The notes under the pieces were generated by a model. The model was not told where the DNA came from. It saw only the letters and a program-made list of their open reading frames with translations, and did no database searches. From Limnohabitans sp. T6-5 (lineage in GTDB: Bacteria; Pseudomonadota; Gammaproteobacteria; Burkholderiales; Burkholderiaceae_C): DNA of 64,000 bases. Position numbers and translations under genes: made by a program. Of this stretch, positions 1 through 64,000 are shown in pieces. Location: contig NZ_NERV01000002.1 in NCBI RefSeq assembly GCF_003063315.1, positions 744,001 through 808,000 on the forward strand. Reading direction: 5' to 3'. How positions within the stretch are numbered: position 1 is the first letter of the stretch; the number at the start of each line of letters is the position of its first letter.

Positions 1-1
1 G

Positions 2-412
2 AGCACCAAAATTGGCCGCTATGTGTACGCCATGGGCTCCAACGAAATGGGTGCCCGCCAAGTGGGCATCAACATCCGCTGGTACAAGCTGGGCGTTTAC
101 GTGGTCTCGGGCCTGAGCTGCGCTTTGGGCGCCATCGTGCTCATGGCCCGCATGGATTCATCGAGCGGCAAGATGGCGCAGATGTTTGAGCTGGACGCGA
201 TCGCGGCCGTGATTTTGGGCGGTACATCCCTCTTTGGCGGGCGCGGCAGCATCTGGGGCAGCTTGCTGGGCGCGGTGCTGATCACCATGATCCGCAACGG
301 CATGAACCTGATGGAAGTCTCGCAATTCAAGCAAATGATGGCCATCGGCGCGGTCGTGATCGTCGCCGTATGGATCGACGTGGTGCGCCGCAAGCACCTG
401 CTCAAGAAGTGA
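2..412 (+). CDS. Sugar ABC transporter permease, RbsC type (3' part only)
   Basis: The reading frame is already open at the left edge and ends with TGA at 410-412, so only the last 136 residues are visible. They contain hydrophobic segments (LGVYVVSGLSCALGAIVLMA; SIWGSLLGAVLITMI; MAIGAVVIVAVWIDVV) and the AAVILGGTSLFGGRGS stretch typical of RbsC/AraH-type inner-membrane permeases of the CUT2 sugar ABC family. In this family the protein forms the channel for a periplasmic sugar-binding protein. It lies 22 bases before a fructokinase gene on the same strand, so the two are probably co-transcribed and the imported sugar is likely phosphorylated by that kinase. The substrate cannot be read from this fragment. 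Confidence 0.88.
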   Translation, partial: STKIGRYVYAMGSNEMGARQVGINIRWYKLGVYVVSGLSCALGAIVLMARMDSSSGKMAQMFELDAIAAVILGGTSLFGGRGSIWGSLLGAVLITMIRNGMNLMEVSQFKQMMAIGAVVIVAVWIDVVRRKHLLKK

Positions 413-434
413 ATCCCCTCCCCTGCTTTAGACC

Positions 435-1364
435 ATGACGACTTCGATTTTTGTGCTGGGCGAAGCCCTGATGGACTGCATCGCGCAGCCCGATGGCCAA
501 TTGCGCCCCCTCATGGGCGGCAGCCCCTACAACCTGGCCCGCGCTGCCGCCTTGCGTGGCGCACCGGTCACTTACCTGAACCCGCTGTCCACCGACAACT
601 TTGGCCAACAACTGCGTGCCCAGCTGATGAGCGATGGTGTGCAACTGCTGGCTCAACCCTCGCGAAAGCCCACTTCGCTGGCCGTGGTGCAAGTCAAGGA
701 CGGCCAACCCAGCTACGGCTTTTACCGTGAAGGCATCGCCGACCGGGACTACAGCGTGGAGAGCGTTCTGGCCGCTCTGAAAGCAGCATCGCCCGGCATC
801 CTGCACACCGGCTCGCTGGCCTTGGTGCCGCCCGAGCACGAGAAAGTGCTGGCCATCGTGCAAGGTGCCAAAGCCCTGGGCTGGACGGTGAGCGTGGACA
901 TCAACCTGCGCCCCAAACTGGCTGGCCATTTGGCCGATTACGTGGCGGCCGTGCGCTCAGTCATGGTGCTGGCCGACTGGGTCAAGGCCAGCGATGAAGA
1001 TTTGGAAACACTGGGATTTGAGGGCGTCAAGCTGGCCGAGTCGGCGCGCCTGGTCGCTGAACTGCGCTCAAGCGCCATACCCGGCGCTTTGAGCCGCATC
1101 GCCCTTACCTTTGGGAGTGATGGGGCGTATCTGGACATCGACGGCCAGCACCACAGCCTGCCCGTGCCCAGCATCACCGTGGCTGATACCGTGGGCGCAG
1201 GCGACACCTTCTGGGGCAACACCTTGGCCGACTGGGCCTTGCAAACCGACGGCGCTGCTCAGCGCGTGGCTACAACCTTGGAACTGTCCATGAAAGCTGC
1301 GGCGATCAACTGCACCCGGCAAGGCTGCCAGCCCCCCACAAGAGCTGAGGTCTTGGCGTTTTAA
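435..1364 (+). CDS. Fructokinase, PfkB family carbohydrate kinase
   Basis: 309 residues, a normal length for a PfkB sugar kinase. The N-terminal region shows GEALMDCIAQPDG and GGSPYNLARAAALRG, the substrate-binding pattern of fructokinases. The C-terminal signature DTVGAGDTFWGN (about residues 253-264) holds the catalytic Asp and the anion hole for ATP. The predicted reaction is phosphorylation of fructose, or a related ketose, at C6 in the cytoplasm. It directly follows the sugar ABC permease and faces a LacI regulator gene, so it fits a sugar-utilisation operon. No strong ribosome-binding site precedes the ATG at 435. Fructose is inferred from family resemblance; a related 2-keto-sugar is possible. 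Confidence 0.85.
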   Translation: MTTSIFVLGEALMDCIAQPDGQLRPLMGGSPYNLARAAALRGAPVTYLNPLSTDNFGQQLRAQLMSDGVQLLAQPSRKPTSLAVVQVKDGQPSYGFYREGIADRDYSVESVLAALKAASPGILHTGSLALVPPEHEKVLAIVQGAKALGWTVSVDINLRPKLAGHLADYVAAVRSVMVLADWVKASDEDLETLGFEGVKLAESARLVAELRSSAIPGALSRIALTFGSDGAYLDIDGQHHSLPVPSITVADTVGAGDTFWGNTLADWALQTDGAAQRVATTLELSMKAAAINCTRQGCQPPTRAEVLAF

Positions 1365-1634
1365 AAGCCCCAAGGCAAGTACCCCGAGCGAAAACCCCGG
1401 GTCCAAGCTGGCGAGACCGATAGATCCCGCATTCCGTGCGTGATGGCCAGCTGCCAGGCCATCTGATGCAATACACCCAGCACTTGATGGTGGTGGCCGA
1501 GATCGATAGCGCTCAATTCACCGCTGTGAGAATCCCACGATGGACCACACCCTGCAGCCAGTTGCGGACAACTCTTTGCAGCCGCGTGCTAAGAAAGCAC
1601 GCCGGCACGAGGTGCACTACGCTTTCATATCTGG
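1365..1634. other. Intergenic region without a recognisable gene
   Basis: This 270-base stretch lies between the convergent fructokinase and LacI-type genes. Short open frames exist, but none resembles a known protein or has a convincing ribosome-binding site. No intrinsic terminator with a T-run is evident either. It may be a decayed remnant. Confidence 0.4.
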
Positions 1635-2669
1635 TCAAACCGCCTTGGTTGATTCACGCACGACCAAGGTCGTGGGCAGCAAATCAGATTCCGGCTTTTC
1701 ACCGGCCATGATGCGCAGCAGGCAATCCACCAGATGGGCACCTGCCAAGTCCAAAGGCTGGCGCACTGTGGTGAGCGGTGGGAAGCTGTGGGCCGCAGGC
1801 TCCACATCGTCGTAGCCCACCACGCTGACATCTTCAGGAATGCTGTAACCCCGCTCACGCAGCACCCCCAAGGCGCTGATGGCAATCAGGTCACTGGCAG
1901 CCACGATGGCGTCGAAATTCAAACCATGGCGGTCCAAGTGCACACGCAAGGCGTCTTGCGCGCCCAGTGGCGCAAAAGACGATGGTATGTACAGCGCAGG
2001 ATCTGTTTTCAATCCGGCCTTGCGCAAGGCCTTCTGGTAGCCCGAATAACGTTTTTCAGGTTCGGGCAAGGACTTCTCGCCCATGAAGGCGATGCGCTTG
2101 CGGCCCAAACCCAGCAAGTGTTCGGTGGCCAGTTGACCGCCGCTGGCATTGTCGCCACCGACGCTGCAATACAACTGATTGGGCAACTGCGCCCCCCAAG
2201 CGACAAAGGGCAAGCGCTGACGCGCCAATTCGTTGAGCTGGTCGTGATGACCCCACTGACCGATCACGATGATGCCGCCCACACGGCCCGAGTCGTAAAG
2301 GGCGGAAATCCGCTCCAGGTGGTCCGCATCGACACGCGAGAGCAGCATGTCGTACTGGCGATCCGTCAGGGCATCGGCCAGGCTACCGAGCATGCCCAGG
2401 AAAAAAGGATCAGAAATGCTTTGGCGGTTGGCCGGGTAATAAGGAATCACCACGCCGATGGTGGTGTTGTCGCCCTTGCGAAGATTTTGAGCGCCCAGAT
2501 TGATGGTGTAGTTCAGAGAGCGCGCCAACTCAATGATGCGCAAACGCGTTTCTTCGTTGATCAACGCACTGCCATTGAGGGCACGTGAAACTGTTGCGGT
2601 GGATACCCCTGCCAGACGGGCAATGTCCGCCATTTGTATCTTGCGCTTTTCAGGTTCTGCCTTGGCCAT
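1635..2669 (-). CDS. LacI/GalR family transcriptional regulator
   Basis: 344 residues. The N-terminus carries the LacI helix-turn-helix (MADIARLAGVSTATVSRALN, residues 13-32) followed by the hinge region (LARSLNYTINLGAQNLRKG). The rest matches the periplasmic-binding-protein-like effector domain, with PYYPANRQSISDPFFLGMLG, a GGIIVIGQWGHHDQ loop and VSVVGYDDVEPAAHSFPPLTTVRQPL, the classic GYDD..P..TTVRQP ending of the family. It is a cytoplasmic DNA-binding repressor controlled by a sugar. It lies downstream of tonB-exbBDD on the same strand but behind a terminator (2711-2734), so it probably has its own promoter. Operator-like sequences at 5261, 5456 and 5557 are its likely targets (inference). 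Confidence 0.93.
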   Translation of the reverse strand: MAKAEPEKRKIQMADIARLAGVSTATVSRALNGSALINEETRLRIIELARSLNYTINLGAQNLRKGDNTTIGVVIPYYPANRQSISDPFFLGMLGSLADALTDRQYDMLLSRVDADHLERISALYDSGRVGGIIVIGQWGHHDQLNELARQRLPFVAWGAQLPNQLYCSVGGDNASGGQLATEHLLGLGRKRIAFMGEKSLPEPEKRYSGYQKALRKAGLKTDPALYIPSSFAPLGAQDALRVHLDRHGLNFDAIVAASDLIAISALGVLRERGYSIPEDVSVVGYDDVEPAAHSFPPLTTVRQPLDLAGAHLVDCLLRIMAGEKPESDLLPTTLVVRESTKAV

Positions 2670-2710
2670 TCACATTTCTCTCTGTTCAAGCGATGTTAAT
2701 TCAAAAAAAC

Positions 2711-2734
2711 GCCCCCACCCGTGAGGGAGGGGGC
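2711..2734 (-). terminator. Intrinsic terminator of the tonB-exbB-exbD-exbD operon
   Basis: A GC-rich hairpin with arms GCCCCCACCC and GGGAGGGGGC around a GTGA loop is followed on the minus strand by seven T residues (the A-run at 2703-2709). It sits just after the last exbD stop. Confidence 0.88.
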
Positions 2735-2783
2735 ACAAGGTTTCCTTGGTAGAAACGTACTCAACAACTCGTCGGGATCGGGC

Positions 2784-3212
2784 TCAGTTCACAAACTGCT
2801 CAGAGCCCACGATCCCCAGTTTGGTCAGGCCAATGCGCTGGGCACTGGCCATCACGGCCGCAGCCGCTTCGTATTTCGCCTTCGCGTGCGAGCGGATGTG
2901 CAGCTCTGGCTGGGGCTGCTGCGCCGCAGCTTCTGTCAGTTTGGCTTCCAGCTCAGTGCGGCTGCCCACAGGCTTGCCGTTCCAGTTGATCACGCTGCCC
3001 GCGTCCACATCGATCTTGATCACCACCGGATCGGCCTTCTTGGCCGCGTTGGTGGGCAGCGGCATGTCCAAGTTCACCGAGTGCAGCTGCGCCGGGATCG
3101 TGATGATCAGCATGATCAAGAGCACCAGCATCACGTCAATCAGTGGCGTGGTGTTCATGTCGATCATGACTTCCGGCTCGTCACTCGAACTCGTTCCTAC
3201 GTTCATTCCCAT
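2784..3212 (-). CDS. exbD: ExbD/TolR family biopolymer transport protein (second copy)
   Basis: 142 residues. A short cytoplasmic N-terminus ends in DMNTTPLIDVMLVLLIMLII, one transmembrane helix that holds the conserved Asp of the ExbD proton channel, followed by a periplasmic domain (QPQPELHIRSHAKAKYEAAAAV). ExbD works with ExbB in the inner membrane to transduce proton-motive force to TonB. It is the distal gene of tonB-exbB-exbD-exbD, 11 bases behind the other exbD, with a clear AGGAG before the ATG at 3212. The two ExbD proteins share the TTPLxDVMLVLLI core but differ elsewhere, so this is an old duplication rather than a recent one. Confidence 0.93.
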   Translation of the reverse strand: MGMNVGTSSSDEPEVMIDMNTTPLIDVMLVLLIMLIITIPAQLHSVNLDMPLPTNAAKKADPVVIKIDVDAGSVINWNGKPVGSRTELEAKLTEAAAQQPQPELHIRSHAKAKYEAAAAVMASAQRIGLTKLGIVGSEQFVN

Positions 3213-3223
3213 GCTCTGCTCCT

Positions 3224-3637
3224 TCAGTTGCTGGGCTCGGTGATGAAGCCGACTTTGGTGATGCCGGCGCGCTGCACCGCGTACATCACGCGGCCCACGG
3301 ATTCGAAATCACTTTGGCCGTCACCCCGGATCTGCACCTCGGGTTGAGGCTTCATGGCTGAGAATTTCTTCATGCGCTCGAGCAAGTCCGTGCTGTTCTT
3401 CACTTTGGTGTCGTACAGGTAAATACCGCCTGCCTTGTCCACCGAGATGATCACGTTTTCGGGCTTGGTCTCGCGCACCACGTTCTTTTCTTTGGGCAAG
3501 TCCACCTTGATGGAGGTGGTCACCACGGGGATCGTGATCAAAAAGATGATCAAGAGCACCAGCATCACGTCCACCAGGGGCGTGGTGTTGATGGTGCCGA
3601 TGATCTCGTCATCGGCTTCGCCTACGTTCATGGCCAT
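3224..3637 (-). CDS. exbD: ExbD/TolR family biopolymer transport protein (first copy)
   Basis: 137 residues: a cytoplasmic tail, one membrane helix (TINTTPLVDVMLVLLIIFLI) with the conserved membrane Asp, and a periplasmic domain with the QPEVQIRGDGQSDFESVGRV pattern. It is part of the ExbB-ExbD motor that energises TonB. The start at 3637 has AGGAG nearby (AGAGGAGCCCAC before ATG). It lies between exbB and a second exbD; paired exbD genes are seen in several proteobacterial TonB operons. Confidence 0.94.
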   Translation of the reverse strand: MAMNVGEADDEIIGTINTTPLVDVMLVLLIIFLITIPVVTTSIKVDLPKEKNVVRETKPENVIISVDKAGGIYLYDTKVKNSTDLLERMKKFSAMKPQPEVQIRGDGQSDFESVGRVMYAVQRAGITKVGFITEPSN

Positions 3638-3674
3638 GTGGGCTCCTCTTGTTCGAAACTTGTGCGAACAGGAT

Positions 3675-4523
3675 TTATTTCTTGGCCGAGCCGAGCAGCA
3701 CAGCGTGCAGGTCAGAGCCGAAGGCGTTGACTTGTTCCATCACGGCCTTGTTGCGACGCACCAGGAAGTTGTAGCCCAGCACAGCAGGCACAGCCACAGC
3801 CAGACCGATGGCGGTCATGATCAGGGCTTCACCCACGGGGCCAGCGACCTTGTCGATCGAGGCTTGGCCGGACATGCCGATCTTGACCAGCGCGTGGTAG
3901 ATGCCCCACACGGTACCGAACAGACCCACGAATGGCGCGGTAGAGCCCACAGTGGCCAGCACAGCCAGGCCGTCTTGCATGCGGCTTTGCACGTTGCCAA
4001 TGGCACGCTGGATGCTCATGGTGACCCACTCGTTGAAGTCAACCGCACCCAACAAGCCGGTGTGTTTGGAAGCGCCTTCCAGGCCTTTTTCTGCGATGAA
4101 GCGGAAAGCCGAGCCTTCTTCCAAGGTGTCTTTGCCTTGGACCACGGTGCTGGCAGACCAGAAGGACTCTTGCGCGGCCTTGGCTTGCTTGTTCAGTTTG
4201 GCTTGCTCAGCGAACTTGGTGAAGATCACGTACCAAGAGCCCATGCTCATGAGCACCAAGATCAGCAGCGTGCCTTTGGCCACGGCATCGCCTTGGTTCC
4301 ACAGGGCAGACAGGCCGTAGGGGTTTTCTTCCACAACGGCGCTGGCCGCTGGGGCAGGCGCTGCCACTGGTGCGGATGCGGCTTCAGCGGGTGCTGCTGC
4401 GGGGGCAGGCGCGGCTGCTGCGGGGGCAGACTCCTTGGGCTTGGCCGCCAACACGTTGCCAGCAGACAAGAGGCCGGCCAACAGGCCAGCGCAGACGATG
4501 AGGGTTTTGAATGGTTTAAACAT
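3675..4523 (-). CDS. exbB: ExbB/TolQ family proton channel protein
   Basis: 282 residues, longer than the classic 240-residue ExbB because of an N-terminal signal-like segment (LIVCAGLLAGLLSAGNVLAA) and an Ala/Pro-rich linker at about residues 27-65. Three membrane helices follow: GTLLILVLMSMGSWYVIF, LATVGSTAPFVGLFGTVWGI and LIMTAIGLAVAVPAVLGYNF. The TAPFVGLFGTVWGI motif is typical of MotA/TolQ/ExbB channels. It forms the inner-membrane scaffold around ExbD and drives TonB. It is second in the tonB-exbB-exbD-exbD operon, with GAGGAG before ATG. The extended N-terminus matches the TonB-associated ExbB variant of beta- and gammaproteobacteria. Confidence 0.94.
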   Translation of the reverse strand: MFKPFKTLIVCAGLLAGLLSAGNVLAAKPKESAPAAAAPAPAAAPAEAASAPVAAPAPAASAVVEENPYGLSALWNQGDAVAKGTLLILVLMSMGSWYVIFTKFAEQAKLNKQAKAAQESFWSASTVVQGKDTLEEGSAFRFIAEKGLEGASKHTGLLGAVDFNEWVTMSIQRAIGNVQSRMQDGLAVLATVGSTAPFVGLFGTVWGIYHALVKIGMSGQASIDKVAGPVGEALIMTAIGLAVAVPAVLGYNFLVRRNKAVMEQVNAFGSDLHAVLLGSAKK

Positions 4524-4587
4524 GATGAGGTTCTCCTCTGGGTTCTTTAAAAACGGTGAACTGTGACTGTGAATCTGAGCGAGCTGA

Positions 4588-5226
4588 TCATTCCAGGCGC
4601 CAGGTGTACTTCATGGTGGCCCAGCCTTGTTCAGGCTTGCCATCCACGGTGGCGGGCTTGAAGGCGCAGCGCGACAAACCGGCACGGGCCGCTTCGTCAA
4701 GGCGCTTGTAGCCCGAAGACTTCTCGACTTCTGCTTGGATCACCTTGCCATCTGTGCCCACCAGGAAGCGCAGACTGACGGTGCCCTCCTCCTCCAGACG
4801 ACGCGAAGCGCTGGGGTACTCGGGTTTTTCGCAATTGGTCGAGTTGACCACTGCAGCTGTACGCACGGGGTCTTTGACCACGACTGGCGCAGGCGGTGCA
4901 GGCGGCGCCACCGGTTGAGGTGTCGCCGACACAGCGGCAATGGCGTTGGCTGCAGGTGCGGCATGAGAAACAGGCACATCCACTGGCGGCACATAGGCCG
5001 GAGGGGGCGGCAAGTTCTTGGGCGGTGGTGGCGGAGGCGGTGGTGGGATATCGGGTTTTGCGTCTTCAAGCAAAACGGCTTCCACCGGGCCCTTTATCTT
5101 TTTGACAAACGCACGGGCCAAACCCGAGCTGATGGCCCAAAAGAGCAAAAGGTGCAACACCACCACCAGCCCCAGCCCAATCAGGTGCTTGGTCGGCTTG
5201 CGTTGCCGACTGGCGTAATCGTCCAT
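4588..5226 (-). CDS. tonB: TonB family energy transducer
   Basis: 212 residues. One N-terminal membrane anchor (LIGLGLVVVLHLLLFWAIS) with the conserved His is followed by a Pro-rich periplasmic spacer (DIPPPPPPPPPKNLPPPPAY) and a C-terminal TonB domain (CEKPEYPSASRRLEEEGTVS ... SSGYKRLDEAARAGLSRCAF). TonB transmits ExbBD energy to outer-membrane receptors through their TonB box. It is first in the operon, with AAGGAG before the ATG, and is divergent from the receptor gene at 5589. An operator-like palindrome sits 35 bases upstream of its start (5261-5274). It is likely dedicated to the adjacent receptor. Confidence 0.94.
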   Translation of the reverse strand: MDDYASRQRKPTKHLIGLGLVVVLHLLLFWAISSGLARAFVKKIKGPVEAVLLEDAKPDIPPPPPPPPPKNLPPPPAYVPPVDVPVSHAAPAANAIAAVSATPQPVAPPAPPAPVVVKDPVRTAAVVNSTNCEKPEYPSASRRLEEEGTVSLRFLVGTDGKVIQAEVEKSSGYKRLDEAARAGLSRCAFKPATVDGKPEQGWATMKYTWRLE

Positions 5227-5260
5227 TGTTTGATTTCTCCTTATTTCGAGTTGCGATCAA

Positions 5261-5274
5261 TGCAATCGTTTGCA
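5261..5274. promoter_or_regulatory. LacI-type operator candidate 1 (tonB side)
   Basis: TGCAATCGTTTGCA is a near-perfect 14-bp palindrome with a central CG, the usual form of LacI/GalR operators. It lies 35 bases before the tonB start codon. Two related sequences occur at 5456 and 5557, and a LacI-family gene is nearby. Binding is inferred. Confidence 0.65.
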
Positions 5275-5302
5275 TGATACCTGTGTTTGTTCAATTTCAA
5301 CA

Positions 5303-5320
5303 CCTAGGGAAAACACTAGG
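5303..5320. promoter_or_regulatory. Dyad element CCTAG..CTAGG, copy 1
   Basis: CCTAGGGAAAACACTAGG has inverted arms CCTAG and CTAGG. A second element of the same design lies 62 bases downstream at 5365. The shared CTAGGGAAA core suggests a pair of binding sites for an unidentified regulator in the tonB/receptor intergenic region. Confidence 0.45.
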
Positions 5321-5364
5321 CATCGGTTATTTGATCGCAAAGCTGACTTGTTGTTGATGATGCA

Positions 5365-5382
5365 CACTAGGGAAAGTCCTAG
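5365..5382. promoter_or_regulatory. Dyad element ACTAGG..CCTAGT, copy 2
   Basis: ACTAGGGAAAGTCCTAGT is an inverted repeat with six-base arms and a six-base spacer. It matches the element at 5303 in the core CTAGGGAAA. The repetition of the same dyad argues against chance; the cognate regulator is unknown. Confidence 0.45.
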
Positions 5383-5455
5383 TTTTTGATGATTTCTCGA
5401 GTGAAAAGGTGCCCATCAAACACCTTCAAAACGACCAGGTGCAAAAATCTTTTAT

Positions 5456-5469
5456 TGCAATCGTTTTCA
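5456..5469. promoter_or_regulatory. LacI-type operator candidate 2
   Basis: TGCAATCGTTTTCA differs from the site at 5261 at one position. It lies about 120 bases before the receptor start, where it could act with the site at 5557 by DNA looping. Confidence 0.55.
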
Positions 5470-5556
5470 TTGATTTGCAAAATACGCTACATCCAATATG
5501 CGATCACGTCCAGTGACGCTGATGGATCATCATCTGCAACAATCCATTCATGGTTT

Positions 5557-5570
5557 TGCAATCGTTTCAA
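5557..5570. promoter_or_regulatory. LacI-type operator candidate 3 (receptor side)
   Basis: TGCAATCGTTTCAA keeps the left half-site TGCAATCG and the TTT of the palindrome. It ends 18 bases before the receptor start codon, so a bound repressor would block the transcript leader. Its position also argues against the upstream ATG at 5550 as the real start. Confidence 0.55.
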
Positions 5571-5588
5571 TGTTTTGGAGACCCTTCT

Positions 5589-7814
5589 ATGAAGAAGCAA
5601 CAATTCGCCACTCCCACCAAAGTGGCTGCCGCCGCTGCACTGGCAGCTTTTCAGTTAAGCATTGCCCATGCTCAAGCCAACAACGACACGCTCAAACTCG
5701 ATGAGGTTGTGGTGACTGGCTCCGCTACTGGCGGAAGCAAAATGAAACAAAGCTTGTCCATCAGCACACTGGACTCCGAGCAACTGACCAACACCGTGGC
5801 CAGCAGCTCCGCTGATTTGCTGCGTTCTGTGCCAGGCGTCCGCGCTGAGTCCAGCGGCGGAGAAGGCAACGCCAACGTCACCGTTCGCGGTGTTCCAATT
5901 TCTGCAGGTGGTTCACGCTACGTCCAATTCCAAGAAGATGGCCTGCCCGTCCTCCAAATTGGTGACTTCAACTTTGTGACCCCCGACATGTTCTTGCGCT
6001 CCTCTTTGGGCACAGATGGTCTTGAAGTCGTTCGCGGCGGCTCTGCCTCAACCATGGCCACCAACGCGCCTGGCGGCATCATCAACTTCATCAGCAAAAC
6101 AGGCGATGTGGAAGGCGGCACGATTTCTGCAACCACCAATGTCAGCGGCCCCAGCCAGCGCCGTGTCGACTTTGGATACGGCAAAGCCACATCAGACACT
6201 TCGTCCGTTTACCTGAGTGGTTTTGTTCGCTCCGGCGAAGGTCCTCGCGACACACAGGGCGTGAACATGGAATCCGGTGGCCAATTCAAGGCGTCTTTCA
6301 ACAAAGACCTGGGCGGCGGCAACAGCGTCAAACTGCATGCGAAATTCCTGGACGACAAAACACCCACATTGATGGCGTCTCCTGTCAACACCGTCAATGG
6401 CCAAATCGTGGCATTGCCCGGTGTGGACCCACGCAGCTTCTCCCCCTACGCATCGAAACTGCCCACCATCTCGCAGTACGGCATGCACGGCGGCGCTGCC
6501 AGCATGAACGAAGGCCTGAGCTCCAAGTCCACTGCCATTGGTTCGGAAATCAACCTGAATTTGGGTGATGGTTGGACCTTGAACGACAAATTCCGCATCT
6601 CGAACAACAGTGGCGGCTTCAATGGCATCATGCCCGGCAACTATGCTGACAACGCATTGCCAGCATCGGGCGCAAGCAGCTACACAGCGCTCTTTTTGGG
6701 CGCAAAATTCAACGACGTGGGCTTGGCCGTCAATGACTTGAAGCTGAGCAAGAAACACTCACTGCAAGATGGTGCCAAGCTGACCACGACCGCAGGCGTC
6801 TTTGCTTCCAGCCAAAAACTGGACATTGACTGGGAAATCGGTGGCTTCAATGCGCCGCTGGTTCCAGCCGCTAACTCCACCTATGGCAGCTATACATCTT
6901 GGTACAAGCGCCACATCAACCAAACCTACAACACGGTTTCTCCATATGCCGCGCTGAACTGGGAAAAGGGTGCGTGGGTTCTGGATGGTAGCGTCCGCAT
7001 GGACCGTCAATCTGTGACGGGGACATACAACGCCAATAGCGATGCACTGGGGGCACGTGGCGTCGACTACAAGTCGAACTTCAACGCTTACTCGTTTGGC
7101 GCCAACTACAACATCGACAAGAATACGGCCTTGTTTGCCCGCATCAGCGATGGCGCATCGTTCAACAGCGACCGCGTTCTCTTCCAAGAGAGCACGAGCA
7201 AATGCGGCTTGACTTGCTTTGTTGGCAATACTGTTCCCGTGAACGAAGTCAAGCAGTACGAAGCGGGTATCAAAAACAAAAACGGCAACCTGAGCACCTT
7301 TGTGACCTTCTTCTTGGCCAAAACAGATGAGTCCAACTACGACCTCACCTCAGGCACGACATCGTTCACCAAATACAGCGCAAAGGGTGTTGAACTGGAA
7401 GCTGGCTACCGCATGGGGGCTTTCCGCATCAATGGTGGCTTGACACTGACAGATGCCGAAGTCACAAGCAGCAACAATGCAGCCTATGTTGGCAAAGCGC
7501 CTAACCGCCAAGCCAAAGCCATCTACCAGTTGAGCCCAACTTACAAGTTTGGCGATACCACGGTGGGTGCTGCAGTGATTGGCACGACGAGCTCCAAAGA
7601 CGCTCAAACTGTTTCAGGCCTTGAAGCCACCCTGCCGGCTTACACCTATGTGAATGCCTTCGCTGCACATGAGCTGAACAAGTCGACCACGTTGACACTG
7701 AGCGTGAACAACTTGACCAACACCTTGGGCTATACCGAAGTCAACAACGAACGCTCCGCGGCTCGTTCGATCACAGGTCGTACCATCAAGGTGGGTGTGA
7801 AATACAACTTCTAA
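5589..7814 (+). CDS. TonB-dependent outer-membrane receptor, probably for a sugar
   Basis: 741 residues from the ATG at 5589, chosen because GGAG precedes it at a proper distance and it gives a typical signal peptide (KVAAAAALAAFQLSIAHA). A TonB box-like LDEVVVTGSA follows at once. The plug domain (about 40-170) shows SSSADLLRSVPGVRAES and GLEVVRGGSASTMATNAPGG. The rest is a 22-strand barrel ending in Phe (RTIKVGVKYNF), as expected for barrel assembly by Bam. It imports a ligand across the outer membrane using TonB energy. Divergent tonB-exbBDD, a LacI regulator, a fructokinase and a sugar permease nearby make a carbohydrate the likely substrate (inference); a siderophore is the main alternative. 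Confidence 0.93.
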   Translation: MKKQQFATPTKVAAAAALAAFQLSIAHAQANNDTLKLDEVVVTGSATGGSKMKQSLSISTLDSEQLTNTVASSSADLLRSVPGVRAESSGGEGNANVTVRGVPISAGGSRYVQFQEDGLPVLQIGDFNFVTPDMFLRSSLGTDGLEVVRGGSASTMATNAPGGIINFISKTGDVEGGTISATTNVSGPSQRRVDFGYGKATSDTSSVYLSGFVRSGEGPRDTQGVNMESGGQFKASFNKDLGGGNSVKLHAKFLDDKTPTLMASPVNTVNGQIVALPGVDPRSFSPYASKLPTISQYGMHGGAASMNEGLSSKSTAIGSEINLNLGDGWTLNDKFRISNNSGGFNGIMPGNYADNALPASGASSYTALFLGAKFNDVGLAVNDLKLSKKHSLQDGAKLTTTAGVFASSQKLDIDWEIGGFNAPLVPAANSTYGSYTSWYKRHINQTYNTVSPYAALNWEKGAWVLDGSVRMDRQSVTGTYNANSDALGARGVDYKSNFNAYSFGANYNIDKNTALFARISDGASFNSDRVLFQESTSKCGLTCFVGNTVPVNEVKQYEAGIKNKNGNLSTFVTFFLAKTDESNYDLTSGTTSFTKYSAKGVELEAGYRMGAFRINGGLTLTDAEVTSSNNAAYVGKAPNRQAKAIYQLSPTYKFGDTTVGAAVIGTTSSKDAQTVSGLEATLPAYTYVNAFAAHELNKSTTLTLSVNNLTNTLGYTEVNNERSAARSITGRTIKVGVKYNF

Positions 7815-7821
7815 GTTGACA

Positions 7822-7887
7822 CAACGGGCATCTTGAGATGCCCGTTGTTGGATCACCCATTTGAGACCGCCTTCGGGCGGTTTTTTT
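7822..7887 (+). terminator. Double hairpin terminator behind the receptor gene
   Basis: The first hairpin has arms CAACGGGCATC and GATGCCCGTTG (7822-7847) and no T-run. The second, ACCGCC-TTCG-GGCGGT (7866-7881), is followed by seven T residues and is a textbook rho-independent terminator for the receptor transcript. Confidence 0.9.
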
Positions 7888-7960
7888 CGTCCCGATGCAA
7901 GTGACCTGAGTGGATTCAATGAACAGTGCGTCTTCCTCAGGGCATCGCACCCACATCGGC

Positions 7961-8036
7961 ATAGGGGGCCTCCATTTTTTTTAGGAGGCACCCCTGCCAC
8001 ACCACCCGGCATGCGGGTCCGCACCGGGCGGTTCGT
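7961..8036 (-). ncRNA. Group II intron domains V and VI
   Basis: Read on the minus strand, domain V folds around arms ACCGCCCGG and CCGGGTGGTGT with GCGGAC/CCGC inside (about 7998-8036). Domain VI is a hairpin with arms GCCTCC and GGAGGC around an A-rich loop (7965-7990). These are the catalytic and branch-point domains required for splicing and retrohoming. Confidence 0.75.
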
Positions 8037-8046
8037 GAGCTTGAGG

Positions 8047-9450
8047 TCAGGACAGCCTTGGCACCCCCAGCCCATCAAAGTACGCAATGGTCAGCACGCG
8101 CTTGATGGCTCCGTCACTGTTGCGCCACCACCGATGGCAGTTACCCGCCACTTGGTTCGCCACATCTTCCGAGGCCCCAAGCGCCTTCAATTCCCTATAG
8201 ATCGCCTTCGGCCTCTTCCAGTGCCTGAGCTGTATAGCCCTCAGCCGATGACGCAACCACTCGTCCAGCTCTCGCCAGACCCCCGGCGTTTGCGCCATCC
8301 CGAAGTACGCCTTCCAGCCCAACAGGTAGGGCCTCAGCTTTTCCACCACTTGCGCCATGCTGCGCCCACCCGAGCGGCGCGTGAGTTGCCGGATGCGGGC
8401 CTTGAAGTTGTCCAGCGGCTTTTCGGCCACCTTGCATTTGACTTCCCGGCCCTTGGCCACCCACAGCGCGTACCCCAGGAACTTGCGCCCGAAGGCGCTG
8501 GCCACCGCGCTCTTGGCTTCGTTGATTTGAAGCTTCAAGCCCGTGTACAGTTTTCTGAGATACGCCATCACCCGTTCGCCCGCCTTCTTGCTGCCTACGT
8601 AGACGTTGCAGTCGTCAGCGTAGCGCGCGAAGCAGCAGCTGCGCGCCTCTAACGCCTTGTCCACATCGTCGAGCAACACGTTGGCCAACAGTGGACTGAG
8701 TGGCCCGCCTTGCGGCGTGCCCAGATGGCGATCGACCACCACCCCGCCGTCCATGATCCCGGCGTTCAGGTACGCCCGAATCAGCCGGATCACGCCAGCG
8801 TCATCGATGCGCCTCTTGAGCCTGTCGATCAGGATGTCGTGATTGACCCGGTCAAAGAACTTGGCCAAGTCCACGTCCACCACCACGCGTTTGCCCGATT
8901 GGACGTATGCCCGTGCAGCCTTGACCGCATCGTGTGCACGCCTGCCCGGTCGAAACCCGTGGCTGTGTTCGCTGAAGGTGGGGTCGATCAGTGGTTGCAG
9001 CACTTGCAAAAGGGCTTGCTGGATCAATCGATCTATGACCGTCGGAATTCCCAGCTCTCGTTGGCTGCCGTCCGGTTTGGGAATCAATACCTTGCGTACC
9101 GGACTGGGCCGGTAGCTTCCTGCCAGCAGCGCTTGGCGGATGTTTGGCCAGCTCGTTTGCAGCAAGCGGGCGGTCTGCTCGATATCGAGCCCGTCCACCC
9201 CAGCCGCACCCTTGTTGGCCTTGACCCGCTGCCACGCAGTTTGCAGGTTCCGTCTCGTCAGCGCCGCCTCCAGCAGGCCACCAGTGCCTGCCAACTGCTT
9301 TGCCAACCCTGTGCGCGGGTGCTCAGGAGGCGGGCCGCAGGTTTCGTCGCTGGCAAGATCACACAGGGCTTCACCCCGCGCTACGCTTGCCCGCCCGGGT
9401 TGCCCCGGCATCTGACGCATGGCCTTTGACATCCTCTTGTCCTCGCTCAC
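8047..9450 (-). CDS. ltrA: Group II intron-encoded reverse transcriptase/maturase
   Basis: 467 residues. The reverse transcriptase domain spans about residues 55-330, with blocks KPDGSQRELGIPTVIDRLIQ, HGFRPGRRAHDAV, VVDVDLAKFFDRVNHDIL, GTPQGGPLSPLLANVLLDD and the catalytic RYADD (FARYADDCNVYV). The maturase domain X follows (LRPYLLGWKAYFGMAQTPG ... WLRHRLRAIQLRHWKRP). No C-terminal HNH endonuclease domain is present; the protein ends in YFDGLGVPRLS. It splices the intron RNA and copies it into DNA at new sites. All catalytic blocks are intact with no frameshift, so the element may be active. Confidence 0.95.
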   Translation of the reverse strand: MSEDKRMSKAMRQMPGQPGRASVARGEALCDLASDETCGPPPEHPRTGLAKQLAGTGGLLEAALTRRNLQTAWQRVKANKGAAGVDGLDIEQTARLLQTSWPNIRQALLAGSYRPSPVRKVLIPKPDGSQRELGIPTVIDRLIQQALLQVLQPLIDPTFSEHSHGFRPGRRAHDAVKAARAYVQSGKRVVVDVDLAKFFDRVNHDILIDRLKRRIDDAGVIRLIRAYLNAGIMDGGVVVDRHLGTPQGGPLSPLLANVLLDDVDKALEARSCCFARYADDCNVYVGSKKAGERVMAYLRKLYTGLKLQINEAKSAVASAFGRKFLGYALWVAKGREVKCKVAEKPLDNFKARIRQLTRRSGGRSMAQVVEKLRPYLLGWKAYFGMAQTPGVWRELDEWLRHRLRAIQLRHWKRPKAIYRELKALGASEDVANQVAGNCHRWWRNSDGAIKRVLTIAYFDGLGVPRLS

Positions 9451-9840
9451 TCACTCTCGTTCGGTCCTTCGCTCTTGCCTTGTGGCCTCAGCGGCCCCGG
9501 CTCCAACTACTACGACCTCTGCTGACTTCTCGCTCCGGCAGTGCCGTCTTCCTTTCAGAAACAAGGCGAGATCTCCCCGGGTAAGAACGCACTCCTTCGC
9601 TGCACAACCGCTGCATCTACGCCACTTCGCCTTGATCACGAGAGCTTCGCGGTAAATGGCCCGCTCGCCCTGCTTGGCAGCGCCTTCTATGCAGTTCTTG
9701 TTCATCGGCTCGCAGTTTCGCTCCACGCTTCCTTCCCACACTCGGTCACCCTCATGCAGTTGCGCTTCGCTTCGTTCGCTGTGATCAACTTACGGGAGGA
9801 CTTGCACCTCCAAGAGTGCGCCCGTGCCGGGCGCACCATA

Positions 9841-9872
9841 AAAAAAACCCAAGTCATGAATTGACTTGGGTT
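9841..9872 (-). terminator. Terminator of tRNA-Ser and group II intron target
   Basis: The arms AACCCAAGTCA and TGACTTGGGTT enclose a five-base loop and are followed on the minus strand by a run of T residues. It lies 8 bases after the tRNA 3' end, and the intron begins four bases after the T-run. Confidence 0.9.
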
Positions 9873-9880
9873 TTTCAGTT

Positions 9881-9971
9881 TGGCGGAGCAAGAGGGATTC
9901 GAACCCTCGATACGGTATAACCGTATACCGGATTTCGAGTCCGGCGCATTCGACCACTCTGCCATCGCTCC
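9881..9971 (-). tRNA. tRNA-Ser (anticodon CGA)
   Basis: The 91-base minus-strand sequence starts GGAGCGATGGCAGAGTGG and ends in an encoded CCA. The acceptor stem pairs fully with one G-U. The anticodon loop reads CTCGAAA (anticodon CGA, decoding UCG). A long variable arm (TATACGGTTATACCGTA) is the class II hallmark of tRNA-Ser, and the T arm contains GGTTCGAATCC. serS lies 520 bases upstream on the same strand. Confidence 0.95.
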
Positions 9972-10008
9972 TGAGTATCTTGTCGAAGGCGTGATTCTAG
10001 CAGAGCCG

Positions 10009-10493
10009 TCAGGGCTTCTTGGGCGCAACGACCGCAGCATTGCGCGGGGCCATGGTCAAGGTCACCAGACTGCTGCTCATCACGCCGCCATCGAGCATTT
10101 CAAAGGTGGCGGTGCGCTCCTGACGCGTCATGACCATGAAACTGGTTTTGCCGCGAATGGCCGACACCACCGTCCACCCTTGGGCGGGGTAGGTGTCCAG
10201 AAAAAAGCGGTAAGCCGCATCAAAATCACGCCCCACATCAAGCACAACCCGACCCACCCAGTTGTCTCCGGCCCCGATGATCAGGGACTGATCGGCCCGG
10301 ATCAGGCTGCCTGCGGGCAAAGGCAATGTCCCCAACAATTGAGTCGGGTTTTGCACCAGCCCATTGGGATCTCCGGCGGCCAAGGTGGTGGAGCCAGGGT
10401 TGGCGCACCCCATCAAGCCGCTGACGCACAAGCCGACCAACCCAAGCCAGCCCAAACGGTTCAGCCAAAAATTTGGAGTCGATGAAGAAGCCA

Positions 10494-10494
<1 letters not shown>
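10009..10494 (-). CDS. Putative lipoprotein of unknown function
   Basis: About 161 residues. The N-terminus is a lipoprotein signal: a hydrophobic stretch (LGWLGLVGLCVSG) followed by the lipobox LMGC, so the mature protein would start at that Cys and be lipid-anchored in the periplasm. The remainder (SLIIGAGDNWVGRVVLDVGR, YRFFLDTYPAQGWTVVSAIR) looks like a small alpha/beta domain of a kind seen in uncharacterised betaproteobacterial lipoproteins. It starts at the ATG that shares one base with the serS stop (GTGATGA context), so it is translationally coupled to serS. The role is unknown. Confidence 0.72.
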
Positions 10495-11876
<1,382 letters not shown>

Positions 11877-12809
11877 TCAGCCGAGCTTCAAGCCTTTAGG
11901 CAAGGGGAACTTGATGGTTTCCTGGATGCCGTCAAGTGTGCGCACCGACACCGCACCCAATTCACGCAAGCGGTTGATCACGGCTTGCACCAGCACATCC
12001 GGGGCCGAAGCACCGGCGGTCAGACCCACTTTTTGAACCTTCTCCAACCAGGCGGGCTGGAGGTCTTCGGCACTGTCCACCATGTAAGCGGGCGTGCCCA
12101 GGCGATCGGCCAACTCACGCAAGCGGTTGCTGTTGGAGCTGGTCGGGCTGCCCACAACGATGACCACATCGACTTGCGGACTGAGCAACTTCACGGCGTC
12201 TTGCCGGTTTTGGGTGGCGTAGCAAATGTCTTGTTGCTTGGGCTCGCGCACTTGCGGAAACCGCGCCTTGACGGCTGCAACAATCTCCGCCGCGTCGTCC
12301 ACGCTCAAGGTCGTCTGGGTGACGACCGCTAATTTGTCGGTTTGCGCAGGCTGCACCGTGGCCACATCGGCCACGTCTTCTACCAAGTGGATGCCACTGT
12401 CGAGCTGCCCCATGGTGCCCTCGACCTCGGGGTGGCCCTTGTGGCCGATCATGATGAACTCGTAACCCTCTTTGTGCAGCTTGGCCAGCTCCACATGCAC
12501 CTTGGTGACCAAGGGACAGGTGGCGTCAAAAATCCGAAAACCACGCCGCTCGGCCTCTTGCTGAATGGCCAGGCTCACCCCATGGGCACTGAAAATCAAG
12601 GTTGCATCCGGGGGAACCTCGGACAATTCCTCAATGAAAATGGCGCCCTTGGCCTTGAGGTCATTGACCACATAGGTGTTGTGCACGATTTCATGGCGCA
12701 CATAAATCGGGCGACCAAACTTGGTCAGCGCATGCTCCACGATGTCAATGGCGCGGTCCACCCCTGCACAAAAGCCCCGGGGCTCGGCCAACAGCACTTC
12801 AGACGTCAT
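11877..12809 (-). CDS. ispH: 4-hydroxy-3-methylbut-2-enyl diphosphate reductase
   Basis: 310 residues. The protein starts [20 protein letters not shown], with the first Fe-S Cys in PRGFCAGV, the second in [12 protein letters not shown] and the third in [13 protein letters not shown]. IspH makes IPP and DMAPP in the last step of the non-mevalonate isoprenoid pathway. The ATG at 12809 shares its first base with the stop of the FKBP gene upstream, a pairing (slpA-ispH) that is widespread in proteobacteria. The upstream GTG at 12812 is an alternative start. Confidence 0.97.
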
Positions 12810-13252
12810 CACAACACTCCAATCAATTGCACTTCAAACGTCACCGGCTGACCCGCTAAAGGGTGGTTGAAGTCAAACAGCACCGCGCCCTCTTCGCCCA
12901 CCTGCAAGACGGTGCCCGCATAAGCGCCCAGGCCATCGGGGGTCGGGAACTGCACCACATCGCCTTCGGTGTATTTCTCCATCGGATCGCCCAGCTCATT
13001 GAGCAGCTTGCGCGCCACCCATTGCTGCATGTCGGGATTGTGGTCGCCAAAAGCCTCGCCAGCGGGCAGCTCCATCACGGTGCGGGTGCCTTCTTCGAGA
13101 CCCAGCAAACGCTGCTCCATGGCGGGCGTCAACTCGCCCGAGCCCAGCGAGAGGGTGGCCGGTTTCTCGTTGAAAGTGTTGATGATGTCCCCTTGAGGGC
13201 CGGCCAGGCGGTAGTGAAGCGTCAAAAAGGAACCGGGTTGAACAGTGGACAT
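12809..13252 (-). CDS. slpA: FKBP-type peptidyl-prolyl isomerase, SlpA-like
   Basis: 147 residues. The FKBP fold is split by an insert-in-flap domain as in SlpA/SlyD: N-terminal [18 protein letters not shown], then [20 protein letters not shown], the flap domain (about 65-120) and a C-terminal [20 protein letters not shown], whose NHPLAG motif is diagnostic. It catalyses proline isomerisation and acts as a chaperone in the cytoplasm. No metal-binding His-rich tail is present, so it is SlpA rather than SlyD. It is the first gene of the slpA-ispH pair. Confidence 0.94.
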
Positions 13253-13383
13253 AAGGGTTTTCTGGAATGCCGCAAACGCGGCGGAACAGGCATAAAGAAG
13301 CCACTATTGTAAAAAGCCGGGCCAACCCGCTCCATTCAAGGGGCAAGACAGGCCAACAGGCTGCTCCAGGGAGGGGCTTTCAC

Positions 13384-14055
13384 ATGAGCATCAAGGACTT
13401 GCCGGCCGATGCACGGCCTCGTGAAAAATTGCTGGCCCGAGGCCCGCAGGCCCTGAGTGATGTCGAGTTGCTGGCCATTTTGCTGCGCACGGGCATGGCG
13501 GGTAAAAACGTCTTTCAGCTGGCCCAGGAGCTGCTTGACCCGGGCGGCATCGCGGGCTTGCTGCAAGCCAGCCCTGCATCGCTCAAAACCGTCAAAGGAC
13601 TGGGCCCTGCCAAAAAAGCCGAGTTGCTGGCCGTGTTTGAAATCGCCCGCAGAGCGCTGAGCCAGCGGCTGCAAGAGCGCCAGGCCTTCCACACCCCCGA
13701 TGCGGTCAAGCAATACCTGCAATTGCAGCTGGCCCATAAGACCCATGAAGTCTTCGCCGTGCTATTTTTGGACAGCCAGAACCGGCTGCTGGCCTGGGAA
13801 GAGCTGTTTCGGGGCACGCTCAGCCAAACCTCGGTCTACCCCCGCGAAGTCGTCATGCGCGCCCTGCACCACCAGGCCGCCGCCGTCGTCCTCTCACACA
13901 ACCACCCCAGCGGGTCGGTGCAGCCCAGCCGGGCCGACGAAGCGTTGACCCAATCGCTCAAAGCCTCGCTGGCCCTGGTCGATGTGCGTGTGCTCGACCA
14001 CATCATCGTGGGCCAGGGCCAAGCCCTGTCCATGGCTGAGCAGGCTTTGATGTGA
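13384..14055 (+). CDS. radC: RadC family JAMM-domain protein
   Basis: 223 residues from the ATG at 13384, picked because GGGAGG precedes it and the protein then starts [17 protein letters not shown] like other RadC proteins; an upstream in-frame ATG at 13267 would add unrelated residues. A helix-hairpin-helix region ([17 protein letters not shown]) precedes the MPN/JAMM domain with [19 protein letters not shown], which carries the metal-binding His residues and Asp. The function of RadC is unsettled; the old link to DNA repair is doubtful, and recent work points to a role in DNA transactions such as transformation. It is divergent from slpA. Confidence 0.93.
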
Positions 14056-14100
14056 GCCACATCAAAGCCTGCCGCCCATGAAGGCACGACAAGTCGTCTT

Positions 14101-14203
14101 GTAGGTCGGTGGTCAAAGACCCCGACATCTTTGCAGCGACGTGCAATGCCCATGCAAGCCTTGTCTGCCACGCCAAACGTCGGACTCTTCGTATGCCGAC
14201 CTG
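14101..14203. repeat. Hairpin repeat pair between radC and the PfkB kinase gene
   Basis: One copy at 14101-14127 begins GTAGGTCGGTGGTC and ends GACCCCGAC. A second, at 14179-14203, begins GTCGGACTC and ends GCCGACCT. They belong to the dispersed family that also forms the tandem array at 43934-44985. The 233-base gap 14056-14288 holds nothing else recognised. Confidence 0.8.
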
Positions 14204-14288
14204 CCAGGCGCAATGTAAACATCGACGGCGAATCGGCCCCGACCAGGACGCACCGGTAAACTCGCTGCTTTTGATTCCCGCACAGGCC

Positions 14289-15287
14289 ATGTCCCACCAC
14301 CACCTCTACGCCATCGGCAATGCCCTGGTCGATACCGAATACGAAGTCTCTGACGAGTTGCTGCACACCATGGGGGTCAGCAAGCGCCACATGACGCTGA
14401 TCGATACCCCCCAGCGGGCCGAGTTGCTGACACATGTGCATGGCTTGCACGCCCGCCGCACGGGCGGAGGGTCGGCGGGCAACACCGTGGTGGCTTTGGC
14501 TCAACTGGGGGGCAAGGCGTTTTATTCTTGCCGCGTGGCCGATGACGAACTGGGGGCTTTTTACAGCCAGGACCTGCAAGACAACGGCGTGGCCACCAAC
14601 CTGACACACACCCAAGCTCAGCCCGGTCAAACCGGCAGCTGCATGGTGCTGGTCACCCCCGATGCAGAGCGCAGCATGTGCACCTTTCTGGGCGCCACAT
14701 CGCAACTCGATGCCAGCGCCCTGCACCCCCAGGACATTGCCAAATCTCGGATTTATTACATGGAAGGCTACCTGGCAGCATCGCCCACGGGGCTGGAGGC
14801 CGCTGTGCAAGGCCGCCAGATCGCGCTCGAGCACAAAGTGGCCACCGCCTTGACGCTCAGCGACGTGAGCATGATCAACTTCTGCCGTCCTGGCCTGCAA
14901 GCCATGATTGGTGAAGGCCTGGACTATCTGTTTGCCAACGAAGAAGAAGCGCAAACCTGGTGCGGCACCACCGATCTGGACGCCATCATCGAACAGTTGT
15001 CCCAGTTGGCCAGCACTGTTTGCCTGACACGAGGCCCGCAGGGCAGCATCGTCATTCAGGGCAAAGAACGCAGCGATGTGCCCGCCGTACCGACCCGGGC
15101 CGTGGACACCAACGGCGCTGGCGACATGTTTGCCGGGGCCTTCCTGTTCGGCATCACCCATGGCCACAGCCCCGTCCAGTCAGCGGCTTTGGCCAACCGC
15201 GCCGCAGCAGCGGTGGTCGGCCAGCACGGCAACCGCCTCAGCACAACGCAGTTGCAAACCCTTTACGCCGACTTCCAGAATGCCTGA
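14289..15287 (+). CDS. PfkB family kinase, adenosine kinase-like
   Basis: 332 residues from ATG 14289 (MSHHHLYAIGNALVDTEYEV). The substrate-binding GGGSAGNTVVALAQLGGKAF pattern and the C-terminal DTNGAGDMFAGAFLFG signature identify a PfkB kinase. Overall similarity, including GNALVDTEYEV and FLGATSQL, points to the adenosine/ribokinase-like clade common in betaproteobacteria. It probably phosphorylates a nucleoside or sugar in the cytoplasm; adenosine is the family guess, not proven. It is transcribed alone, convergent with the ABC exporter operon. Confidence 0.85.
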   Translation: MSHHHLYAIGNALVDTEYEVSDELLHTMGVSKRHMTLIDTPQRAELLTHVHGLHARRTGGGSAGNTVVALAQLGGKAFYSCRVADDELGAFYSQDLQDNGVATNLTHTQAQPGQTGSCMVLVTPDAERSMCTFLGATSQLDASALHPQDIAKSRIYYMEGYLAASPTGLEAAVQGRQIALEHKVATALTLSDVSMINFCRPGLQAMIGEGLDYLFANEEEAQTWCGTTDLDAIIEQLSQLASTVCLTRGPQGSIVIQGKERSDVPAVPTRAVDTNGAGDMFAGAFLFGITHGHSPVQSAALANRAAAAVVGQHGNRLSTTQLQTLYADFQNA

Positions 15288-15317
15288 CTGCGTTGATCCG
15301 TCCCCACGCGGGCCGGA

Positions 15318-16001
15318 TCAAGCCTGGATCAGGCCATCCACCACCTGAATGGTCTTGTCGCAGCGCCGGGCCATCTCGGGGTTGTGGGTGACCAAGAGCA
15401 CCGTGGTGCCCTGCTCCTGGTTGATGCGCCGCAGCAGGTCAAACACCGCGTCAGCGCTTTTGGTGTCGAGATTGCCCGTGGGCTCGTCGGCCAGCAAGAG
15501 TGCCGGGTTCATGGCCAATGCTCGGGCCAGGGCCACGCGCTGCTGCTGGCCGCCGCTCATGTTGTTGGCCAGGTTGTTTTTCCAGGGTGTCAGGCCCACA
15601 CTCTCCAGCAACTCTTCGGCACGCTGACGCATCTGCGCATTGGGAAAGCCCGCCGCCCCCAGCATGGGCATCATCACGTTCTCCAGCGCCGTGAAGGCCG
15701 TGATCAGATGGTGGTATTGAAAAACAAAGCCGATGCTGTGCCCACGCAAACGGGTCAGGTCTGCTTCACCCAGGGTGGTGGTTTCTTCCCCCATCAACTG
15801 CAAGGTGCCCGAGGTAGGCCGGTCCAGCAAACCCATGATGTTCAGCAAGGTGCTTTTGCCCGAACCCGAGGGCCCCATCACCGCGCAAAAATCACCTCGC
15901 AAAAGCGTCAGATCGATGCCGTGCAAGACCTCGGTCTCAATGCCGGTGCCCACATTGAAGACTTTGCGCACCCCTTGCAGTTGAACCACCACCTCAGCCA
16001 C
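15318..16001 (-). CDS. ABC exporter ATPase, LolD/MacB type
   Basis: 227 residues from the GTG at 16001 ([18 protein letters not shown]). It contains Walker [10 protein letters not shown], the Q-loop in FVFQYHHL, the signature [15 protein letters not shown], Walker [14 protein letters not shown] and the H-loop LLVTHNPEM. The [11 protein letters not shown] form is typical of the MacB/LolD/FtsE group. It powers the permease encoded upstream, whose 3' end it overlaps by 8 bases, together with a membrane-fusion protein. Longer starts would extend over the permease gene with no similarity. Confidence 0.92.
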
Positions 16002-17217
16002 GGATCGCCTCCACCGGGTCGAGCCGAGCCGCCCGCAAGGCGGGCGCAAAGGCTGCCAGCAAACCGGTCACCGAAGCCAGCCCCAAGGCCAGTGCAAACA
16101 AATTCGGGTCCAGTACCAAAGGAAACAAGGGCGTGCCATCAGCGTTCAGCGCCAGGTGTTGCCACAACACCAGGCCGCCCGCCCCCACCAGACAGCCCAG
16201 CACCGCACCGCCAAAACCCAGCACACCGCCTTGCAACAAAAACACCCGCAGGATTTGCCCCCGCGAAATGCCCATGGCCCGCAAAATGCCGATCTCGCGT
16301 GACTTTTGCACCACCGACACCACCAACACACTGGCGATGCCAAACGCCACGGACAAGCCTACAAAAAAGCGGATCGCCGTGTTGGCCGTAGTTTGAGCGC
16401 TGATGGCTGCAAAAAACTGCGCACTGCCCTTGATCCAGCTGTCGGCCTGCACGCCCAAGGTGGCGCTGATGCGCTGGGCGATGACTTCGGCGGCATACAC
16501 ATCGCGCACCGTGACCTCCAAGCTGGTGACGCCACCGGGCAAGCCCAGCAAACTTTGCGCTGTGCGCAGCGCCACAAACGTGCTGCGCTGATTGGCGCCT
16601 TTGTTGCCCAGGTCAAACACGCCCGACACCGTGAGGGTGATGGCATCTCCGGCCGCATTGGTCACCCGCAATTTGTCCCCCACCCCCACGCCCAAATCGC
16701 TGCTCAACTCCAAGCCGATCAAAATATCCTGCCCCGACAAACGGGACTCACCGAAGACTATTTTTTCAGGCAACTTGACGATCTGAAAATATTGTTCAGG
16801 CTCCACCCCGGTGACCGAAATCGCGCGGCTGGCCGAACCCCGCACGGCCAGGGCCGAGCCCCCAACCACCGGCGCCACCACCAGCACATCCGACATGCTG
16901 CGGACCTCGGCTTGCATGGACTGCCATTGGTCAATCGACTTGAGCCGCTGCAAAGGCGGCTGAACGATGGCGGCATTGACACCGTCTACACGCAATGTGC
17001 GCGTCACCTCTTTGGGCGGCAGCAACTCGATGTGCGCCTGCGCCGACAAGACCCGCTGAATGAAGTTGGTTTGCAAACCTGCCAGCAGCGCCGACATGAA
17101 CACGATGACCCCCACACCAATGGCCACCCCTGTCAGGATGAACACGGTTTGCAAACGACCCTCGCGCAAAAAGCGGATGGACACAATCCACTCAAACGGC
17201 ACCCAAGTTTTGTACAT
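15994..17217 (-). CDS. ABC exporter permease, MacB/LolE-like (FtsX domain)
   Basis: 407 residues: one N-terminal membrane helix ([20 protein letters not shown]), a large periplasmic domain of about 220 residues, then three C-terminal helices ([60 protein letters not shown]). The ending [15 protein letters not shown] is the classic FtsX/MacB tail. It acts mechanically across the inner membrane with the ATPase to drive export by way of the adaptor encoded 11 bases upstream. The substrate is unknown. Presence of an HlyD-type partner favours a MacAB-like exporter over LolCDE. Confidence 0.9.
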
Positions 17218-17228
17218 GGCCGGACGGT

Positions 17229-18452
17229 TCAGGGAACAGAAGCAGCTTGCAACCGCACGCGCTGGCCCGCACGCAGGATCAAGGGCGTATCAATGACCGC
17301 ATCGCCCTCGCGCACACCCTCCAGCACCTCCACCCAGGCGCCTCCTCGCAAACCCAAGTTCACGGGTCTGTGCACCGCACGATTCGACACCACCAGCCAG
17401 ACCCAGGGGGCTGCTGACGAGATGTCGTGCACCACATTCACAGGCAAGGCCACGGCTTTCTGGCGCCGTGCCACTTCCATGTCCACCGACACCGTCATGT
17501 CCTGCTTCAAAAAACCGGGGGCCTCAGGCACATCCAGGCGCACTTCAACAGCCCCCGTCTGTGCATTCACCCCTGGGTGAATGAAAGCCACCACCGCCTT
17601 GAAACGCTGCTGCGCATAAGCATCGGCCGACGCCAGCGCCTGCTGACCCAGCGCCATCCAATGCAGGTTTTTTTCGTCGATCTGCACAATCAGCTGCGTG
17701 CGGCCCTCAGGCGACAACGTCAACAACACCTTGCCCGCCTGCACCACATCACCGGCCTCGACGTTGCGCGTGATGATTTGTCCATCCACAGGGGCTGCAA
17801 TCCGTGCATAGCGGGCACGGGCACGGGCTGTCTGGGCATTGGCCTGCGCTTCGCTTACTGCGCCGGTAGCCAGGACATGCTCACTGCCCGAAGGACTGGC
17901 AGACTCCATTTGCTTGCGTGCCGACACCACTTGAGCTTCGGCCAGCGCCAGCGCTTTGCGCGATTCATCCCGTGCGGCTTGCCCGACAAAGCCTTGGTCA
18001 AACAACTCATTTTGGCGTTGCCAGTTGGCCTGGGCCAAATCCCATTGCGCCTGGGCCTGCCGCAGTGTCTGTTGCGCCAGCGGGGCCTGCAGTTCTTGCA
18101 ACTGCCTGAGACGCCCCTGGGCCTGCACCACCGCCATATCGGCTTGCTGCTGCAATGCGTTCAACTCGGTCGATACCAATTCGATCAACACCTCGCCCTG
18201 GCGCACCTTCTGGCCCTCTGTCACCCCTACGCGCGCCACGGTTGCGGTGATCTGTGCGCCGATGTCCACCCGGTGCGGCGTCTGCACACGCCCTGTGGCC
18301 ACCACGGTCTGCACCAGATCACGGCGCACCACCGAGAGAGCCTCCACTTGCGGCCCCATCCACCAACGCCCACCCACAGCCGCCGCCAAGAGCAAAGCCA
18401 CCCCGACCAGCATGTGCCAGCGGTATTTGCGAACCCACGCCAAAGACAACAT
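17229..18452 (-). CDS. HlyD/MacA-type periplasmic adaptor protein
   Basis: 407 residues from the ATG at 18452, chosen because it places the membrane anchor (MLVGVALLLAAAVGGRWW) near the N-terminus; an upstream ATG at 18485 would add 11 residues. It has a lipoyl-like half (GRVQTPHRVDIGAQITATVA ... GQKVRQGEVLIEL), a long alpha-helical hairpin (about 100-190), the second lipoyl half (IAAPVDGQIITRNVEAGDVV) and a beta-barrel (LDVPEAPGFLKQDMTVSVDM). It links the inner-membrane ABC pump to an outer-membrane TolC-like channel, which is not encoded here. It is the first gene of the three-gene exporter operon. Confidence 0.92.
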   Translation of the reverse strand: MLSLAWVRKYRWHMLVGVALLLAAAVGGRWWMGPQVEALSVVRRDLVQTVVATGRVQTPHRVDIGAQITATVARVGVTEGQKVRQGEVLIELVSTELNALQQQADMAVVQAQGRLRQLQELQAPLAQQTLRQAQAQWDLAQANWQRQNELFDQGFVGQAARDESRKALALAEAQVVSARKQMESASPSGSEHVLATGAVSEAQANAQTARARARYARIAAPVDGQIITRNVEAGDVVQAGKVLLTLSPEGRTQLIVQIDEKNLHWMALGQQALASADAYAQQRFKAVVAFIHPGVNAQTGAVEVRLDVPEAPGFLKQDMTVSVDMEVARRQKAVALPVNVVHDISSAAPWVWLVVSNRAVHRPVNLGLRGGAWVEVLEGVREGDAVIDTPLILRAGQRVRLQAASVP

Positions 18453-18618
18453 CCGTTCCCCAATGCACCACATCCAGCAGTCCACACCACCGGGCAGAAA
18501 AATTCATTGTGCGGAGGTCCTGGGCCTGCGCGCCTGATGCAAGTCAAGAAAGGGCCAGTCACAGGTGCACTGTCAAAGCAACCCAAACTGAATTGGTCAT
18601 GCCTGTTGTGCGAAGCCT

Positions 18619-18645
18619 GTCGGGGTCTGCGAGTACCGACCTGCA
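18619..18645. repeat. Dispersed hairpin repeat copy
   Basis: GTCGGGGTCTGCGAGTACCG followed by ACCTGC. This copy mixes the two stem variants seen elsewhere in the window. It lies in the 18486-18724 gap upstream of the exporter operon and downstream of livF. Confidence 0.7.
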
Positions 18646-18668
18646 AGAAGGCATAGGGCGCGCAAAAA

Positions 18669-18696
18669 GCCAAAGGGCCGGTGAACCGGCCCTTTG
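18669..18696 (-). terminator. Terminator of the liv operon
   Basis: A long perfect hairpin with arms CCAAAGGGCCGGT and ACCGGCCCTTTGG is followed on the minus strand by CTTTTTG. It lies 28 bases past the livF stop. Confidence 0.88.
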
Positions 18697-18724
18697 GCAT
18701 GCGATGCGCACAAAATCCTGGCGA

Positions 18725-19441
18725 TCACTCGCCCAGATAAGCAGCTCGCACTTTGGGGTCTTCCAGCATGTCTTTGCCCACACCGGTCATGGTGATGAGA
18801 CCCGAATCCATCACATAACCACGGTCGGCAATGGCCAACGCACGGCTGGCGTTTTGCTCCACCAGCAACACGGTGACGCCTTGGGCATACACATCGCGCA
18901 CCACTTCAAAGATCTTGTCGACCATGATGGGCGACAAGCCCATGGAGGGTTCGTCCAGCAGCAAGACCTTGGGGCGGCTCATCAGGGCACGGCCCATGGC
19001 CAGCATTTGCTGCTCACCGCCGGACATGGTCCCCGCCAGCTGGTCTTTGCGTTCACGCAGACGCGGGAAGATCGTGAACATCTTCTCGATATCGTCCGCA
19101 ATGCCTGCAGCATCGGAGCGGATGTAAGCGCCCATTTGCAGGTTTTCCGTGATGGTCATGCGGGTGAACACACCACGGCCTTCCGGCACCATGGCCAGGC
19201 CTTGCTTGACCAAATCCCAGGGGCCTTGGCCCTTGATGCTTTGACCCAGGTACTCGATATCACCGGTTTGCAAAGGCAAGGTACCGGTGATGGCTTTCAT
19301 GGTGGTGGTTTTGCCCGCACCGTTGGAGCCGATCAAGGAGACCAGCTCACCCTCACGCACCTCCAAGCTCACGCCCTTGACCGCCTGAATGCCGCCGTAG
19401 CCGACTTGCAGGTCTTTGACTTTCAAAAGGATGTCGGCCAT
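18725..19441 (-). CDS. livF: Branched-chain amino acid ABC transporter ATPase
   Basis: 238 residues from ATG 19441 (MADILLKVKDLQVGYGG). Walker A is IGSNGAGKTT, the signature MSGGEQQMLAMGRAL, Walker B VLLLDEPSMGLSP and the H-loop LLVEQNA; the EQN ending is specific to LivF. It energises uptake of branched-chain amino acids or related amides. It begins 1 base after the livG stop, the last gene of livH-livM-livG-livF. Confidence 0.96.
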   Translation of the reverse strand: MADILLKVKDLQVGYGGIQAVKGVSLEVREGELVSLIGSNGAGKTTTMKAITGTLPLQTGDIEYLGQSIKGQGPWDLVKQGLAMVPEGRGVFTRMTITENLQMGAYIRSDAAGIADDIEKMFTIFPRLRERKDQLAGTMSGGEQQMLAMGRALMSRPKVLLLDEPSMGLSPIMVDKIFEVVRDVYAQGVTVLLVEQNASRALAIADRGYVMDSGLITMTGVGKDMLEDPKVRAAYLGE

Positions 19442-19442
19442 C

Positions 19443-20228
19443 TCAGTGTCCTCCCGTGCCCAGATAGGCTTCAATCACTTTTTCGTTCTTCTGCACATCG
19501 GCAGGCGTTCCTTCGGCAATCTGCTTGCCGTAGTCGAGCACCGTGACGCGGTCACACAAACCCATGACCAGCTTCACATCGTGCTCGATCAGCAAGATCG
19601 TGCGGTTGTCCTTGCGGATCTGGTCGATCAATTCGCGCAGCTGCACTTTTTCGGTCGCGTTCATGCCAGCAGCGGGCTCGTCCAGCGCAATCAGTTGCGG
19701 GTCTGTGGCCAGTGCACGGGCAATCTCGAGGCGACGCTGGTCGCCATAAGACAAGGTCCGGGCCTTGTAGTCGGCGTATTTGCCGATGCCCACATAGTCG
19801 AGCAGCTCTTGGGCACGTTGGGCAATGGCGGCCTCTTCGGTCTTGAAGCTGGGCGTGCGGAAGATCGCGCCCAGCAAACCCGAATGGGTGCGCACATGGC
19901 GACCCACCATCACGTTTTCGAGGGCCGTCATTTCGGCAAACAAACGGATGTTCTGGAAGGTTCGGGCAATGCCGGCCTTGGCCACTTCGTGCACGGCTGT
20001 GGGCTGGTAAGGCTTGCCTGCCAGCTCAAAAGTGCCGCTGTCGGGCGTGTACAAACCAGTGATGACGTTGAAAAACGTGGTCTTGCCTGCGCCGTTGGGG
20101 CCGATCAGGCCATAGACCTGACCGCGTTGAATGGTCATACCCACATCGGTGAGGGCTTGCAGACCGCCAAATCGCTTGGAAATGCCCGAGACGTTCAGGA
20201 CGGTGTCTTTGTTGGCTGTTGGATTCAT
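19443..20228 (-). CDS. livG: Branched-chain amino acid ABC transporter ATPase
   Basis: 261 residues. The ATG at 20228 is preceded by AAGGAG at six bases, better than the upstream ATG at 20243. Walker A IGPNGAGKTTFFNVITGLY, the signature LSYGDQRRLEIARAL, Walker B LIALDEPAAGMNATEK and the LivG-specific LLIEHDVKLVMGLCDRVTVL are all present. It is the partner ATPase of LivF in the branched-chain amino acid importer. Confidence 0.96.
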   Translation of the reverse strand: MNPTANKDTVLNVSGISKRFGGLQALTDVGMTIQRGQVYGLIGPNGAGKTTFFNVITGLYTPDSGTFELAGKPYQPTAVHEVAKAGIARTFQNIRLFAEMTALENVMVGRHVRTHSGLLGAIFRTPSFKTEEAAIAQRAQELLDYVGIGKYADYKARTLSYGDQRRLEIARALATDPQLIALDEPAAGMNATEKVQLRELIDQIRKDNRTILLIEHDVKLVMGLCDRVTVLDYGKQIAEGTPADVQKNEKVIEAYLGTGGH

Positions 20229-20239
20229 GTTCTGCTCCT

Positions 20240-21316
20240 TCATTTCGTCTTGAGCGATTTGCCATGCTCAGGCGAAGGCCACAGCCCGCGAGGACGCATC
20301 AACATGATCACGATCATGGCCAAAGCCACCAACAACTGGCGCATGATGGACGCGTCCAGGCGACCACCGGTGATCTCTTGCAGAGGTCCTGCCACGTAAC
20401 GCAGCACTTCAGGCAAGGCCGACAACAGGATGGCACCCAAAATCACGCCAGGCAAATAGCCCAAGCCCCCCAAAACCACCATGGCAATAATCATCACTGA
20501 TTCCATCAGGCTGAATGACTCGGGTGAGATGAAGCCCTGGAAACCGGCAAACATGGCACCCGACACGCCGCCAAAAGTGGCACCCATGCCAAAAGCCAGC
20601 AACTTGAGGTTGCGGGTGTTCAGGCCCATGGCCTTGGCCGCGATTTCGTCTTCACGGATGGCCATCCAGGCGCGACCAATGCGTGAAATCTCCAGGCGGT
20701 GCGAGATCAAAATCGTGAACAGCACCAAGCTGAGGAACAGGTAGTAATACAGCGAAACCGAGGCGATTTCAAAGTCACCGATCATCAGCTTCTTGCCCAG
20801 ATTCAGGCCAAAAATTGAAATGGGGTCGATCTGATCCAAGCCTTTGGGGCCGTTGGTGATGTTGACCGGATGGTCCAGGTTGTTCATGAACACGCGGATG
20901 ATTTCACCAAACCCCAAGGTCACGATGGCCAGATAATCGCCGCGCAACTTGAGCGTAGGCGCCCCCAGCAACAAACCGAACAAACCAGCCAAACCCGCAC
21001 CCACGGGCACGATCAGCCAGATGGGCATGTGCATGCCCTGCGGGAACATGGCTGCAATGCTGGTGAATGTATGGGTCAGATGTGGCGACGACAGCAGGCC
21101 ATACATGTAGGCCCCCACCGCGAAGAAGGCCACATAACCCAAGTCAAGCAAACCGGCGTAGCCCACCACGATGTTCAGGCCAATGGCCAACAAGATGTAG
21201 AGCAAGGCCATGTCAGCGATGCGAACCCAGGCGTTACCAAAAATCTGGAGAAACAAGGGCAAAACGATGAGCGCTGCACCAATGAGCAGTAATTGAAGTG
21301 TTTTGTTGTTTTTCAT
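20240..21316 (-). CDS. livM: Branched-chain amino acid ABC transporter permease
   Basis: 358 residues from ATG 21316, with GAGG upstream. About nine or ten membrane helices are visible. The conserved GLNIVVGYAGLLDLGYVAFF and the GAPTLKLRGDYLAIVTLGFG motif define LivM. It forms the inner-membrane channel with LivH. It ends 11 bases before livG. Confidence 0.96.
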   Translation of the reverse strand: MKNNKTLQLLLIGAALIVLPLFLQIFGNAWVRIADMALLYILLAIGLNIVVGYAGLLDLGYVAFFAVGAYMYGLLSSPHLTHTFTSIAAMFPQGMHMPIWLIVPVGAGLAGLFGLLLGAPTLKLRGDYLAIVTLGFGEIIRVFMNNLDHPVNITNGPKGLDQIDPISIFGLNLGKKLMIGDFEIASVSLYYYLFLSLVLFTILISHRLEISRIGRAWMAIREDEIAAKAMGLNTRNLKLLAFGMGATFGGVSGAMFAGFQGFISPESFSLMESVMIIAMVVLGGLGYLPGVILGAILLSALPEVLRYVAGPLQEITGGRLDASIMRQLLVALAMIVIMLMRPRGLWPSPEHGKSLKTK

Positions 21317-21332
21317 GGCTGTTTGACCTCCC

Positions 21333-22262
21333 TCAAGCGCGGTCGGCCACACGTTCACCCATCAGGCCCGAGGGGCGCAGGGTCAACACGATGATCAACA
21401 CAATGAAAGCAAAAATATCGGTGTAGTGGCTGCCCAGCACCCCGCCCGTCAGATGACCGATGTAGCCTGAACCAATGGCTTCGATCAGGCCCAGCAAAAT
21501 GCCGCCAATGACCGCACCGGACAAGTTGCCAATGCCGCCAAACACCGCTGCGGTGAAGGCCTTCAGACCGGGCAAAAAGCCCATGGCGTGCTGTGCAGTG
21601 CCGTAGTTGGACGCATACATCACGCCAGCAATGGCCGCCAAAATGGCGCCAATCACAAAGGTGGCCGAAATCACCATATCGGGCTTGACCCCCATGAGTC
21701 CCGCCACGCGAGGGTTCTCGGCTGTAGCGCGCATGGCACGGCCCAAGCGGGTGTAATTGACAAGCCACATCAGCACAGCCAATGAGACAGCAGTCACACC
21801 CAAAATCATGATTTGCGTGGGCGTGATGACCACCCCCCCCATGTTGATGGGCGTGCTTGACAGCAGTGTGGGATACGCCTTGTAGTTGGGCTTCCAGATG
21901 ATCATGGCCAGGGTTTGCAACAAGATGCTCATGCCGATGGCGGTGATCAGGGGCGCCAATTTGGGGCTGTTGCGCAAGGGACGATAGGCCACTTTTTCAA
22001 TGGTGAAATTGAGCGCGACGGCCACGACGCAAGCAATCAAAGTAGCCAGAATCAGGATCAGCCATCCCGGGGCCCAAGGCATGGCTTCTTGCATCATGCC
22101 GATGGCAGACCAGCTCGTCAGAGCCCCCACCATCAGCACTTCGCCGTGAGCAAAGTTGATCAAGTTGATGATGCCATACACCATGGTGTAGCCCAAGGCC
22201 ACCAAGGCGTACATGCTGCCCATGACCAGGCCGTTGATGACCTGTTGCAGGAAGACGTCCAT
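21333..22262 (-). CDS. livH: Branched-chain amino acid ABC transporter permease
   Basis: 309 residues. The N-terminus QQVINGLVMGSMYALVALGY and the MVYGIINLINFAHGEVLMVG motif are typical of LivH, as is VAGLMGVKPDMVISATFVIG in the EAA-like loop. About eight helices are present. It is the first gene of the operon, with GGAGAAAT before the ATG. No substrate-binding protein gene (livK/livJ) is next to it; the upstream neighbour is rarA. Confidence 0.96.
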   Translation of the reverse strand: MDVFLQQVINGLVMGSMYALVALGYTMVYGIINLINFAHGEVLMVGALTSWSAIGMMQEAMPWAPGWLILILATLIACVVAVALNFTIEKVAYRPLRNSPKLAPLITAIGMSILLQTLAMIIWKPNYKAYPTLLSSTPINMGGVVITPTQIMILGVTAVSLAVLMWLVNYTRLGRAMRATAENPRVAGLMGVKPDMVISATFVIGAILAAIAGVMYASNYGTAQHAMGFLPGLKAFTAAVFGGIGNLSGAVIGGILLGLIEAIGSGYIGHLTGGVLGSHYTDIFAFIVLIIVLTLRPSGLMGERVADRA

Positions 22263-22363
22263 ATCTATTTCTCCGTGTTTTGACCTGCGCTTAGCAGATC
22301 ACGCTTCGGTTGTTGTTCTGAAATCAAGAATGACTTTTTGAGTACCCATTGATCACTAGCAAA

Positions 22364-22397
22364 AACCCCGCCAGATCGTTGGTTCATCGGCGGGGTG
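22364..22397 (-). terminator. Terminator of rarA
   Basis: ACCCCGCC and GGCGGGGT arms enclose an 18-base loop and are followed on the minus strand by TTTTTGC. It lies 50 bases past the rarA stop. Confidence 0.78.
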
Positions 22398-22449
22398 GCG
22401 GGATTGTAGTGAAAGAAAGGAAGGTGTCAGCATTCATTTCCCTACGGAA

Positions 22450-23748
22450 TTACCCTGCCGCCAAATTCTTCTTTCGCAGTTCTTCCAATTTGTCAGCAAT
22501 TTTGATTTCCAGACCACGACGAACCGGTCTGTAAAAGCCGGGGTTCGCCATGCCTTCGGGCAGGTAGCGCTCGCCCGCGGCAAAGCCGTCTTCTTCGTCG
22601 TGGGCATAGCGGTAACCTTTGCCGTAATCCAGGTCTTTCATCAGCTTGGTGGGGGCATTGCGCAAGTGCATGGGCACCGGGCGCGTGCCGTCTTTTTTCA
22701 CAAAGGCCCGCGCTTCGTTGTACGCCTTGTAGGCAGCGTTTGACTTGGGCGCCATGGCCAGATAAATCACACATTGGGCCAAAGTCAATTCACCTTCCGG
22801 GCTGCCCAGTCGCTCATAGACCTCGGAGGCATCCAGGGCCATGCGCAAGGCGCGAGGGTCGGCCAAGCCCACGTCTTCGCTGGCCATGCGGATCAGGCGG
22901 CGCGCCATGTATCGCGGATCGGCACCGCCATCGAGCATGCGCACGAACCAATACAGTGCAGCGTCGGGGTCTGATCCACGCACTGATTTGTGCAAGGCGC
23001 TGATGGTGTCGTAAAACTGCTCGCCACCTTTGTCATAGCGGCGCATGCGTTCGCCCAGCACACGCAGCAGCCATTCATCGGTCACGGGATCGATGCCTTG
23101 CTGCTTGGCTGCCATTGACAAGGTCTCCAGCGTGTTGAGCATGCGCCGGGCATCGCCATCGGCATACGCCAGCAAACGGCCAAGCGCCTGGGGCTCAATG
23201 GGCGGCACAGCTTGTATGGCTTGCGCGCGCAGCACGATGTTTTTCAGATCGTCTTCGCTCAGGGGCTGCAAGACGTACACCGCAGCCCGGGAAAGCAAAG
23301 CGGAGTTGACCTCAAAAGACGGGTTTTCGGTGGTCGCCCCAATGAAGGTGAAGAGTCCGCTTTCCACATGCGGCAAAAACGCATCTTGCTGGCTTTTGTT
23401 GAAGCGGTGCACCTCATCGACAAACATGATGGTGCGCTGTGGATGCAGGCCAGTGCGGGCCAGCTCGGCTTTTTCCACCGCTTCGCGAATGTCCTTGACG
23501 CCCCCCAGCACCGCGCTGATGCTCAGAAATTGGGCGTCAAAGGCATCGGCCATCAAACGCGCGATGGTGGTCTTGCCCACACCAGGTGGCCCCCACAAAA
23601 TGCAGCTGTGCGGCTGCCCCGATTCGAAGGCCAAACGCAGTGCCATGCCCTCGCCCAGCAAGTGTTGCTGCCCGATCACCTCGCCCAAGTGACGAGGACG
23701 CAGGCGCTCGGCCAGTGGCGCGTGGGATGGCAAGGCAGCAGCACTCAT
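22450..23748 (-). CDS. rarA: Replication-associated recombination protein A (AAA+ ATPase)
   Basis: 432 residues from ATG 23748 (MSAAALPSHAPLAERLRPRH); an in-frame TTG at 23766 is a less likely start. The AAA+ module has Walker A WGPPGVGKTT, Walker B IMFVDEVHRFNKSQQD, sensor 1 FIGATTENPSFEV and sensor 2 (GDARRMLNTLETL). The C-terminal MgsA/RarA tetramerisation domain is clear (DVGLADPRAL, NAAYKAYNEA). It acts at stalled replication forks and interacts with SSB. It is usually found after lolA, as here. Confidence 0.96.
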   Translation of the reverse strand: MSAAALPSHAPLAERLRPRHLGEVIGQQHLLGEGMALRLAFESGQPHSCILWGPPGVGKTTIARLMADAFDAQFLSISAVLGGVKDIREAVEKAELARTGLHPQRTIMFVDEVHRFNKSQQDAFLPHVESGLFTFIGATTENPSFEVNSALLSRAAVYVLQPLSEDDLKNIVLRAQAIQAVPPIEPQALGRLLAYADGDARRMLNTLETLSMAAKQQGIDPVTDEWLLRVLGERMRRYDKGGEQFYDTISALHKSVRGSDPDAALYWFVRMLDGGADPRYMARRLIRMASEDVGLADPRALRMALDASEVYERLGSPEGELTLAQCVIYLAMAPKSNAAYKAYNEARAFVKKDGTRPVPMHLRNAPTKLMKDLDYGKGYRYAHDEEDGFAAGERYLPEGMANPGFYRPVRRGLEIKIADKLEELRKKNLAAG

Positions 23749-23773
23749 GGTGTTCAATGGGAACAAAAGGATA

Positions 23774-24439
23774 TCAAGGACGAATCACATCCACACCAGC
23801 GGGCACCCGAAAGACAAAGGTCTGCGCCGCCAGTGCCGGGTTGATCTCAAAAGCGGTAAACGTGAGCACCGAGCGCTGGCCCAGGCTGTCTTGCACATCC
23901 AGCACCGACAACTCCACACCTTTGTCGGTGCCGCGCAGACCCACCAGCACAGACTGGATCTGGCCCTCCGTGCTTTTGGGGACCGCCCTGACCCACTGCT
24001 GACCGTCTTTGTCGGGTTCGGCCTTGAACTGAAAATCAGCTTTCAAAGCTTCCAAATCAGCCGCAGCGGTCAGCAAAGCAGCTGGCGTAGAACCCAACAC
24101 CTGGGCCTGCTGACGTGACGTCACCTGGTTCAGATCCACATCGTGCAGCCACAAAGTCTGACCATCGGCCACCAGGGTTTGCACAAAAGGTTTGCGGTAA
24201 TCAAAGCGGAATTTCCCCGGGCGCTGAAACTCGAACGTGCCACTGGAGGTCTTGACGCGGGGCGGCTGCCCAGCCTTGGCAGGCGATGTGACCGACTGCG
24301 TGAACTGCGCCCGCCCAGTGCGGGCCTGCTTCATGAATTGTGACAAGGCTTCCAGCCCATCGGCCTGGGCCAGTGGGCAGCTGATCACCGCCCAAGCTGC
24401 GAACAAGCCACTGATCCACCAACGACGAGAAAAAATCAT
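23774..24439 (-). CDS. lolA: Outer-membrane lipoprotein carrier protein
   Basis: 221 residues from ATG 24439, which has GGAG at eight bases; a GTG at 24448 overlapping the ftsK stop is an alternative. The signal peptide is WISGLFAAWAVISCPLAQA. The mature protein shows ARTGRAQFTQSVTSPAKAGQ, SGTFEFQRPGKFRFDYRKPF and QTLVADGQTLWLHDVDLNQV, standard LolA signatures. It ferries lipoproteins from LolCDE to LolB across the periplasm. The ftsK-lolA-rarA order is conserved in betaproteobacteria. Confidence 0.95.
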   Translation of the reverse strand: MIFSRRWWISGLFAAWAVISCPLAQADGLEALSQFMKQARTGRAQFTQSVTSPAKAGQPPRVKTSSGTFEFQRPGKFRFDYRKPFVQTLVADGQTLWLHDVDLNQVTSRQQAQVLGSTPAALLTAAADLEALKADFQFKAEPDKDGQQWVRAVPKSTEGQIQSVLVGLRGTDKGVELSVLDVQDSLGQRSVLTFTAFEINPALAAQTFVFRVPAGVDVIRP

Positions 24440-24444
24440 AAGAC

Positions 24445-26886
24445 TCACTCCGCCCGCGCAGGCACCAAAATTTCACGTTGACCACTGCCGCTCATGGCAC
24501 TGACCAGACCGGCTTTTTCCATGTCTTCCACCAAACGGGCGGCACGGTTGTAGCCGATCTTGAGGTGACGCTGTACCAGCGAAATGCTGGCCTTGCGGTT
24601 TTTCAGCACGACTTCGACCGCTTGGTCGTACATCGGGTCTTTTTCACCGTTGTCGCCCCCACTCAGCATGCCGCCGTCGTCATCCGTGGTGCCGCCTTCG
24701 AGCACACCCTCAATGTAGTCGGGCTCTCCCTGGCTCTTGAGGTAGGTCACCACGCGGTGGACCTCTTCGTCGCTCACAAAAGCACCGTGCACCCGAATCG
24801 GGAAACCCGTGCCACTGGCCATGTACAACATGTCGCCCATGCCCAATAAGGCCTCGGCGCCCATTTGGTCCAGGATGGTTCGGCTGTCGATTTTGGAGCC
24901 GACAGAGAACGCGATGCGCGTCGGGATGTTGGCCTTGATCAGTCCGGTGATCACGTCCACGCTGGGTCGCTGGGTGGCCAAAATCAAATGGATGCCAGCG
25001 GCACGGGCCTTTTGGGCCAGGCGGGCGATCAACTCTTCGATCTTTTTGCCCACCACCATCATCAAATCGGCCAGCTCGTCGATGACGACGACGATGTGCG
25101 GCAAACGCTTGAGCGGTTCCGGATCGTCCGGGGTCAGGCTGAACGGGTTGTAGATGAATTCTTCACGGGCGGTGGCTTCGTCGATCTTGACGTTGTAACC
25201 GGCCAGGTTGCGCACGCCCATCTTGCTCATCAGCTTGTAACGCTTTTCCATCTCGGCCACGCACCAATTCAGGCCATTCGCAGCCTGGCGCATGTCGGTC
25301 ACGACGGGGGCGAGCAAATGCGGAATGCCTTCGTAAACCGACATTTCCAGCATCTTGGGGTCGATCATCAAGAGGCGCACATCGCGGGCTTCGGCCTTGT
25401 ACAGCAGCGACAGGATCATGGCGTTGATACCCACCGATTTGCCCGAACCCGTGGTGCCAGCCACCAAAACGTGTGGCATTTTGGCCAGATCGGCCACCAC
25501 CGGGTTGCCAATGATGTCCTTGCCCAAGCCCATGGTCAGCATGGACTTGGCTTCGTGGTAAATCTGAGAACCCAAAATTTCGCTGAGCTTGATTGACTGG
25601 CGTTTGGCGTTGGGCAATTCCAGCGCCATGAAGTTCTTGCCGGGAATGGTTTCTATCACCCGGATGGACACCAGGCTGAGCGAACGAGCCAGGTCTTTGG
25701 CCAGGTTGACGATCTGCGAGCCCTTGACGCCGATGTCTGGCTCGATCTCATAGCGCGTGATCACTGGCCCGGGCGCGGCCGCCACCACGCGAACTTTGAC
25801 GCCAAAATCCGACAGCTTTTTCTCAATCAGTCGACTGGTCATTTCCAGCGTTTCGGGTGACACGGTTTCCTGCCGTGAAGTCAAAGCGTCCAGCAGATCA
25901 ACCTGCGGCAGCTTGCTGTCAGGCAATTCGGTGAACAGCGGTTTTTGGCGCTCCTTGACCACCCGTTCGCTGCGCGGGACTTCCATCACGGCAGGTTCAA
26001 TCACCCTCGGTGCAGGCGGCGGCACATACACAGCCGCTTGCGGCTCTGGCTGCGGCGCCGGATTTAATGCCGCCTTGCTCGAAGCTTGCGTCGCCGTTGA
26101 AGGGGCAAGAATTTCAGCATCCGTGTCCCATTGCGGCTCAATGGCGTGCAGGGGCATGGCTTGCTCGCGCTCACGCAAAGCCTGCTGACCAAGCGCCCAA
26201 TCTTCCTGAATTTCCCGTTTCTCATGGCGCGACTGGATCAGCGCGTCTATGCGAGCGCCGATGCTTTCTGCCAGCTGCCCCCAGGAAAACCGGAAAACCA
26301 TCGCCACACCAGCAACCATCAAGGCAATGCTCACCAAAGCCGCCCCCGTGAACCCCAACCAGCGCACACTGGCAGAGCCCACCCAATAGCCCAGCACGCC
26401 TCCGCTGGGGCCTGGCAAATAGGCTTCAAGGCGGTACAAGCGAGACCACTCCATGCTGGCACTCGCCGCAAGCAGCAACACCAGCCCCATCCAAAAAGCA
26501 AAACGGCTGCGCCGCCATGGCGCTTGCCCGGGCTGCGCGTCTTGAGCCGCAGCACCTCTCATCCAGTCCGCCAGCCCCACCAACCAGGCCCGACCTCCGG
26601 CCGCCAGGCACCACCACACTGAATAGCCCAACAGAAAATACGCCAGATCAGCCCCCCAGGCCCCCGCGCGACCGATCCAGTTGTGCACGCCCTGGCCAGC
26701 GCCCGAAGTCGACCAGGCTGGATCAGTGGGGTGGTAGCTCCACAAAGCCAGCAGGCACATCAACAGCAGGGCGCCACCCACCACAAGCGCAATTTCTTGC
26801 GCAAAACGCGCCCAGAATGTCTTGGGTTCGTCAGGCTGCGCGGCTCGGGCCGTCGGGTTCGTCAAAGTGTGCAATGAATAAGTCAT
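24445..26886 (-). CDS. ftsK: DNA translocase FtsK
   Basis: 813 residues. The N-terminal membrane domain has four or five helices within residues 28-200. A short, Pro-rich linker (about 250-320) is followed by the alpha/beta motor: Walker [21 protein letters not shown], Walker [16 protein letters not shown] and [20 protein letters not shown]. The C-terminal winged-helix gamma domain ([20 protein letters not shown]) reads KOPS polarity sequences. It anchors at the septum and pumps chromosome dimers for XerCD resolution. The compact linker resembles SpoIIIE-sized FtsK proteins of this group. Confidence 0.97.
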
Positions 26887-27017
26887 AAATCAGGCGCAAG
26901 CTTACCCGATCAGCCTGTTGCGCAAAGCATCTGCAAACCCCCATCTGCCCCTTGCTTTTGACAGTTTCTTACAATGGCGCCTCGTGATGCCCTGCATCCG
27001 TTCTGTATTTCCTCTGA

Positions 27018-27998
<981 letters not shown>

Positions 27999-28389
27999 GC
28001 TTGGTTCGGAAGTTGCCAGGGTGCGCTGTTGCGCACCGGCTGAAAACCACTTGCTTGGGCATCATCCCGGACGTTACGGGTGCCTGCCGGTGTTCACAGG
28101 CGCTTCGCTTTGCCACATCACCCCGACAGACACCCGCAACGTCCAATGAACTGTCTCGGTCGAACCCCCAGAAATGCGACCCGCCTCAAGGTTCGGCCAT
28201 GGGCACCGCTTTCTGGTTATAATTCAAGGCTTTGCTGGATCTGCCTGGACTCTTCGCCCGGGATCACAGATACAGCGATCTGGGATACCGCCACCCATCT
28301 TGGCGAGGTGAGGCTGGAGCGCCAGGCCCCATGCAAGTGAGCATGAGACCCATCGGCACCAGCTGTTTTAAAAGTATCGGAGTGTCCAC
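27999..28389. other. Intergenic region and long leader upstream of rpmB
   Basis: The 391-base gap holds no gene. A good -10 hexamer TATAAT at 28218-28223 suggests transcription starts near 28230, which would give a leader of about 160 bases before rpmB. The leader contains several short complementary segments but no known riboswitch pattern. Confidence 0.5.
28218..28223 (+). promoter_or_regulatory. Candidate -10 box of the rpmB-rpmG promoter
   Basis: A perfect TATAAT within GGTTATAATTC. No good -35 hexamer is seen at the ideal spacing. It is the only strong sigma-70-like -10 sequence noticed in the gap upstream of the ribosomal protein genes. Confidence 0.5.
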
Positions 28390-28623
28390 ATGGCACGCGT
28401 TTGCGACGTAACGGGCAAAGGCCCAATGACGGGAAACAACGTTTCCCACGCCAACAACAAAACCAAGCGCCGGTTCCTGCCGAACCTGCAATACCGTCGT
28501 TTCTGGGTTGAAACAGAAAACCGTTGGGTGCGTCTGCGCGTTTCCAGCGCTGCTCTGCGCCTGATCGACAAAAACGGCATCGATGCCGTGCTCGCAGACC
28601 TGCGTGCACGCGGTCAAGCCTAA
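28390..28623 (+). CDS. rpmB: 50S ribosomal protein L28
   Basis: 77 residues, the usual length. [20 protein letters not shown] is the classic L28 start, followed by [20 protein letters not shown]. It is a structural protein of the large ribosomal subunit. GGAG lies just before the ATG. It is co-transcribed with rpmG 26 bases downstream, the conserved rpmB-rpmG pair. Confidence 0.99.
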
Positions 28624-28649
28624 ACCCAGAACATTAGGAGTCATACACC

Positions 28650-28820
28650 ATGGCAACCAAAGGCGGACGCGAAAAAATCAAGCTGGAATCCACAGCTGGC
28701 ACTGGTCACTTCTACACGACCAGCAAAAACAAGAAAACCATGCCCGAGAAAATGTCGATCATGAAGTTCGACCCCAAAGCTCGCAAGCACGTTGAATACA
28801 AGGAAATCAAGCTGAAGTAA
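28650..28820 (+). CDS. rpmG: 50S ribosomal protein L33
   Basis: 56 residues: [20 protein letters not shown], then [20 protein letters not shown] and a tail [11 protein letters not shown]. This is the Cys-free form of L33, which does not bind zinc. It is preceded by AGGAG at a suitable spacing. It is a large-subunit ribosomal protein and is second in the rpmB-rpmG operon, followed by a strong terminator. Confidence 0.98.
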
Positions 28821-28844
28821 TTCAGCCTGAGCCTTGCAACAAAA

Positions 28845-28873
28845 AACCCGCTGTTCACACAGCGGGTTTTTTT
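28845..28873 (+). terminator. Terminator of rpmB-rpmG
   Basis: The arms AACCCGCTGT and ACAGCGGGTT enclose a short loop and are followed by seven T residues on the plus strand; the A-run on the other side makes it look bidirectional. Confidence 0.92.
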
Positions 28874-28977
28874 ATGCCCAAAACAGGGGTGAAGGCTGTC
28901 TGGCGGTCGAAGTCTCCGACACAGGCTTGCCCGCCATCCACACCTGTGTTGGCATGTACCCCTGGGGCGCCAACAAC

Positions 28978-29006
28978 GTCGGACTCTTCGAGTACCGACC
29001 TACGAG
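28978..29006. repeat. Dispersed hairpin repeat copy
   Basis: GTCGGACTCTTCGAGTACCG followed by ACCTACGAG. It is the ACTC/GAGT stem variant of the family that is tandemly arrayed at 43934-44985. It lies between the rpmG and desaturase terminators. Confidence 0.78.
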
Positions 29007-29032
29007 GCCGCGACCAGCCCCCCCGAAAAAGC

Positions 29033-29056
29033 AAACAGGGCCCGAAGGCCCTGTTG
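29033..29056 (-). terminator. Terminator of the desaturase gene
   Basis: A hairpin with arms ACAGGGCC and GGCCCTGT and a short loop, followed on the minus strand by TTTGCTTTTT. It lies 23 bases after the gene. Confidence 0.82.
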
Positions 29057-29078
29057 CTGAATGGACATGGAAAATGTC

Positions 29079-30284
29079 TCAGGCGGTCTGGCGCACTGCG
29101 CGCAACTTAACCGAGAAATCACGCAAGGCAGCAATACCGCTTTCCTCGGCACGGCGGCACCAGGCTTGCAAATCAGCGGCCAATTGCTCGCGCGAGTGCG
29201 AGGTGTTGAGCCAGATCTGGCTGAGCTCTTCACGCATCTGCACCATCTTGTCGAGCACCGGGCTGGCTGCGCGGGCCTGCTTGAGCTGAGCTTGCGCATC
29301 AGCGGGCACCTTGGCCGCATCGCGGTGCAACCAGCGCTTGGCCGCTTGCTGCACATTGGCATCCAGCTTGCTTGCTTCTTGTTGCATCACGGCGCGCAAA
29401 TTGCGGGCATAGCCAGCCATGACTTCGTAGCGGTTGGCGATCAAGGCCTCCAAGGTCTTTTCATCGGCCACAGGACGGATGTCGCCGTAAGCCAAACGCG
29501 GGGGCGTCTTCTTGACCGTGGCCAGCCCCACAGTTTCCAGCATGCGGATGTACAACCAGCCGATGTCGAATTCGTAAGGCTTGACCGACAGTTTGGCCGA
29601 TGTGGGATAGGTGTGGTGGTTGTTGTGCAACTCTTCGCCACCAATCAAGATGCCCCAAGGCGAGATGTTGGTGCTGGCATCGTGCGCTTCGAAATTGCGG
29701 TAACCCCAGTAATGCGCAGCGCCGTTGATGATGCCTGCGGCGGTGATTGGAATCCAGGCCATTTGCACGGCCCAGACCGTCAAGCCAATGAAACCAAACA
29801 AGGCCACATCAATGATCAACATCAAAGCCACGCCCTGCCAGGAAAAGCGGGTGTACAGGTTGCGCTCGATCCAGTCATCGGGTGTGCCATGGCCATAACG
29901 CTTCATGGTGTCCAGGTTCTTGGATTCCTTGCGGTACAGCTCAGCACCGGTGAACAACACCGTTTTGATGCCGTACACGTGCGGGCTGTGCGGGTCTTCG
30001 GCTTGCTCGCACTTGGCATGGTGCTTGCGGTGAATCGCGGCCCACTCCTTGGTCACCTGGCCGGTAGTGAGCCACAGCCAGAAACGGAAAAAGTGCGAAG
30101 GAATCGCATGCAAGTCCAAAGCGCGGTGCGCTTGGTGACGGTGCAAGAAGATGGTGACGCTGGCAATGGTGATGTGGGTCAGGCCCAAGGTGACCAACAC
30201 AATTTGCCACCAAGCCAAGTCAAACAGGCCGTGGCCCATCCACTGAACCACCGCATCCAAAAAAGCCCAATCAGGCAATAACAT
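29079..30284 (-). CDS. Fatty acid desaturase (membrane delta-9 type)
   Basis: 401 residues. Three His boxes of membrane desaturases are present: HRHQAHRALD near residue 48, HRKHHAKCEQ near 84 and the HNNHHTYPTSAKLS box near residue 220. These bind the di-iron centre. Membrane helices surround them (WWQIVLVTLGLTHITIASVT; LMLIIDVALFGFIGLTVWAV). It introduces a double bond into acyl chains of membrane lipids or acyl-CoA. The C-terminal 110 residues form a helical soluble extension (LRAVMQQEASKLDANVQQAA) typical of the proteobacterial OLE1-like group. It is transcribed alone. Confidence 0.92.
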   Translation of the reverse strand: MLLPDWAFLDAVVQWMGHGLFDLAWWQIVLVTLGLTHITIASVTIFLHRHQAHRALDLHAIPSHFFRFWLWLTTGQVTKEWAAIHRKHHAKCEQAEDPHSPHVYGIKTVLFTGAELYRKESKNLDTMKRYGHGTPDDWIERNLYTRFSWQGVALMLIIDVALFGFIGLTVWAVQMAWIPITAAGIINGAAHYWGYRNFEAHDASTNISPWGILIGGEELHNNHHTYPTSAKLSVKPYEFDIGWLYIRMLETVGLATVKKTPPRLAYGDIRPVADEKTLEALIANRYEVMAGYARNLRAVMQQEASKLDANVQQAAKRWLHRDAAKVPADAQAQLKQARAASPVLDKMVQMREELSQIWLNTSHSREQLAADLQAWCRRAEESGIAALRDFSVKLRAVRQTA

Positions 30285-30352
30285 GAGTCTGTCTTTCTAC
30301 TGAAGCCTGATTTCAGGCAATTTGTCGATTTTAAGTTTTTCGCGCTGAAAAA

Positions 30353-30371
30353 GACAGTGTTTTCAACTGTC
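30353..30371 (-). terminator. Terminator of rsmB
   Basis: GACAGT and ACTGTC arms with a seven-base loop, followed on the minus strand by five T residues, 25 bases after the rsmB stop. Confidence 0.75.
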
Positions 30372-30396
30372 TCAATCACATTTGATCCCAAAAAGA

Positions 30397-31689
30397 TTAC
30401 TTTCTGACCCAAACCGCGGCAAAGAATCCATCTGTACCGTGTCGATGCGGCCACAGCCTCAAGTACTCACCCGCCGGCTGGGGAGCGGCTGAATCCGTGA
30501 CTTCTGGCGTGCACAAAGCAGCCGCCTCGGGCACTTTGAGTCGTTCCAACTCCTGAGCCACATTCAAAGGAATGAAATCAGGATTGGCCGCGCTGAAGGC
30601 TTGCGCAATCAACTCGTTTTCTTCGGGCAACACGCTGCAAGTGGCATACACCAAGCGGCCGCCCGACTTGACCATGCGCGAAGCGCTTTGCAAGATGGCC
30701 TGTTGTTTCTCGGTCAACTCCTGCACAGCTTGGGGCTTTTGGCGCCACTTCAAGTCCGGGTTGCGACGCAAGGTGCCCAGCCCAGAACAAGGCGCATCGA
30801 CCAAAACGCGGTCGATCTTGCCTGCCAGACGCTTGACGCGCTCATCGCGCTCGTGCGCGATCGCTGCCGGGTGCACGTTGGACAGACCACTGCGCGCCAT
30901 GCGCGGCTTGAGCGCATCCAGGCGGTGCCCCGACACATCAAACGCATACAGGCGGCCCGTGCTGCGCATCGACGCTCCCAGCGCCAGGGTCTTGCCACCG
31001 GCGCCCGCACAAAAATCGACCACCATCTCACCGCGATGGGCATCGACCAGCAAAGCCAGCAGTTGCGAGCCTTCGTCTTGCACTTCGATGGCGCCACGTG
31101 TAAAAGCGTCGGTCTTTTGCAAGGCAGGCTTGCCCTCCAGGCGCAAACCCCAGGGCGAATAAGGGGTGGGCTTGGACGGGATGCCCGCCTGGGTCAGCTC
31201 TTTTTGAATGTCGCTGCGCTTGGCCTGGAAAGTGTTCACGCGCAAGTCGAGCGTGCCGGGCTGCTGAAGGTTTTCAGCCAGCGCCCAGAAGTCCTCACCC
31301 AGCTGGGCTTGCAGGGCTTTGGCCATCCACTCGGGCAAGTTGTGGCGATGCGGGGCCATCAAGGCATCGGCCGGAATGGCGTCGCAAGTGGCCAGCCATT
31401 GCTTTTCGGTGTCGTTCAACGCTGCGGCCAAAAAGTCGCGGGGGCCGAAGAAACCCAGGATGGCCAGCTTGCGCTCTTTGGGGCCGGAGCCCGAGCGGGC
31501 CAGCTGTTCAAACAAGAGCTTCTTGCGCAACACTGCAAAAGCGGTTTCGGCCAGGGTCGCACGCTCGCGCGGGCCCAGCGAGCGGTGTTCACGGAAATAG
31601 CGCGACACCACAGCGTCGGCGGGATGTTCAAATTGGAGAACCAGCCTGACCAGATCGGCGCAGGCGTCTAAAAGGGCTTTTGGATGCAT
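30397..31689 (-). CDS. rsmB: 16S rRNA m5C methyltransferase, RsmB/Sun family
   Basis: 430 residues from ATG 31689 (MHPKALLDACADLVRLV). The N-terminal NusB-like RNA-binding domain (about 1-130) is followed by the SAM-dependent methyltransferase domain: VVDFCAGAGGKTLALGASMR (SAM binding), VLVDAPCSGLGTLRRNPD (motif IV Cys) and LVYATCSVLPEENE (motif VI catalytic Cys). It methylates C5 of a cytosine in 16S rRNA, C967 in E. coli. It is divergent from the DUF1653 gene. Confidence 0.95.
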   Translation of the reverse strand: MHPKALLDACADLVRLVLQFEHPADAVVSRYFREHRSLGPRERATLAETAFAVLRKKLLFEQLARSGSGPKERKLAILGFFGPRDFLAAALNDTEKQWLATCDAIPADALMAPHRHNLPEWMAKALQAQLGEDFWALAENLQQPGTLDLRVNTFQAKRSDIQKELTQAGIPSKPTPYSPWGLRLEGKPALQKTDAFTRGAIEVQDEGSQLLALLVDAHRGEMVVDFCAGAGGKTLALGASMRSTGRLYAFDVSGHRLDALKPRMARSGLSNVHPAAIAHERDERVKRLAGKIDRVLVDAPCSGLGTLRRNPDLKWRQKPQAVQELTEKQQAILQSASRMVKSGGRLVYATCSVLPEENELIAQAFSAANPDFIPLNVAQELERLKVPEAAALCTPEVTDSAAPQPAGEYLRLWPHRHGTDGFFAAVWVRK

Positions 31690-31743
31690 GGGGCGTATTG
31701 TCCCATCCCTGTCCATGCCGCCCAGAACCCCCAAAGGAAATCC

Positions 31744-31980
31744 ATGTCAGAAACGCTGCAGCCCTTGATCGAAACCCCCAAGGGCCTCTACAAACATTAC
31801 AAAGGGGGCCAGTACCGCGTGCTGGGCACCGTGCGGCACAGCGAAGATCTGCAGCCCATGACGCTTTACCAGGCCCTCTATGGCGAACAAGGCCTGTGGG
31901 TGCGGCCTGCGGCCATGTTTTTGGAAGTGGCCAAGTTCAACGGAAAAGTACAGCCTCGCTTTGAACGCATCGGCGATTGA
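31744..31980 (+). CDS. DUF1653 domain protein
   Basis: 78 residues from ATG 31744. PKGLYKHYKGGQYRVLGTVR, HSEDLQPMTLYQALYGEQGL and WVRPAAMFLEVAKFNGK match the small DUF1653 family, a compact beta-rich domain found in many proteobacteria as a stand-alone protein. Its biochemical role is unknown. It starts 54 bases from the divergent rsmB. Confidence 0.9.
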   Translation: MSETLQPLIETPKGLYKHYKGGQYRVLGTVRHSEDLQPMTLYQALYGEQGLWVRPAAMFLEVAKFNGKVQPRFERIGD

Positions 31981-32036
31981 ACATTTTGCAGGTTGATGGC
32001 CTCAGCTCGAAGATCTCGGCCCCGGCGCAGAACCAT

Positions 32037-32128
32037 GTCGGGTCTGAAGCCGCAGATCAAGTCTCTGGCTTTTGTAGGCCGGCATTCGCAGAGCGGGCAT
32101 TTGTCGGGGTCTTCGACCTCCGACCTAT
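32037..32128. repeat. Degenerate hairpin repeat cluster
   Basis: Three related pieces: 32037-32055 (GTCGGGTCTGAAGCCGCAG), 32074-32094 (GTAGGCCGGCATTCGCAGAG) and 32103-32128 (begins GTCGGGGTCTTCGACC). They are decayed members of the dispersed family and fill much of the 31981-32289 gap. Confidence 0.65.
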
Positions 32129-32183
32129 AGATCCGGCGCTGTGAAGTTTGAAGTGAAAGGCTTTTCTTGGCATAGCGATCAGT

Positions 32184-32254
32184 GTGGGAGCCCCGCCCTC
32201 GGGGCGATGGGTAGTGGTCTGCGAGGCTCAATCGCGGCGAGGGCGCCGCTCCCA
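32184..32254. repeat. REP-like inverted pair of a second family
   Basis: The left element is GTGGGAGCCCCGCCCTCGGG plus GCGA; the right element runs from TCGCGGCGAGGGCGCC to GCTCCCAC (32232-32254). They face each other as in a BIME. The sequence resembles the GTGGGAGC..GCGA REP elements best known from Pseudomonas. Only this pair was seen in the window. Confidence 0.72.
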
Positions 32255-32289
32255 CAAAAAAGCGTTCATGCAAACTTCATCGGGCCGGA

Positions 32290-32880
32290 TCAATACGAAG
32301 GCAGATTACGGAAAAATTCAGCGACCGAGCGCGGATAAATCAGGTGCTCTTGCGTCAAAACACGGGCAGCCAGCACCTCCGCCGTGTCATCGAACAGCAC
32401 AGGCACCACCGCTTGCGCCAGGATGGGGCCGTGGTCGAGGTCGGCCGTGACCTGGTGCACTGTGGCCCCCGCGAATTGGCAACCTGCATCAATGGCCCGC
32501 TGGTGGGTGTTCAAGCCCGGAAAAGCGGGCAACAAAGATGGGTGAATATTGATCAAGCGCCCTGCATAATGCGCCACAAAACCAGGCGTCAAGATGCGCA
32601 TGAACCCGGCCAGCACCACCAATTCGGGCGAAAAAAGGTCAATTTCGGCCATCAAGGCCGCGTCAAAGTCTTCGCGGCTGGCAAACGACTTGTGGTCCAA
32701 AACGCTCGTTGCAATGCCGTGCGCCTTGGCCATCTCAAGGCCTGCGGCATCGGCCTTGTTGCTGATCACGGCCGCCACCCGGGCATTCAAGCGCTCAGAC
32801 CACCGCTCTTGCTCGGCAGCACGCACGATGGCCGCCATGTTGGAGCCCGATCCGGAAATCAAAATGACAATGTTTTTCAT
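32290..32880 (-). CDS. purN: Phosphoribosylglycinamide formyltransferase
   Basis: 196 residues from ATG 32880 (MKNIVILISGSGSNMAAIVR). The GSGSN phosphate loop, the catalytic INIHPSLLPAFPGLNTHQRA region with the N-x-H-P pattern, and GATVHQVTADLDHGPILAQA are all present. It transfers a formyl group from 10-formyl-THF to GAR in step 3 of purine synthesis. It is transcribed alone. Confidence 0.96.
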   Translation of the reverse strand: MKNIVILISGSGSNMAAIVRAAEQERWSERLNARVAAVISNKADAAGLEMAKAHGIATSVLDHKSFASREDFDAALMAEIDLFSPELVVLAGFMRILTPGFVAHYAGRLINIHPSLLPAFPGLNTHQRAIDAGCQFAGATVHQVTADLDHGPILAQAVVPVLFDDTAEVLAARVLTQEHLIYPRSVAEFFRNLPSY

Positions 32881-33034
32881 GTGTGCGCGGATTATCCCAG
32901 CACACCCCCTGCAAACCCTTGTTTGTCGCACCTAAGACATGGGCACACGCCTGCCGCGTGATAAAAAGCACGGTCGTTTGATTTTGTTTGCACAGCGCTA
33001 CAAATAACACTTACCCCAACGGAGAAATTCCCCC

Positions 33035-34216
33035 ATGGATTTGGCATTCACCCCCGAAGAACTCGCGTTCCGCGACGAAGTTCGCACCTGGGTCAAGGCA
33101 AATTTGCCGACCGAGCTTTCGCACAAAGTGCACAACGCCATGCGCCTGACGCGTGACGACATGCAATCCTGGGCCAAGATCCTGGGCAAAAAAGGCTGGC
33201 TGGGCTACGGTTGGCCCAAGCAGTTTGGTGGCCCCGGTTGGACCGCCGTGCAAAAGCATTTGTTCGAAGAAGAATGCGCCTTGGCTGGCGCCCCCCGCGT
33301 GGTGCCTTTTGGCCCCGTCATGGTGGCCCCGGTGATCATGGCTTTCGGCAATGCCGAGCAGCAGCAGCGCTTCTTGCCCGGCATCGCCAGCGGCGAAGTC
33401 TGGTGGAGCCAGGGCTACAGCGAGCCGGGCTCCGGCTCTGACCTGGCCTCCCTCAAGACCCGCGCTGAGCGCCAAGGCGACAAATACATCGTCAACGGCC
33501 AGAAGACCTGGACCACCTTGGGCCAGTTTGGCGAGTGGATCTTCTGCTTGGTGCGCACCAGCACCGAAGGCAAGCCACAAACCGGCATCTCCTTCTTGCT
33601 GATCGACATGAAGTCGCCCGGGATAACCGTGCGTCCCATCAAACTGCTCGACGGCGAGTGCGAGGTCAACGAAGTCTGGTTTGACAACGTCGAAGTGCCC
33701 GCCGAAAACCTGATCGGCGAAGAAAACAAGGGCTGGAACTACGCCAAGCACCTGCTGGCCCACGAGCGCACCAACATCGCCGACGTGAACCGCGCCAAGC
33801 GCGAGTTGGAGCGCTTGAAGCGCATCGCCAAGGCCGAAGGCGTCTACGACGACCTGCGCTTCCGTGACGAAATCGCCAAACTCGAAGTCGACATCGTCGC
33901 CCTTGAAATGCTGGTATTGCGCGTCCTGTCGGCCGAAAAGTCCGGCAAGAACTCGCTCGACATCGCGGGTCTGCTCAAGATCAAGGGCAGCGAAATCCAG
34001 CAGCGCTACACCGAGCTGATGATGCAAGCCGCTGGGCCTTTTGCCCTGCCCTGCATCTTCGAAGCGATGGACGCCGGCTGGCAAGGCAACTTCCCCGGGG
34101 GCACCCTGGCCAACGCACCCCTGGCCGCCAACTACTTCAACATGCGCAAGACCACCATCTACGGCGGCAGCAACGAAGTGCAACGCAACATCGTCGCCCA
34201 GACAGTTCTGGGTTAA
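33035..34216 (+). CDS. Acyl-CoA dehydrogenase, large subunit (PimC-like)
   Basis: 393 residues, full-length three-domain acyl-CoA dehydrogenase. It shows MDLAFTPEELAFRDEVRTWV, the FAD-contacting QGYSEPGSGSDLASLKTRAE, NGQKTWTTLGQFGEWIFCLV and the C-terminal TTIYGGSNEVQRNIVAQTVL. It oxidises an acyl-CoA at the alpha-beta bond using FAD and passes electrons to ETF. The pairing with a shorter dehydrogenase 12 bases downstream matches PimC/PimD-type heteromeric enzymes for dicarboxylic or unusual acyl-CoAs. The substrate is not known. Confidence 0.92.
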   Translation: MDLAFTPEELAFRDEVRTWVKANLPTELSHKVHNAMRLTRDDMQSWAKILGKKGWLGYGWPKQFGGPGWTAVQKHLFEEECALAGAPRVVPFGPVMVAPVIMAFGNAEQQQRFLPGIASGEVWWSQGYSEPGSGSDLASLKTRAERQGDKYIVNGQKTWTTLGQFGEWIFCLVRTSTEGKPQTGISFLLIDMKSPGITVRPIKLLDGECEVNEVWFDNVEVPAENLIGEENKGWNYAKHLLAHERTNIADVNRAKRELERLKRIAKAEGVYDDLRFRDEIAKLEVDIVALEMLVLRVLSAEKSGKNSLDIAGLLKIKGSEIQQRYTELMMQAAGPFALPCIFEAMDAGWQGNFPGGTLANAPLAANYFNMRKTTIYGGSNEVQRNIVAQTVLG

Positions 34217-34228
34217 GGAGAGACACAC

Positions 34229-35344
34229 ATGGATTTCGATTTTTCTGACGACCAAGAACAACTGCGCGACGCGGTGCGCAAATGGGTGGACAAGGGCTAC
34301 GACTTTGACCGTCGCCGCGCTATCGTGGCCGCTGGGGGTTTTGACCGCGCCGCCTACACCGAGCTGGCCGAACTGGGCCTGACGGGCCTGTATGTGAGTG
34401 AAGACAACGGCGGTATGGGCATGGGCCCGACCGAGGCCATGGTGACCATGGAAGAACTCGGCCGCGGCATCGTGCTCGAGCCCCTGACCCAAACCCTGAT
34501 CACCAGCGCCACACTGCAAACCCACGCGCCTGCAGCCTTGCAAGCCGCTTGGCTGCCCCGCATGGCCAGTGGCGAAGCCATCGTTGTGCTGGCGCACCAA
34601 GAGCGCTCGGCCCGCTACCAACTGAACCGCTGCGCTGCACAGGCCAGCGAGTCGGGTGGTGCATGGACCGTGACTGGCACCAAGAGTGTGGTGGCCGTGG
34701 GCGACCAAGCGGACGCCTTTGTGGTGCCAGCCATGGCCAATGGTCAACTGGCCCTCTTCCTGGTCGAGCGCAGCGCCAGCGGTGTCAGCACCCAGGCCTA
34801 CGTCACGCAAGACGGTTCACGCGCCGCCGAAGTGGTGCTCAGCAAGGCCCCTGCCCAGCTGATCACCCTGAACGGCATGACTGCACTCGAAGAAGCCGTG
34901 GACATTGGCATCGCCAGTGTGTGTGCCGAAGCCGTCGGCGTGATGGACAAGACCCTGGCCATCACCGTGGACTACCTCAACACCCGCAAGCAATTCGGTG
35001 TGGTGATTGCCAGCTTCCAAGCCCTGCGCCACCGCGTCTCGGACATGAAGATGCAATTGGAGTTGGCCCGCTCCATGAGCTACTACGCCACGCTCAAGCT
35101 GCACGCGCCAGCTGAAGAGCGCCGCCGCGCCATGGCCCGCGCCAAGTACCAGCTGGGCGTGTCCATGCGCTTCATCGGCCAGCAGGCTGTGCAGCTGCAC
35201 GGCGGCATTGCGGTCACGGACGAGTACATCGTGAGCCACTACTTCAAGAAATTGACGCAACTGGACATGACGTTTGGCGACACCCTGCACCAGCTGGGTG
35301 AAGTGTCGGCCAGGATGCAGGAAACCGCTGGCGTCTTCGCCTGA
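34229..35344 (+). CDS. Acyl-CoA dehydrogenase, small subunit (PimD-like)
   Basis: 371 residues. The N-terminal (MDFDFSDDQEQLRDAVRKWV), middle (TGTKSVVAVGDQADAFVV) and C-terminal (YQLGVSMRFIGQQAVQLHGG) parts follow the acyl-CoA dehydrogenase fold. It differs from its neighbour in having the IAVTDEYIVSHYFKKLTQLD ending of the small-subunit clade. It follows the large subunit with GGAG before ATG and is presumably its heteromeric partner in acyl-CoA oxidation. Confidence 0.92.
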   Translation: MDFDFSDDQEQLRDAVRKWVDKGYDFDRRRAIVAAGGFDRAAYTELAELGLTGLYVSEDNGGMGMGPTEAMVTMEELGRGIVLEPLTQTLITSATLQTHAPAALQAAWLPRMASGEAIVVLAHQERSARYQLNRCAAQASESGGAWTVTGTKSVVAVGDQADAFVVPAMANGQLALFLVERSASGVSTQAYVTQDGSRAAEVVLSKAPAQLITLNGMTALEEAVDIGIASVCAEAVGVMDKTLAITVDYLNTRKQFGVVIASFQALRHRVSDMKMQLELARSMSYYATLKLHAPAEERRRAMARAKYQLGVSMRFIGQQAVQLHGGIAVTDEYIVSHYFKKLTQLDMTFGDTLHQLGEVSARMQETAGVFA

Positions 35345-35357
35345 ACTTGGATCATTT

Positions 35358-35588
35358 GTCGGGGCTGAAGCCACCGACCTGCGCGTTGTTTGCAGGTTGG
35401 CGGTCGAAGACCCCGACGTGCTGGCTCAAGCCCTCTCGCTCATGCGGGGAATAGCGGTAAATCGACCCAACGTCGGACTCTGCGAGTACCGACCTACGGG
35501 GTATTTGTAGCTCGGCAGACGAAGAACAGCATTTAGGTTCGCGGTCAAAGGACCGCATTTGTAGGTCGGTGGTCGAAGACCCCGACAT
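35358..35588. repeat. Cluster of five hairpin repeat copies
   Basis: Copies lie at 35358-35382, 35392-35418, 35472-35498, 35534-35558 (with altered arms, GGTTCGCGGTC/GACCGC) and 35561-35588. Both stem variants and both orientations occur. They occupy most of the 35345-35650 gap. The last 60 bases before the ligase stop could encode AYTKPTNGGTETTYKIQVIG in the plus direction, perhaps a gene scrap. Confidence 0.8.
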
Positions 35589-35650
35589 AGGCCTACACCA
35601 AGCCCACCAACGGCGGAACTGAAACCACCTACAAGATCCAGGTCATCGGG

Positions 35651-36547
35651 TCATTCCGGGTCTCGAACCCGCACAAAGCTGGCAAAGCGTGGTAAGCCTG
35701 TCGGGGTTCGATCACGGTAGCGGTAGGTCACCCAAGCCCCCACAGGTGGTGGCTCACGGCGCAGGGCATCGCTCAGGCCTGCGCCCAATGCAAATCGCTG
35801 GCCAGAAGGCATCTGCACCAGCAAAGCACCGGTCTGCCCGTGCAAGCGGCCTTTGCCGGGCTGATAACCCAGCACCTGCCCTTCTTCATCGGGTTCAGGC
35901 TTGAATTTGAACAAGGCAGCGCGCGGGCCTTCGCTGCGTCCGGCCCGCCACAAGGCATCTGCCCGGTGCAATACCAGCCCCTCACCTCCTTGCTGCACGA
36001 CTTCGCGCAAACGCATCGCCAAAGTCGTGGCATCTGGCACCGTCGTTTGCGCCACAGGCTTCAACCAAGGCACATGGGCGGCATCCAGGGCTTGAGCCAT
36101 CAGTCCCACGCGCCTGGCAAACGGCTCGTTCCAACCTGGCGCATCAAACACCCAATATTGAATACGGCGCCACTCGTCCTCATCTGGCACCGCCTTGCGC
36201 ACCGCGCCCGAGACGCGGTCAAACTGGCCGCGTCCCATCCACAACTCGCCATCCAGTGGCAGCGGGGGCAATGCGGCCAAAAACCAGGAGGGGGCAGCGA
36301 TCAGCCGCCCACTGCGAAAGCGCAAAACCTGCCCGTCCCAAACGGCGCGCACACCATCGAACTTTTCGCTGACCAGATAGCCCCGGGGGGTGCGCCCTTG
36401 CGGCCAGACAGCGGCCAGTTGGACCCGCTCCCCATCGGCTGCAGCCGCTGACCCCGCTGTCGCCAACCAGGGGCTGGCTGACCACAGCAACACTTGTCGC
36501 CGCGAAACAAGCGGCGCAGCCCCTTGCACAGACATAGACATGGACAT
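35651..36547 (-). CDS. Exported ATP-dependent DNA ligase, LigE type
   Basis: 298 residues from ATG 36547, which has AGGGAG upstream. The N-terminus carries a secretion signal (SRRQVLLWSASPWLATAGSA, with a twin-Arg pair), so the enzyme is likely periplasmic. The adenylation domain has the nucleophile Lys in SEKFDGVRAVWDG (motif I), LDGELWMGRG (motif III), QYWVFDAP, EGLVLHRADALW (motif IV) and FKFKPEPDEEGQVLGY (motif V). A compact OB domain follows (VGAWVTYRYRDRTPTGLPRF). It seals nicked duplex DNA. Lig E proteins are linked to extracellular DNA and biofilm in other proteobacteria (family knowledge). Confidence 0.92.
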   Translation of the reverse strand: MSMSMSVQGAAPLVSRRQVLLWSASPWLATAGSAAAADGERVQLAAVWPQGRTPRGYLVSEKFDGVRAVWDGQVLRFRSGRLIAAPSWFLAALPPLPLDGELWMGRGQFDRVSGAVRKAVPDEDEWRRIQYWVFDAPGWNEPFARRVGLMAQALDAAHVPWLKPVAQTTVPDATTLAMRLREVVQQGGEGLVLHRADALWRAGRSEGPRAALFKFKPEPDEEGQVLGYQPGKGRLHGQTGALLVQMPSGQRFALGAGLSDALRREPPPVGAWVTYRYRDRTPTGLPRFASFVRVRDPE

Positions 36548-36647
36548 GATCGGTCTCCCTGAAGGCGCTTGGGGCATGGCCCAGGCCTTGTTGTTTTTCA
36601 GGAAGCCATGATGCGGCGATTCAAGCGCCACCGCAAGCGCCCGCGGG

Positions 36648-37205
36648 TCAAACCAGCAAACGCGACGTCTTGGGCACATGGGCCATCAAAAACTCCATCT
36701 GGTCACTCAGGATGCGGCGGTTGCGCAAGATGAAGTCTTCCCACAGGCTGGGCACATAGGGCGCGTACAGCAAGGGCATCTTGGCCTGCTCGGGCGTGCG
36801 GCTGCTTTTGCGGTGGTTGCACGAGCGGCAGGCGGTGACCACATTCATCCAGTGGTCAGGCCCGTTCTGGCACAGGGGCACGATGTGCTCTCGGGTCAGG
36901 TCTGCTTCATCAAAATTACCACCGCAATAGGCGCACACATTGCGATCACGAACAAACAGCTTGGAATTGGACAACCCCGGACGCAGATTAAACGGGTTGA
37001 TGCGCGGCACGCCCTGGGTGCCAATGATGCTGTTGACGGTGATGATGGATTGCTCGCCCGTGATGGCGTTGTGCCCCCCTCGAAACACCGCCACTTGCCC
37101 GCCCACTTCCCAGCGCACCTCGTCGGCGGCGTAATGCGTGACGGCTTGCTCCAGCGAAATCCACGACTGGGGCAGCCCTTGGGCAGAGAGTTTCAAGACC
37201 TTCAC
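36648..37205 (-). CDS. HNH endonuclease domain protein
   Basis: 185 residues from GTG 37205, chosen for its excellent AAGGAG six bases upstream; an in-frame ATG at 37241 is the alternative. The C-terminal half holds the HNH core: VCAYCGGNFDEADLTREHIV with the first Cys pair, PLCQNGPDHWMNVVTACRSC with the Asn, and NHRKSSRTPEQAKM. Two CxxC pairs likely bind zinc. The N-terminal part (KVLKLSAQGLPQSWISLEQA) is a conserved domain of unknown role found in this betaproteobacterial group. The target nucleic acid is unknown; nothing nearby marks it as restriction or phage-derived. It is divergent from ribF. Confidence 0.88.
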   Translation of the reverse strand: MKVLKLSAQGLPQSWISLEQAVTHYAADEVRWEVGGQVAVFRGGHNAITGEQSIITVNSIIGTQGVPRINPFNLRPGLSNSKLFVRDRNVCAYCGGNFDEADLTREHIVPLCQNGPDHWMNVVTACRSCNHRKSSRTPEQAKMPLLYAPYVPSLWEDFILRNRRILSDQMEFLMAHVPKTSRLLV

Positions 37206-37391
37206 AAACGACTCCTTGGCACAGGTGCACAGCACGGACATGGAAACGGGACTGTCTCGATCCGGTCAGGCCAGGCGTGGTGCCGGAGCTTGGACGGAGC
37301 GGGCTCAGTCACAATATACCCTTTGAATTTCTCAAAACCGTGACAAGGGCCAAAAGCCCCAAGTCCAGCACACCACAACGGCTCCAGCACC

Positions 37392-38429
37392 ATGAAGGTT
37401 TTCCGCGGCTTCCACCACCCCGACTTGGCTCCTGCCTGCGCCCTGACCATTGGCAACTTCGACGGCGTGCACCGGGGCCACCAGGCCATGCTGGCGCTCT
37501 TGCGCAGTGAAGCCGCTCACCGGGGCGTGCCCAGCTGCGTGATGACCTTCGAGCCGCACCCGCGAGACTACTTTGCCAAGGCCCTGAACAAGCCCGAACT
37601 GGCTCCCGCCCGCATCGCCACTCTGCGCGACAAACTGCAAGAACTCGAGCGCTGTGGCGTCGACCAAGTGGTGGTTTTGCCCTTTGACGCTCGGCTGGCC
37701 AGCCAGTCACCCCAAGACTTCATTGAGCAGGTGCTGGTGCGCGGCCTGGGCGTGCGTTATGTGCTGGTGGGCGACGATTTCCGATTTGGTGCCAAACGGG
37801 CCGGCGACTACGCCATGCTCGACGCCGCAGGCCAGCGCTTGGGATTTGACGTAGCCCGCATGAACAGCTACGAGGTGCGCGGCCTGCGCGTGTCCAGCTC
37901 GGCCGTGCGCGATGCGCTGGCCAAAGGCGACCTGCCCGCGGTGCACGCCCTGCTGGGCCGCCCCTACAGCATCAGCGGCCATGTGGTGCACGGGCGCAAG
38001 TTGGGCCGCGAATTGGCCGCCACAGCCCAAGGCGCAGGCGACGGCTTTCGGACCCTGAATTTGCGTTTCTCGCACTGGAAGCCTGCCGCCAGCGGCATCT
38101 TTGTGGTGCAGGTGCACGGCTTGGCCGATCAGCCCTTGAAGGGCGTGGCCAATCTGGGCATCCGCCCCTCGCTGGACCCGAATGACGTCAACGGCGGGCG
38201 CGTTCTGCTGGAGACCCACGCCTTCGACTGGCCCGCCCAACTGGGGGCCGAGGGGGGCTACGGTAAAATCATCCGCGTGGACTTGCTGCATAAATTACAC
38301 GACGAACTCAAATACGACGGTCTGGACGCCCTGACAAAGGGCATTGCCAAAGACTGCGACGACGCACAGGCGTGGTTTGCCTCCCGTCATGGTGAAACCA
38401 GCCGCCAAACCACCCGCGACCGAATTTGA
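37392..38429 (+). CDS. ribF: Bifunctional riboflavin kinase/FAD synthetase
   Basis: 345 residues. The N-terminal FAD synthetase domain shows LTIGNFDGVHRGHQAMLALL, VLVGDDFRFGAKRAGDYAML and SSSAVRDALAKGDLPAV. The C-terminal kinase domain starts at GRPYSISGHVVHGRKLGREL. It converts riboflavin to FMN and then FAD. In the kinase domain the usual short link to PTxN is changed: after GRKLGREL come about ten extra residues (AATAQGAGDG) and then FRTLNL, so the Pro of the conserved PTxN is Arg. This could be natural variation of the clade. It is followed by ileS and lspA. Confidence 0.94.
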   Translation: MKVFRGFHHPDLAPACALTIGNFDGVHRGHQAMLALLRSEAAHRGVPSCVMTFEPHPRDYFAKALNKPELAPARIATLRDKLQELERCGVDQVVVLPFDARLASQSPQDFIEQVLVRGLGVRYVLVGDDFRFGAKRAGDYAMLDAAGQRLGFDVARMNSYEVRGLRVSSSAVRDALAKGDLPAVHALLGRPYSISGHVVHGRKLGRELAATAQGAGDGFRTLNLRFSHWKPAASGIFVVQVHGLADQPLKGVANLGIRPSLDPNDVNGGRVLLETHAFDWPAQLGAEGGYGKIIRVDLLHKLHDELKYDGLDALTKGIAKDCDDAQAWFASRHGETSRQTTRDRI

Positions 38430-38451
38430 CGCTCCGGCCCTCGTTTGCCGC

Positions 38452-38539
38452 CTTCGACAGGCTCAGGGCAAACGACTTCAACGGCCCACCCCCATCAATC
38501 TCTCCGAACGGCCCACCGATCGGGCTGAGCTTGTCGAAG
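38452..38539. repeat. Inverted repeat pair between ribF and ileS
   Basis: CTTCGACAGGCTCAGGGC at 38452-38469 and CGGGCTGAGCTTGTCGAAG at 38521-38539 are inverted copies separated by 51 bases. This TTCGACA..CTCAG motif recurs in intergenic regions of many Burkholderiales (background knowledge). It is unrelated to the GTCGG hairpin family. Confidence 0.7.
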
Positions 38540-38559
38540 CCCTCTCGACTTGACGCACC

Positions 38560-41415
38560 ATGACCGACAAAACCCAGAACCCCGACACCCACATCAACAT
38601 GATGGACACCCCCTTCCCGATGCGCGGCGACCTGCCCAAGCGCGAGCCGGGCTGGGTGAGCGAGTGGAACGACGGTGGTTTGTACAAAAAACTGCGCGCT
38701 GCCCGCCAAGGCGCCCCACTGTTCGTGTTGCACGACGGCCCGCCCTATGCCAACGGCAAGCTGCACATCGGCCACGCGCTGAATAAAGTGCTCAAAGACA
38801 TGATCGTCAAGTCCAAGCAACTCGCTGGCTTTGACGCGCAATACATCCCCGGCTGGGACTGCCACGGCCTGCCCATCGAAAACGCGATTGAAAAATTACA
38901 CGGCCGCAAGCTCAGCCGCGACGACATGCAGGCCAAGAGCCGTGCCTTCGCCACCGAACAAATTGACCAACAACGCGAAGACTTCAAGCGCCTGGGCGTG
39001 CTGGGCGACTGGGAGCGCCCTTACCGCACCATGGACTTCGCCAACGAAGCCGGTGAAATCCGCGCCTTCAAACGCGTGATCGAGCGCGGTTTTGTCTACC
39101 GTGGCCTCAAGCCCGTTTACTGGTGCTTTGACTGCGGCTCATCGCTGGCCGAGTTCGAGATCGAATACCAGGACAAGCAAAGCGACACACTGGATGTGGC
39201 CTTTGAAACCGACGACGCTGCCAAGCTTGCCGCCGCCTTTGGCCTCACGTCCCTTCCCGCGGGCCAAAGCGGCTTCGCCGTGATTTGGACCACCACCGCC
39301 TGGACCATCCCCGCCAACCAGGCCCTGAATGCCCACCCCGAGCTGACCTACGCCTTGGTGCAAACCGACAAGGGCTGCCTGGTGCTGGCCGAGTCGCTGG
39401 TGGACAAATGCCTAGAGCGCTTTGGTCTGCAAGGCGGCACCGTGCTGGCCACGGCCAAAGGCACGGCGCTGGGCGGCCTGAATTTCCGCCACCCGCTGTA
39501 CGACGTGGATGCAGGCTACAAGCGCCTCTCGCCCGTGTACTTGGCCGAATACGTCAGCGACAGCGACGGCACGGGCCTGGTGCACTCCTCGCCCGCTTAC
39601 GGCGTGGACGACTTCAACTCCTGCATCGCCAACGGCCTGAAGTACGACGACATCCTGAACCCGGTGCAAGGCAACGGCACCTATGCCGAAGACTTCCCGC
39701 TGTTTGGCGGGCTACACATTTGGAAAGCCATCCCTGTGGTGCTGGACGCGCTGCGCAATGCAGGCCGCCTGATGTCCACCGTGACCATCACCCACAGCTA
39801 CCCGCACTGCTGGCGCCACAAAACGCCCGTCATCTACCGCGCTGCCGCTCAGTGGTTTGTGCGCATGGACGAGGGCGAAGGTGTGTTCACCTCCGACAAA
39901 GCGCCCAAGACCCTGCGCCAGCTGGCGCTCGACGCGATCGAAGACACCAGCTTCTACCCCGAAAACGGCAAAACCCGCCTGCGCGACATGATCGCCAACC
40001 GCCCCGACTGGTGCATCTCGCGCCAGCGCAGCTGGGGCGTGCCCGTGCCGTTCTTTTTGCACAAGGACTCGGGCGAACTGCACCCGAACACCATGGCCAT
40101 CCTGGACCAAGCCGCTGACATCGTCGAAAAAGGCGGAATCGAAGCCTGGAGCCGCGTGACGGTGGAAGAGATTTTGGGTGCGGCCGATGCGCCCAGCTAC
40201 ACCAAGAGCACCGACATCCTGGAAGTCTGGTTCGACTCCGGCTCCACCTTCCAGCATGTGCTGCGCACCAGCCACAAAGACGCTTACGGCGTGGCGCCCT
40301 TCCATGCAGAGGGCCCTGAAGCCGACCTGTACCTCGAAGGCCACGACCAGCACCGGGGCTGGTTCCACAGCTCACTGTTGCTGGGCTGCGCCCTGTACGG
40401 CCGCGCACCCTACAAGGGCCTGCTGACCCACGGCTTTGCCACCGACGGCCAAGGCCGCAAGATGAGCAAGTCGCTGGGCAACACCGTGGAGCCGCAAACC
40501 ATCACCTCCAAAATGGGCGCAGAAATCGTGCGCCTGTGGGTGGCCAGCACCGATTACTCGGGCGACCTGAACATCGACGACAAGATCCTCGCCCGCGTGG
40601 TGGACTCGTACCGCCGCGTGCGCAACACGCTGCGCTTCTTGATGGCCAACGTGAGTGACTTTGACCCAGCGACAGACGCCGTGGCCGACAGCGAGTTGCT
40701 GGAGATCGACCGCTTCGCGCTGGCCCGTGCCGCGCAACTGCAAGCAGACATCCGCGCCCACTTTGACGTGTACGAGTTCCACCCCGTGGTCTCCAAGCTG
40801 CAAATTTATTGCTCGGAAGACCTGGGCGCGTTTTATCTGGACGTGCTCAAGGACCGCCTGTACACCACAGCGCCCAAGTCGCTGGCTCGCCGCAGTGCGC
40901 AGACTGCGCTTTACCGCATCACCCACGGCATGCTGCGCTGGATGGCACCGTTCTTGTCGTTCACGGCTGAAGAAGCTTGGACCACATTCGGCACATCGGA
41001 ATCCATCTTCATGGAAACCTTCAGCGACTTTGGTCAGGCCGATGAAGCGCTTTTGGCCAAGTGGAGCCGCATCCGCGAAATCCGCGACCTGGCCAACAAA
41101 GACATCGAAAACCTGCGTGCTGCAGGCCAAGTGGGCGCATCCCTGCAAGCCGAAATCACCTTGACTGCACCGGCTGCTGACCACGCCCTGCTGGCCAGCT
41201 TGGGCGCGGACATCAAGTTCGTGTTCATCACGTCCAAAGTGACGCTCCAGGCAGGCGACGCCCTGACCGTGCAAGTGACGCCCAGCCAAGCCACCAAGTG
41301 CGAACGCTGCTGGCACTACACCGACGACGTGGGCCACGACGCCGCCCACCCCACCATTTGCGGTCGCTGCGTGAGCAATCTGCACGGCGCTGGCGAAACC
41401 CGCCACGCCGCCTGA
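38560..41415 (+). CDS. ileS: Isoleucyl-tRNA synthetase
   Basis: 951 residues, a full-length class I enzyme. The HIGH motif is in [19 protein letters not shown] (about residue 60), the KMSKS motif in [12 protein letters not shown] (about 625), the CP1 editing domain lies between, and a C-terminal zinc finger shows [12 protein letters not shown]...ICGRCV. It charges tRNA-Ile and edits mis-activated valine. It sits between ribF and lspA, the widely conserved ribF-ileS-lspA order. Confidence 0.98.
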
Positions 41416-41425
41416 GGACCAAACC

Positions 41426-41935
41426 ATGGCCAGCTCCAAAAAATTCGCCAAAAGCGGCACCCAACAAGGCCTGATGCTCTGGCTGGGCATTGCCCTGCTG
41501 GTGTTGGTCATTGACCAGTTCACCAAAGTGCTGGTGATCAGCGCTTTCCAGCTGGGCGACAGCGTGCGCTGGACCTCGTTTTTCAACTTGGTGCGGGTGC
41601 ACAACCACGGCGCGGCGTTCTCCTTCCTGGCCGGTGCAGGCGGCTGGCAACGCTGGTTTTTCACCGGCATTGGCGTCGTGGCCACGCTGTTCATGCTGGC
41701 CATGCTGCGCTCACACGCCGGGCAAACCCTGTTCAGCCTGGCCATTGCCCTGATTTTGGGCGGCGCCGTGGGCAATGTGGTGGACCGCCTGCTGCACGGC
41801 TACGTGGTGGACTTCCTCGACTTTCACTGGGCCGCCTGGCACTTTCCGGCCTTCAACGTGGCCGACAGCGCCATCACCTTGGGCGCTGGCTTGTTGATAT
41901 TGGATGAGATTTTGAGGGTGCGGCGCGGTCGTTGA
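41426..41935 (+). CDS. lspA: Lipoprotein signal peptidase
   Basis: 169 residues with four membrane helices. Catalytic aspartates sit in [18 protein letters not shown] and [16 protein letters not shown]. The [20 protein letters not shown] motif is also typical. It cleaves the signal peptide of prolipoproteins in the inner membrane after lipid modification. It begins 10 bases after ileS. Confidence 0.97.
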
Positions 41936-41966
41936 CCGCACCTGGCTTGCTCGGGACAATGCCCCC

Positions 41967-42401
41967 ATGAACCGTCCACAGCTCGATCTGACACCGCTTC
42001 GTCAATCATTGGCCTCGCTTGAAGACGGGCTGGACGTTGTGCGCGAAGCTGCCTGGTTCAACCAGCAAAACGACAAAGTCCGCCACACTTTGATTGCTGG
42101 TGTCATTCAAAACTTCGAATTCGTCTATGAAATCAGCACCAAGATGCTGCGTCGCCGCCTGGAAATGGACGCACTGAATCCCAGTGAAGTGGATTTCGCC
42201 AACTTCCGCGACGTGCTGCGCATCGCTGCTGAAAAAGGCCTGATCTCAAACGTGCAAGACTGGTTTGGCTACCGTCATATGCGCAACATCACAGCGCACA
42301 CCTATGACCACCAAAAAGCCCAGCAAGTCTATGAGGGCACCCAAGCCTTCATGATGGATGCACGGCGCTTGCTGGCTCGGCTGGAAGACACCGTTGACTG
42401 A
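41967..42401 (+). CDS. HEPN-family protein, HI0074/HepT-like (putative toxin)
   Basis: 144 residues, all helical in outline. QQNDKVRHTLIAGVIQNFEF and VYEISTKMLRRRLEM match the nucleotidyltransferase-substrate-binding HI0074 family. The RNITAH hexapeptide (R-x4-H) is the catalytic motif of HEPN RNases. In the HEPN/MNT toxin-antitoxin systems the HEPN protein is the toxin and the adjacent MNT enzyme inactivates it by modifying it (family knowledge). The MNT gene starts 13 bases after its stop. Confidence 0.88.
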   Translation: MNRPQLDLTPLRQSLASLEDGLDVVREAAWFNQQNDKVRHTLIAGVIQNFEFVYEISTKMLRRRLEMDALNPSEVDFANFRDVLRIAAEKGLISNVQDWFGYRHMRNITAHTYDHQKAQQVYEGTQAFMMDARRLLARLEDTVD

Positions 42402-42414
42402 GCCTAAACACGGC

Positions 42415-42705
42415 ATGAGCGCCACCGAACTGGCGCTCGTGAAAAACATCCTGGCCACATGGCTGCCCACACAGGAAGTGCGCATGTTTGGATCACGGGC
42501 GCGGGGCAAGCCCAAACCCTACTCCGACCTGGACCTGGTCATCATGGGTGAAACGCCGACTCCGCTGAGCACCTTGGGCCAATTGCAAGATGCTTTTGCC
42601 AGCAGTGATCTGCCCTGGCGTGTCGACGTGGTGGACTGGGCCACGACCTCGCCAGAGTTTCAAAGCCACATCGCTGAACACAGTATTCTCATCACGCATG
42701 AATGA
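42415..42705 (+). CDS. Minimal nucleotidyltransferase, MntA-like (putative antitoxin)
   Basis: 96 residues from ATG 42415 (MSATELALVKNILATWL). The nucleotidyltransferase motif is MFGSRARGKPKPYSDLDLVI, with GS and the DxD acidic pair, and a third Asp in WRVDVVDW. It is the usual length for an MNT protein. It follows the HEPN gene and is its likely neutralising partner; MntA enzymes attach AMP residues to their HEPN toxins in the studied cases. A start farther upstream would overlap the HEPN gene. Confidence 0.88.
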   Translation: MSATELALVKNILATWLPTQEVRMFGSRARGKPKPYSDLDLVIMGETPTPLSTLGQLQDAFASSDLPWRVDVVDWATTSPEFQSHIAEHSILITHE

Positions 42706-42774
42706 GTGATCGGCCAAGCTGCGTCCAGAACTCATGTAAGCTGGACAACCTGATTTTTTGACTCGGAGACTCCC

Positions 42775-43929
42775 ATGCCCGGATTGCTGCCTCAAATCGA
42801 CCCCGATGGTCTGCTCGAATTTTCGGTGGTCTACACCGACCGCGCCCTGAACCACATGTCGCAACGCTTTCAAGGCGTGATGACTGACATTTCGGGTCTG
42901 CTCAAAAAGGTCTATAGCGCCCACAGCGTGGCGCTGGTGCCCGGCAGCGGCACTTTTGGCATGGAATCTGTCGCCCGCCAGTTCGCCACCGGCCAACACG
43001 TCATGGTGATCCGCAACGGCTGGTTCAGCTTCCGCTGGACGCAGATTTTTGACATGGGCCAGATCCCCAAAAGCCACAGCGTGCTCAAGGCTCGGCGCAT
43101 TGCCGAAGGCTCGCAAGCCGCTTGGGCACCTGCCCCGATTGCCGAAGTGACCGCTGCGATTGCCTCAGAAAAACCCGCTTTGGTATTTGCGCCGCATGTG
43201 GAAACCGCAGCCGGCATGATCTTGCCCGACGATTACCTGAAGGCTGTGGCTGACGCCGTTCACGCCGTGGGTGGCTTGCTGGTGCTGGACTGCATCGCCT
43301 CGGGCGCCATGTGGGTGGACATGCAAGCCACCGGCGTGGACCTGCTGATCAGCGCACCGCAAAAGGGCTGGAGCAGCTCGCCTTGCTGCGCCATGGTCAT
43401 GCTGAGCGAACGGGCCCGCCAAGCCATAGACGCCACCACCAGCACCACTTTTGCGATGGATCTCAAAAAGTGGTTGCAAGTGATGGAAACCTACGAAGGC
43501 GGTGGCCACATGTACCACACCACCTTGCCCACCGATGCCCTGTTGCGGTTGCGTGATGCGATGGTCGAAACCGACGCTTATGGCTTTGCCAAAGTGCGTG
43601 ATGAGCAAATCGCTTTGGGCCGCGCTGTGCGCCAGCTGCTGGCTGAGCGAGGATTCCCGAGCGTGGCCGCCTCTGGCTTTGAAGCGCCCGGCGTGGTGGT
43701 CAGTTACACGACCGACCCCGACATCCAGTCCAGCAAGAAGTTTCTGGCCGAAGGCTTGCAAACGGCCGCCGGTGTGCCCTTGCAGTGCGACGAGCCCGCC
43801 GACTTCCGCACCTTCCGAATGGGCCTGTTTGGCCTGGAAAAGTGGCACAACGTGCAGCGCACGCTGCAACAGTTGCGCGTGGCACTGGACAAAGTCGCGC
43901 CCGCTGAAGTGGAAAAATTAGCGGCGTGA
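42775..43929 (+). CDS. Class V aminotransferase (PLP enzyme)
   Basis: 384 residues, fold-type I. LVPGSGTFGMESVARQFATG is the cofactor phosphate-binding part and LLVLDCIASGAMWVDMQATG includes the Asp contacting the pyridine. The PLP Lys is in LLISAPQKGWSSSPCCAM. It resembles alanine/serine-glyoxylate and related aminotransferases of the class V family. The substrate is not evident. GGAG precedes the ATG. It is followed directly by the tandem repeat array and appears monocistronic. Confidence 0.9.
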   Translation: MPGLLPQIDPDGLLEFSVVYTDRALNHMSQRFQGVMTDISGLLKKVYSAHSVALVPGSGTFGMESVARQFATGQHVMVIRNGWFSFRWTQIFDMGQIPKSHSVLKARRIAEGSQAAWAPAPIAEVTAAIASEKPALVFAPHVETAAGMILPDDYLKAVADAVHAVGGLLVLDCIASGAMWVDMQATGVDLLISAPQKGWSSSPCCAMVMLSERARQAIDATTSTTFAMDLKKWLQVMETYEGGGHMYHTTLPTDALLRLRDAMVETDAYGFAKVRDEQIALGRAVRQLLAERGFPSVAASGFEAPGVVVSYTTDPDIQSSKKFLAEGLQTAAGVPLQCDEPADFRTFRMGLFGLEKWHNVQRTLQQLRVALDKVAPAEVEKLAA

Positions 43930-43933
43930 TGAA

Positions 43934-44985
43934 GACATGTCGGACTCTGCGAGTGCCGACCTACGGGGGACATGCCATTCGCAGGTCGGTGGTCGAAGAG
44001 CCCGACGTTGGCTCGCTTGGCTGTGACGCCTAAACAAGCGATGTCTGTGATTTGAGACATGTCGGACTCTTCGAGTGCCGACCTACGGAGGAAATGCCGT
44101 TCGCAGGTCGGTGGTCGAAGACCCCGACGTTGGCTCGCTTGGCTGTGCCGCCTAAACAAGCGATGTCGGTGATTTGAGACATGTCGGACTCTGCGAGTGC
44201 CGACCTACGGGGGACATGCCATTCGCAGGTCGGTGGTCGAAGAGCCCGACGTTGGCTCGCTTGGCTGTGACGCCTAAACAAGCGATGTCTGTGATTTGAG
44301 ACATGTCGGACTCTTCGAGTGCCGACCTACGGAGGAAATGCCGTTCGCAGGTCGGTGGTCGAAGACCCCGACGTTGGCTCGCTTGGCTGTGCCGCCTAAA
44401 CAAGCGATGTCGGTGATTTGAGACATGTCGGACTCTGCGAGTGCCGACCTACGGGGGACATGCCATTCGCAGGTCGGTGATCGAAGACTCCGGCGTTGGC
44501 TCGCTTGGCTGTGCCGCCTAAACAACCTATGTCGGTGATTTGAGACATGTCGGACTCTGCGAGTGCCGACCTACGGAGGACATGCCATTCGCAGGTCGGT
44601 GGTCGAAGACTCCGGCGTTGGCTCGCTTGGCTTTGACGCCTAAACAAGCGATGTCGGTGATTTGAGACATGTCGGACTCTGCGAGTGCCGACCTACGGAG
44701 GAAATGCCATTCGTAGGTCGGTGGTCGAAGACCCCGACGTTGGATCGCTTGGCTGTGACGCCTAAACAAGCGATGTCTGTGATTTGAGACATGTCGGACT
44801 CTTCGAGTGCCGACCTACGGGGGACATGCCATTCGCAGGTCGGTGGTCGAAGACCCCGACGTTGGATCGCTTGGCTGTGCCGCCTAAACAAGCTATGTCG
44901 ATGATTTGAGACATGTCGGACTCTGCGAGTGCCGACCTACGGGGGACATGCCATTCGCAGGTCGGTGGTCGAAGACCCCGACATG
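43934..44985. repeat. Tandem array of 122-bp units, nine copies
   Basis: Units begin with GACATGTCGGACTC at 43934, 44056, 44178, 44300, 44422, 44544, 44666, 44788 and 44910, an exact 122-bp period; the ninth is truncated at about 44985. Each unit holds one hairpin with inner stem ACTC/GAGT, a 17-18-base gap, one hairpin with inner stem GGTC/GACC, and a spacer of about 60 bases. Units 1+2 appear identical to units 3+4, a 244-bp duplication. The 83-residue reading frames on the minus strand are produced by the periodicity and are not genes. Confidence 0.95.
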
Positions 44986-44999
44986 TGCCCGCATTCGTC

Positions 45000-45983
45000 T
45001 TACAAGGTGATGATCGTGCAACCTGTGGTTTTACGGGCTTCCAAAGCGATGTGCGCATCCTGAATTTGCGCCAGCGGGAATGTCTGGTCAATGTGGATTT
45101 TGACCTTGCCACTGGTCACCGCTTCAAACAAATCATCGGCCATGGCTTGCGTGTTTTCGCGGGTGGTGATGTGGCTGAACAGGGTCTGACGCGTCACATA
45201 GATCGAACCCTTGGGGCCGAGGATACCGGGTGCAAACGGAGCCACCGCGCCGGATGCATTGCCAAAGCTGGCCATCAGGCCAAACGGGGCCAGGCAATCG
45301 AGTGACTTGTCCCAAGTGTCCTTGCCCACCGAGTCATAGACCACCTTCACGCCCTTGCCGCCCGTGATCTCTTTGACCTTGGCCTGGAAATCATCGGTCG
45401 AATAGTTGATGCAGAACTCTGCGCCATTGGACAAAGCCAATGCGCATTTGGCATCGCTGCCTGCTGTGCCGATCAGGCGCAGACCCAGGGCCTTGGCCCA
45501 CTGGCAAGCGATCAGGCCCACGCCACCTGCTGCTGCATGAAACAGAACGAAGTCACCGGCTTGCAGTCCGCCCTGTGGCAAGGTGCGCTTGAGCAGGTAT
45601 TGCGCTGTCAGGCCCTTGAGCATCATGGCCGCGCCAGTCTCGAACGAGATCGCATCGGGCAGCTTGCACACGCACTTGGCGGGCATCACGCGCACTTCGC
45701 AATAGCTGCCTGGGGGCTGGCTGGCATACGCTGCGCGATCGCCCACCTTGAGATGCGTCACGCCTTCACCCACAGCTTCGACCACGCCCGACGCTTCCAT
45801 ACCCAGCTTCAGGGGCATGGGCAGGGTGTACAGGCCGCCTCGCTGGTACACGTCGATGAAGTTCAGGCCGATGGCTTTGTGGCGGATGCGGATTTCACCG
45901 GGGCCGGGTTCGCCCACATTCACGTCGACCAGTTTCATGACTTCGGGACCGCCGTTTTGATCAATCTGGACTGCAAGGCTCAT
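45000..45983 (-). CDS. Quinone oxidoreductase (zinc-independent MDR family)
   Basis: 327 residues from ATG 45983, with CAGGAG before it. MSLAVQIDQNGGPEVMKLVD, EPGPGEIRIRHKAIGLNFID and VYQRGGLYTLPMPLKLGMEA are the GroES-like domain of QOR proteins. The Rossmann part has VLFHAAAGGVGLIACQWAKA (AAxGGVG NADPH motif). It reduces quinones or enones with NADPH. The gene ends 15 bases from the repeat array. Confidence 0.95.
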   Translation of the reverse strand: MSLAVQIDQNGGPEVMKLVDVNVGEPGPGEIRIRHKAIGLNFIDVYQRGGLYTLPMPLKLGMEASGVVEAVGEGVTHLKVGDRAAYASQPPGSYCEVRVMPAKCVCKLPDAISFETGAAMMLKGLTAQYLLKRTLPQGGLQAGDFVLFHAAAGGVGLIACQWAKALGLRLIGTAGSDAKCALALSNGAEFCINYSTDDFQAKVKEITGGKGVKVVYDSVGKDTWDKSLDCLAPFGLMASFGNASGAVAPFAPGILGPKGSIYVTRQTLFSHITTRENTQAMADDLFEAVTSGKVKIHIDQTFPLAQIQDAHIALEARKTTGCTIITL

Positions 45984-46104
45984 GGTGTTCTCCTGTAGGG
46001 GTAAAGCAAACGATGCGTGACTTTGCCACGAATTGCAGCCCATGACAGACCCCAAGGACAGCTGCGCGACAGGGGGAAAACCCGAATACCGATACAGTCG
46101 TCGC

Positions 46105-47004
46105 ATGTCTCAAAAACTCTCTCCGGTCACCGCACTGCTGCTGACCGTCCCCCCCCTTTTGTGGGCGGGCAATGCGGTGGTGGGCCGCATGGTCAGCACC
46201 TTGGTGCCCCCCATCACTCTGAACTTTTTGCGCTGGGCACTGGCGTTTGTAATTTTGGTGCCCATGGCCAGCTGGGTGCTGCGCTCAGGCAGTGGGCTAT
46301 GGTCACACTGGCGCCGCTTTGGCCTGCTCAGTTTGCTGGGCGTGGGCTGCTACAACGCGCTGCAATACTTGGCACTGCAAACCTCCACACCCCTCAACGT
46401 GACCTTGGTGGCTGCCAGTGGCCCGGTCTGGACACTGGCCATCGGCACACTGTTTTTTCACACACCCGTGCGCCGGGCGCAGGCCTTGGGTGCGGCGCTG
46501 TCCATTTTGGGCGTGACGGTTGTCCTGTCACGGGGCGAACCCGCGCAGCTGATGAATGTGCGCCTGGTCGTGGGGGACTTTTTTATCTTGTTGGCTACGG
46601 CTTGTTGGTCAGCCTACAGCTGGCTGCTCAGCCGCAAAGACGAGCCCGACGCCATCCGCCAGGATTGGGCGGCATTCTTGTTGGCGCAAGTGGTGTTTGG
46701 TCTGGGCTGGTCCGGGCTGTTTGCCGGGCTCGAATGGAGCCTGACCGATGCCCACATCACTTGGGGATGGCCCCTGATCGCCACACTGGGCTTTGTGGCC
46801 GTGGGGCCAGCGGTGCTGGCTTACCGCTGCTGGGGCCTGGGTGTACAACAGGCTGGGCCTGCCATGGCGGGCTTCTTTGCCAACCTCACCCCGCTGTTTG
46901 CCGCCATCCTGTCAGCTGCCTTTCTGGGCGAGTTGCCCCATGCGTACCACGCACTGGCCTTTGCGCTGATCATTGCCGGGATCTGGGTGTCGTCGCGGCG
47001 GTGA
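46105..47004 (+). CDS. EamA/DMT family transporter
   Basis: 299 residues from ATG 46105 (MSQKLSPVTALLLTVPPLLW). Ten membrane helices form two EamA halves; PPLLWAGNAVVGRMVSTLVP and LNFLRWALAFVILVPMASWV are typical of the first and FFANLTPLFAAILSAAFLGE of the second. These proteins export or import small metabolites such as amino acids or nucleobases. The substrate is unknown. It is divergent from the quinone oxidoreductase gene, and both lie between the array and an inverted repeat copy. Confidence 0.93.
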   Translation: MSQKLSPVTALLLTVPPLLWAGNAVVGRMVSTLVPPITLNFLRWALAFVILVPMASWVLRSGSGLWSHWRRFGLLSLLGVGCYNALQYLALQTSTPLNVTLVAASGPVWTLAIGTLFFHTPVRRAQALGAALSILGVTVVLSRGEPAQLMNVRLVVGDFFILLATACWSAYSWLLSRKDEPDAIRQDWAAFLLAQVVFGLGWSGLFAGLEWSLTDAHITWGWPLIATLGFVAVGPAVLAYRCWGLGVQQAGPAMAGFFANLTPLFAAILSAAFLGELPHAYHALAFALIIAGIWVSSRR

Positions 47005-47051
47005 TAACCGCCCCATCAGCCTCGACAAAACACCACAACAGATCAGCCCAT

Positions 47052-47321
47052 GTCGGGGTCTTCGACCACCGACCTACGAAAGGCACGTCCCGCAGGTCGG
47101 CACTCGCAGAGTTCGTCATGTATGCGCGCACAAGCATCACCAGCACAGGCCATGCTCACCTTTCGGCAACCAAACGTCGGGGTCTTCGACCACCGACCTA
47201 CGAAAGGCAGCCACCGTAGGTCGGCACTCGCAGAGTCCGACATTTCTCAAATCACCGACATTGCTTGTTCCGGCGTCACAGTCAAGCGAGCCAACGTCGG
47301 GGTCTTCGACCACCGACCTAC
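47052..47321. repeat. Inverted copy of the array unit (five hairpins)
   Basis: Hairpins lie at 47052-47077, 47092-47118, 47176-47201, 47216-47241 and 47296-47321. The stretch 47236-47300 is the reverse complement of the array spacer, including the ACATTTCTCAAATCACCGAC piece. This is therefore a copy of the same unit in opposite orientation to the array. It fills most of the 47005-47378 gap. Confidence 0.9.
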
Positions 47322-47378
47322 AAGAGACCACAAGCAAGTAGCATGACTTGTTCAAACAGGGCGTTATCATTGAAAAAT

Positions 47379-48407
47379 ATGAACGCACTCGCCTCTCCAT
47401 CCAAAATTCTCATCACCGGCGGCGCAGGCTATATCGGCTCACACACCGCGGTCGAACTCATGAATGCGGGCCACCATGTGGTTATCGTGGACAACCTGTG
47501 CAACAGCAGCATTCGGGTGCTGGACCGGCTCACAGCGCTGTGCGGTGACAAATTCAGTTTTGTCCAAGCCGACGTGCGCGACGGCGCGGCACTTGACAGC
47601 GTGTTTGCCCAACACCCCATCAGCGGCGTCATTCACTTCGCGGGCCTCAAAGCCGTGGGCGAGTCTGTGGCACAACCCGTGCGCTACTTTGACAACAACA
47701 TCGGCAGCACCTTGGCCCTGCTGCAAGCCATGGAACGCGCCCATGTGCGGCGCATCGTGTTCAGCTCATCGGCCACCGTCTACGGCGACCCTGAGCAAGT
47801 CCCCATCACCGAATCGAGCCCGCTGCAAGTCACCAACCCCTACGGCCGCACTAAGCTCATATGCGAAGACATCCTGCGCGACCTGCAAACCGCCGACCCG
47901 CGATGGCATGTGGCCATCCTGCGCTACTTCAACCCCGTGGGCGCCCACATCAGCGGCACCATCGGTGAACACCCCAACGGCATCCCCAACAACCTCATGC
48001 CCTTCATCACCCAGGTGGCCGTGGGCAAACGCGAATTTTTGAGCATCTTTGGCCAGGACTACCCCACACCCGATGGCACCGGCGTGCGCGACTACATCCA
48101 TGTGGTGGACCTGGCCCAAGGCCATCTGGCCGCGCTGCGCTACCTGCAAGACCAACAAGCCAGCATCACCGTCAACCTGGGCACAGGCCGAGGCGTCAGC
48201 GTAAAAGAACTGGCCGACACTTTTGCTCGGGTGACCGGCGTGCCAGTGCCCTACCAGTTTGCAGCCCGCCGCCCGGGCGATGTGGCCTCGTGCTATGCAG
48301 ACACCCGCCTGGCCCAGCAAGCCTTGGGCTGGAAAGCCGAGCTGGGCGTGGACCGCATGTGCGCCGATGCCTGGCGCTGGCAATCGCAAAATCCGAACGG
48401 GTATTGA
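47379..48407 (+). CDS. galE: UDP-glucose 4-epimerase
   Basis: 342 residues from ATG 47379 (MNALASPSKILITGGAGYIG). The NAD motif GGAGYIG, the Ser residues of FSSSATVYGDP, the catalytic YxxxK (NPYGRTKLICE) and the substrate loop NLMPFITQVAVGKREFLSIF are present. It interconverts UDP-glucose and UDP-galactose, supplying galactose for surface glycans. It opens the polysaccharide region. Confidence 0.97.
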   Translation: MNALASPSKILITGGAGYIGSHTAVELMNAGHHVVIVDNLCNSSIRVLDRLTALCGDKFSFVQADVRDGAALDSVFAQHPISGVIHFAGLKAVGESVAQPVRYFDNNIGSTLALLQAMERAHVRRIVFSSSATVYGDPEQVPITESSPLQVTNPYGRTKLICEDILRDLQTADPRWHVAILRYFNPVGAHISGTIGEHPNGIPNNLMPFITQVAVGKREFLSIFGQDYPTPDGTGVRDYIHVVDLAQGHLAALRYLQDQQASITVNLGTGRGVSVKELADTFARVTGVPVPYQFAARRPGDVASCYADTRLAQQALGWKAELGVDRMCADAWRWQSQNPNGY

Positions 48408-48438
48408 TCACGCCTGTCAGAGCAAATGTGAGCGGTCA

Positions 48439-49656
48439 TCAGCGCCGCTGACGCAGCTGCAACCACAGCCAAGCGGAGGCCACAACAAACACGCCATTGG
48501 CCTCCCCGTAAATCAGGGCTGCACTGAAAACACCTTCAATGGCATAAGCACCCAACAAACCCAAGGCCAACAAGGCCAACTCGCGATCAGTGCGCCAAGG
48601 CTTGATCACCATTTGGCGCACCGCATAGACCACCGCCGAGCCCAACAAACCCAACCACACCAGTCCACCCTCCACCAAGGTTTGCAAAATTTCGGAGTGG
48701 AAATGGCGATGCCCAAAGACATCCTCGCCTGGTGCACCATAAGCCTGCATCAAGTAAGGCCGTGCACCTGCACTCATGCCCAACCAAGGATGGTCCATGA
48801 AACCCAGCCACCCCACCCGGTACATCTCCAGGCGAGCCCCCCAAGAACTCAACACCACCTGAGGGTCTTTGCCGCGCAGCGCAAAGTAATTCGACAACTC
48901 TGCAAAGCCGGTGGCGAACTTTTCCCATCGCAAATAAACCATCAGGCCGACCAAGGCCAACATGCCCAAAAGCACCAGCGACAAACGCACAAACGTCAAA
49001 CGACTGCGTAAGCGATAAACCAATACCGTTGCGGTCACCACCAACAAACCCAGCAACTCCAAGCGCCGAGTCGACGCAATGATCACCACCCAAGCCGACA
49101 CAAAAGCCAAAATTTTCAACACACCGTCGGAAGAAGCCAAATTGCCACCGGGTCGCGACAAAGCCAGAAGATTCCAGGTCCCCAAAAACAGCGTCATTTG
49201 AGCCAATACACCCACATTGGATGACCCCGCATCCTCAAAAGGCAGCCAACGCTCACCACTCAATTTGAAAACCAGAAACCACGCCGCCACGACCACCAAA
49301 CCGGCGGCCACAGCCCGCTCCACATCCTTCTGATCCGCCCCACACCGATGCAAGCCCAACAAAACCAGCGGCCACAACAAAAAATGCAAATGCCACAAAG
49401 CATTGTTCAGAGCCAACCCTGACAGATCAGCCCACAACATCGACAAACACTTGAACAAAAAGACTGACGCAAAAGCCAAACTCAAACGGCTATCCACAGA
49501 ACGCCACTGAAAACTGCGCAACCCCGCTGCACCCGGCGCGCGCCGTTGAACAAGGACGACAAAGCCCAGCAAAGCCAGTATCAAAACCCCCAGTTCGGTG
49601 TCACCAGGAATCAGAATGACGCCCAGAAAATACAGCAGCGGTAAAAATTTCAGCAT
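48439..49656 (-). CDS. O-antigen ligase/polymerase family protein (paralog 1)
   Basis: 405 residues from ATG 49656. About ten or eleven membrane helices are visible. The large periplasmic loop (about 245-330) contains VVLSSWGARLEMYRVGWLGF and the GHRHFHSEILQTLVEGG motif, matching the H-x-x-x-L-Q region of the Wzy_C/WaaL family. It probably transfers or polymerises an undecaprenyl-linked glycan at the periplasmic face. A close paralog of similar length lies at 59027-60241. It is convergent with galE. Confidence 0.88.
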   Translation of the reverse strand: MLKFLPLLYFLGVILIPGDTELGVLILALLGFVVLVQRRAPGAAGLRSFQWRSVDSRLSLAFASVFLFKCLSMLWADLSGLALNNALWHLHFLLWPLVLLGLHRCGADQKDVERAVAAGLVVVAAWFLVFKLSGERWLPFEDAGSSNVGVLAQMTLFLGTWNLLALSRPGGNLASSDGVLKILAFVSAWVVIIASTRRLELLGLLVVTATVLVYRLRSRLTFVRLSLVLLGMLALVGLMVYLRWEKFATGFAELSNYFALRGKDPQVVLSSWGARLEMYRVGWLGFMDHPWLGMSAGARPYLMQAYGAPGEDVFGHRHFHSEILQTLVEGGLVWLGLLGSAVVYAVRQMVIKPWRTDRELALLALGLLGAYAIEGVFSAALIYGEANGVFVVASAWLWLQLRQRR

Positions 49657-49844
49657 CAAACTACTCAAAAAAATGGGTTTGATAGAGCATATCAGCCGAT
49701 ATCTTTACGAACTGATGAGAACTGAGAAAATCTAGCTGCTCGACAATAGGGCTCTTGTCAAGAACACAATCCCCCTTTGGAGGACTGACCCCAAAACACT
49801 TTTGGGTACTTTAAAATCTGGCGTCCCACACACCAACATCTTTC

Positions 49845-51140
49845 GTGAACACACCGCCCCATCGAAACAATTTGGCTTCGTCCCAAGCAAGACGGCAAAA
49901 CCGTCATTTACTTGGCGCTATCGGTGGTGCACTCATGCTGGTTCCTGCTTATATTTTTGGGCAATTGCTCGAAAGTCTTGGTTGGGTCACGCCCTTGTTT
50001 GCCCAAACGGTCATCTTGTGCATCTTTCCCTATGCCCTGGCAGCCCATCTGCTTTACCGGTCCGTGCACATGCCCGCCGCAGAGCAACGCACGCTGCTAC
50101 TGATCAACACCGTCACCCCCTACTTGCTGATGGTGCTCACCTTTGCGCTGCTGCAAAAACCCTATGCCCGAAGCGCCGTTCTGCTGGTCGCCCTGCTCAC
50201 CACCTTCTGGTTTTGGCTGGTCGAGCGCTACTTCCAACAACAAGACAAACTCCAACTCATCTGCCTGGACGAACTCACGACCCAAGAGCTGACGCAACAC
50301 CTTGACGACGACAGCGCACTGCTTGACCAACACATCGCCCTGGTCAACTGGAACGACGCCGACGACATGCCCCCCGCCAGCGATGGCGCCCTCGTCAGCG
50401 AATCGCACCAACTCAACGAGCGCCAAAAACAACAACTGGCCACCATCAAACTCAAGCACATCCGCTTGTACAGCGTGGCGGCGGTGGCCGAATCACTGAC
50501 CGGGCGCAAAAGCACCCTCACCTTGAGCAACCCCCTGTGGCAACCCGACGGCAACCCCGCCTACGACAGCTTCAAGCGCCTGGTCGACCTCATCATCGTT
50601 ATCGGACTGGCCCCCGCCTGGATTCCCCTGGGCATGCTGGTGGCCATCGCCATCAAACTGGACTCCAAAGGCTCAGCCCTCTACAGCCAAATGCGCACGG
50701 GCCTGCATGGTCGGCCCTTTCGCATCTGGAAATTCCGCACCATGGTCGAGCAAAAAAATGCTGCCGCCCAATTCGCGCAAGCCAACGACAAACGCATTAC
50801 ACGGCTGGGCCACTTCCTGCGCAAAAGCCGACTGGACGAAATCCCCCAACTGGCCAACGTGATCATGGGCCACATGAGCCTGATCGGCCCACGCCCGGAA
50901 CAACACACCTTCGTCAATGAATTCGCCATCAGCATCCCCAGCTACCCCTATCGGCACCTGGTTCGGCCCGGCATCACTGGCTGGGCACAAGTCATGCAAG
51001 GCTACGCAGCCACAGAAGAAGAAACCGCCGTCAAACTCAGCTACGACCTTTACTACGTCAGCCACTACTCCCTGGCGCTTGACCTGCTGATCGTCGTCAA
51101 AACCATCAAAACCATATTGACTGGACATGGTGCACGATAA
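49845..51140 (+). CDS. Initiating sugar-phosphate transferase, bacterial sugar transferase family
   Basis: 431 residues if the GTG at 49845 is the start; no strong ribosome-binding site exists, so the first 30 residues are uncertain. Four N-terminal hydrophobic segments (LMLVPAYIFGQLLESLGWVT; TVILCIFPYALAAHLLY; LLINTVTPYLLMVLTFALLQ; AVLLVALLTTFWFWLVERYF) are followed by a catalytic domain: FKRLVDLIIVIGLAPAWIPL, FRIWKFRTM, LDEIPQLANVIMGHMSLIGP and RPGITGWAQVMQGYAATEEE. It loads the first sugar phosphate onto undecaprenyl phosphate. It does not look like WbaP, which is also encoded in this region. Confidence 0.88.
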   Translation: MNTPPHRNNLASSQARRQNRHLLGAIGGALMLVPAYIFGQLLESLGWVTPLFAQTVILCIFPYALAAHLLYRSVHMPAAEQRTLLLINTVTPYLLMVLTFALLQKPYARSAVLLVALLTTFWFWLVERYFQQQDKLQLICLDELTTQELTQHLDDDSALLDQHIALVNWNDADDMPPASDGALVSESHQLNERQKQQLATIKLKHIRLYSVAAVAESLTGRKSTLTLSNPLWQPDGNPAYDSFKRLVDLIIVIGLAPAWIPLGMLVAIAIKLDSKGSALYSQMRTGLHGRPFRIWKFRTMVEQKNAAAQFAQANDKRITRLGHFLRKSRLDEIPQLANVIMGHMSLIGPRPEQHTFVNEFAISIPSYPYRHLVRPGITGWAQVMQGYAATEEETAVKLSYDLYYVSHYSLALDLLIVVKTIKTILTGHGAR

Positions 51141-52088
51141 ATGCAAAGTCAAACAACTGTTCACATCCTGCTGGCGAGCTATCAAGGCGCAAGATTCATA
51201 TTGGAACAGCTCGATTCCTTTGCAAACCAAACCCACACCAAGTGGACACTGACAGTCAGTGATGATGGTTCAAACGATGGGACGCAAGACATCGTCCTGA
51301 ATTTCAAAAAAAAGGTCACGCAGGCTGTTGCCCTCATCAAGGGACCACGCCAAGGCAGCACTGCAAATTTTTTAAGCTTGCTAAGGAATGTCCAAGACAT
51401 CCAACCCAATGACTTGATCGCCTTTAGTGATCAAGACGATGTCTGGATGCCCAACAAGTTAGCGCGGGCGGCTCAATACTTTGATGACCTTTTCCAAAAC
51501 CAGGGCAACCAGCAATTACCTCACTTGTATTGCACACGTACTCAACTCGTTGACGAAAATCTTCAAGTCATAAGGCTGGGGAAACACCCCAGGAAGCCAT
51601 TGAATTTTTGTAACGCATTGCTGGAGAACGTAGCAGCAGGCAACACCATCGTCTTCACGCCTGCACTGCAAAAATTGCTTCTGCAAATTAATCCAGTCGA
51701 TGCCATTTGGCACGACTGGACGACCTACATTCTGGCAACTGCATGTGGAGGTACGGTGCACTTTGACGACAAGCCCAGTCTGCTGTATCGCCAACATGGG
51801 GGCAATGTGTTCGGCAGTAACTTCGGCGTCAAAGCCAGTTTGCACAGACTACAAGAACTTGGATCTGGAACATACAGACGGTGGAATGAAGCCAACATCA
51901 GAGCCCTGAACGCCATCAAACATGAAATGAATGAGTCATCAACCCATGTCCTCGACATGTTTGTCCAAATGCGTGAACATCCCAACCCTTGGACACGCTT
52001 GAGCAAAACCATAAAAAGTGGGATCAGCAGACAGCAATACAGCGCACAAGCTGCAATTATGGTGGGCGTATTGTTCAAACTTGTTTGA
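51141..52088 (+). CDS. Family 2 glycosyltransferase
   Basis: 315 residues. The GT-A fold is shown by VHILLASYQGARFILEQLDS, LTVSDDGSNDGTQDIVL and the metal-binding FSDQDDVWMPNKLARAAQYF. It resembles RgpB-like rhamnosyl or galactosyl transferases. It follows the sugar transferase gene with no gap (TAAATG). Its base composition is visibly lower in GC than its neighbours, which suggests transfer. It ends head-to-head against the stop of the next gene. Confidence 0.9.
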   Translation: MQSQTTVHILLASYQGARFILEQLDSFANQTHTKWTLTVSDDGSNDGTQDIVLNFKKKVTQAVALIKGPRQGSTANFLSLLRNVQDIQPNDLIAFSDQDDVWMPNKLARAAQYFDDLFQNQGNQQLPHLYCTRTQLVDENLQVIRLGKHPRKPLNFCNALLENVAAGNTIVFTPALQKLLLQINPVDAIWHDWTTYILATACGGTVHFDDKPSLLYRQHGGNVFGSNFGVKASLHRLQELGSGTYRRWNEANIRALNAIKHEMNESSTHVLDMFVQMREHPNPWTRLSKTIKSGISRQQYSAQAAIMVGVLFKLV

Positions 52089-52919
52089 TTAAAGTCTGCG
52101 CCCATACCCAAGAAAAAATTTGGCGAATCTACGGAGATTAAGCAGCAACAAGCGTCTGACAAACTTCAAAGCCACCCAAATCCAAAGCAAGATCAGCTCA
52201 TGCAAAGACAGTTTTTTTGAGCTGAACAATTGCCCATAATTACCCCAGTCAGCGCTAGACATAGCCCAAACCTGCCCGCTCAACCCGGCGACGCCAACCA
52301 AAGGTTTATGAATATTGACCAAGGGTAAATCAAGCTTGACCACCTGTAAGTTGTCGGAAACGATATCCATCCAAAGCAAGTGATCTTCCATGTGCCGACG
52401 ATCCTGCCGAAAGCGGTGCGGCACATCTGAACGCAGCATGACCGACGGCGTCACAAATGGATTGCTAATCAGCACCGCCCACTTGCCGATGCTGACGAAC
52501 TTTTCATGTAACGCATTGATGGACGCGGATATAGGCCCAATCACATGCGCATGTCCAGAGAGCGCTATGTCGGGATGTGCTTGCATGAATGCAAACTGCC
52601 ATTCCAATTTTCGAGGATGCCATGAGTCATCCGCATCTAAAAAAGCAATGTACCGCCCCTTCGCAAGTGACCAGCCTTCATTCCGTGCGTGCCCCGCACC
52701 ACCGTTCACACTCAAACTGACCACCCTCACCCATTGTGGGTGCCGATCGCGAATACGCCGCAAACACAACGCGGTCTCGGCATCAGGACTCGCATCGTTC
52801 ACCAAAATCAGCTCCAAAGGTTTTTGCGTCTGATCAGCTACCGACTGAACGGCGCGCTCAATCGTCTGTGCACAGCGGTAGCAAGGCACCACAACAGAAA
52901 CATCCACGGTCCTAGTCAT
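52089..52919 (-). CDS. Family 2 glycosyltransferase
   Basis: 276 residues. VDVSVVVPCYRCAQTIERAV, ILVNDASPDAET and YIAFLDADDSWHPRKLEWQF define the GT2 fold, with DADD binding the metal. It adds a sugar to the repeat unit at the cytoplasmic face. It overlaps the next upstream gene (52916-53743) by four bases (ATGA), which indicates translational coupling. It ends base-to-base against the convergent GT2 gene at 52088. Confidence 0.9.
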   Translation of the reverse strand: MTRTVDVSVVVPCYRCAQTIERAVQSVADQTQKPLELILVNDASPDAETALCLRRIRDRHPQWVRVVSLSVNGGAGHARNEGWSLAKGRYIAFLDADDSWHPRKLEWQFAFMQAHPDIALSGHAHVIGPISASINALHEKFVSIGKWAVLISNPFVTPSVMLRSDVPHRFRQDRRHMEDHLLWMDIVSDNLQVVKLDLPLVNIHKPLVGVAGLSGQVWAMSSADWGNYGQLFSSKKLSLHELILLWIWVALKFVRRLLLLNLRRFAKFFLGYGRRL

Positions 52920-53743
52920 GCCTTACCTACCCCCCTGAAGAAAGCACGCAACCGCATCCAGTCACCGCGCAAAACCCTTTTACTGACACGCAAGACAATC
53001 ATCAAAGCTACAGAGACATAAGGCATCGGTGCGTGTCGCCGTAAAAAACGAATAGCCGAGCACGTGGCGTACTCAATCAGCAATGGGCTTTCCAAACCCA
53101 AACTCGCGGACTGCTTGTGCCAGACCTTGGATTGCTCCGCGACAGCAAGTTGCCAGCCAGCCCGTCTAAGACGGAAACCCAAGTCTGTGTCTTCCCAGTA
53201 CATAAAAAACGTCTGCTCATCAAAGAACCCTACGTCACGCACGGCATCAACTCTGAGCAACATTGATGCTCCAGACACAAAATCAACTGGCCCTGGCGTC
53301 AATCGATGATGCGACTGTCCCAACCACCGGTTAACCAACCCACCGCCCCAAAGCTGAACACGATCGGGCTCATCCATTTCATAAATCACCGATCCGACTG
53401 CGCCTACGCAAGGTGAAGCCTCTGCCAACTCTGCCATTCTCGATAACGCATCAGGCGCAACACGCGTGTCGCTGTTGATCAACCAGATGTATTCAAGCCC
53501 AGCCTCCAAGGCCTTGCGCATACCCACGTTACAGCCGCCACCAAAACCCAAGTTGGCGCCAGACTGAAGCACCTCCAGATCAGGAAACGATGCCTCAATG
53601 CGTGAAACTGAATCGTCAGACGAAGCGTTGTCCACCACAAAGATCCGGTAATCGGGGTAATCGATTTTTTTGAGCGAATGAATGCAAGCGATCGTGTCAC
53701 GCCAGCCATTCCAGTTCAGTACAACAACAGCAACAGCCTTCAT
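52916..53743 (-). CDS. Family 2 glycosyltransferase, rhamnosyltransferase-like
   Basis: 275 residues from ATG 53743, which overlaps the acyltransferase stop by four bases. AVVVLNWNGWRDTIACIHSL, IFVVDNASSDDSVSRIEASF and YIWLINSDTRVAP are signatures of the WcaA/rhamnosyltransferase branch of GT2; NSD replaces the DXD metal site in the usual way. FVSGASMLLRVDAVRDVGFF and MYWEDTDLGFRLRRAGWQLA follow. The donor sugar cannot be read directly. Confidence 0.9.
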   Translation of the reverse strand: MKAVAVVVLNWNGWRDTIACIHSLKKIDYPDYRIFVVDNASSDDSVSRIEASFPDLEVLQSGANLGFGGGCNVGMRKALEAGLEYIWLINSDTRVAPDALSRMAELAEASPCVGAVGSVIYEMDEPDRVQLWGGGLVNRWLGQSHHRLTPGPVDFVSGASMLLRVDAVRDVGFFDEQTFFMYWEDTDLGFRLRRAGWQLAVAEQSKVWHKQSASLGLESPLLIEYATCSAIRFLRRHAPMPYVSVALMIVLRVSKRVLRGDWMRLRAFFRGVGKA

Positions 53744-54762
53744 GAAGCGACAGGACCTTTCGGCTTCCAACGCAAAGCCAACTTCTCAATGCAGTGCCAT
53801 GAACCATATGCCAAAACCAAAGTGATCAATGTGGACAAACACAAATGCACCATGAAGGGTTCATGCGGCAAAAGATAAATCAAAGTCTGTTGCACTGGAA
53901 ACGCATAGATATACACCCCATAAGACACGTCACCCAAACGATGCAACAAAGCGCCACCCCATGACCCCAGCATGGCCAAATGAACCGCCATACCCGCAAT
54001 CAACATCAAAGCAGAACGCTCCAGCCCCCGATCAGTAGTCCCAGCAAACAGCCCCAACGCCAAAAGCAATACACACCAAACCGACCAATGCCAACGCTTA
54101 CCCTGATTGACAGTCCAACGGTATTCGCCGTATGCAGCCCCCCACCAAAAAAGCGCCATCACCTCTAACTCCGGTTTAGCCACCCCATGCTTGAACCAAA
54201 ACCAAGTGGATAAAACCACCATGAGCAACACACCAATGGCCACACGCCAAGGCCAAGCACGCCATTTGGACCAACCCCAAATGCCCACCAACAAATAGGA
54301 TAAAAATTCAGCGGGCAAGGTCCACAACGACCCATTCACCGCTCTTAAAGCATTGCCCTCAAAAATACCTGCCAAGTTGTATTTGATCTGCAGCAGACCG
54401 TTCAGCAAATACTGACGTGTCTCATGTGCGCCAAAATAATCAGACAAAGTCAAAGTGGTCAACACCGGGCCAAGCACCAGGACCGACAACAGCACAACAA
54501 CCCATAAAGCAGGGAAGATACGCAACGCTCGACGCGCCAGATATCTACCCCAATGGGGGTCTCTACGCCAACTTCCCCAAACCAAACTGCCGCTCAAAAA
54601 GAAAAAAACGGCAACACCTGCACCGCCAAATTTATTGAGTCCTAAAAAAGATGGCTCAGGCAAACCCAGCAAAGCATATTGGTGGCTGAAGAGCACCAGC
54701 CATGCAGCAAGAAGGCGCAACAAATCAAGCGAGTTTGGGGAGTGAGTAGAACCCATATTCAT
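53740..54762 (-). CDS. Acyltransferase 3 family membrane protein (O-acetylase type)
   Basis: 340 residues from ATG 54762, one base shared with the stop of the upstream gene. SLDLLRLLAAWLVLFSHQYA with the conserved His, FFFLSGSLVWGSWRR, RYLARRALRIFPALWVVVLL and about ten helices define the OafA/acyltransferase 3 family. It would O-acetylate a sugar of the surface glycan at the membrane. It is coupled to the GT2 genes on both sides. Confidence 0.9.
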   Translation of the reverse strand: MNMGSTHSPNSLDLLRLLAAWLVLFSHQYALLGLPEPSFLGLNKFGGAGVAVFFFLSGSLVWGSWRRDPHWGRYLARRALRIFPALWVVVLLSVLVLGPVLTTLTLSDYFGAHETRQYLLNGLLQIKYNLAGIFEGNALRAVNGSLWTLPAEFLSYLLVGIWGWSKWRAWPWRVAIGVLLMVVLSTWFWFKHGVAKPELEVMALFWWGAAYGEYRWTVNQGKRWHWSVWCVLLLALGLFAGTTDRGLERSALMLIAGMAVHLAMLGSWGGALLHRLGDVSYGVYIYAFPVQQTLIYLLPHEPFMVHLCLSTLITLVLAYGSWHCIEKLALRWKPKGPVAS

Positions 54763-55733
54763 CAACGTGGATGCAGCACGCGCACCAAAGGCGCCGCTAC
54801 CTTTCGTCCTAAAGCCGCAAACGACAAACTGACCAACCGCCCCAGAGCAAAACGCCACCCACGCCAATACACCAGCCTAAACTCAACCGGAAAGACCGCT
54901 GATATCTCCTTCGACCAATGCTGCGACCAAGCCCAACGACCTTTGATCAAAAACTCACTGGCAGCCATACCCCAATAATGGGCCAATGCATTGCACCGCA
55001 CTGCATGCGTGACCTCAGGACACTGCAACACAGAAACCATGGCATCCCAATACCACTGCTGCACCTTCCCGGGGGTACGTTGCACCATCGATTGCGGCGT
55101 CGCCCAACGGTAGGCCACAAAAGCACCTGGCAACATGAAAAGATCCCCCTTGCGAGCCAAGTGCAAATGCATCTTGTAATCAATGAAAGCGCCTTCAAAA
55201 CCCAACAACACGTCTTTGTATTGACTGCGGTAAACCATCGAACTGTGATTCAGAAAGTTCCCGCCCGCCAGCATGAAAGCCAAGTCAAAGCGCTTCGGCC
55301 CCACCGCAGAAAAAAGCATCCGCAACGACAAATCATCTTCAACCACCAACGCATTGGTATAGCAAGCCGCAAGATCTGGCTGTTCCCGCAGCACCTTCAG
55401 CTGGGCAAGCAATTTACCTGGCAGCCAAAAATCATCGCCATCCAGATGCGCGATGAACTCCCCCCGTGCACGCGAAATCAAGAACTGGTAGTTGGCCGAA
55501 GCCCCCAAATTTTGTGGATGTCGGAAGTACTGAATACACCCCGGAAACGCCACAGACAAACGCTGCACGATCTCGGGCGTCAAAGGCGAATCACCATCAT
55601 CACCGATCAAAATTTCCAGAGTCACCTCATGCGCTTGCGCCAACACGCTGCGCACACAGGTCTCTATGTATTCATCTTGACGGAAAGTGGCAATGCAAAC
55701 CGACAACATGGGAACACTGTGCAACTGATTCAT
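54762..55733 (-). CDS. Family 2 glycosyltransferase
   Basis: 323 residues. LSVCIATFRQDEYIETCVRS, EILIGDDGDSPLTPEIVQRL and GEFIAHLDGDDFWLPGKLLA show the GT2 catalytic domain (DGDD). The C-terminal 130 residues are specific to this subgroup. It overlaps the flippase gene by four bases and is one of four GT2 proteins for the repeat unit. Confidence 0.9.
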   Translation of the reverse strand: MNQLHSVPMLSVCIATFRQDEYIETCVRSVLAQAHEVTLEILIGDDGDSPLTPEIVQRLSVAFPGCIQYFRHPQNLGASANYQFLISRARGEFIAHLDGDDFWLPGKLLAQLKVLREQPDLAACYTNALVVEDDLSLRMLFSAVGPKRFDLAFMLAGGNFLNHSSMVYRSQYKDVLLGFEGAFIDYKMHLHLARKGDLFMLPGAFVAYRWATPQSMVQRTPGKVQQWYWDAMVSVLQCPEVTHAVRCNALAHYWGMAASEFLIKGRWAWSQHWSKEISAVFPVEFRLVYWRGWRFALGRLVSLSFAALGRKVAAPLVRVLHPR

Positions 55734-57217
55734 GCCAACTCCTCTGTGCGTTCACGCCAGCGCAAAACCAGCACATTCAAACCAAGTAAAGTGCCTCCGG
55801 CAAAGACAGCCCATGCCAACGCGCCCCATCGGCTCTGCGGCAGAGGCAACCACAGCCACAACGCGATCGCACCGAGCAACGCTGGCGCTGAAGACAAAGT
55901 GATATCTCGCCAAAGCCACCGCAGATGCTGACCCGGCCAATAACGCCTGTGCACCACCCCGCCCCAGAAAGCACCAAAACAAAAATTCAGAATCAACCAA
56001 ACTATTGCTGTTCCCAGCCCCCCCCAAATCGGCGCAACCAGCCACACAGAAGGCACCAGAACCAGCAACATCAGGGCATTGCCCCACACATGCAAGCGCA
56101 TCTGGCCCAAGGCGTACTGCAAGTAATAAGGAAACGCCGCCAAACATGCAAATCCATAACCCAAGGCATACAAAGCCAACACACCAGACATCTTGCCTGC
56201 GATGGCATGTTGTCCTGTCCAGGCCAACAACACAGGCTCCGCCAACACCGCCAAAGTCAATGCCCCCCCCAAACCCATTGCACTCATCCAACGTGTGCTC
56301 CGACGGTATAAGGCCATCATTTCAACGCTTTGCCCTTTGGCATGCAAAACCGCCAACCTTGGCATCAAGGCCTGGCTCAGCGCCCCACTCAAAACCATGA
56401 CCCCGCTGGCCAGTACTACAGCCAGAGAAAACAAACCATAGTCTGCCAGCGGCAACAGACCCGAAAGCAACAGCTTGTCTGCTTGATTGACCAACACCCA
56501 CACGCTGGACGCAAAGGCCAAAGACAAGCCCATACCCAAGACCGGCCGCACCGAGCGCAAAGACCATGCCAAAGGGTTCGGGGCGGCAGGCAAAACCGCA
56601 TGTGTCCAGATCACCAAGACCAAGGTCTCCAGCAAAGCTGCAAACAGCTGGAAATCAAAAAAAACTTGTACCGTTGCCCCCCAATAAGCCATTGCAGCCA
56701 ACACGCCAAGATAACGGACACACGCCATCACCACCGTAACGGCGGCCAAGCCGACTTGTCGATCAGTCCCGGTGAGAAAGCCCCTGTACAAACCCGCCAC
56801 CCAGCGCAACACCACCGCCATGGCCATGGCACGCAAAGCCCACAAAACTTCATCAGCCAACAAAGATTGGCGCTGCAACCAATGTGCCTCAGCCCAAGGC
56901 GCCAAGCTCCACAACAAAATGGCACCCAACACAGCCAAGCCACCAAAGACCAAGCCCATGCCACGGAACAACTGCCGAAAAGCCTGAGCACTCATGGCCC
57001 CAGCATGAAAGCGGCTTGATTCACGCGCCAATGTAGGCGTCAAGCCCATGTCCAACAAATTGAACCAAGCCTGCAGCGTGGCAAACAACCCGACCAAGCC
57101 ATAAGCCTCAGCCCCTAGCCAACGCAAATAAACCGGCACCAACAAAATGGCCAGCGCAGTGACAAAGACCTGACTAAGGGTATTGGCCAAAAACGTGGCC
57201 TTGAGGGAAATACCCAT
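55730..57217 (-). CDS. Polysaccharide flippase, Wzx/MATE-like family
   Basis: 495 residues with about twelve to fourteen membrane helices from the N-terminus (ANTLSQVFVTALAILLVPVY; LVGLFATLQAWFNLLDMGLT) to the C-terminus (LLGAIALWLWLPLPQSRWGA). The LGAEAYGLVGLFATLQ and ARESSRFHAG stretches are typical of RfbX/Wzx proteins. It flips the lipid-linked repeat unit across the inner membrane. It is in one operon with the acetyltransferase, aminotransferase and glycosyltransferases. Confidence 0.9.
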   Translation of the reverse strand: MGISLKATFLANTLSQVFVTALAILLVPVYLRWLGAEAYGLVGLFATLQAWFNLLDMGLTPTLARESSRFHAGAMSAQAFRQLFRGMGLVFGGLAVLGAILLWSLAPWAEAHWLQRQSLLADEVLWALRAMAMAVVLRWVAGLYRGFLTGTDRQVGLAAVTVVMACVRYLGVLAAMAYWGATVQVFFDFQLFAALLETLVLVIWTHAVLPAAPNPLAWSLRSVRPVLGMGLSLAFASSVWVLVNQADKLLLSGLLPLADYGLFSLAVVLASGVMVLSGALSQALMPRLAVLHAKGQSVEMMALYRRSTRWMSAMGLGGALTLAVLAEPVLLAWTGQHAIAGKMSGVLALYALGYGFACLAAFPYYLQYALGQMRLHVWGNALMLLVLVPSVWLVAPIWGGLGTAIVWLILNFCFGAFWGGVVHRRYWPGQHLRWLWRDITLSSAPALLGAIALWLWLPLPQSRWGALAWAVFAGGTLLGLNVLVLRWRERTEELA

Positions 57218-57801
57218 CAGCCTTTGACCATTTTTGATGCGAGAAAAGCAGACTCTTTAACCAGTAAATCACGGCTACGGCTCTTCAAGCGCTTGAGTGG
57301 ATGACCCGCATACAGTCCAAACGCCTCGCATGAAGAGCGCACTAGGCTCAAAGCACCAATAGCCACCCCCTCATATAAATTGACACCAGGCAAGATCACA
57401 CTACCCGACCCCACAATAACGTGGCGCCCCAACACCACATCAGCGTGCTCCACGCCCGTGAATTGTTCAGGCACAGTTGGGTTGGTCATGCTATGCCCAG
57501 AATAGTCGTCACTGCTTGAATAGATGGAAACGCGCGAGGACAAATTGCAAAAGTCATCCAACTCAATCCGACCTGCTCCAATCAAGGAAGAATAAACTGC
57601 AACATGCACATGCCGACCAATGACGATGCCACCCGCGCCCGCAGACAACACACAAAAATCATCAATGCGGCTGTGATCACCAATCGAGATACGGCTCAAA
57701 CCATAAAAGCTGGCTCGATCAGAAATTTGAGCACCCTCACCCACATAAGCGAAGCCCATGGAGTCAATCTGCTCTCGGTTGAGCATTGCCATATCAGGCA
57801 C
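57217..57801 (-). CDS. Hexapeptide-repeat acetyltransferase
   Basis: 194 residues. The left-handed beta-helix repeats are seen in FYGLSRISIGDHSRIDDFCV, GGIVIGRHVHVAVYSSLIGA and VVLGRHVIVGSGSVILPGVN, and the C-terminal FGLYAGHPLKRLKSRSRDLL helix closes the domain. Proteins of the CatB/LbH family acetylate amino-sugars using acetyl-CoA. Its gene overlaps the aminotransferase gene by eight bases, so the two likely act in sequence to make an N-acetylated amino-deoxysugar nucleotide. The ATG at 57792 is an alternative start. Confidence 0.88.
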   Translation of the reverse strand: MPDMAMLNREQIDSMGFAYVGEGAQISDRASFYGLSRISIGDHSRIDDFCVLSAGAGGIVIGRHVHVAVYSSLIGAGRIELDDFCNLSSRVSIYSSSDDYSGHSMTNPTVPEQFTGVEHADVVLGRHVIVGSGSVILPGVNLYEGVAIGALSLVRSSCEAFGLYAGHPLKRLKSRSRDLLVKESAFLASKMVKG

Positions 57802-58903
57802 TCTTGATCAAATCCACCACCCGTTGCTGCTGTTCTGCAGTCAGCGCAGGGTAGATCGGCAGGCACAGCACTTGGTCTGCAGCACGGGCGGCCACGGGCA
57901 AGTTATCGCGGCCAGCAGATGGCAACCCACGGTACATCGGGAAGTCAGAAATCAAAGGATAGAAATAGCGACGGGCGTTCACACCGTTGACCTTGAGGTG
58001 CTCATACAAAGCATCGCGAGAGACCTTGAACTCAGGCGTCACCAGTACTGGAAAGTAGGAATGGTTTGACACCGTCTGATTGCCTTTGGGCAAAATTTGC
58101 AAGCCTGGCACATCCGCCAATTGAGCACGGTAAACCGCATCCACCTCTGCACGTCGCCGCATGACCGTGTCCATGTGCTTGAGCTGAAGCAAGCCGAATG
58201 CCGCATTGACTTCACTCATCTTGCCATTGATGCCCGGAGCCACGACAGTCACTTCATCCACAAAACCAAAGTTCTTCAGGTGATCAATACGTTGCTTGGT
58301 TTTGGCATCTGGGCAAACGATCGCGCCACCTTCAAAAGTATTGAACACCTTGGTGGCGTGAAAGCTCAGCACCGACAAGTCGCCATGACGCAAGATGCTG
58401 CCGCCCTCGTCCTCGACACCAAAAGCATGACAAGCGTCATAAATCACACGCAAGTTGTAGTTATCAGCGATCTTTTGGATTGCCTGCACGTCGCAAGGAT
58501 TGCCATAGCAATGCACCGCCAGGATGGCTGTCGTCTGCGGCGTGATCGCGGCTTCGATGCGTGCTGGGTCCATATTGAGCGTGTGGGGCTCCACATCTAC
58601 AAATACGGGTCTGTTGCCATGCCAGAGCAAAGAGTGAGATGTCGCAACAAAGGAATACGGCGTAGTGATGACATCGCCTGTCACGCGCAAGGCCTGCAGT
58701 GCCGTGATCAGCCCCAGAGTCCCGTTAGAAAAAAGTGCAACTTGCTCAACGCCCAAATGCGACCTCAGCGCCTGCTCTAGCTGCTGATGAAAAGCGCCAC
58801 CATTGGTCAAAATCTTGTTGTCCCAAATAGACTGAAGGTAGGGAATGAACTCCTCCAGCGGTGGCAAATAAGGCTGGGTAACAAAAACAGGCTGGGTAAG
58901 CAT
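57794..58903 (-). CDS. DegT/DnrJ/EryC1/StrS aminotransferase (VioA-like)
   Basis: 369 residues. Fold-type I PLP enzyme: ALFSNGTLGLITALQALRVT, VIYDACHAFGVED (Asp for the pyridine N) and VLSFHATKVFNTFEGGAIVC with the catalytic Lys. The VTQPYLPPLEEFIPYLQSIW start resembles enzymes that make dTDP-4-amino-4,6-dideoxyglucose or similar. It aminates a keto-sugar nucleotide for the surface glycan. It is the first gene of the minus-strand operon down to 52089. The matching dehydratase (rmlA/rmlB type) is not in this window. Confidence 0.9.
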   Translation of the reverse strand: MLTQPVFVTQPYLPPLEEFIPYLQSIWDNKILTNGGAFHQQLEQALRSHLGVEQVALFSNGTLGLITALQALRVTGDVITTPYSFVATSHSLLWHGNRPVFVDVEPHTLNMDPARIEAAITPQTTAILAVHCYGNPCDVQAIQKIADNYNLRVIYDACHAFGVEDEGGSILRHGDLSVLSFHATKVFNTFEGGAIVCPDAKTKQRIDHLKNFGFVDEVTVVAPGINGKMSEVNAAFGLLQLKHMDTVMRRRAEVDAVYRAQLADVPGLQILPKGNQTVSNHSYFPVLVTPEFKVSRDALYEHLKVNGVNARRYFYPLISDFPMYRGLPSAGRDNLPVAARAADQVLCLPIYPALTAEQQQRVVDLIKSA

Positions 58904-58970
58904 AGTTATTCAAATAAAAAGGCCGCCCGCCGAGCTGGCAGCAGTCGAGCTTATTTTAAAGCGCATAAAA

Positions 58971-58992
58971 AAAGGCGACCCTTGTCGCCTTT
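58971..58992 (-). terminator. Terminator of the O-antigen ligase paralog 2 gene
   Basis: AAAGGCGAC and GTCGCCTTT arms with a CCTT loop, and A/T runs on both sides. It lies 35 bases beyond the gene ending at 59027 and precedes the aminotransferase operon promoter region. Confidence 0.9.
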
Positions 58993-59026
58993 TTTTCCTG
59001 ATTACGCACAGAATCTCTAAGAATTA

Positions 59027-60241
59027 TCAATTCACGCTTTTACGAATCTGCAACCACAACCACGCCGAAGCCACCACAAACATGGCATTGGCTTCACCGT
59101 ACGTCAAAGCGGCACTGAAAGCGCCTTCAATCATGTAGCCCAAGTACAGCGCAAGAGCCAACAACGCGGGCTCTCTCGCAACTGACCAAGCCTTGATGAT
59201 GAGCAAGCGGATTGAATGCACCATGACGCTGACCATCAGCACCAAGCCCAACAAACCACCCTCGATCAAGGTTTGAAGCAATTGCGAATGGAAATGGCGG
59301 TGCCCAAAATCTTGGCGCGACAAAATGTTGTACTCGGTCAACAAATAGGGCCGAACACCAGCACTCATGCCCAAGATCGGATGGTCCAAAAATCCCATAA
59401 TGCCGACTCTGTACATCTCCAGACGGGCGCCCCAGGACGACAAAACAACCTCTGGACGGAGTTCTCGCTCGGCAAAATATTGGCTCAACTCACTGAAGCC
59501 CAACAAGAATTTTTCTCGCCGGACATAAACCAGCGCCGCAGCCACCGCCACAAACACAAGCAAGGCCAAAACAAGGCGAAGCGTTGACACTTTGCTGCGA
59601 AAGCGAATCAGCAAAAACAGGGGCAGCAACATCAAGTAGCCAAGCAACTCCAAACGCCTGCCCGAAGCAATCAACACCACAGGTGCAGCGCATACCCCCA
59701 AGACATGCCACATGCGATCCGTGCCGCCAGCCTCTACGGGCCTCGTCAAGGCCAGCAACATCCAAATGCCCAACACCAATGTTTCCTGCGCCAATATCCC
59801 TGGATGTGTTGTCCCCGCATCCTCAAACGCCAGCCAGGGCCATCCCGTAGCAGCCCCCACCAAAAACCAAAGCGCCACAATCATCAAGGACAAACTGATG
59901 CCTCGATCAATGTATTTTTGCAACGCACCACACTTATGCAAACCCAGCAATGCCAGTGGCCACAGCAAAAAATGAACATGCCACAAGGCATTGCGCAGCG
60001 CTAAACCGGGCTCATTGGCCCACAACATGGTCAACACTTTAAAAAGAAACACAGACGTAAAAGCCAAAGCCAACGATGTGTCTGCTGCCGTGCCCCATTT
60101 GAAAGACTCACGCGCCTCAGGGCGAAGCACAACACCAAGCCCCAAGAGCGACAAGCACAGCAAGCCTACCTCTGCCATGCCTGGAATCAGGATCAAGCCA
60201 AAGAAATAAAGGGGTGGAAACCAGAACAACATCGTTTGCAT
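59027..60241 (-). CDS. O-antigen ligase/polymerase family protein (paralog 2)
   Basis: 404 residues from ATG 60241, with GAGGG upstream; a TTG at 60256 would overlap the WbaP stop. It is collinear with the protein at 48439-49656: HVHFLLWPLALLGLHKCGA versus HLHFLLWPLVLLGLHRCGA, and VVLSSWGARLEMYRVG and GHRHFHSQLLQTLIEGG in both. About ten helices are present. The periplasmic loop holds the putative catalytic region. Of the two, one may polymerise and the other ligate (inference). It starts 11 bases after the WbaP gene. Confidence 0.88.
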   Translation of the reverse strand: MQTMLFWFPPLYFFGLILIPGMAEVGLLCLSLLGLGVVLRPEARESFKWGTAADTSLALAFTSVFLFKVLTMLWANEPGLALRNALWHVHFLLWPLALLGLHKCGALQKYIDRGISLSLMIVALWFLVGAATGWPWLAFEDAGTTHPGILAQETLVLGIWMLLALTRPVEAGGTDRMWHVLGVCAAPVVLIASGRRLELLGYLMLLPLFLLIRFRSKVSTLRLVLALLVFVAVAAALVYVRREKFLLGFSELSQYFAERELRPEVVLSSWGARLEMYRVGIMGFLDHPILGMSAGVRPYLLTEYNILSRQDFGHRHFHSQLLQTLIEGGLLGLVLMVSVMVHSIRLLIIKAWSVAREPALLALALYLGYMIEGAFSAALTYGEANAMFVVASAWLWLQIRKSVN

Positions 60242-60252
60242 CAAATTCGCCC

Positions 60253-61674
60253 TCAATAGGCCCCATTGCGACTAAAAACCACCCGGAACGTTTTGAACAA
60301 AATCGCAATGTCGTACCACAGCGACCAATTCTTGACGTACCACGTATCCAGATACACCCGAGTGTCATAGTCCACATCATTGCGACCACTGACTTGCCAA
60401 AGACCTGTCATTCCCGGTCGCACCATCAAAAAATAATCCACATCATCACCATAACGCGCCAACTCTGCACGGATGACAGGGCGCGGCCCCACCAGACTCA
60501 TCTCGCCCCGGATCACATTGAACAACTGCGGCAACTCATCCAAACTGGTGCGGCGCAAAAACTGACCAATGGGCGTGATGCGTGGATCATTGCGAAGCTT
60601 GAACTCACGCTCCCACTCGGCCCGAGCGGCAGGGTCGTTGGCCAGCAATTCACGCAAGCGCTCTTCGGCATCCACCTGCATGGTGCGGAACTTGAAGCAC
60701 GGAAACACCTTCCCCGATTGCCCCACCCGCTTGTGCGCAAAAATGGCCGGGCCTCCATCGCGCCTGATTCGCAAGGAGATGTAGAGCAATGGCAAAGCTC
60801 CAACCAACAGCAGCACCAGGGCAGCCACCAAGTCAAACACGCGCTTAAGCAAACGTGCAGGCCAATAACGTAAGTTGTTGCGCAGCTTGAGCATGGCCAC
60901 TTCGTGAGAAAAGAAATACGAAATGTCGGTGCCAAACAAAGGCACACCGCGCATGGCAGGCACCACGCTCACGTCTTCGGCCTTCCAGCGGGCCAGCATG
61001 CGCAGCAGGTCTTCGCGCAAATCGTTTTGGCCATGCTCCAGCGCCAGCACAAACTGCACCCCCGGCACTTTGGCCCACTGGGCCAGCTGCGCGGCGGCAT
61101 CAGCGGATGCATGGGCCATGTCCACAAAACCCACCACCGTAAAGCCCAAAGTCGGCTCGCTTTGCAATGCGGCCACGGCCTCTTGCGCATTGGGGCCATT
61201 GCCCACAATCAGCGTGGGCCGCTGCCACACCTCCAGGCGCCGCATGAAGGTCCGCGCCAAACTGCGCAGCACCGGCACAAACACCGCCGCCAAAGGCCAC
61301 ACCAGCGCCCACCATAGGCGCGACGAATTCCAACGCGTCAGGGCCAGCACAGCCAAATCCAACACCGCCAACACCAAGAAAACCTGCAGCGTCTCGCCCA
61401 GCTCAGTCCAAAAAGGCTTGCGGTCGCTGTAATGCCTAAAGCGCACTAAAAAGAACACCAGGCCCAGCCCCACCACGGCCAACCAAGCCCAATAGCGCTG
61501 AATGTCTTGCGTCACCAGCCAATGCTTCTCAAGCGAATCACTCCACGCATCAGCCAGCACCGCCGCCATCAAGCCCGACCACAACATGGCGGCCACATCG
61601 GCTGCCAACAACACGCCCTTGGTCAGGCGAATCTGCAGTGGGCTCAGGCGACGCCAGTTTTCAATGAGATGCAT
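60253..61674 (-). CDS. Undecaprenyl-phosphate sugar phosphotransferase, WbaP-like
   Basis: 473 residues. Four or five N-terminal helices (about 20-150), a Rossmann-like CoA-binding-type domain (RPTLIVGNGPNAQEAVAALQ) and the C-terminal catalytic domain: LLKRVFDLVAALVLLLVGAL, PCFKFRTMQVDAEERL, DELPQLFNVIRGEMSLVGPR and VRPGMTGLWQVSGRNDVDYD. It starts glycan assembly by transferring galactose-1-P or another sugar-1-P to undecaprenyl phosphate. galE upstream fits galactose. It is the first gene of a two-gene operon with the ligase paralog. Confidence 0.93.
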   Translation of the reverse strand: MHLIENWRRLSPLQIRLTKGVLLAADVAAMLWSGLMAAVLADAWSDSLEKHWLVTQDIQRYWAWLAVVGLGLVFFLVRFRHYSDRKPFWTELGETLQVFLVLAVLDLAVLALTRWNSSRLWWALVWPLAAVFVPVLRSLARTFMRRLEVWQRPTLIVGNGPNAQEAVAALQSEPTLGFTVVGFVDMAHASADAAAQLAQWAKVPGVQFVLALEHGQNDLREDLLRMLARWKAEDVSVVPAMRGVPLFGTDISYFFSHEVAMLKLRNNLRYWPARLLKRVFDLVAALVLLLVGALPLLYISLRIRRDGGPAIFAHKRVGQSGKVFPCFKFRTMQVDAEERLRELLANDPAARAEWEREFKLRNDPRITPIGQFLRRTSLDELPQLFNVIRGEMSLVGPRPVIRAELARYGDDVDYFLMVRPGMTGLWQVSGRNDVDYDTRVYLDTWYVKNWSLWYDIAILFKTFRVVFSRNGAY

Positions 61675-61709
61675 GGAACATAGAAAAGAGATGAACCCAT
61701 CGAAAAAAA

Positions 61710-61729
61710 TGGCCGGTTAAGCCGACCAT
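61710..61729 (-). terminator. Terminator downstream of the DUF2335 gene
   Basis: TGGCCGG and CCGACCA pair imperfectly around a short loop and are followed on the minus strand by eight T residues. It lies 40 bases past the stop at 61770. Confidence 0.7.
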
Positions 61730-61769
61730 TGAAAAATTTTGGTTTTGGGTTGACAACCATCCGATGTAG

Positions 61770-62156
61770 TCAAGGCTTTTTGTCCTGAGAACGTTTCCCA
61801 CCGACAAAGGCTACAACCAGACCTACCAAAGTTGCACCACCAATCACTGAGGCAACCAACTGCTTATCGTTTAGAGCCAAGTAAGTTGCTAACCCTAAAC
61901 CGAGGACCGCTATCACCAACGCGAAAATCAAACCAGCCATGCGCTCCACAAAAACCAGGGTGTTCACGCGCGTCATTTCTCGTCTGCGGTGTTCCGACTC
62001 CAACTGGGTCTGATCAAAGACCCAATCTACCCTTCCAGGCGCAATCTGTTGAAGACGTTCAATTTGCTCAACAGGCAGCAGCGGAGAATCTGTTGTGGTG
62101 TGTGACACGGCAACCTCACCTTGCCGAGCATGAAGACGAGTTTGCTTACCGGCCAT
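61770..62156 (-). CDS. DUF2335-like membrane protein
   Basis: 128 residues. The N-terminal part (LLPVEQIERLQQIAPGRVDW, HRRREMTRVNTLVFVERMAG) and two C-terminal membrane helices (AGLIFALVIAVLGLGLATYL; LVASVIGGATLVGLVVAFVG) match DUF2335, a small inner-membrane family of unknown function. It overlaps the small gene upstream by 11 bases, so the two probably form an operon. Confidence 0.8.
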   Translation of the reverse strand: MAGKQTRLHARQGEVAVSHTTTDSPLLPVEQIERLQQIAPGRVDWVFDQTQLESEHRRREMTRVNTLVFVERMAGLIFALVIAVLGLGLATYLALNDKQLVASVIGGATLVGLVVAFVGGKRSQDKKP

Positions 62157-62343
62157 GCTCCTTGAGCTCCCTGTTTGCGATCTTTTTTAAATCTTTTGAA
62201 ACCACATCAAAATCACCTGCCACACGCTGCCAGTCACGACGCCCATCCCCACGCTGAGGCAATACATAGCCTTGGTTCATTGCAAATGGATTGTGCAGAG
62301 CATGGCTAGCCTTGACCAAGGCTCGCAAAAGCAAATCAGCCAT
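62146..62343 (-). CDS. Hypothetical small protein upstream of the DUF2335 gene
   Basis: 65 residues from ATG 62343 (MADLLLRALVKASHALHNPF), preceded by AAGGAAAATGCG. A start at 62502 would run through the 54-bp direct repeat and is less likely. The C-terminus KDLKKIANRELKEHGR is basic and helical. No family is recognised. It overlaps the DUF2335 gene by 11 bases. Confidence 0.5.
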   Translation of the reverse strand: MADLLLRALVKASHALHNPFAMNQGYVLPQRGDGRRDWQRVAGDFDVVSKDLKKIANRELKEHGR

Positions 62344-62423
62344 CGCATTTTCCTTGTAAGTGGTTAAGCTCCATCTTCCGAATTCTAACAAGACCAGTCG
62401 AATTAACCCCAAAACCCATTGTC

Positions 62424-62477
62424 CATGCTGCACCAGCGCTTGAACCACAAAGGCCAACGATACTCCAAACGCCCCAG
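62424..62477. repeat. 54-bp direct repeat, copy 1
   Basis: It starts CATGCTGCACCAGCGCTTG and ends ACTCCAAACGCCCCAG. It matches 63381-63434 with one mismatch in 54 bases. The two copies, 957 bp apart in the same orientation, bracket the yhaV-prlF module. Confidence 0.85.
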
Positions 62478-62520
62478 AAGATGACCGATCTATTTTGCTC
62501 ATGAAGCAACAGTGTCGCCA

Positions 62521-62970
62521 TCAATTCCATTGCGCTTTACTGCCCGACAAGAGTGCACCCCAATCGTCTGGTGGGTGACCTCGCCCCAGCATGCGCTGAA
62601 AGACGGCGTATGGATCATTTTTGCTGCCCGACGAACGCAAAGTCATTTCGTCATTGACCCAGGCAAAAATGATCACGCGAGACTTTGAGTCAAAACGAAA
62701 AAACAAACGAAATCGTCGGCCAATTTTGGCGCGGCGCCAATGCCGGTAATCGGCCCCCATCGTATTGCCCTGCCGATATTCTTCACGATTGGGGTCACTG
62801 GGGACTGACTCCAAAATTAACCTGGAGAGTGCCGAGAACAACCTCACGTTGGCATTGGACTCGTCGCCCTGCGGGTCTTGCGATTGAGCACGCTGCGCCG
62901 CTGCTTGCAACTTCTTAAGTTGCTCGATCAAACAATCGTGAAAGAGCAGGTTCCAACCGTGACTTTGCAT
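62521..62970 (-). CDS. yhaV: Type II toxin, YhaV family
   Basis: 149 residues. GWNLLFHDCLIEQLKKLQAA, the GADYRHWRRAKIGRRFRLFF core and VIIFAWVNDEMTLRSSGSKN match YhaV ribonuclease toxins. YhaV cleaves mRNA and is held by PrlF/SohA antitoxin. Its start shares one base with the prlF stop (TAATG), so the pair is translationally coupled with the antitoxin first. Confidence 0.93.
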   Translation of the reverse strand: MQSHGWNLLFHDCLIEQLKKLQAAAQRAQSQDPQGDESNANVRLFSALSRLILESVPSDPNREEYRQGNTMGADYRHWRRAKIGRRFRLFFRFDSKSRVIIFAWVNDEMTLRSSGSKNDPYAVFQRMLGRGHPPDDWGALLSGSKAQWN

Positions 62971-63290
62971 TACAACTCGACATCACCTTCGATGTCCGAG
63001 TCCAGATCGCCAGCAAGAGGCAAACTGGCCAGCATGGACTGCGCCAAATCTTCCGGCAAACCCGATATGTGGCGGCCGTTTTGAATATCTGACAATAACA
63101 GTGCGAGAAAACTGCCAATGGCTGGGTCCTCATGAAAACCGCTGTCGGCCCGTGTCACCACAATCTGCGTCCCCTGCAGATCAAACGCCACCGATCCGCC
63201 AGAGCCCACTCCCAAAGCATTGCGAATGGCCTTGGGCAGCGTGATCTGGCCTTTGCTGGTGATGGTGGCTACTTCATGAAGTGTCAACAT
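62970..63290 (-). CDS. prlF: Antitoxin PrlF/SohA, AbrB-type DNA-binding domain
   Basis: 106 residues. ATITSKGQITLPKAIRNALG is a SpoVT/AbrB swapped-hairpin DNA-binding motif; VAFDLQGTQIVVTRAD continues the fold and the rest (SFLALLLSDIQNGRHISGLP) binds the toxin. It neutralises YhaV and represses the operon. A perfect palindrome at 63316-63335, 26 bases upstream of its start, is the probable operator. Confidence 0.93.
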   Translation of the reverse strand: MLTLHEVATITSKGQITLPKAIRNALGVGSGGSVAFDLQGTQIVVTRADSGFHEDPAIGSFLALLLSDIQNGRHISGLPEDLAQSMLASLPLAGDLDSDIEGDVEL

Positions 63291-63315
63291 GTCTGGCTCC
63301 TGTATAGGCTTCGAT

Positions 63316-63335
63316 GGTAAGGAATATTCCTTACC
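63316..63335. promoter_or_regulatory. Perfect 20-bp palindrome, probable PrlF operator
   Basis: GGTAAGGAATATTCCTTACC is a perfect inverted repeat centred 35 bases before the prlF start codon. AbrB-fold antitoxins autoregulate by binding such sites, so this is likely the autoregulatory operator. Confidence 0.8.
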
Positions 63336-63380
63336 ACGTCAATCACTGCTCTTGACAGCTCATCCCCAGTACCCCTTGTG

Positions 63381-63434
63381 CATGCTGCACCAGCGCTTGA
63401 ACCACAAAGGCCAACGAGACTCCAAACGCCCCAG
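63381..63434. repeat. 54-bp direct repeat, copy 2
   Basis: Same sequence as 62424-62477 except one base (G versus T). It lies upstream of the prlF promoter region and completes the bracket around the toxin-antitoxin module. Confidence 0.85.
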
Positions 63435-63478
63435 GCGGTAACTTACACGCATTCAGCATGAGCGGCAGACTTAAAAAA

Positions 63479-63495
63479 GGCCGGTACAACCGGCC
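63479..63495 (-). terminator. Terminator of the DUF2442 gene
   Basis: GGCCGG and CCGGCC arms with a TACAA loop, followed on the minus strand by six T residues. It is 26 bases after the stop at 63521. Confidence 0.88.
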
Positions 63496-63520
63496 GCATC
63501 AGTGAGAAGAATCTTTTGCT

Positions 63521-63805
63521 TCATGCCGCAGCCAAATGCACACCATGGTGCAGAAAGGTGTTGTTATAAAGATCCATGATCGGAAAACACAAATCATAGT
63601 CACCCCAAACCAATTCACCATGGCGCAACTCAAATTGTGCAAATCGATCAGGATCGAGGAATGCCCGCACCTCAGGATGGTGAGATGAAACCAAAAAAGG
63701 TTTGAAATCAACCGTTTGCTGCTTCCCATCATCAAACGTCAACGCAATTCGATACCCATCCATCAAGATGGCATCCATGATGTTCAAGGTCATATTGGTG
63801 TTCAT
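63521..63805 (-). CDS. DUF2442 domain protein
   Basis: 94 residues. RIALTFDDGKQQTVDFKPFL, VRAFLDPDRFAQFELRHGEL and VWGDYDLCFPIMDLYNN match DUF2442, a small domain often encoded next to another small protein in toxin-antitoxin-like pairs. It starts in a four-base overlap (ATGA) with the upstream gene, which indicates coupling. The function is unproven. Confidence 0.88.
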   Translation of the reverse strand: MNTNMTLNIMDAILMDGYRIALTFDDGKQQTVDFKPFLVSSHHPEVRAFLDPDRFAQFELRHGELVWGDYDLCFPIMDLYNNTFLHHGVHLAAA

Positions 63806-64000
63806 TTGATTCTCCGTGAAATGGTCTCTGATTGAACTGGTTTGTTCAACACAAAGAAGTCAATCCATTTGTCAACTATAGCGCCTGCGCGCGATTCCAC
63901 CAACTCTTCAAAGTAACGCTGCTGAGCAGTCGGCAATGGTGCACGCCCCGCCATATGAGAATAGGTTATCTGCTGCACAATCCCGTTGACCACGACACCA
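63802..64000 (-). CDS. Hypothetical partner protein of DUF2442 (5' end cut by window)
   Basis: The frame is open to the right edge; at least 66 residues are visible, including ITYSHMAGRAPLPTAQQRYF and AGAIVDKWIDFFVLNKPVQ. A GTG at 63993 could start it, but the gene may begin outside the window. No family is recognised with certainty. The four-base overlap with the DUF2442 gene suggests a functional pair, possibly a toxin-antitoxin module. Confidence 0.6.
   Translation of the reverse strand, partial: GVVVNGIVQQITYSHMAGRAPLPTAQQRYFEELVESRAGAIVDKWIDFFVLNKPVQSETISRRIK

Follow-up and report, generated by a model that had tools for sequence, protein, structure and literature searches.

The repeat array at positions 43934-44985 of the window (the whole 64-kb stretch of Limnohabitans sp. 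T6-5 DNA analysed here) is, judged by its sequence, a tandem BIME/REPIN of a RAYT-associated, GTAG-tagged REP family, and the marks tested with a clear outcome agree with those of REPs, REPINs, modular BIMEs and REPtrons. We consider it quite probable that the array arose from a single REPIN through the sharing of a spacer-bearing unit and stepwise growth, with the RAYT most likely supplying the copying, and that it is a tolerated by-product of this system.

Tandem Repeats Finder (TRF) reported a single array in the 64-kb window (43933-44982, period 122, 8.6 copies, 94% matches, 0% indels), which bears out the position and the constant 122-bp period proposed in an earlier reading made from the letters alone (the sequence-only reading). 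That reading counted nine copies; eight units of 122 bp are complete, whereas only the first 73 nt of the ninth, its REP doublet, are present, and indels are absent throughout. When the array was cut into 122-bp slices from 43934, unit 1 equalled unit 3 and unit 2 equalled unit 4 with 0 differences each, as had been noticed by eye, and the remaining pairs among units 1-8 differed at 5-11 positions, in agreement with the scattered differences described for later units. The full 122-nt slice of the ninth unit showed 32-36 differences from the other units since it enters unique flank. This pattern of identity between units supports the earlier suggestion that a dimer was duplicated on top of an older array. 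We therefore confirm the 122-base repeat as a genuine feature of a well-described kind, with the following parts:

43934-44985, no strand assigned: whole array, 18 REPs forming 9 REP doublets (REPINs), with 8 spacers; TRF bounds 43933-44982
43934-44177, plus strand: units 1+2, a 244-bp dimer identical to units 3+4
44178-44421, plus strand: units 3+4, an exact copy of units 1+2
44910-44982, plus strand: terminal part-unit, the last REP doublet without a spacer, followed by unique flank
43939-44006, no strand assigned: first REP doublet, made of a C-type REP (minus), a 16-nt loop and a G-type REP (plus); recurs in 122-bp steps, the last at 44915-44982
44007-44060, plus strand: first outer spacer, 54 nt; eight copies in 122-bp steps, without counterpart at the L. 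planktonicus junction

That the assembler invented the copy number or misjoined the units is very improbable: most units differ at scattered sites, the host assembly (4.17 Mb, 7 contigs) runs unbroken from one flank through the array into the other, and comparable arrays are present elsewhere in the genus. What could be said for such an artefact is that four REP arrays of the Limnohabitans genome G026 (about 150 contigs), at L177, L178, L179 and L182, run to contig ends, so that arrays of this kind may break assemblies.

Two other identities for the repeat were rejected. ORFs of 80-83 aa recur once per unit, each covering about two units, and were judged by-products of the repeat because its 122-bp period is not divisible by three. 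A CRISPR array was discarded as the eight array spacers are near-identical, whereas CRISPR spacers differ from repeat to repeat. When a structured RNA was considered, an Rfam search returned no family matching the array at the gathering score, and no plasmid match to the array was found. The overlapping 80-83-aa ORFs, which recur with the repeat on the minus strand of the window (44030-44891), could get annotated as false hypothetical proteins.

The array is made up of 18 palindromes with a GTAG tag, whose two types alternate strictly (C< G> nine times). The G-type REP, GTAGGTCGGTGGTCGAAGACCCCGAC, and the C-type REP, GTAGGTCGGCACTCGCAGAGTCCGAC, each a 26-nt palindrome, are variants of one sequence, GTAG-GTCGG...CCGAC, in opposite orientations. 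The repeating unit reads REP(C)-16-nt loop-REP(G)-54-nt spacer, with the tagged (GTAG) ends facing each other across the loop and the untagged ends facing the next unit across the spacer. The two hairpins per unit described by the sequence-only reading are there, but they are related types of one palindrome that fold together, not different stems, and its spacer of about 60 bases corresponds to an outer spacer of 54 nt, the inner loop measuring 16 nt. On either strand, the REP doublet is predicted to fold as a single long hairpin (DNA fold z of -6.3 on one strand and -5.8 on the other), a stability that none of 200 shuffled sequences matched. Allowing up to 3 mismatches, the 26-nt REP pattern matched 15 times in the window compared to a mean of 0.00 over 100 shuffles, and 405 copies of the tagged palindrome were found in 35 regions (34 loci and the window). 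In the retrieved stretches of the host genome, inverted neighbours (199 + 208 pairs) far outnumber direct ones (8). Regular spacing, alternating REP orientation and tandem modules support the BIME-like identity first proposed by eye. Further REPs of this family, single or grouped, lie elsewhere in the window at 14101-14204, 18619, 28978, 32103 and 35392-35586, three of these five sites being inside predicted ORFs.

The family is high-copy and dispersed. A degenerate REP pattern matched 744 times on both strands of the host genome and 0 times when read backwards, and REP clusters occur on contigs C1-C6 of 7. From this genome we retrieved 44 stretches, of which 42 surround REP matches and 2 surround Y1-transposase genes, and added the window; together they contain 72 REP clusters and 487 REPs, in a selection that favours clusters as stretches were picked for a match to the unit or the REP. 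Five or more REPs are present in 43 of the 72 clusters, the largest holding 27, and since these 43 were counted in retrieved stretches they are a lower bound for the genome. Neighbouring REPs within the clusters of these stretches form 415 pairs, of which 405 are inverted G/C, 2 inverted same-type and 8 direct. A complete doublet with its tagged ends terminates 12 of the 43 larger clusters at both ends, the window array among them, 22 at one end and 8 at neither (1 irregular). Multi-unit periods were also returned by TRF at other arrays of this genome (L036, 261; L046, 388; L048, 239). The array is therefore typical for its genome, which has 744 pattern REPs, no fewer than 43 clusters with five REPs or more, and a REP-flanked RAYT. 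The earlier view that growth to nine copies is unusual is not supported here, and large or tandem clusters have been published for other genera too.

Three Y1-type transposase genes were found in the host genome. The first encodes a 170-aa REP-associated tyrosine transposase (RAYT; NCBIfam NF047646, 8e-53) that matches TnpArep of PDB entry 4er8 (5e-40), which we take to be the E. coli protein, its HLH aligning with the HMH of 4er8. Array-family REPs lie on both sides of this gene, and likewise of its 82%-identical relative in G026, the arrangement expected of a REPtron; the RAYT-type transposase for which the sequence-only reading proposed to look is thus present and flanked by the array's own REPs. 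A third Y1 gene falls just below the family cut-off (79.6 vs 80 bits). The second RAYT gene (L067:2479-3015, minus strand, 3.6e-50) has no array-family REP within its retrieved stretch and may own a separate REP family.

REPs of the array's family are concentrated in few of 60 genomes of the genus (own included): 744 in the host, 1776 in G026 and 154 in G059, then 4, 1 and 1, and none in 54. A RAYT at 82% identity or more was found only in the host and G026, the two genomes with the most REPs (744 and 1776). G059 carries its 154 REPs yet its best RAYT relative reaches only 56%. Several genomes of the genus encode RAYT relatives of 53-61% without REPs of this family, and those RAYTs presumably serve other REPs.

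The array and its surroundings allow the origin of the locus to be considered. The neighbouring features are:

42775-43929, plus strand: gene for a class-V aminotransferase-like protein, to the left of the array and transcribed towards it
45000-46106, minus strand: gene for a zinc-binding dehydrogenase (quinone-oxidoreductase-like), to the right of the array and transcribed towards it, convergent with the left-hand gene
47052-47321, minus strand: second REP cluster of 5 REPs, inverted relative to the array and beginning about 2.1 kb past its end

Among the best 80 of 586 matches to the left-neighbour protein, the closest in named genomes was Limnohabitans planktonicus II-D5 (95%), and the next twelve (L069-L080) carried the labels Limnohabitans (7), Comamonadaceae (3) and Burkholderiales (2). 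The equivalent junction of L. planktonicus bears one REP doublet without a spacer (L068:7165-7226) between flanks that are collinear with the window and 86-87% identical to it. At the other 79 loci of these best 80 of 586, some on contigs ending nearby, no array-family REP with up to 6 mismatches was found within up to 6 kb of the gene. The reading that we favour would begin with such a lone REPIN between the two convergent genes, a state seen in L. planktonicus today and probably ancestral; conversely, the lone REPIN of the sister species could be a collapsed array.

The spacers of the array are 46-48/54 identical to the 54-nt spacer of the second cluster. Recognisable copies of the array spacer were found at neither L. 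planktonicus site (best 38/57), so that either cluster could be the donor and copying could have run in either direction. This local sharing recurs in the host genome: spacers at least 80% identical were shared by 7 of 22 cluster pairs within 6 kb compared to 5 of 1631 other pairs (p 2e-11), a count in which pairs differing by more than 8 nt in spacer length were taken as non-sharing. Spacers of 24-27 nt were counted as well and account for one sharing pair within 6 kb and one farther apart. One sharing pair (L061) may be a single split array and another (L054) flanks the REP-associated RAYT gene; of the seven pairs within 6 kb, four are inverted and three direct, as read by eye. The five distant pairs indicate that spacer sharing is not solely local. 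Nor does the sharing result from a flip of the intervening stretch, since the two sites in the window are inverted and yet the genes between them are collinear with L. planktonicus.

In the favoured reading, a spacer-bearing unit would next have been copied in from the inverted cluster some 2 kb past the array, or be common to both, with the DNA in between keeping its orientation. The array would then have grown by one or more units at a time, including the 244-bp dimer, via unequal exchange or slippage, as the pattern of unit identity suggests. The copying step may be attributed to the RAYT, which by its family would be a HuH single-strand nuclease related to TnpA-REP that cuts REP hairpins in single-stranded DNA. 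Growth was probably recent and by a known kind of process. Only 12 of 43 clusters have doublets at both ends, so insertion into a whole REPIN is no general rule.

Plain homologous recombination could achieve both the unit sharing and the array growth. That it built and spread the arrays together with replication slippage between REPs, the RAYT having merely seeded the first REPs and now being inactive in the process, is possible but doubtful. Multi-unit duplication and array growth need no transposase, and gene conversion between close repeats would also yield sharing between neighbours. However, high REP number accompanies the cognate RAYT, though in two genomes only, and inverted neighbours share spacers without an inversion between them (window/L068), which gene conversion would permit likewise.

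Comparison of sites between species bears on how stable these units are. Flank matching between clusters of the host and of other species gave eight pairs, one of which (L186/L055) was left out as the matching DNA does not adjoin both arrays; L179, L188, L189 and L191 were matched on one array side only, and L053 was counted twice. A single REPIN stands opposite an array in two pairs (L192/L038 and L068/window). One orthologous pair has a spacer family in common (L179/L036), the families differ in three (L183/L203, L188/L053 and L189/L053), and the last (L191/L064) differs in spacer length class. In this small sample, REP sites seem to persist while unit identity changes. A bolder proposal, which we regard as rather unlikely, is that the mobile entity is the whole REP-spacer-REP unit, which the RAYT would move as a single-strand or circular copy into REP sites mainly within a few kb, where it would replace the resident unit and multiply, and that the 52-59-nt spacer with its hidden motif is functional. 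If so, the spacer might for example set a docking distance for gyrase or RAYT, and sites would stay fixed across species while the identity of their units turns over.

BIME-2 of E. coli alternates two joint lengths. In the stretches of the host genome, 159 of 199 outer spacers were 52-59 nt long and 19 were 24-27 nt long; in those of G026 and G059, 94 of 124 were 53-58 nt and 24 were 25-27 nt. Their sequences differ between loci. The median unit length lies at 116-131 in 33 of 42 arrays of the host (the other nine: 92, 92, 93, 107, 113, 137, 146, 162 and 163), and strict helical phasing is not supported since this spread exceeds one turn. The short class of 24-27 nt (e.g. ATGGGCCTGTGCCCAAACCCATAAC in L044) makes up separate arrays with shorter units of about 90-105 bp, and examples are L186, L191, L201:2482-2691 and L044:4088-4532. 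One spacer family of 55-58 nt with the core GTTGAATCAGG is present in three arrays of the host (two in L036, one in L051) and nine in G026/G059; some of its sites are orthologous (L179/L036, and L188 and L189 through their common match to L053).

To compare spacers, those of 45-65 nt from 65 clusters (host, G026 and G059) were grouped into 42 families and trimmed by six nt per end. A 16-nt motif scored 113 (30 random starts, 10 for controls), whereas 15 dinucleotide-shuffled sets reached at most 71.5 and 15 sets drawn from random genome stretches at most 77; in this run the best sites of 31 of the 42 families were within 4 nt of the median offset. Given equal starts, the motif scored 104, and at most 72 was reached in 20 shuffled sets. 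Under six-fold cross-validation, 17 of 42 held-out spacers reached p<=0.05 and 25 did not, the best sites falling in two zones. This weak motif may reflect distant common descent as much as constraint, although taken with the narrow range of lengths it hints at some constraint, for which a pure by-product would have no need. A third conserved hairpin in the spacer was rejected, as spacers folded only a little better than their shuffled versions: 45 spacers of the host gave a mean z of -0.5 (6/45 at p<=0.05) and 15 from other genomes a mean z of -0.2 (2/15).

The sequence-only reading suggested that the array could serve as a gyrase platform, a transcription block or a recombination hot spot. 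As a gyrase platform, a unit of about 116-131 bp would position one gyrase that cuts in the spacer with the REPs wrapped beside it, the array being kept for supercoiling between convergent genes. The E. coli gyrase motif spans 130 bp with a central 36 bp, and gyrase cuts BIME-2 in vivo; the common unit length, the motif shared by the 42 families and the enriched convergent context described below point the same way. We nevertheless find such a platform improbable here: published gyrase cutting, shown for E. coli BIME-2 only in the accounts available, falls mostly on y-type REPs and not on the spacer, the 24-27-nt spacers make shorter units, and the best held-out motif positions occupy two zones instead of one.

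Clusters are indeed enriched between convergent genes. The count started from 71 clusters, with single REPs among them, and 25 of these were left out: 11 that a crude ORF caller placed within a predicted ORF, 11 whose neighbour was distant and 3 at the edge of a stretch. The 46 classifiable ones have convergent (22), co-directional (17) or divergent (7) neighbours, compared to 16 convergent among 93 REP-free gaps (Fisher p 2.4e-4). This enrichment fits a terminator role and equally fits tolerance of insertions. A bidirectional transcription barrier or 3'-end stabiliser selected for the two convergent genes at the array would draw on this bias and on the very stable hairpins, but it is unlikely, as 24 of the 46 clusters lie outside convergent gaps, the ORF caller was crude and insertions are tolerated best between convergent genes. 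Moreover, a simple scan of 43700-45300 found no intrinsic-terminator-like and no sigma-70-like site, and nine copies are not required for a barrier because L. planktonicus has one REPIN. The array between these two genes most likely represents a by-product of a mobile system that the host tolerates, and not a specific regulatory device. Elsewhere in the window, group II intron domain matches (RF02001, RF01998; 9464-9971, minus strand) adjoin a tRNA-Ser(cga) gene.

How such arrays arise is a long-standing question: REP/BIME array origin and growth have been modelled since at least 2010 (PMC2817692), and a 2021 paper, in the part available, still calls the mechanism of REP dissemination unresolved. 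Limnohabitans allows matched sites to be compared within one genus, a single REPIN in one species standing opposite an array in another. Its spacers reveal with which neighbour a unit is shared, and spacer length is narrowly kept across dozens of arrays. Together these features allow RAYT copying to be tested against plain recombination in freshwater bacteria. Should the spacer motif prove functional, inter-REP DNA would not be a passive flank.

As far as the excerpts of this literature go, large or tandem REP/BIME clusters have been published for Pseudomonas, Stenotrophomonas, Xanthomonas and Thauera, and so have tandem REPIN/BIME clusters in which flanking DNA is repeated along with the element, some of them next to RAYT genes. 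A literature search at the level of listings found no publication on REPs in Limnohabitans. The GTAG super-family of REPs (PMC3733652, 2013) has the same GTAG tag at one end, and the main text of that paper contains 0 occurrences of Limnohabitans or Comamonadaceae. E. coli BIME-2/TnpA-REP likewise combines REP types mosaically in BIMEs and has a RAYT from the same family, according to the published parts consulted. The BIMEs of Stenotrophomonas, for which Nunvar et al. (2010, PMC2817692) propose RAYT-driven rolling-circle growth, share alternating REPs, tandem modules and RAYT genes flanked by their own REPs; in the portion of that paper available, their inter-REP segments are without mutual homology and vary substantially in length, whereas the outer spacers of Limnohabitans mostly measure 52-59 nt and have a weak motif. 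Pseudomonas fluorescens SBW25 (Bertels and Rainey 2011, PMC3116915) also has tandem REPIN clusters beside RAYT genes. The excerpted text reports 16 such clusters, the largest with four REPINs and one REP, and other REP arrays of up to 12 REPs (PMC3116915); in contrast, Limnohabitans reaches 27 REPs and has at least 43 clusters of five or more. The Limnohabitans arrays thus differ from known systems in their scale, in the regular length and weak shared motif of their spacers, and in the local sharing of units.
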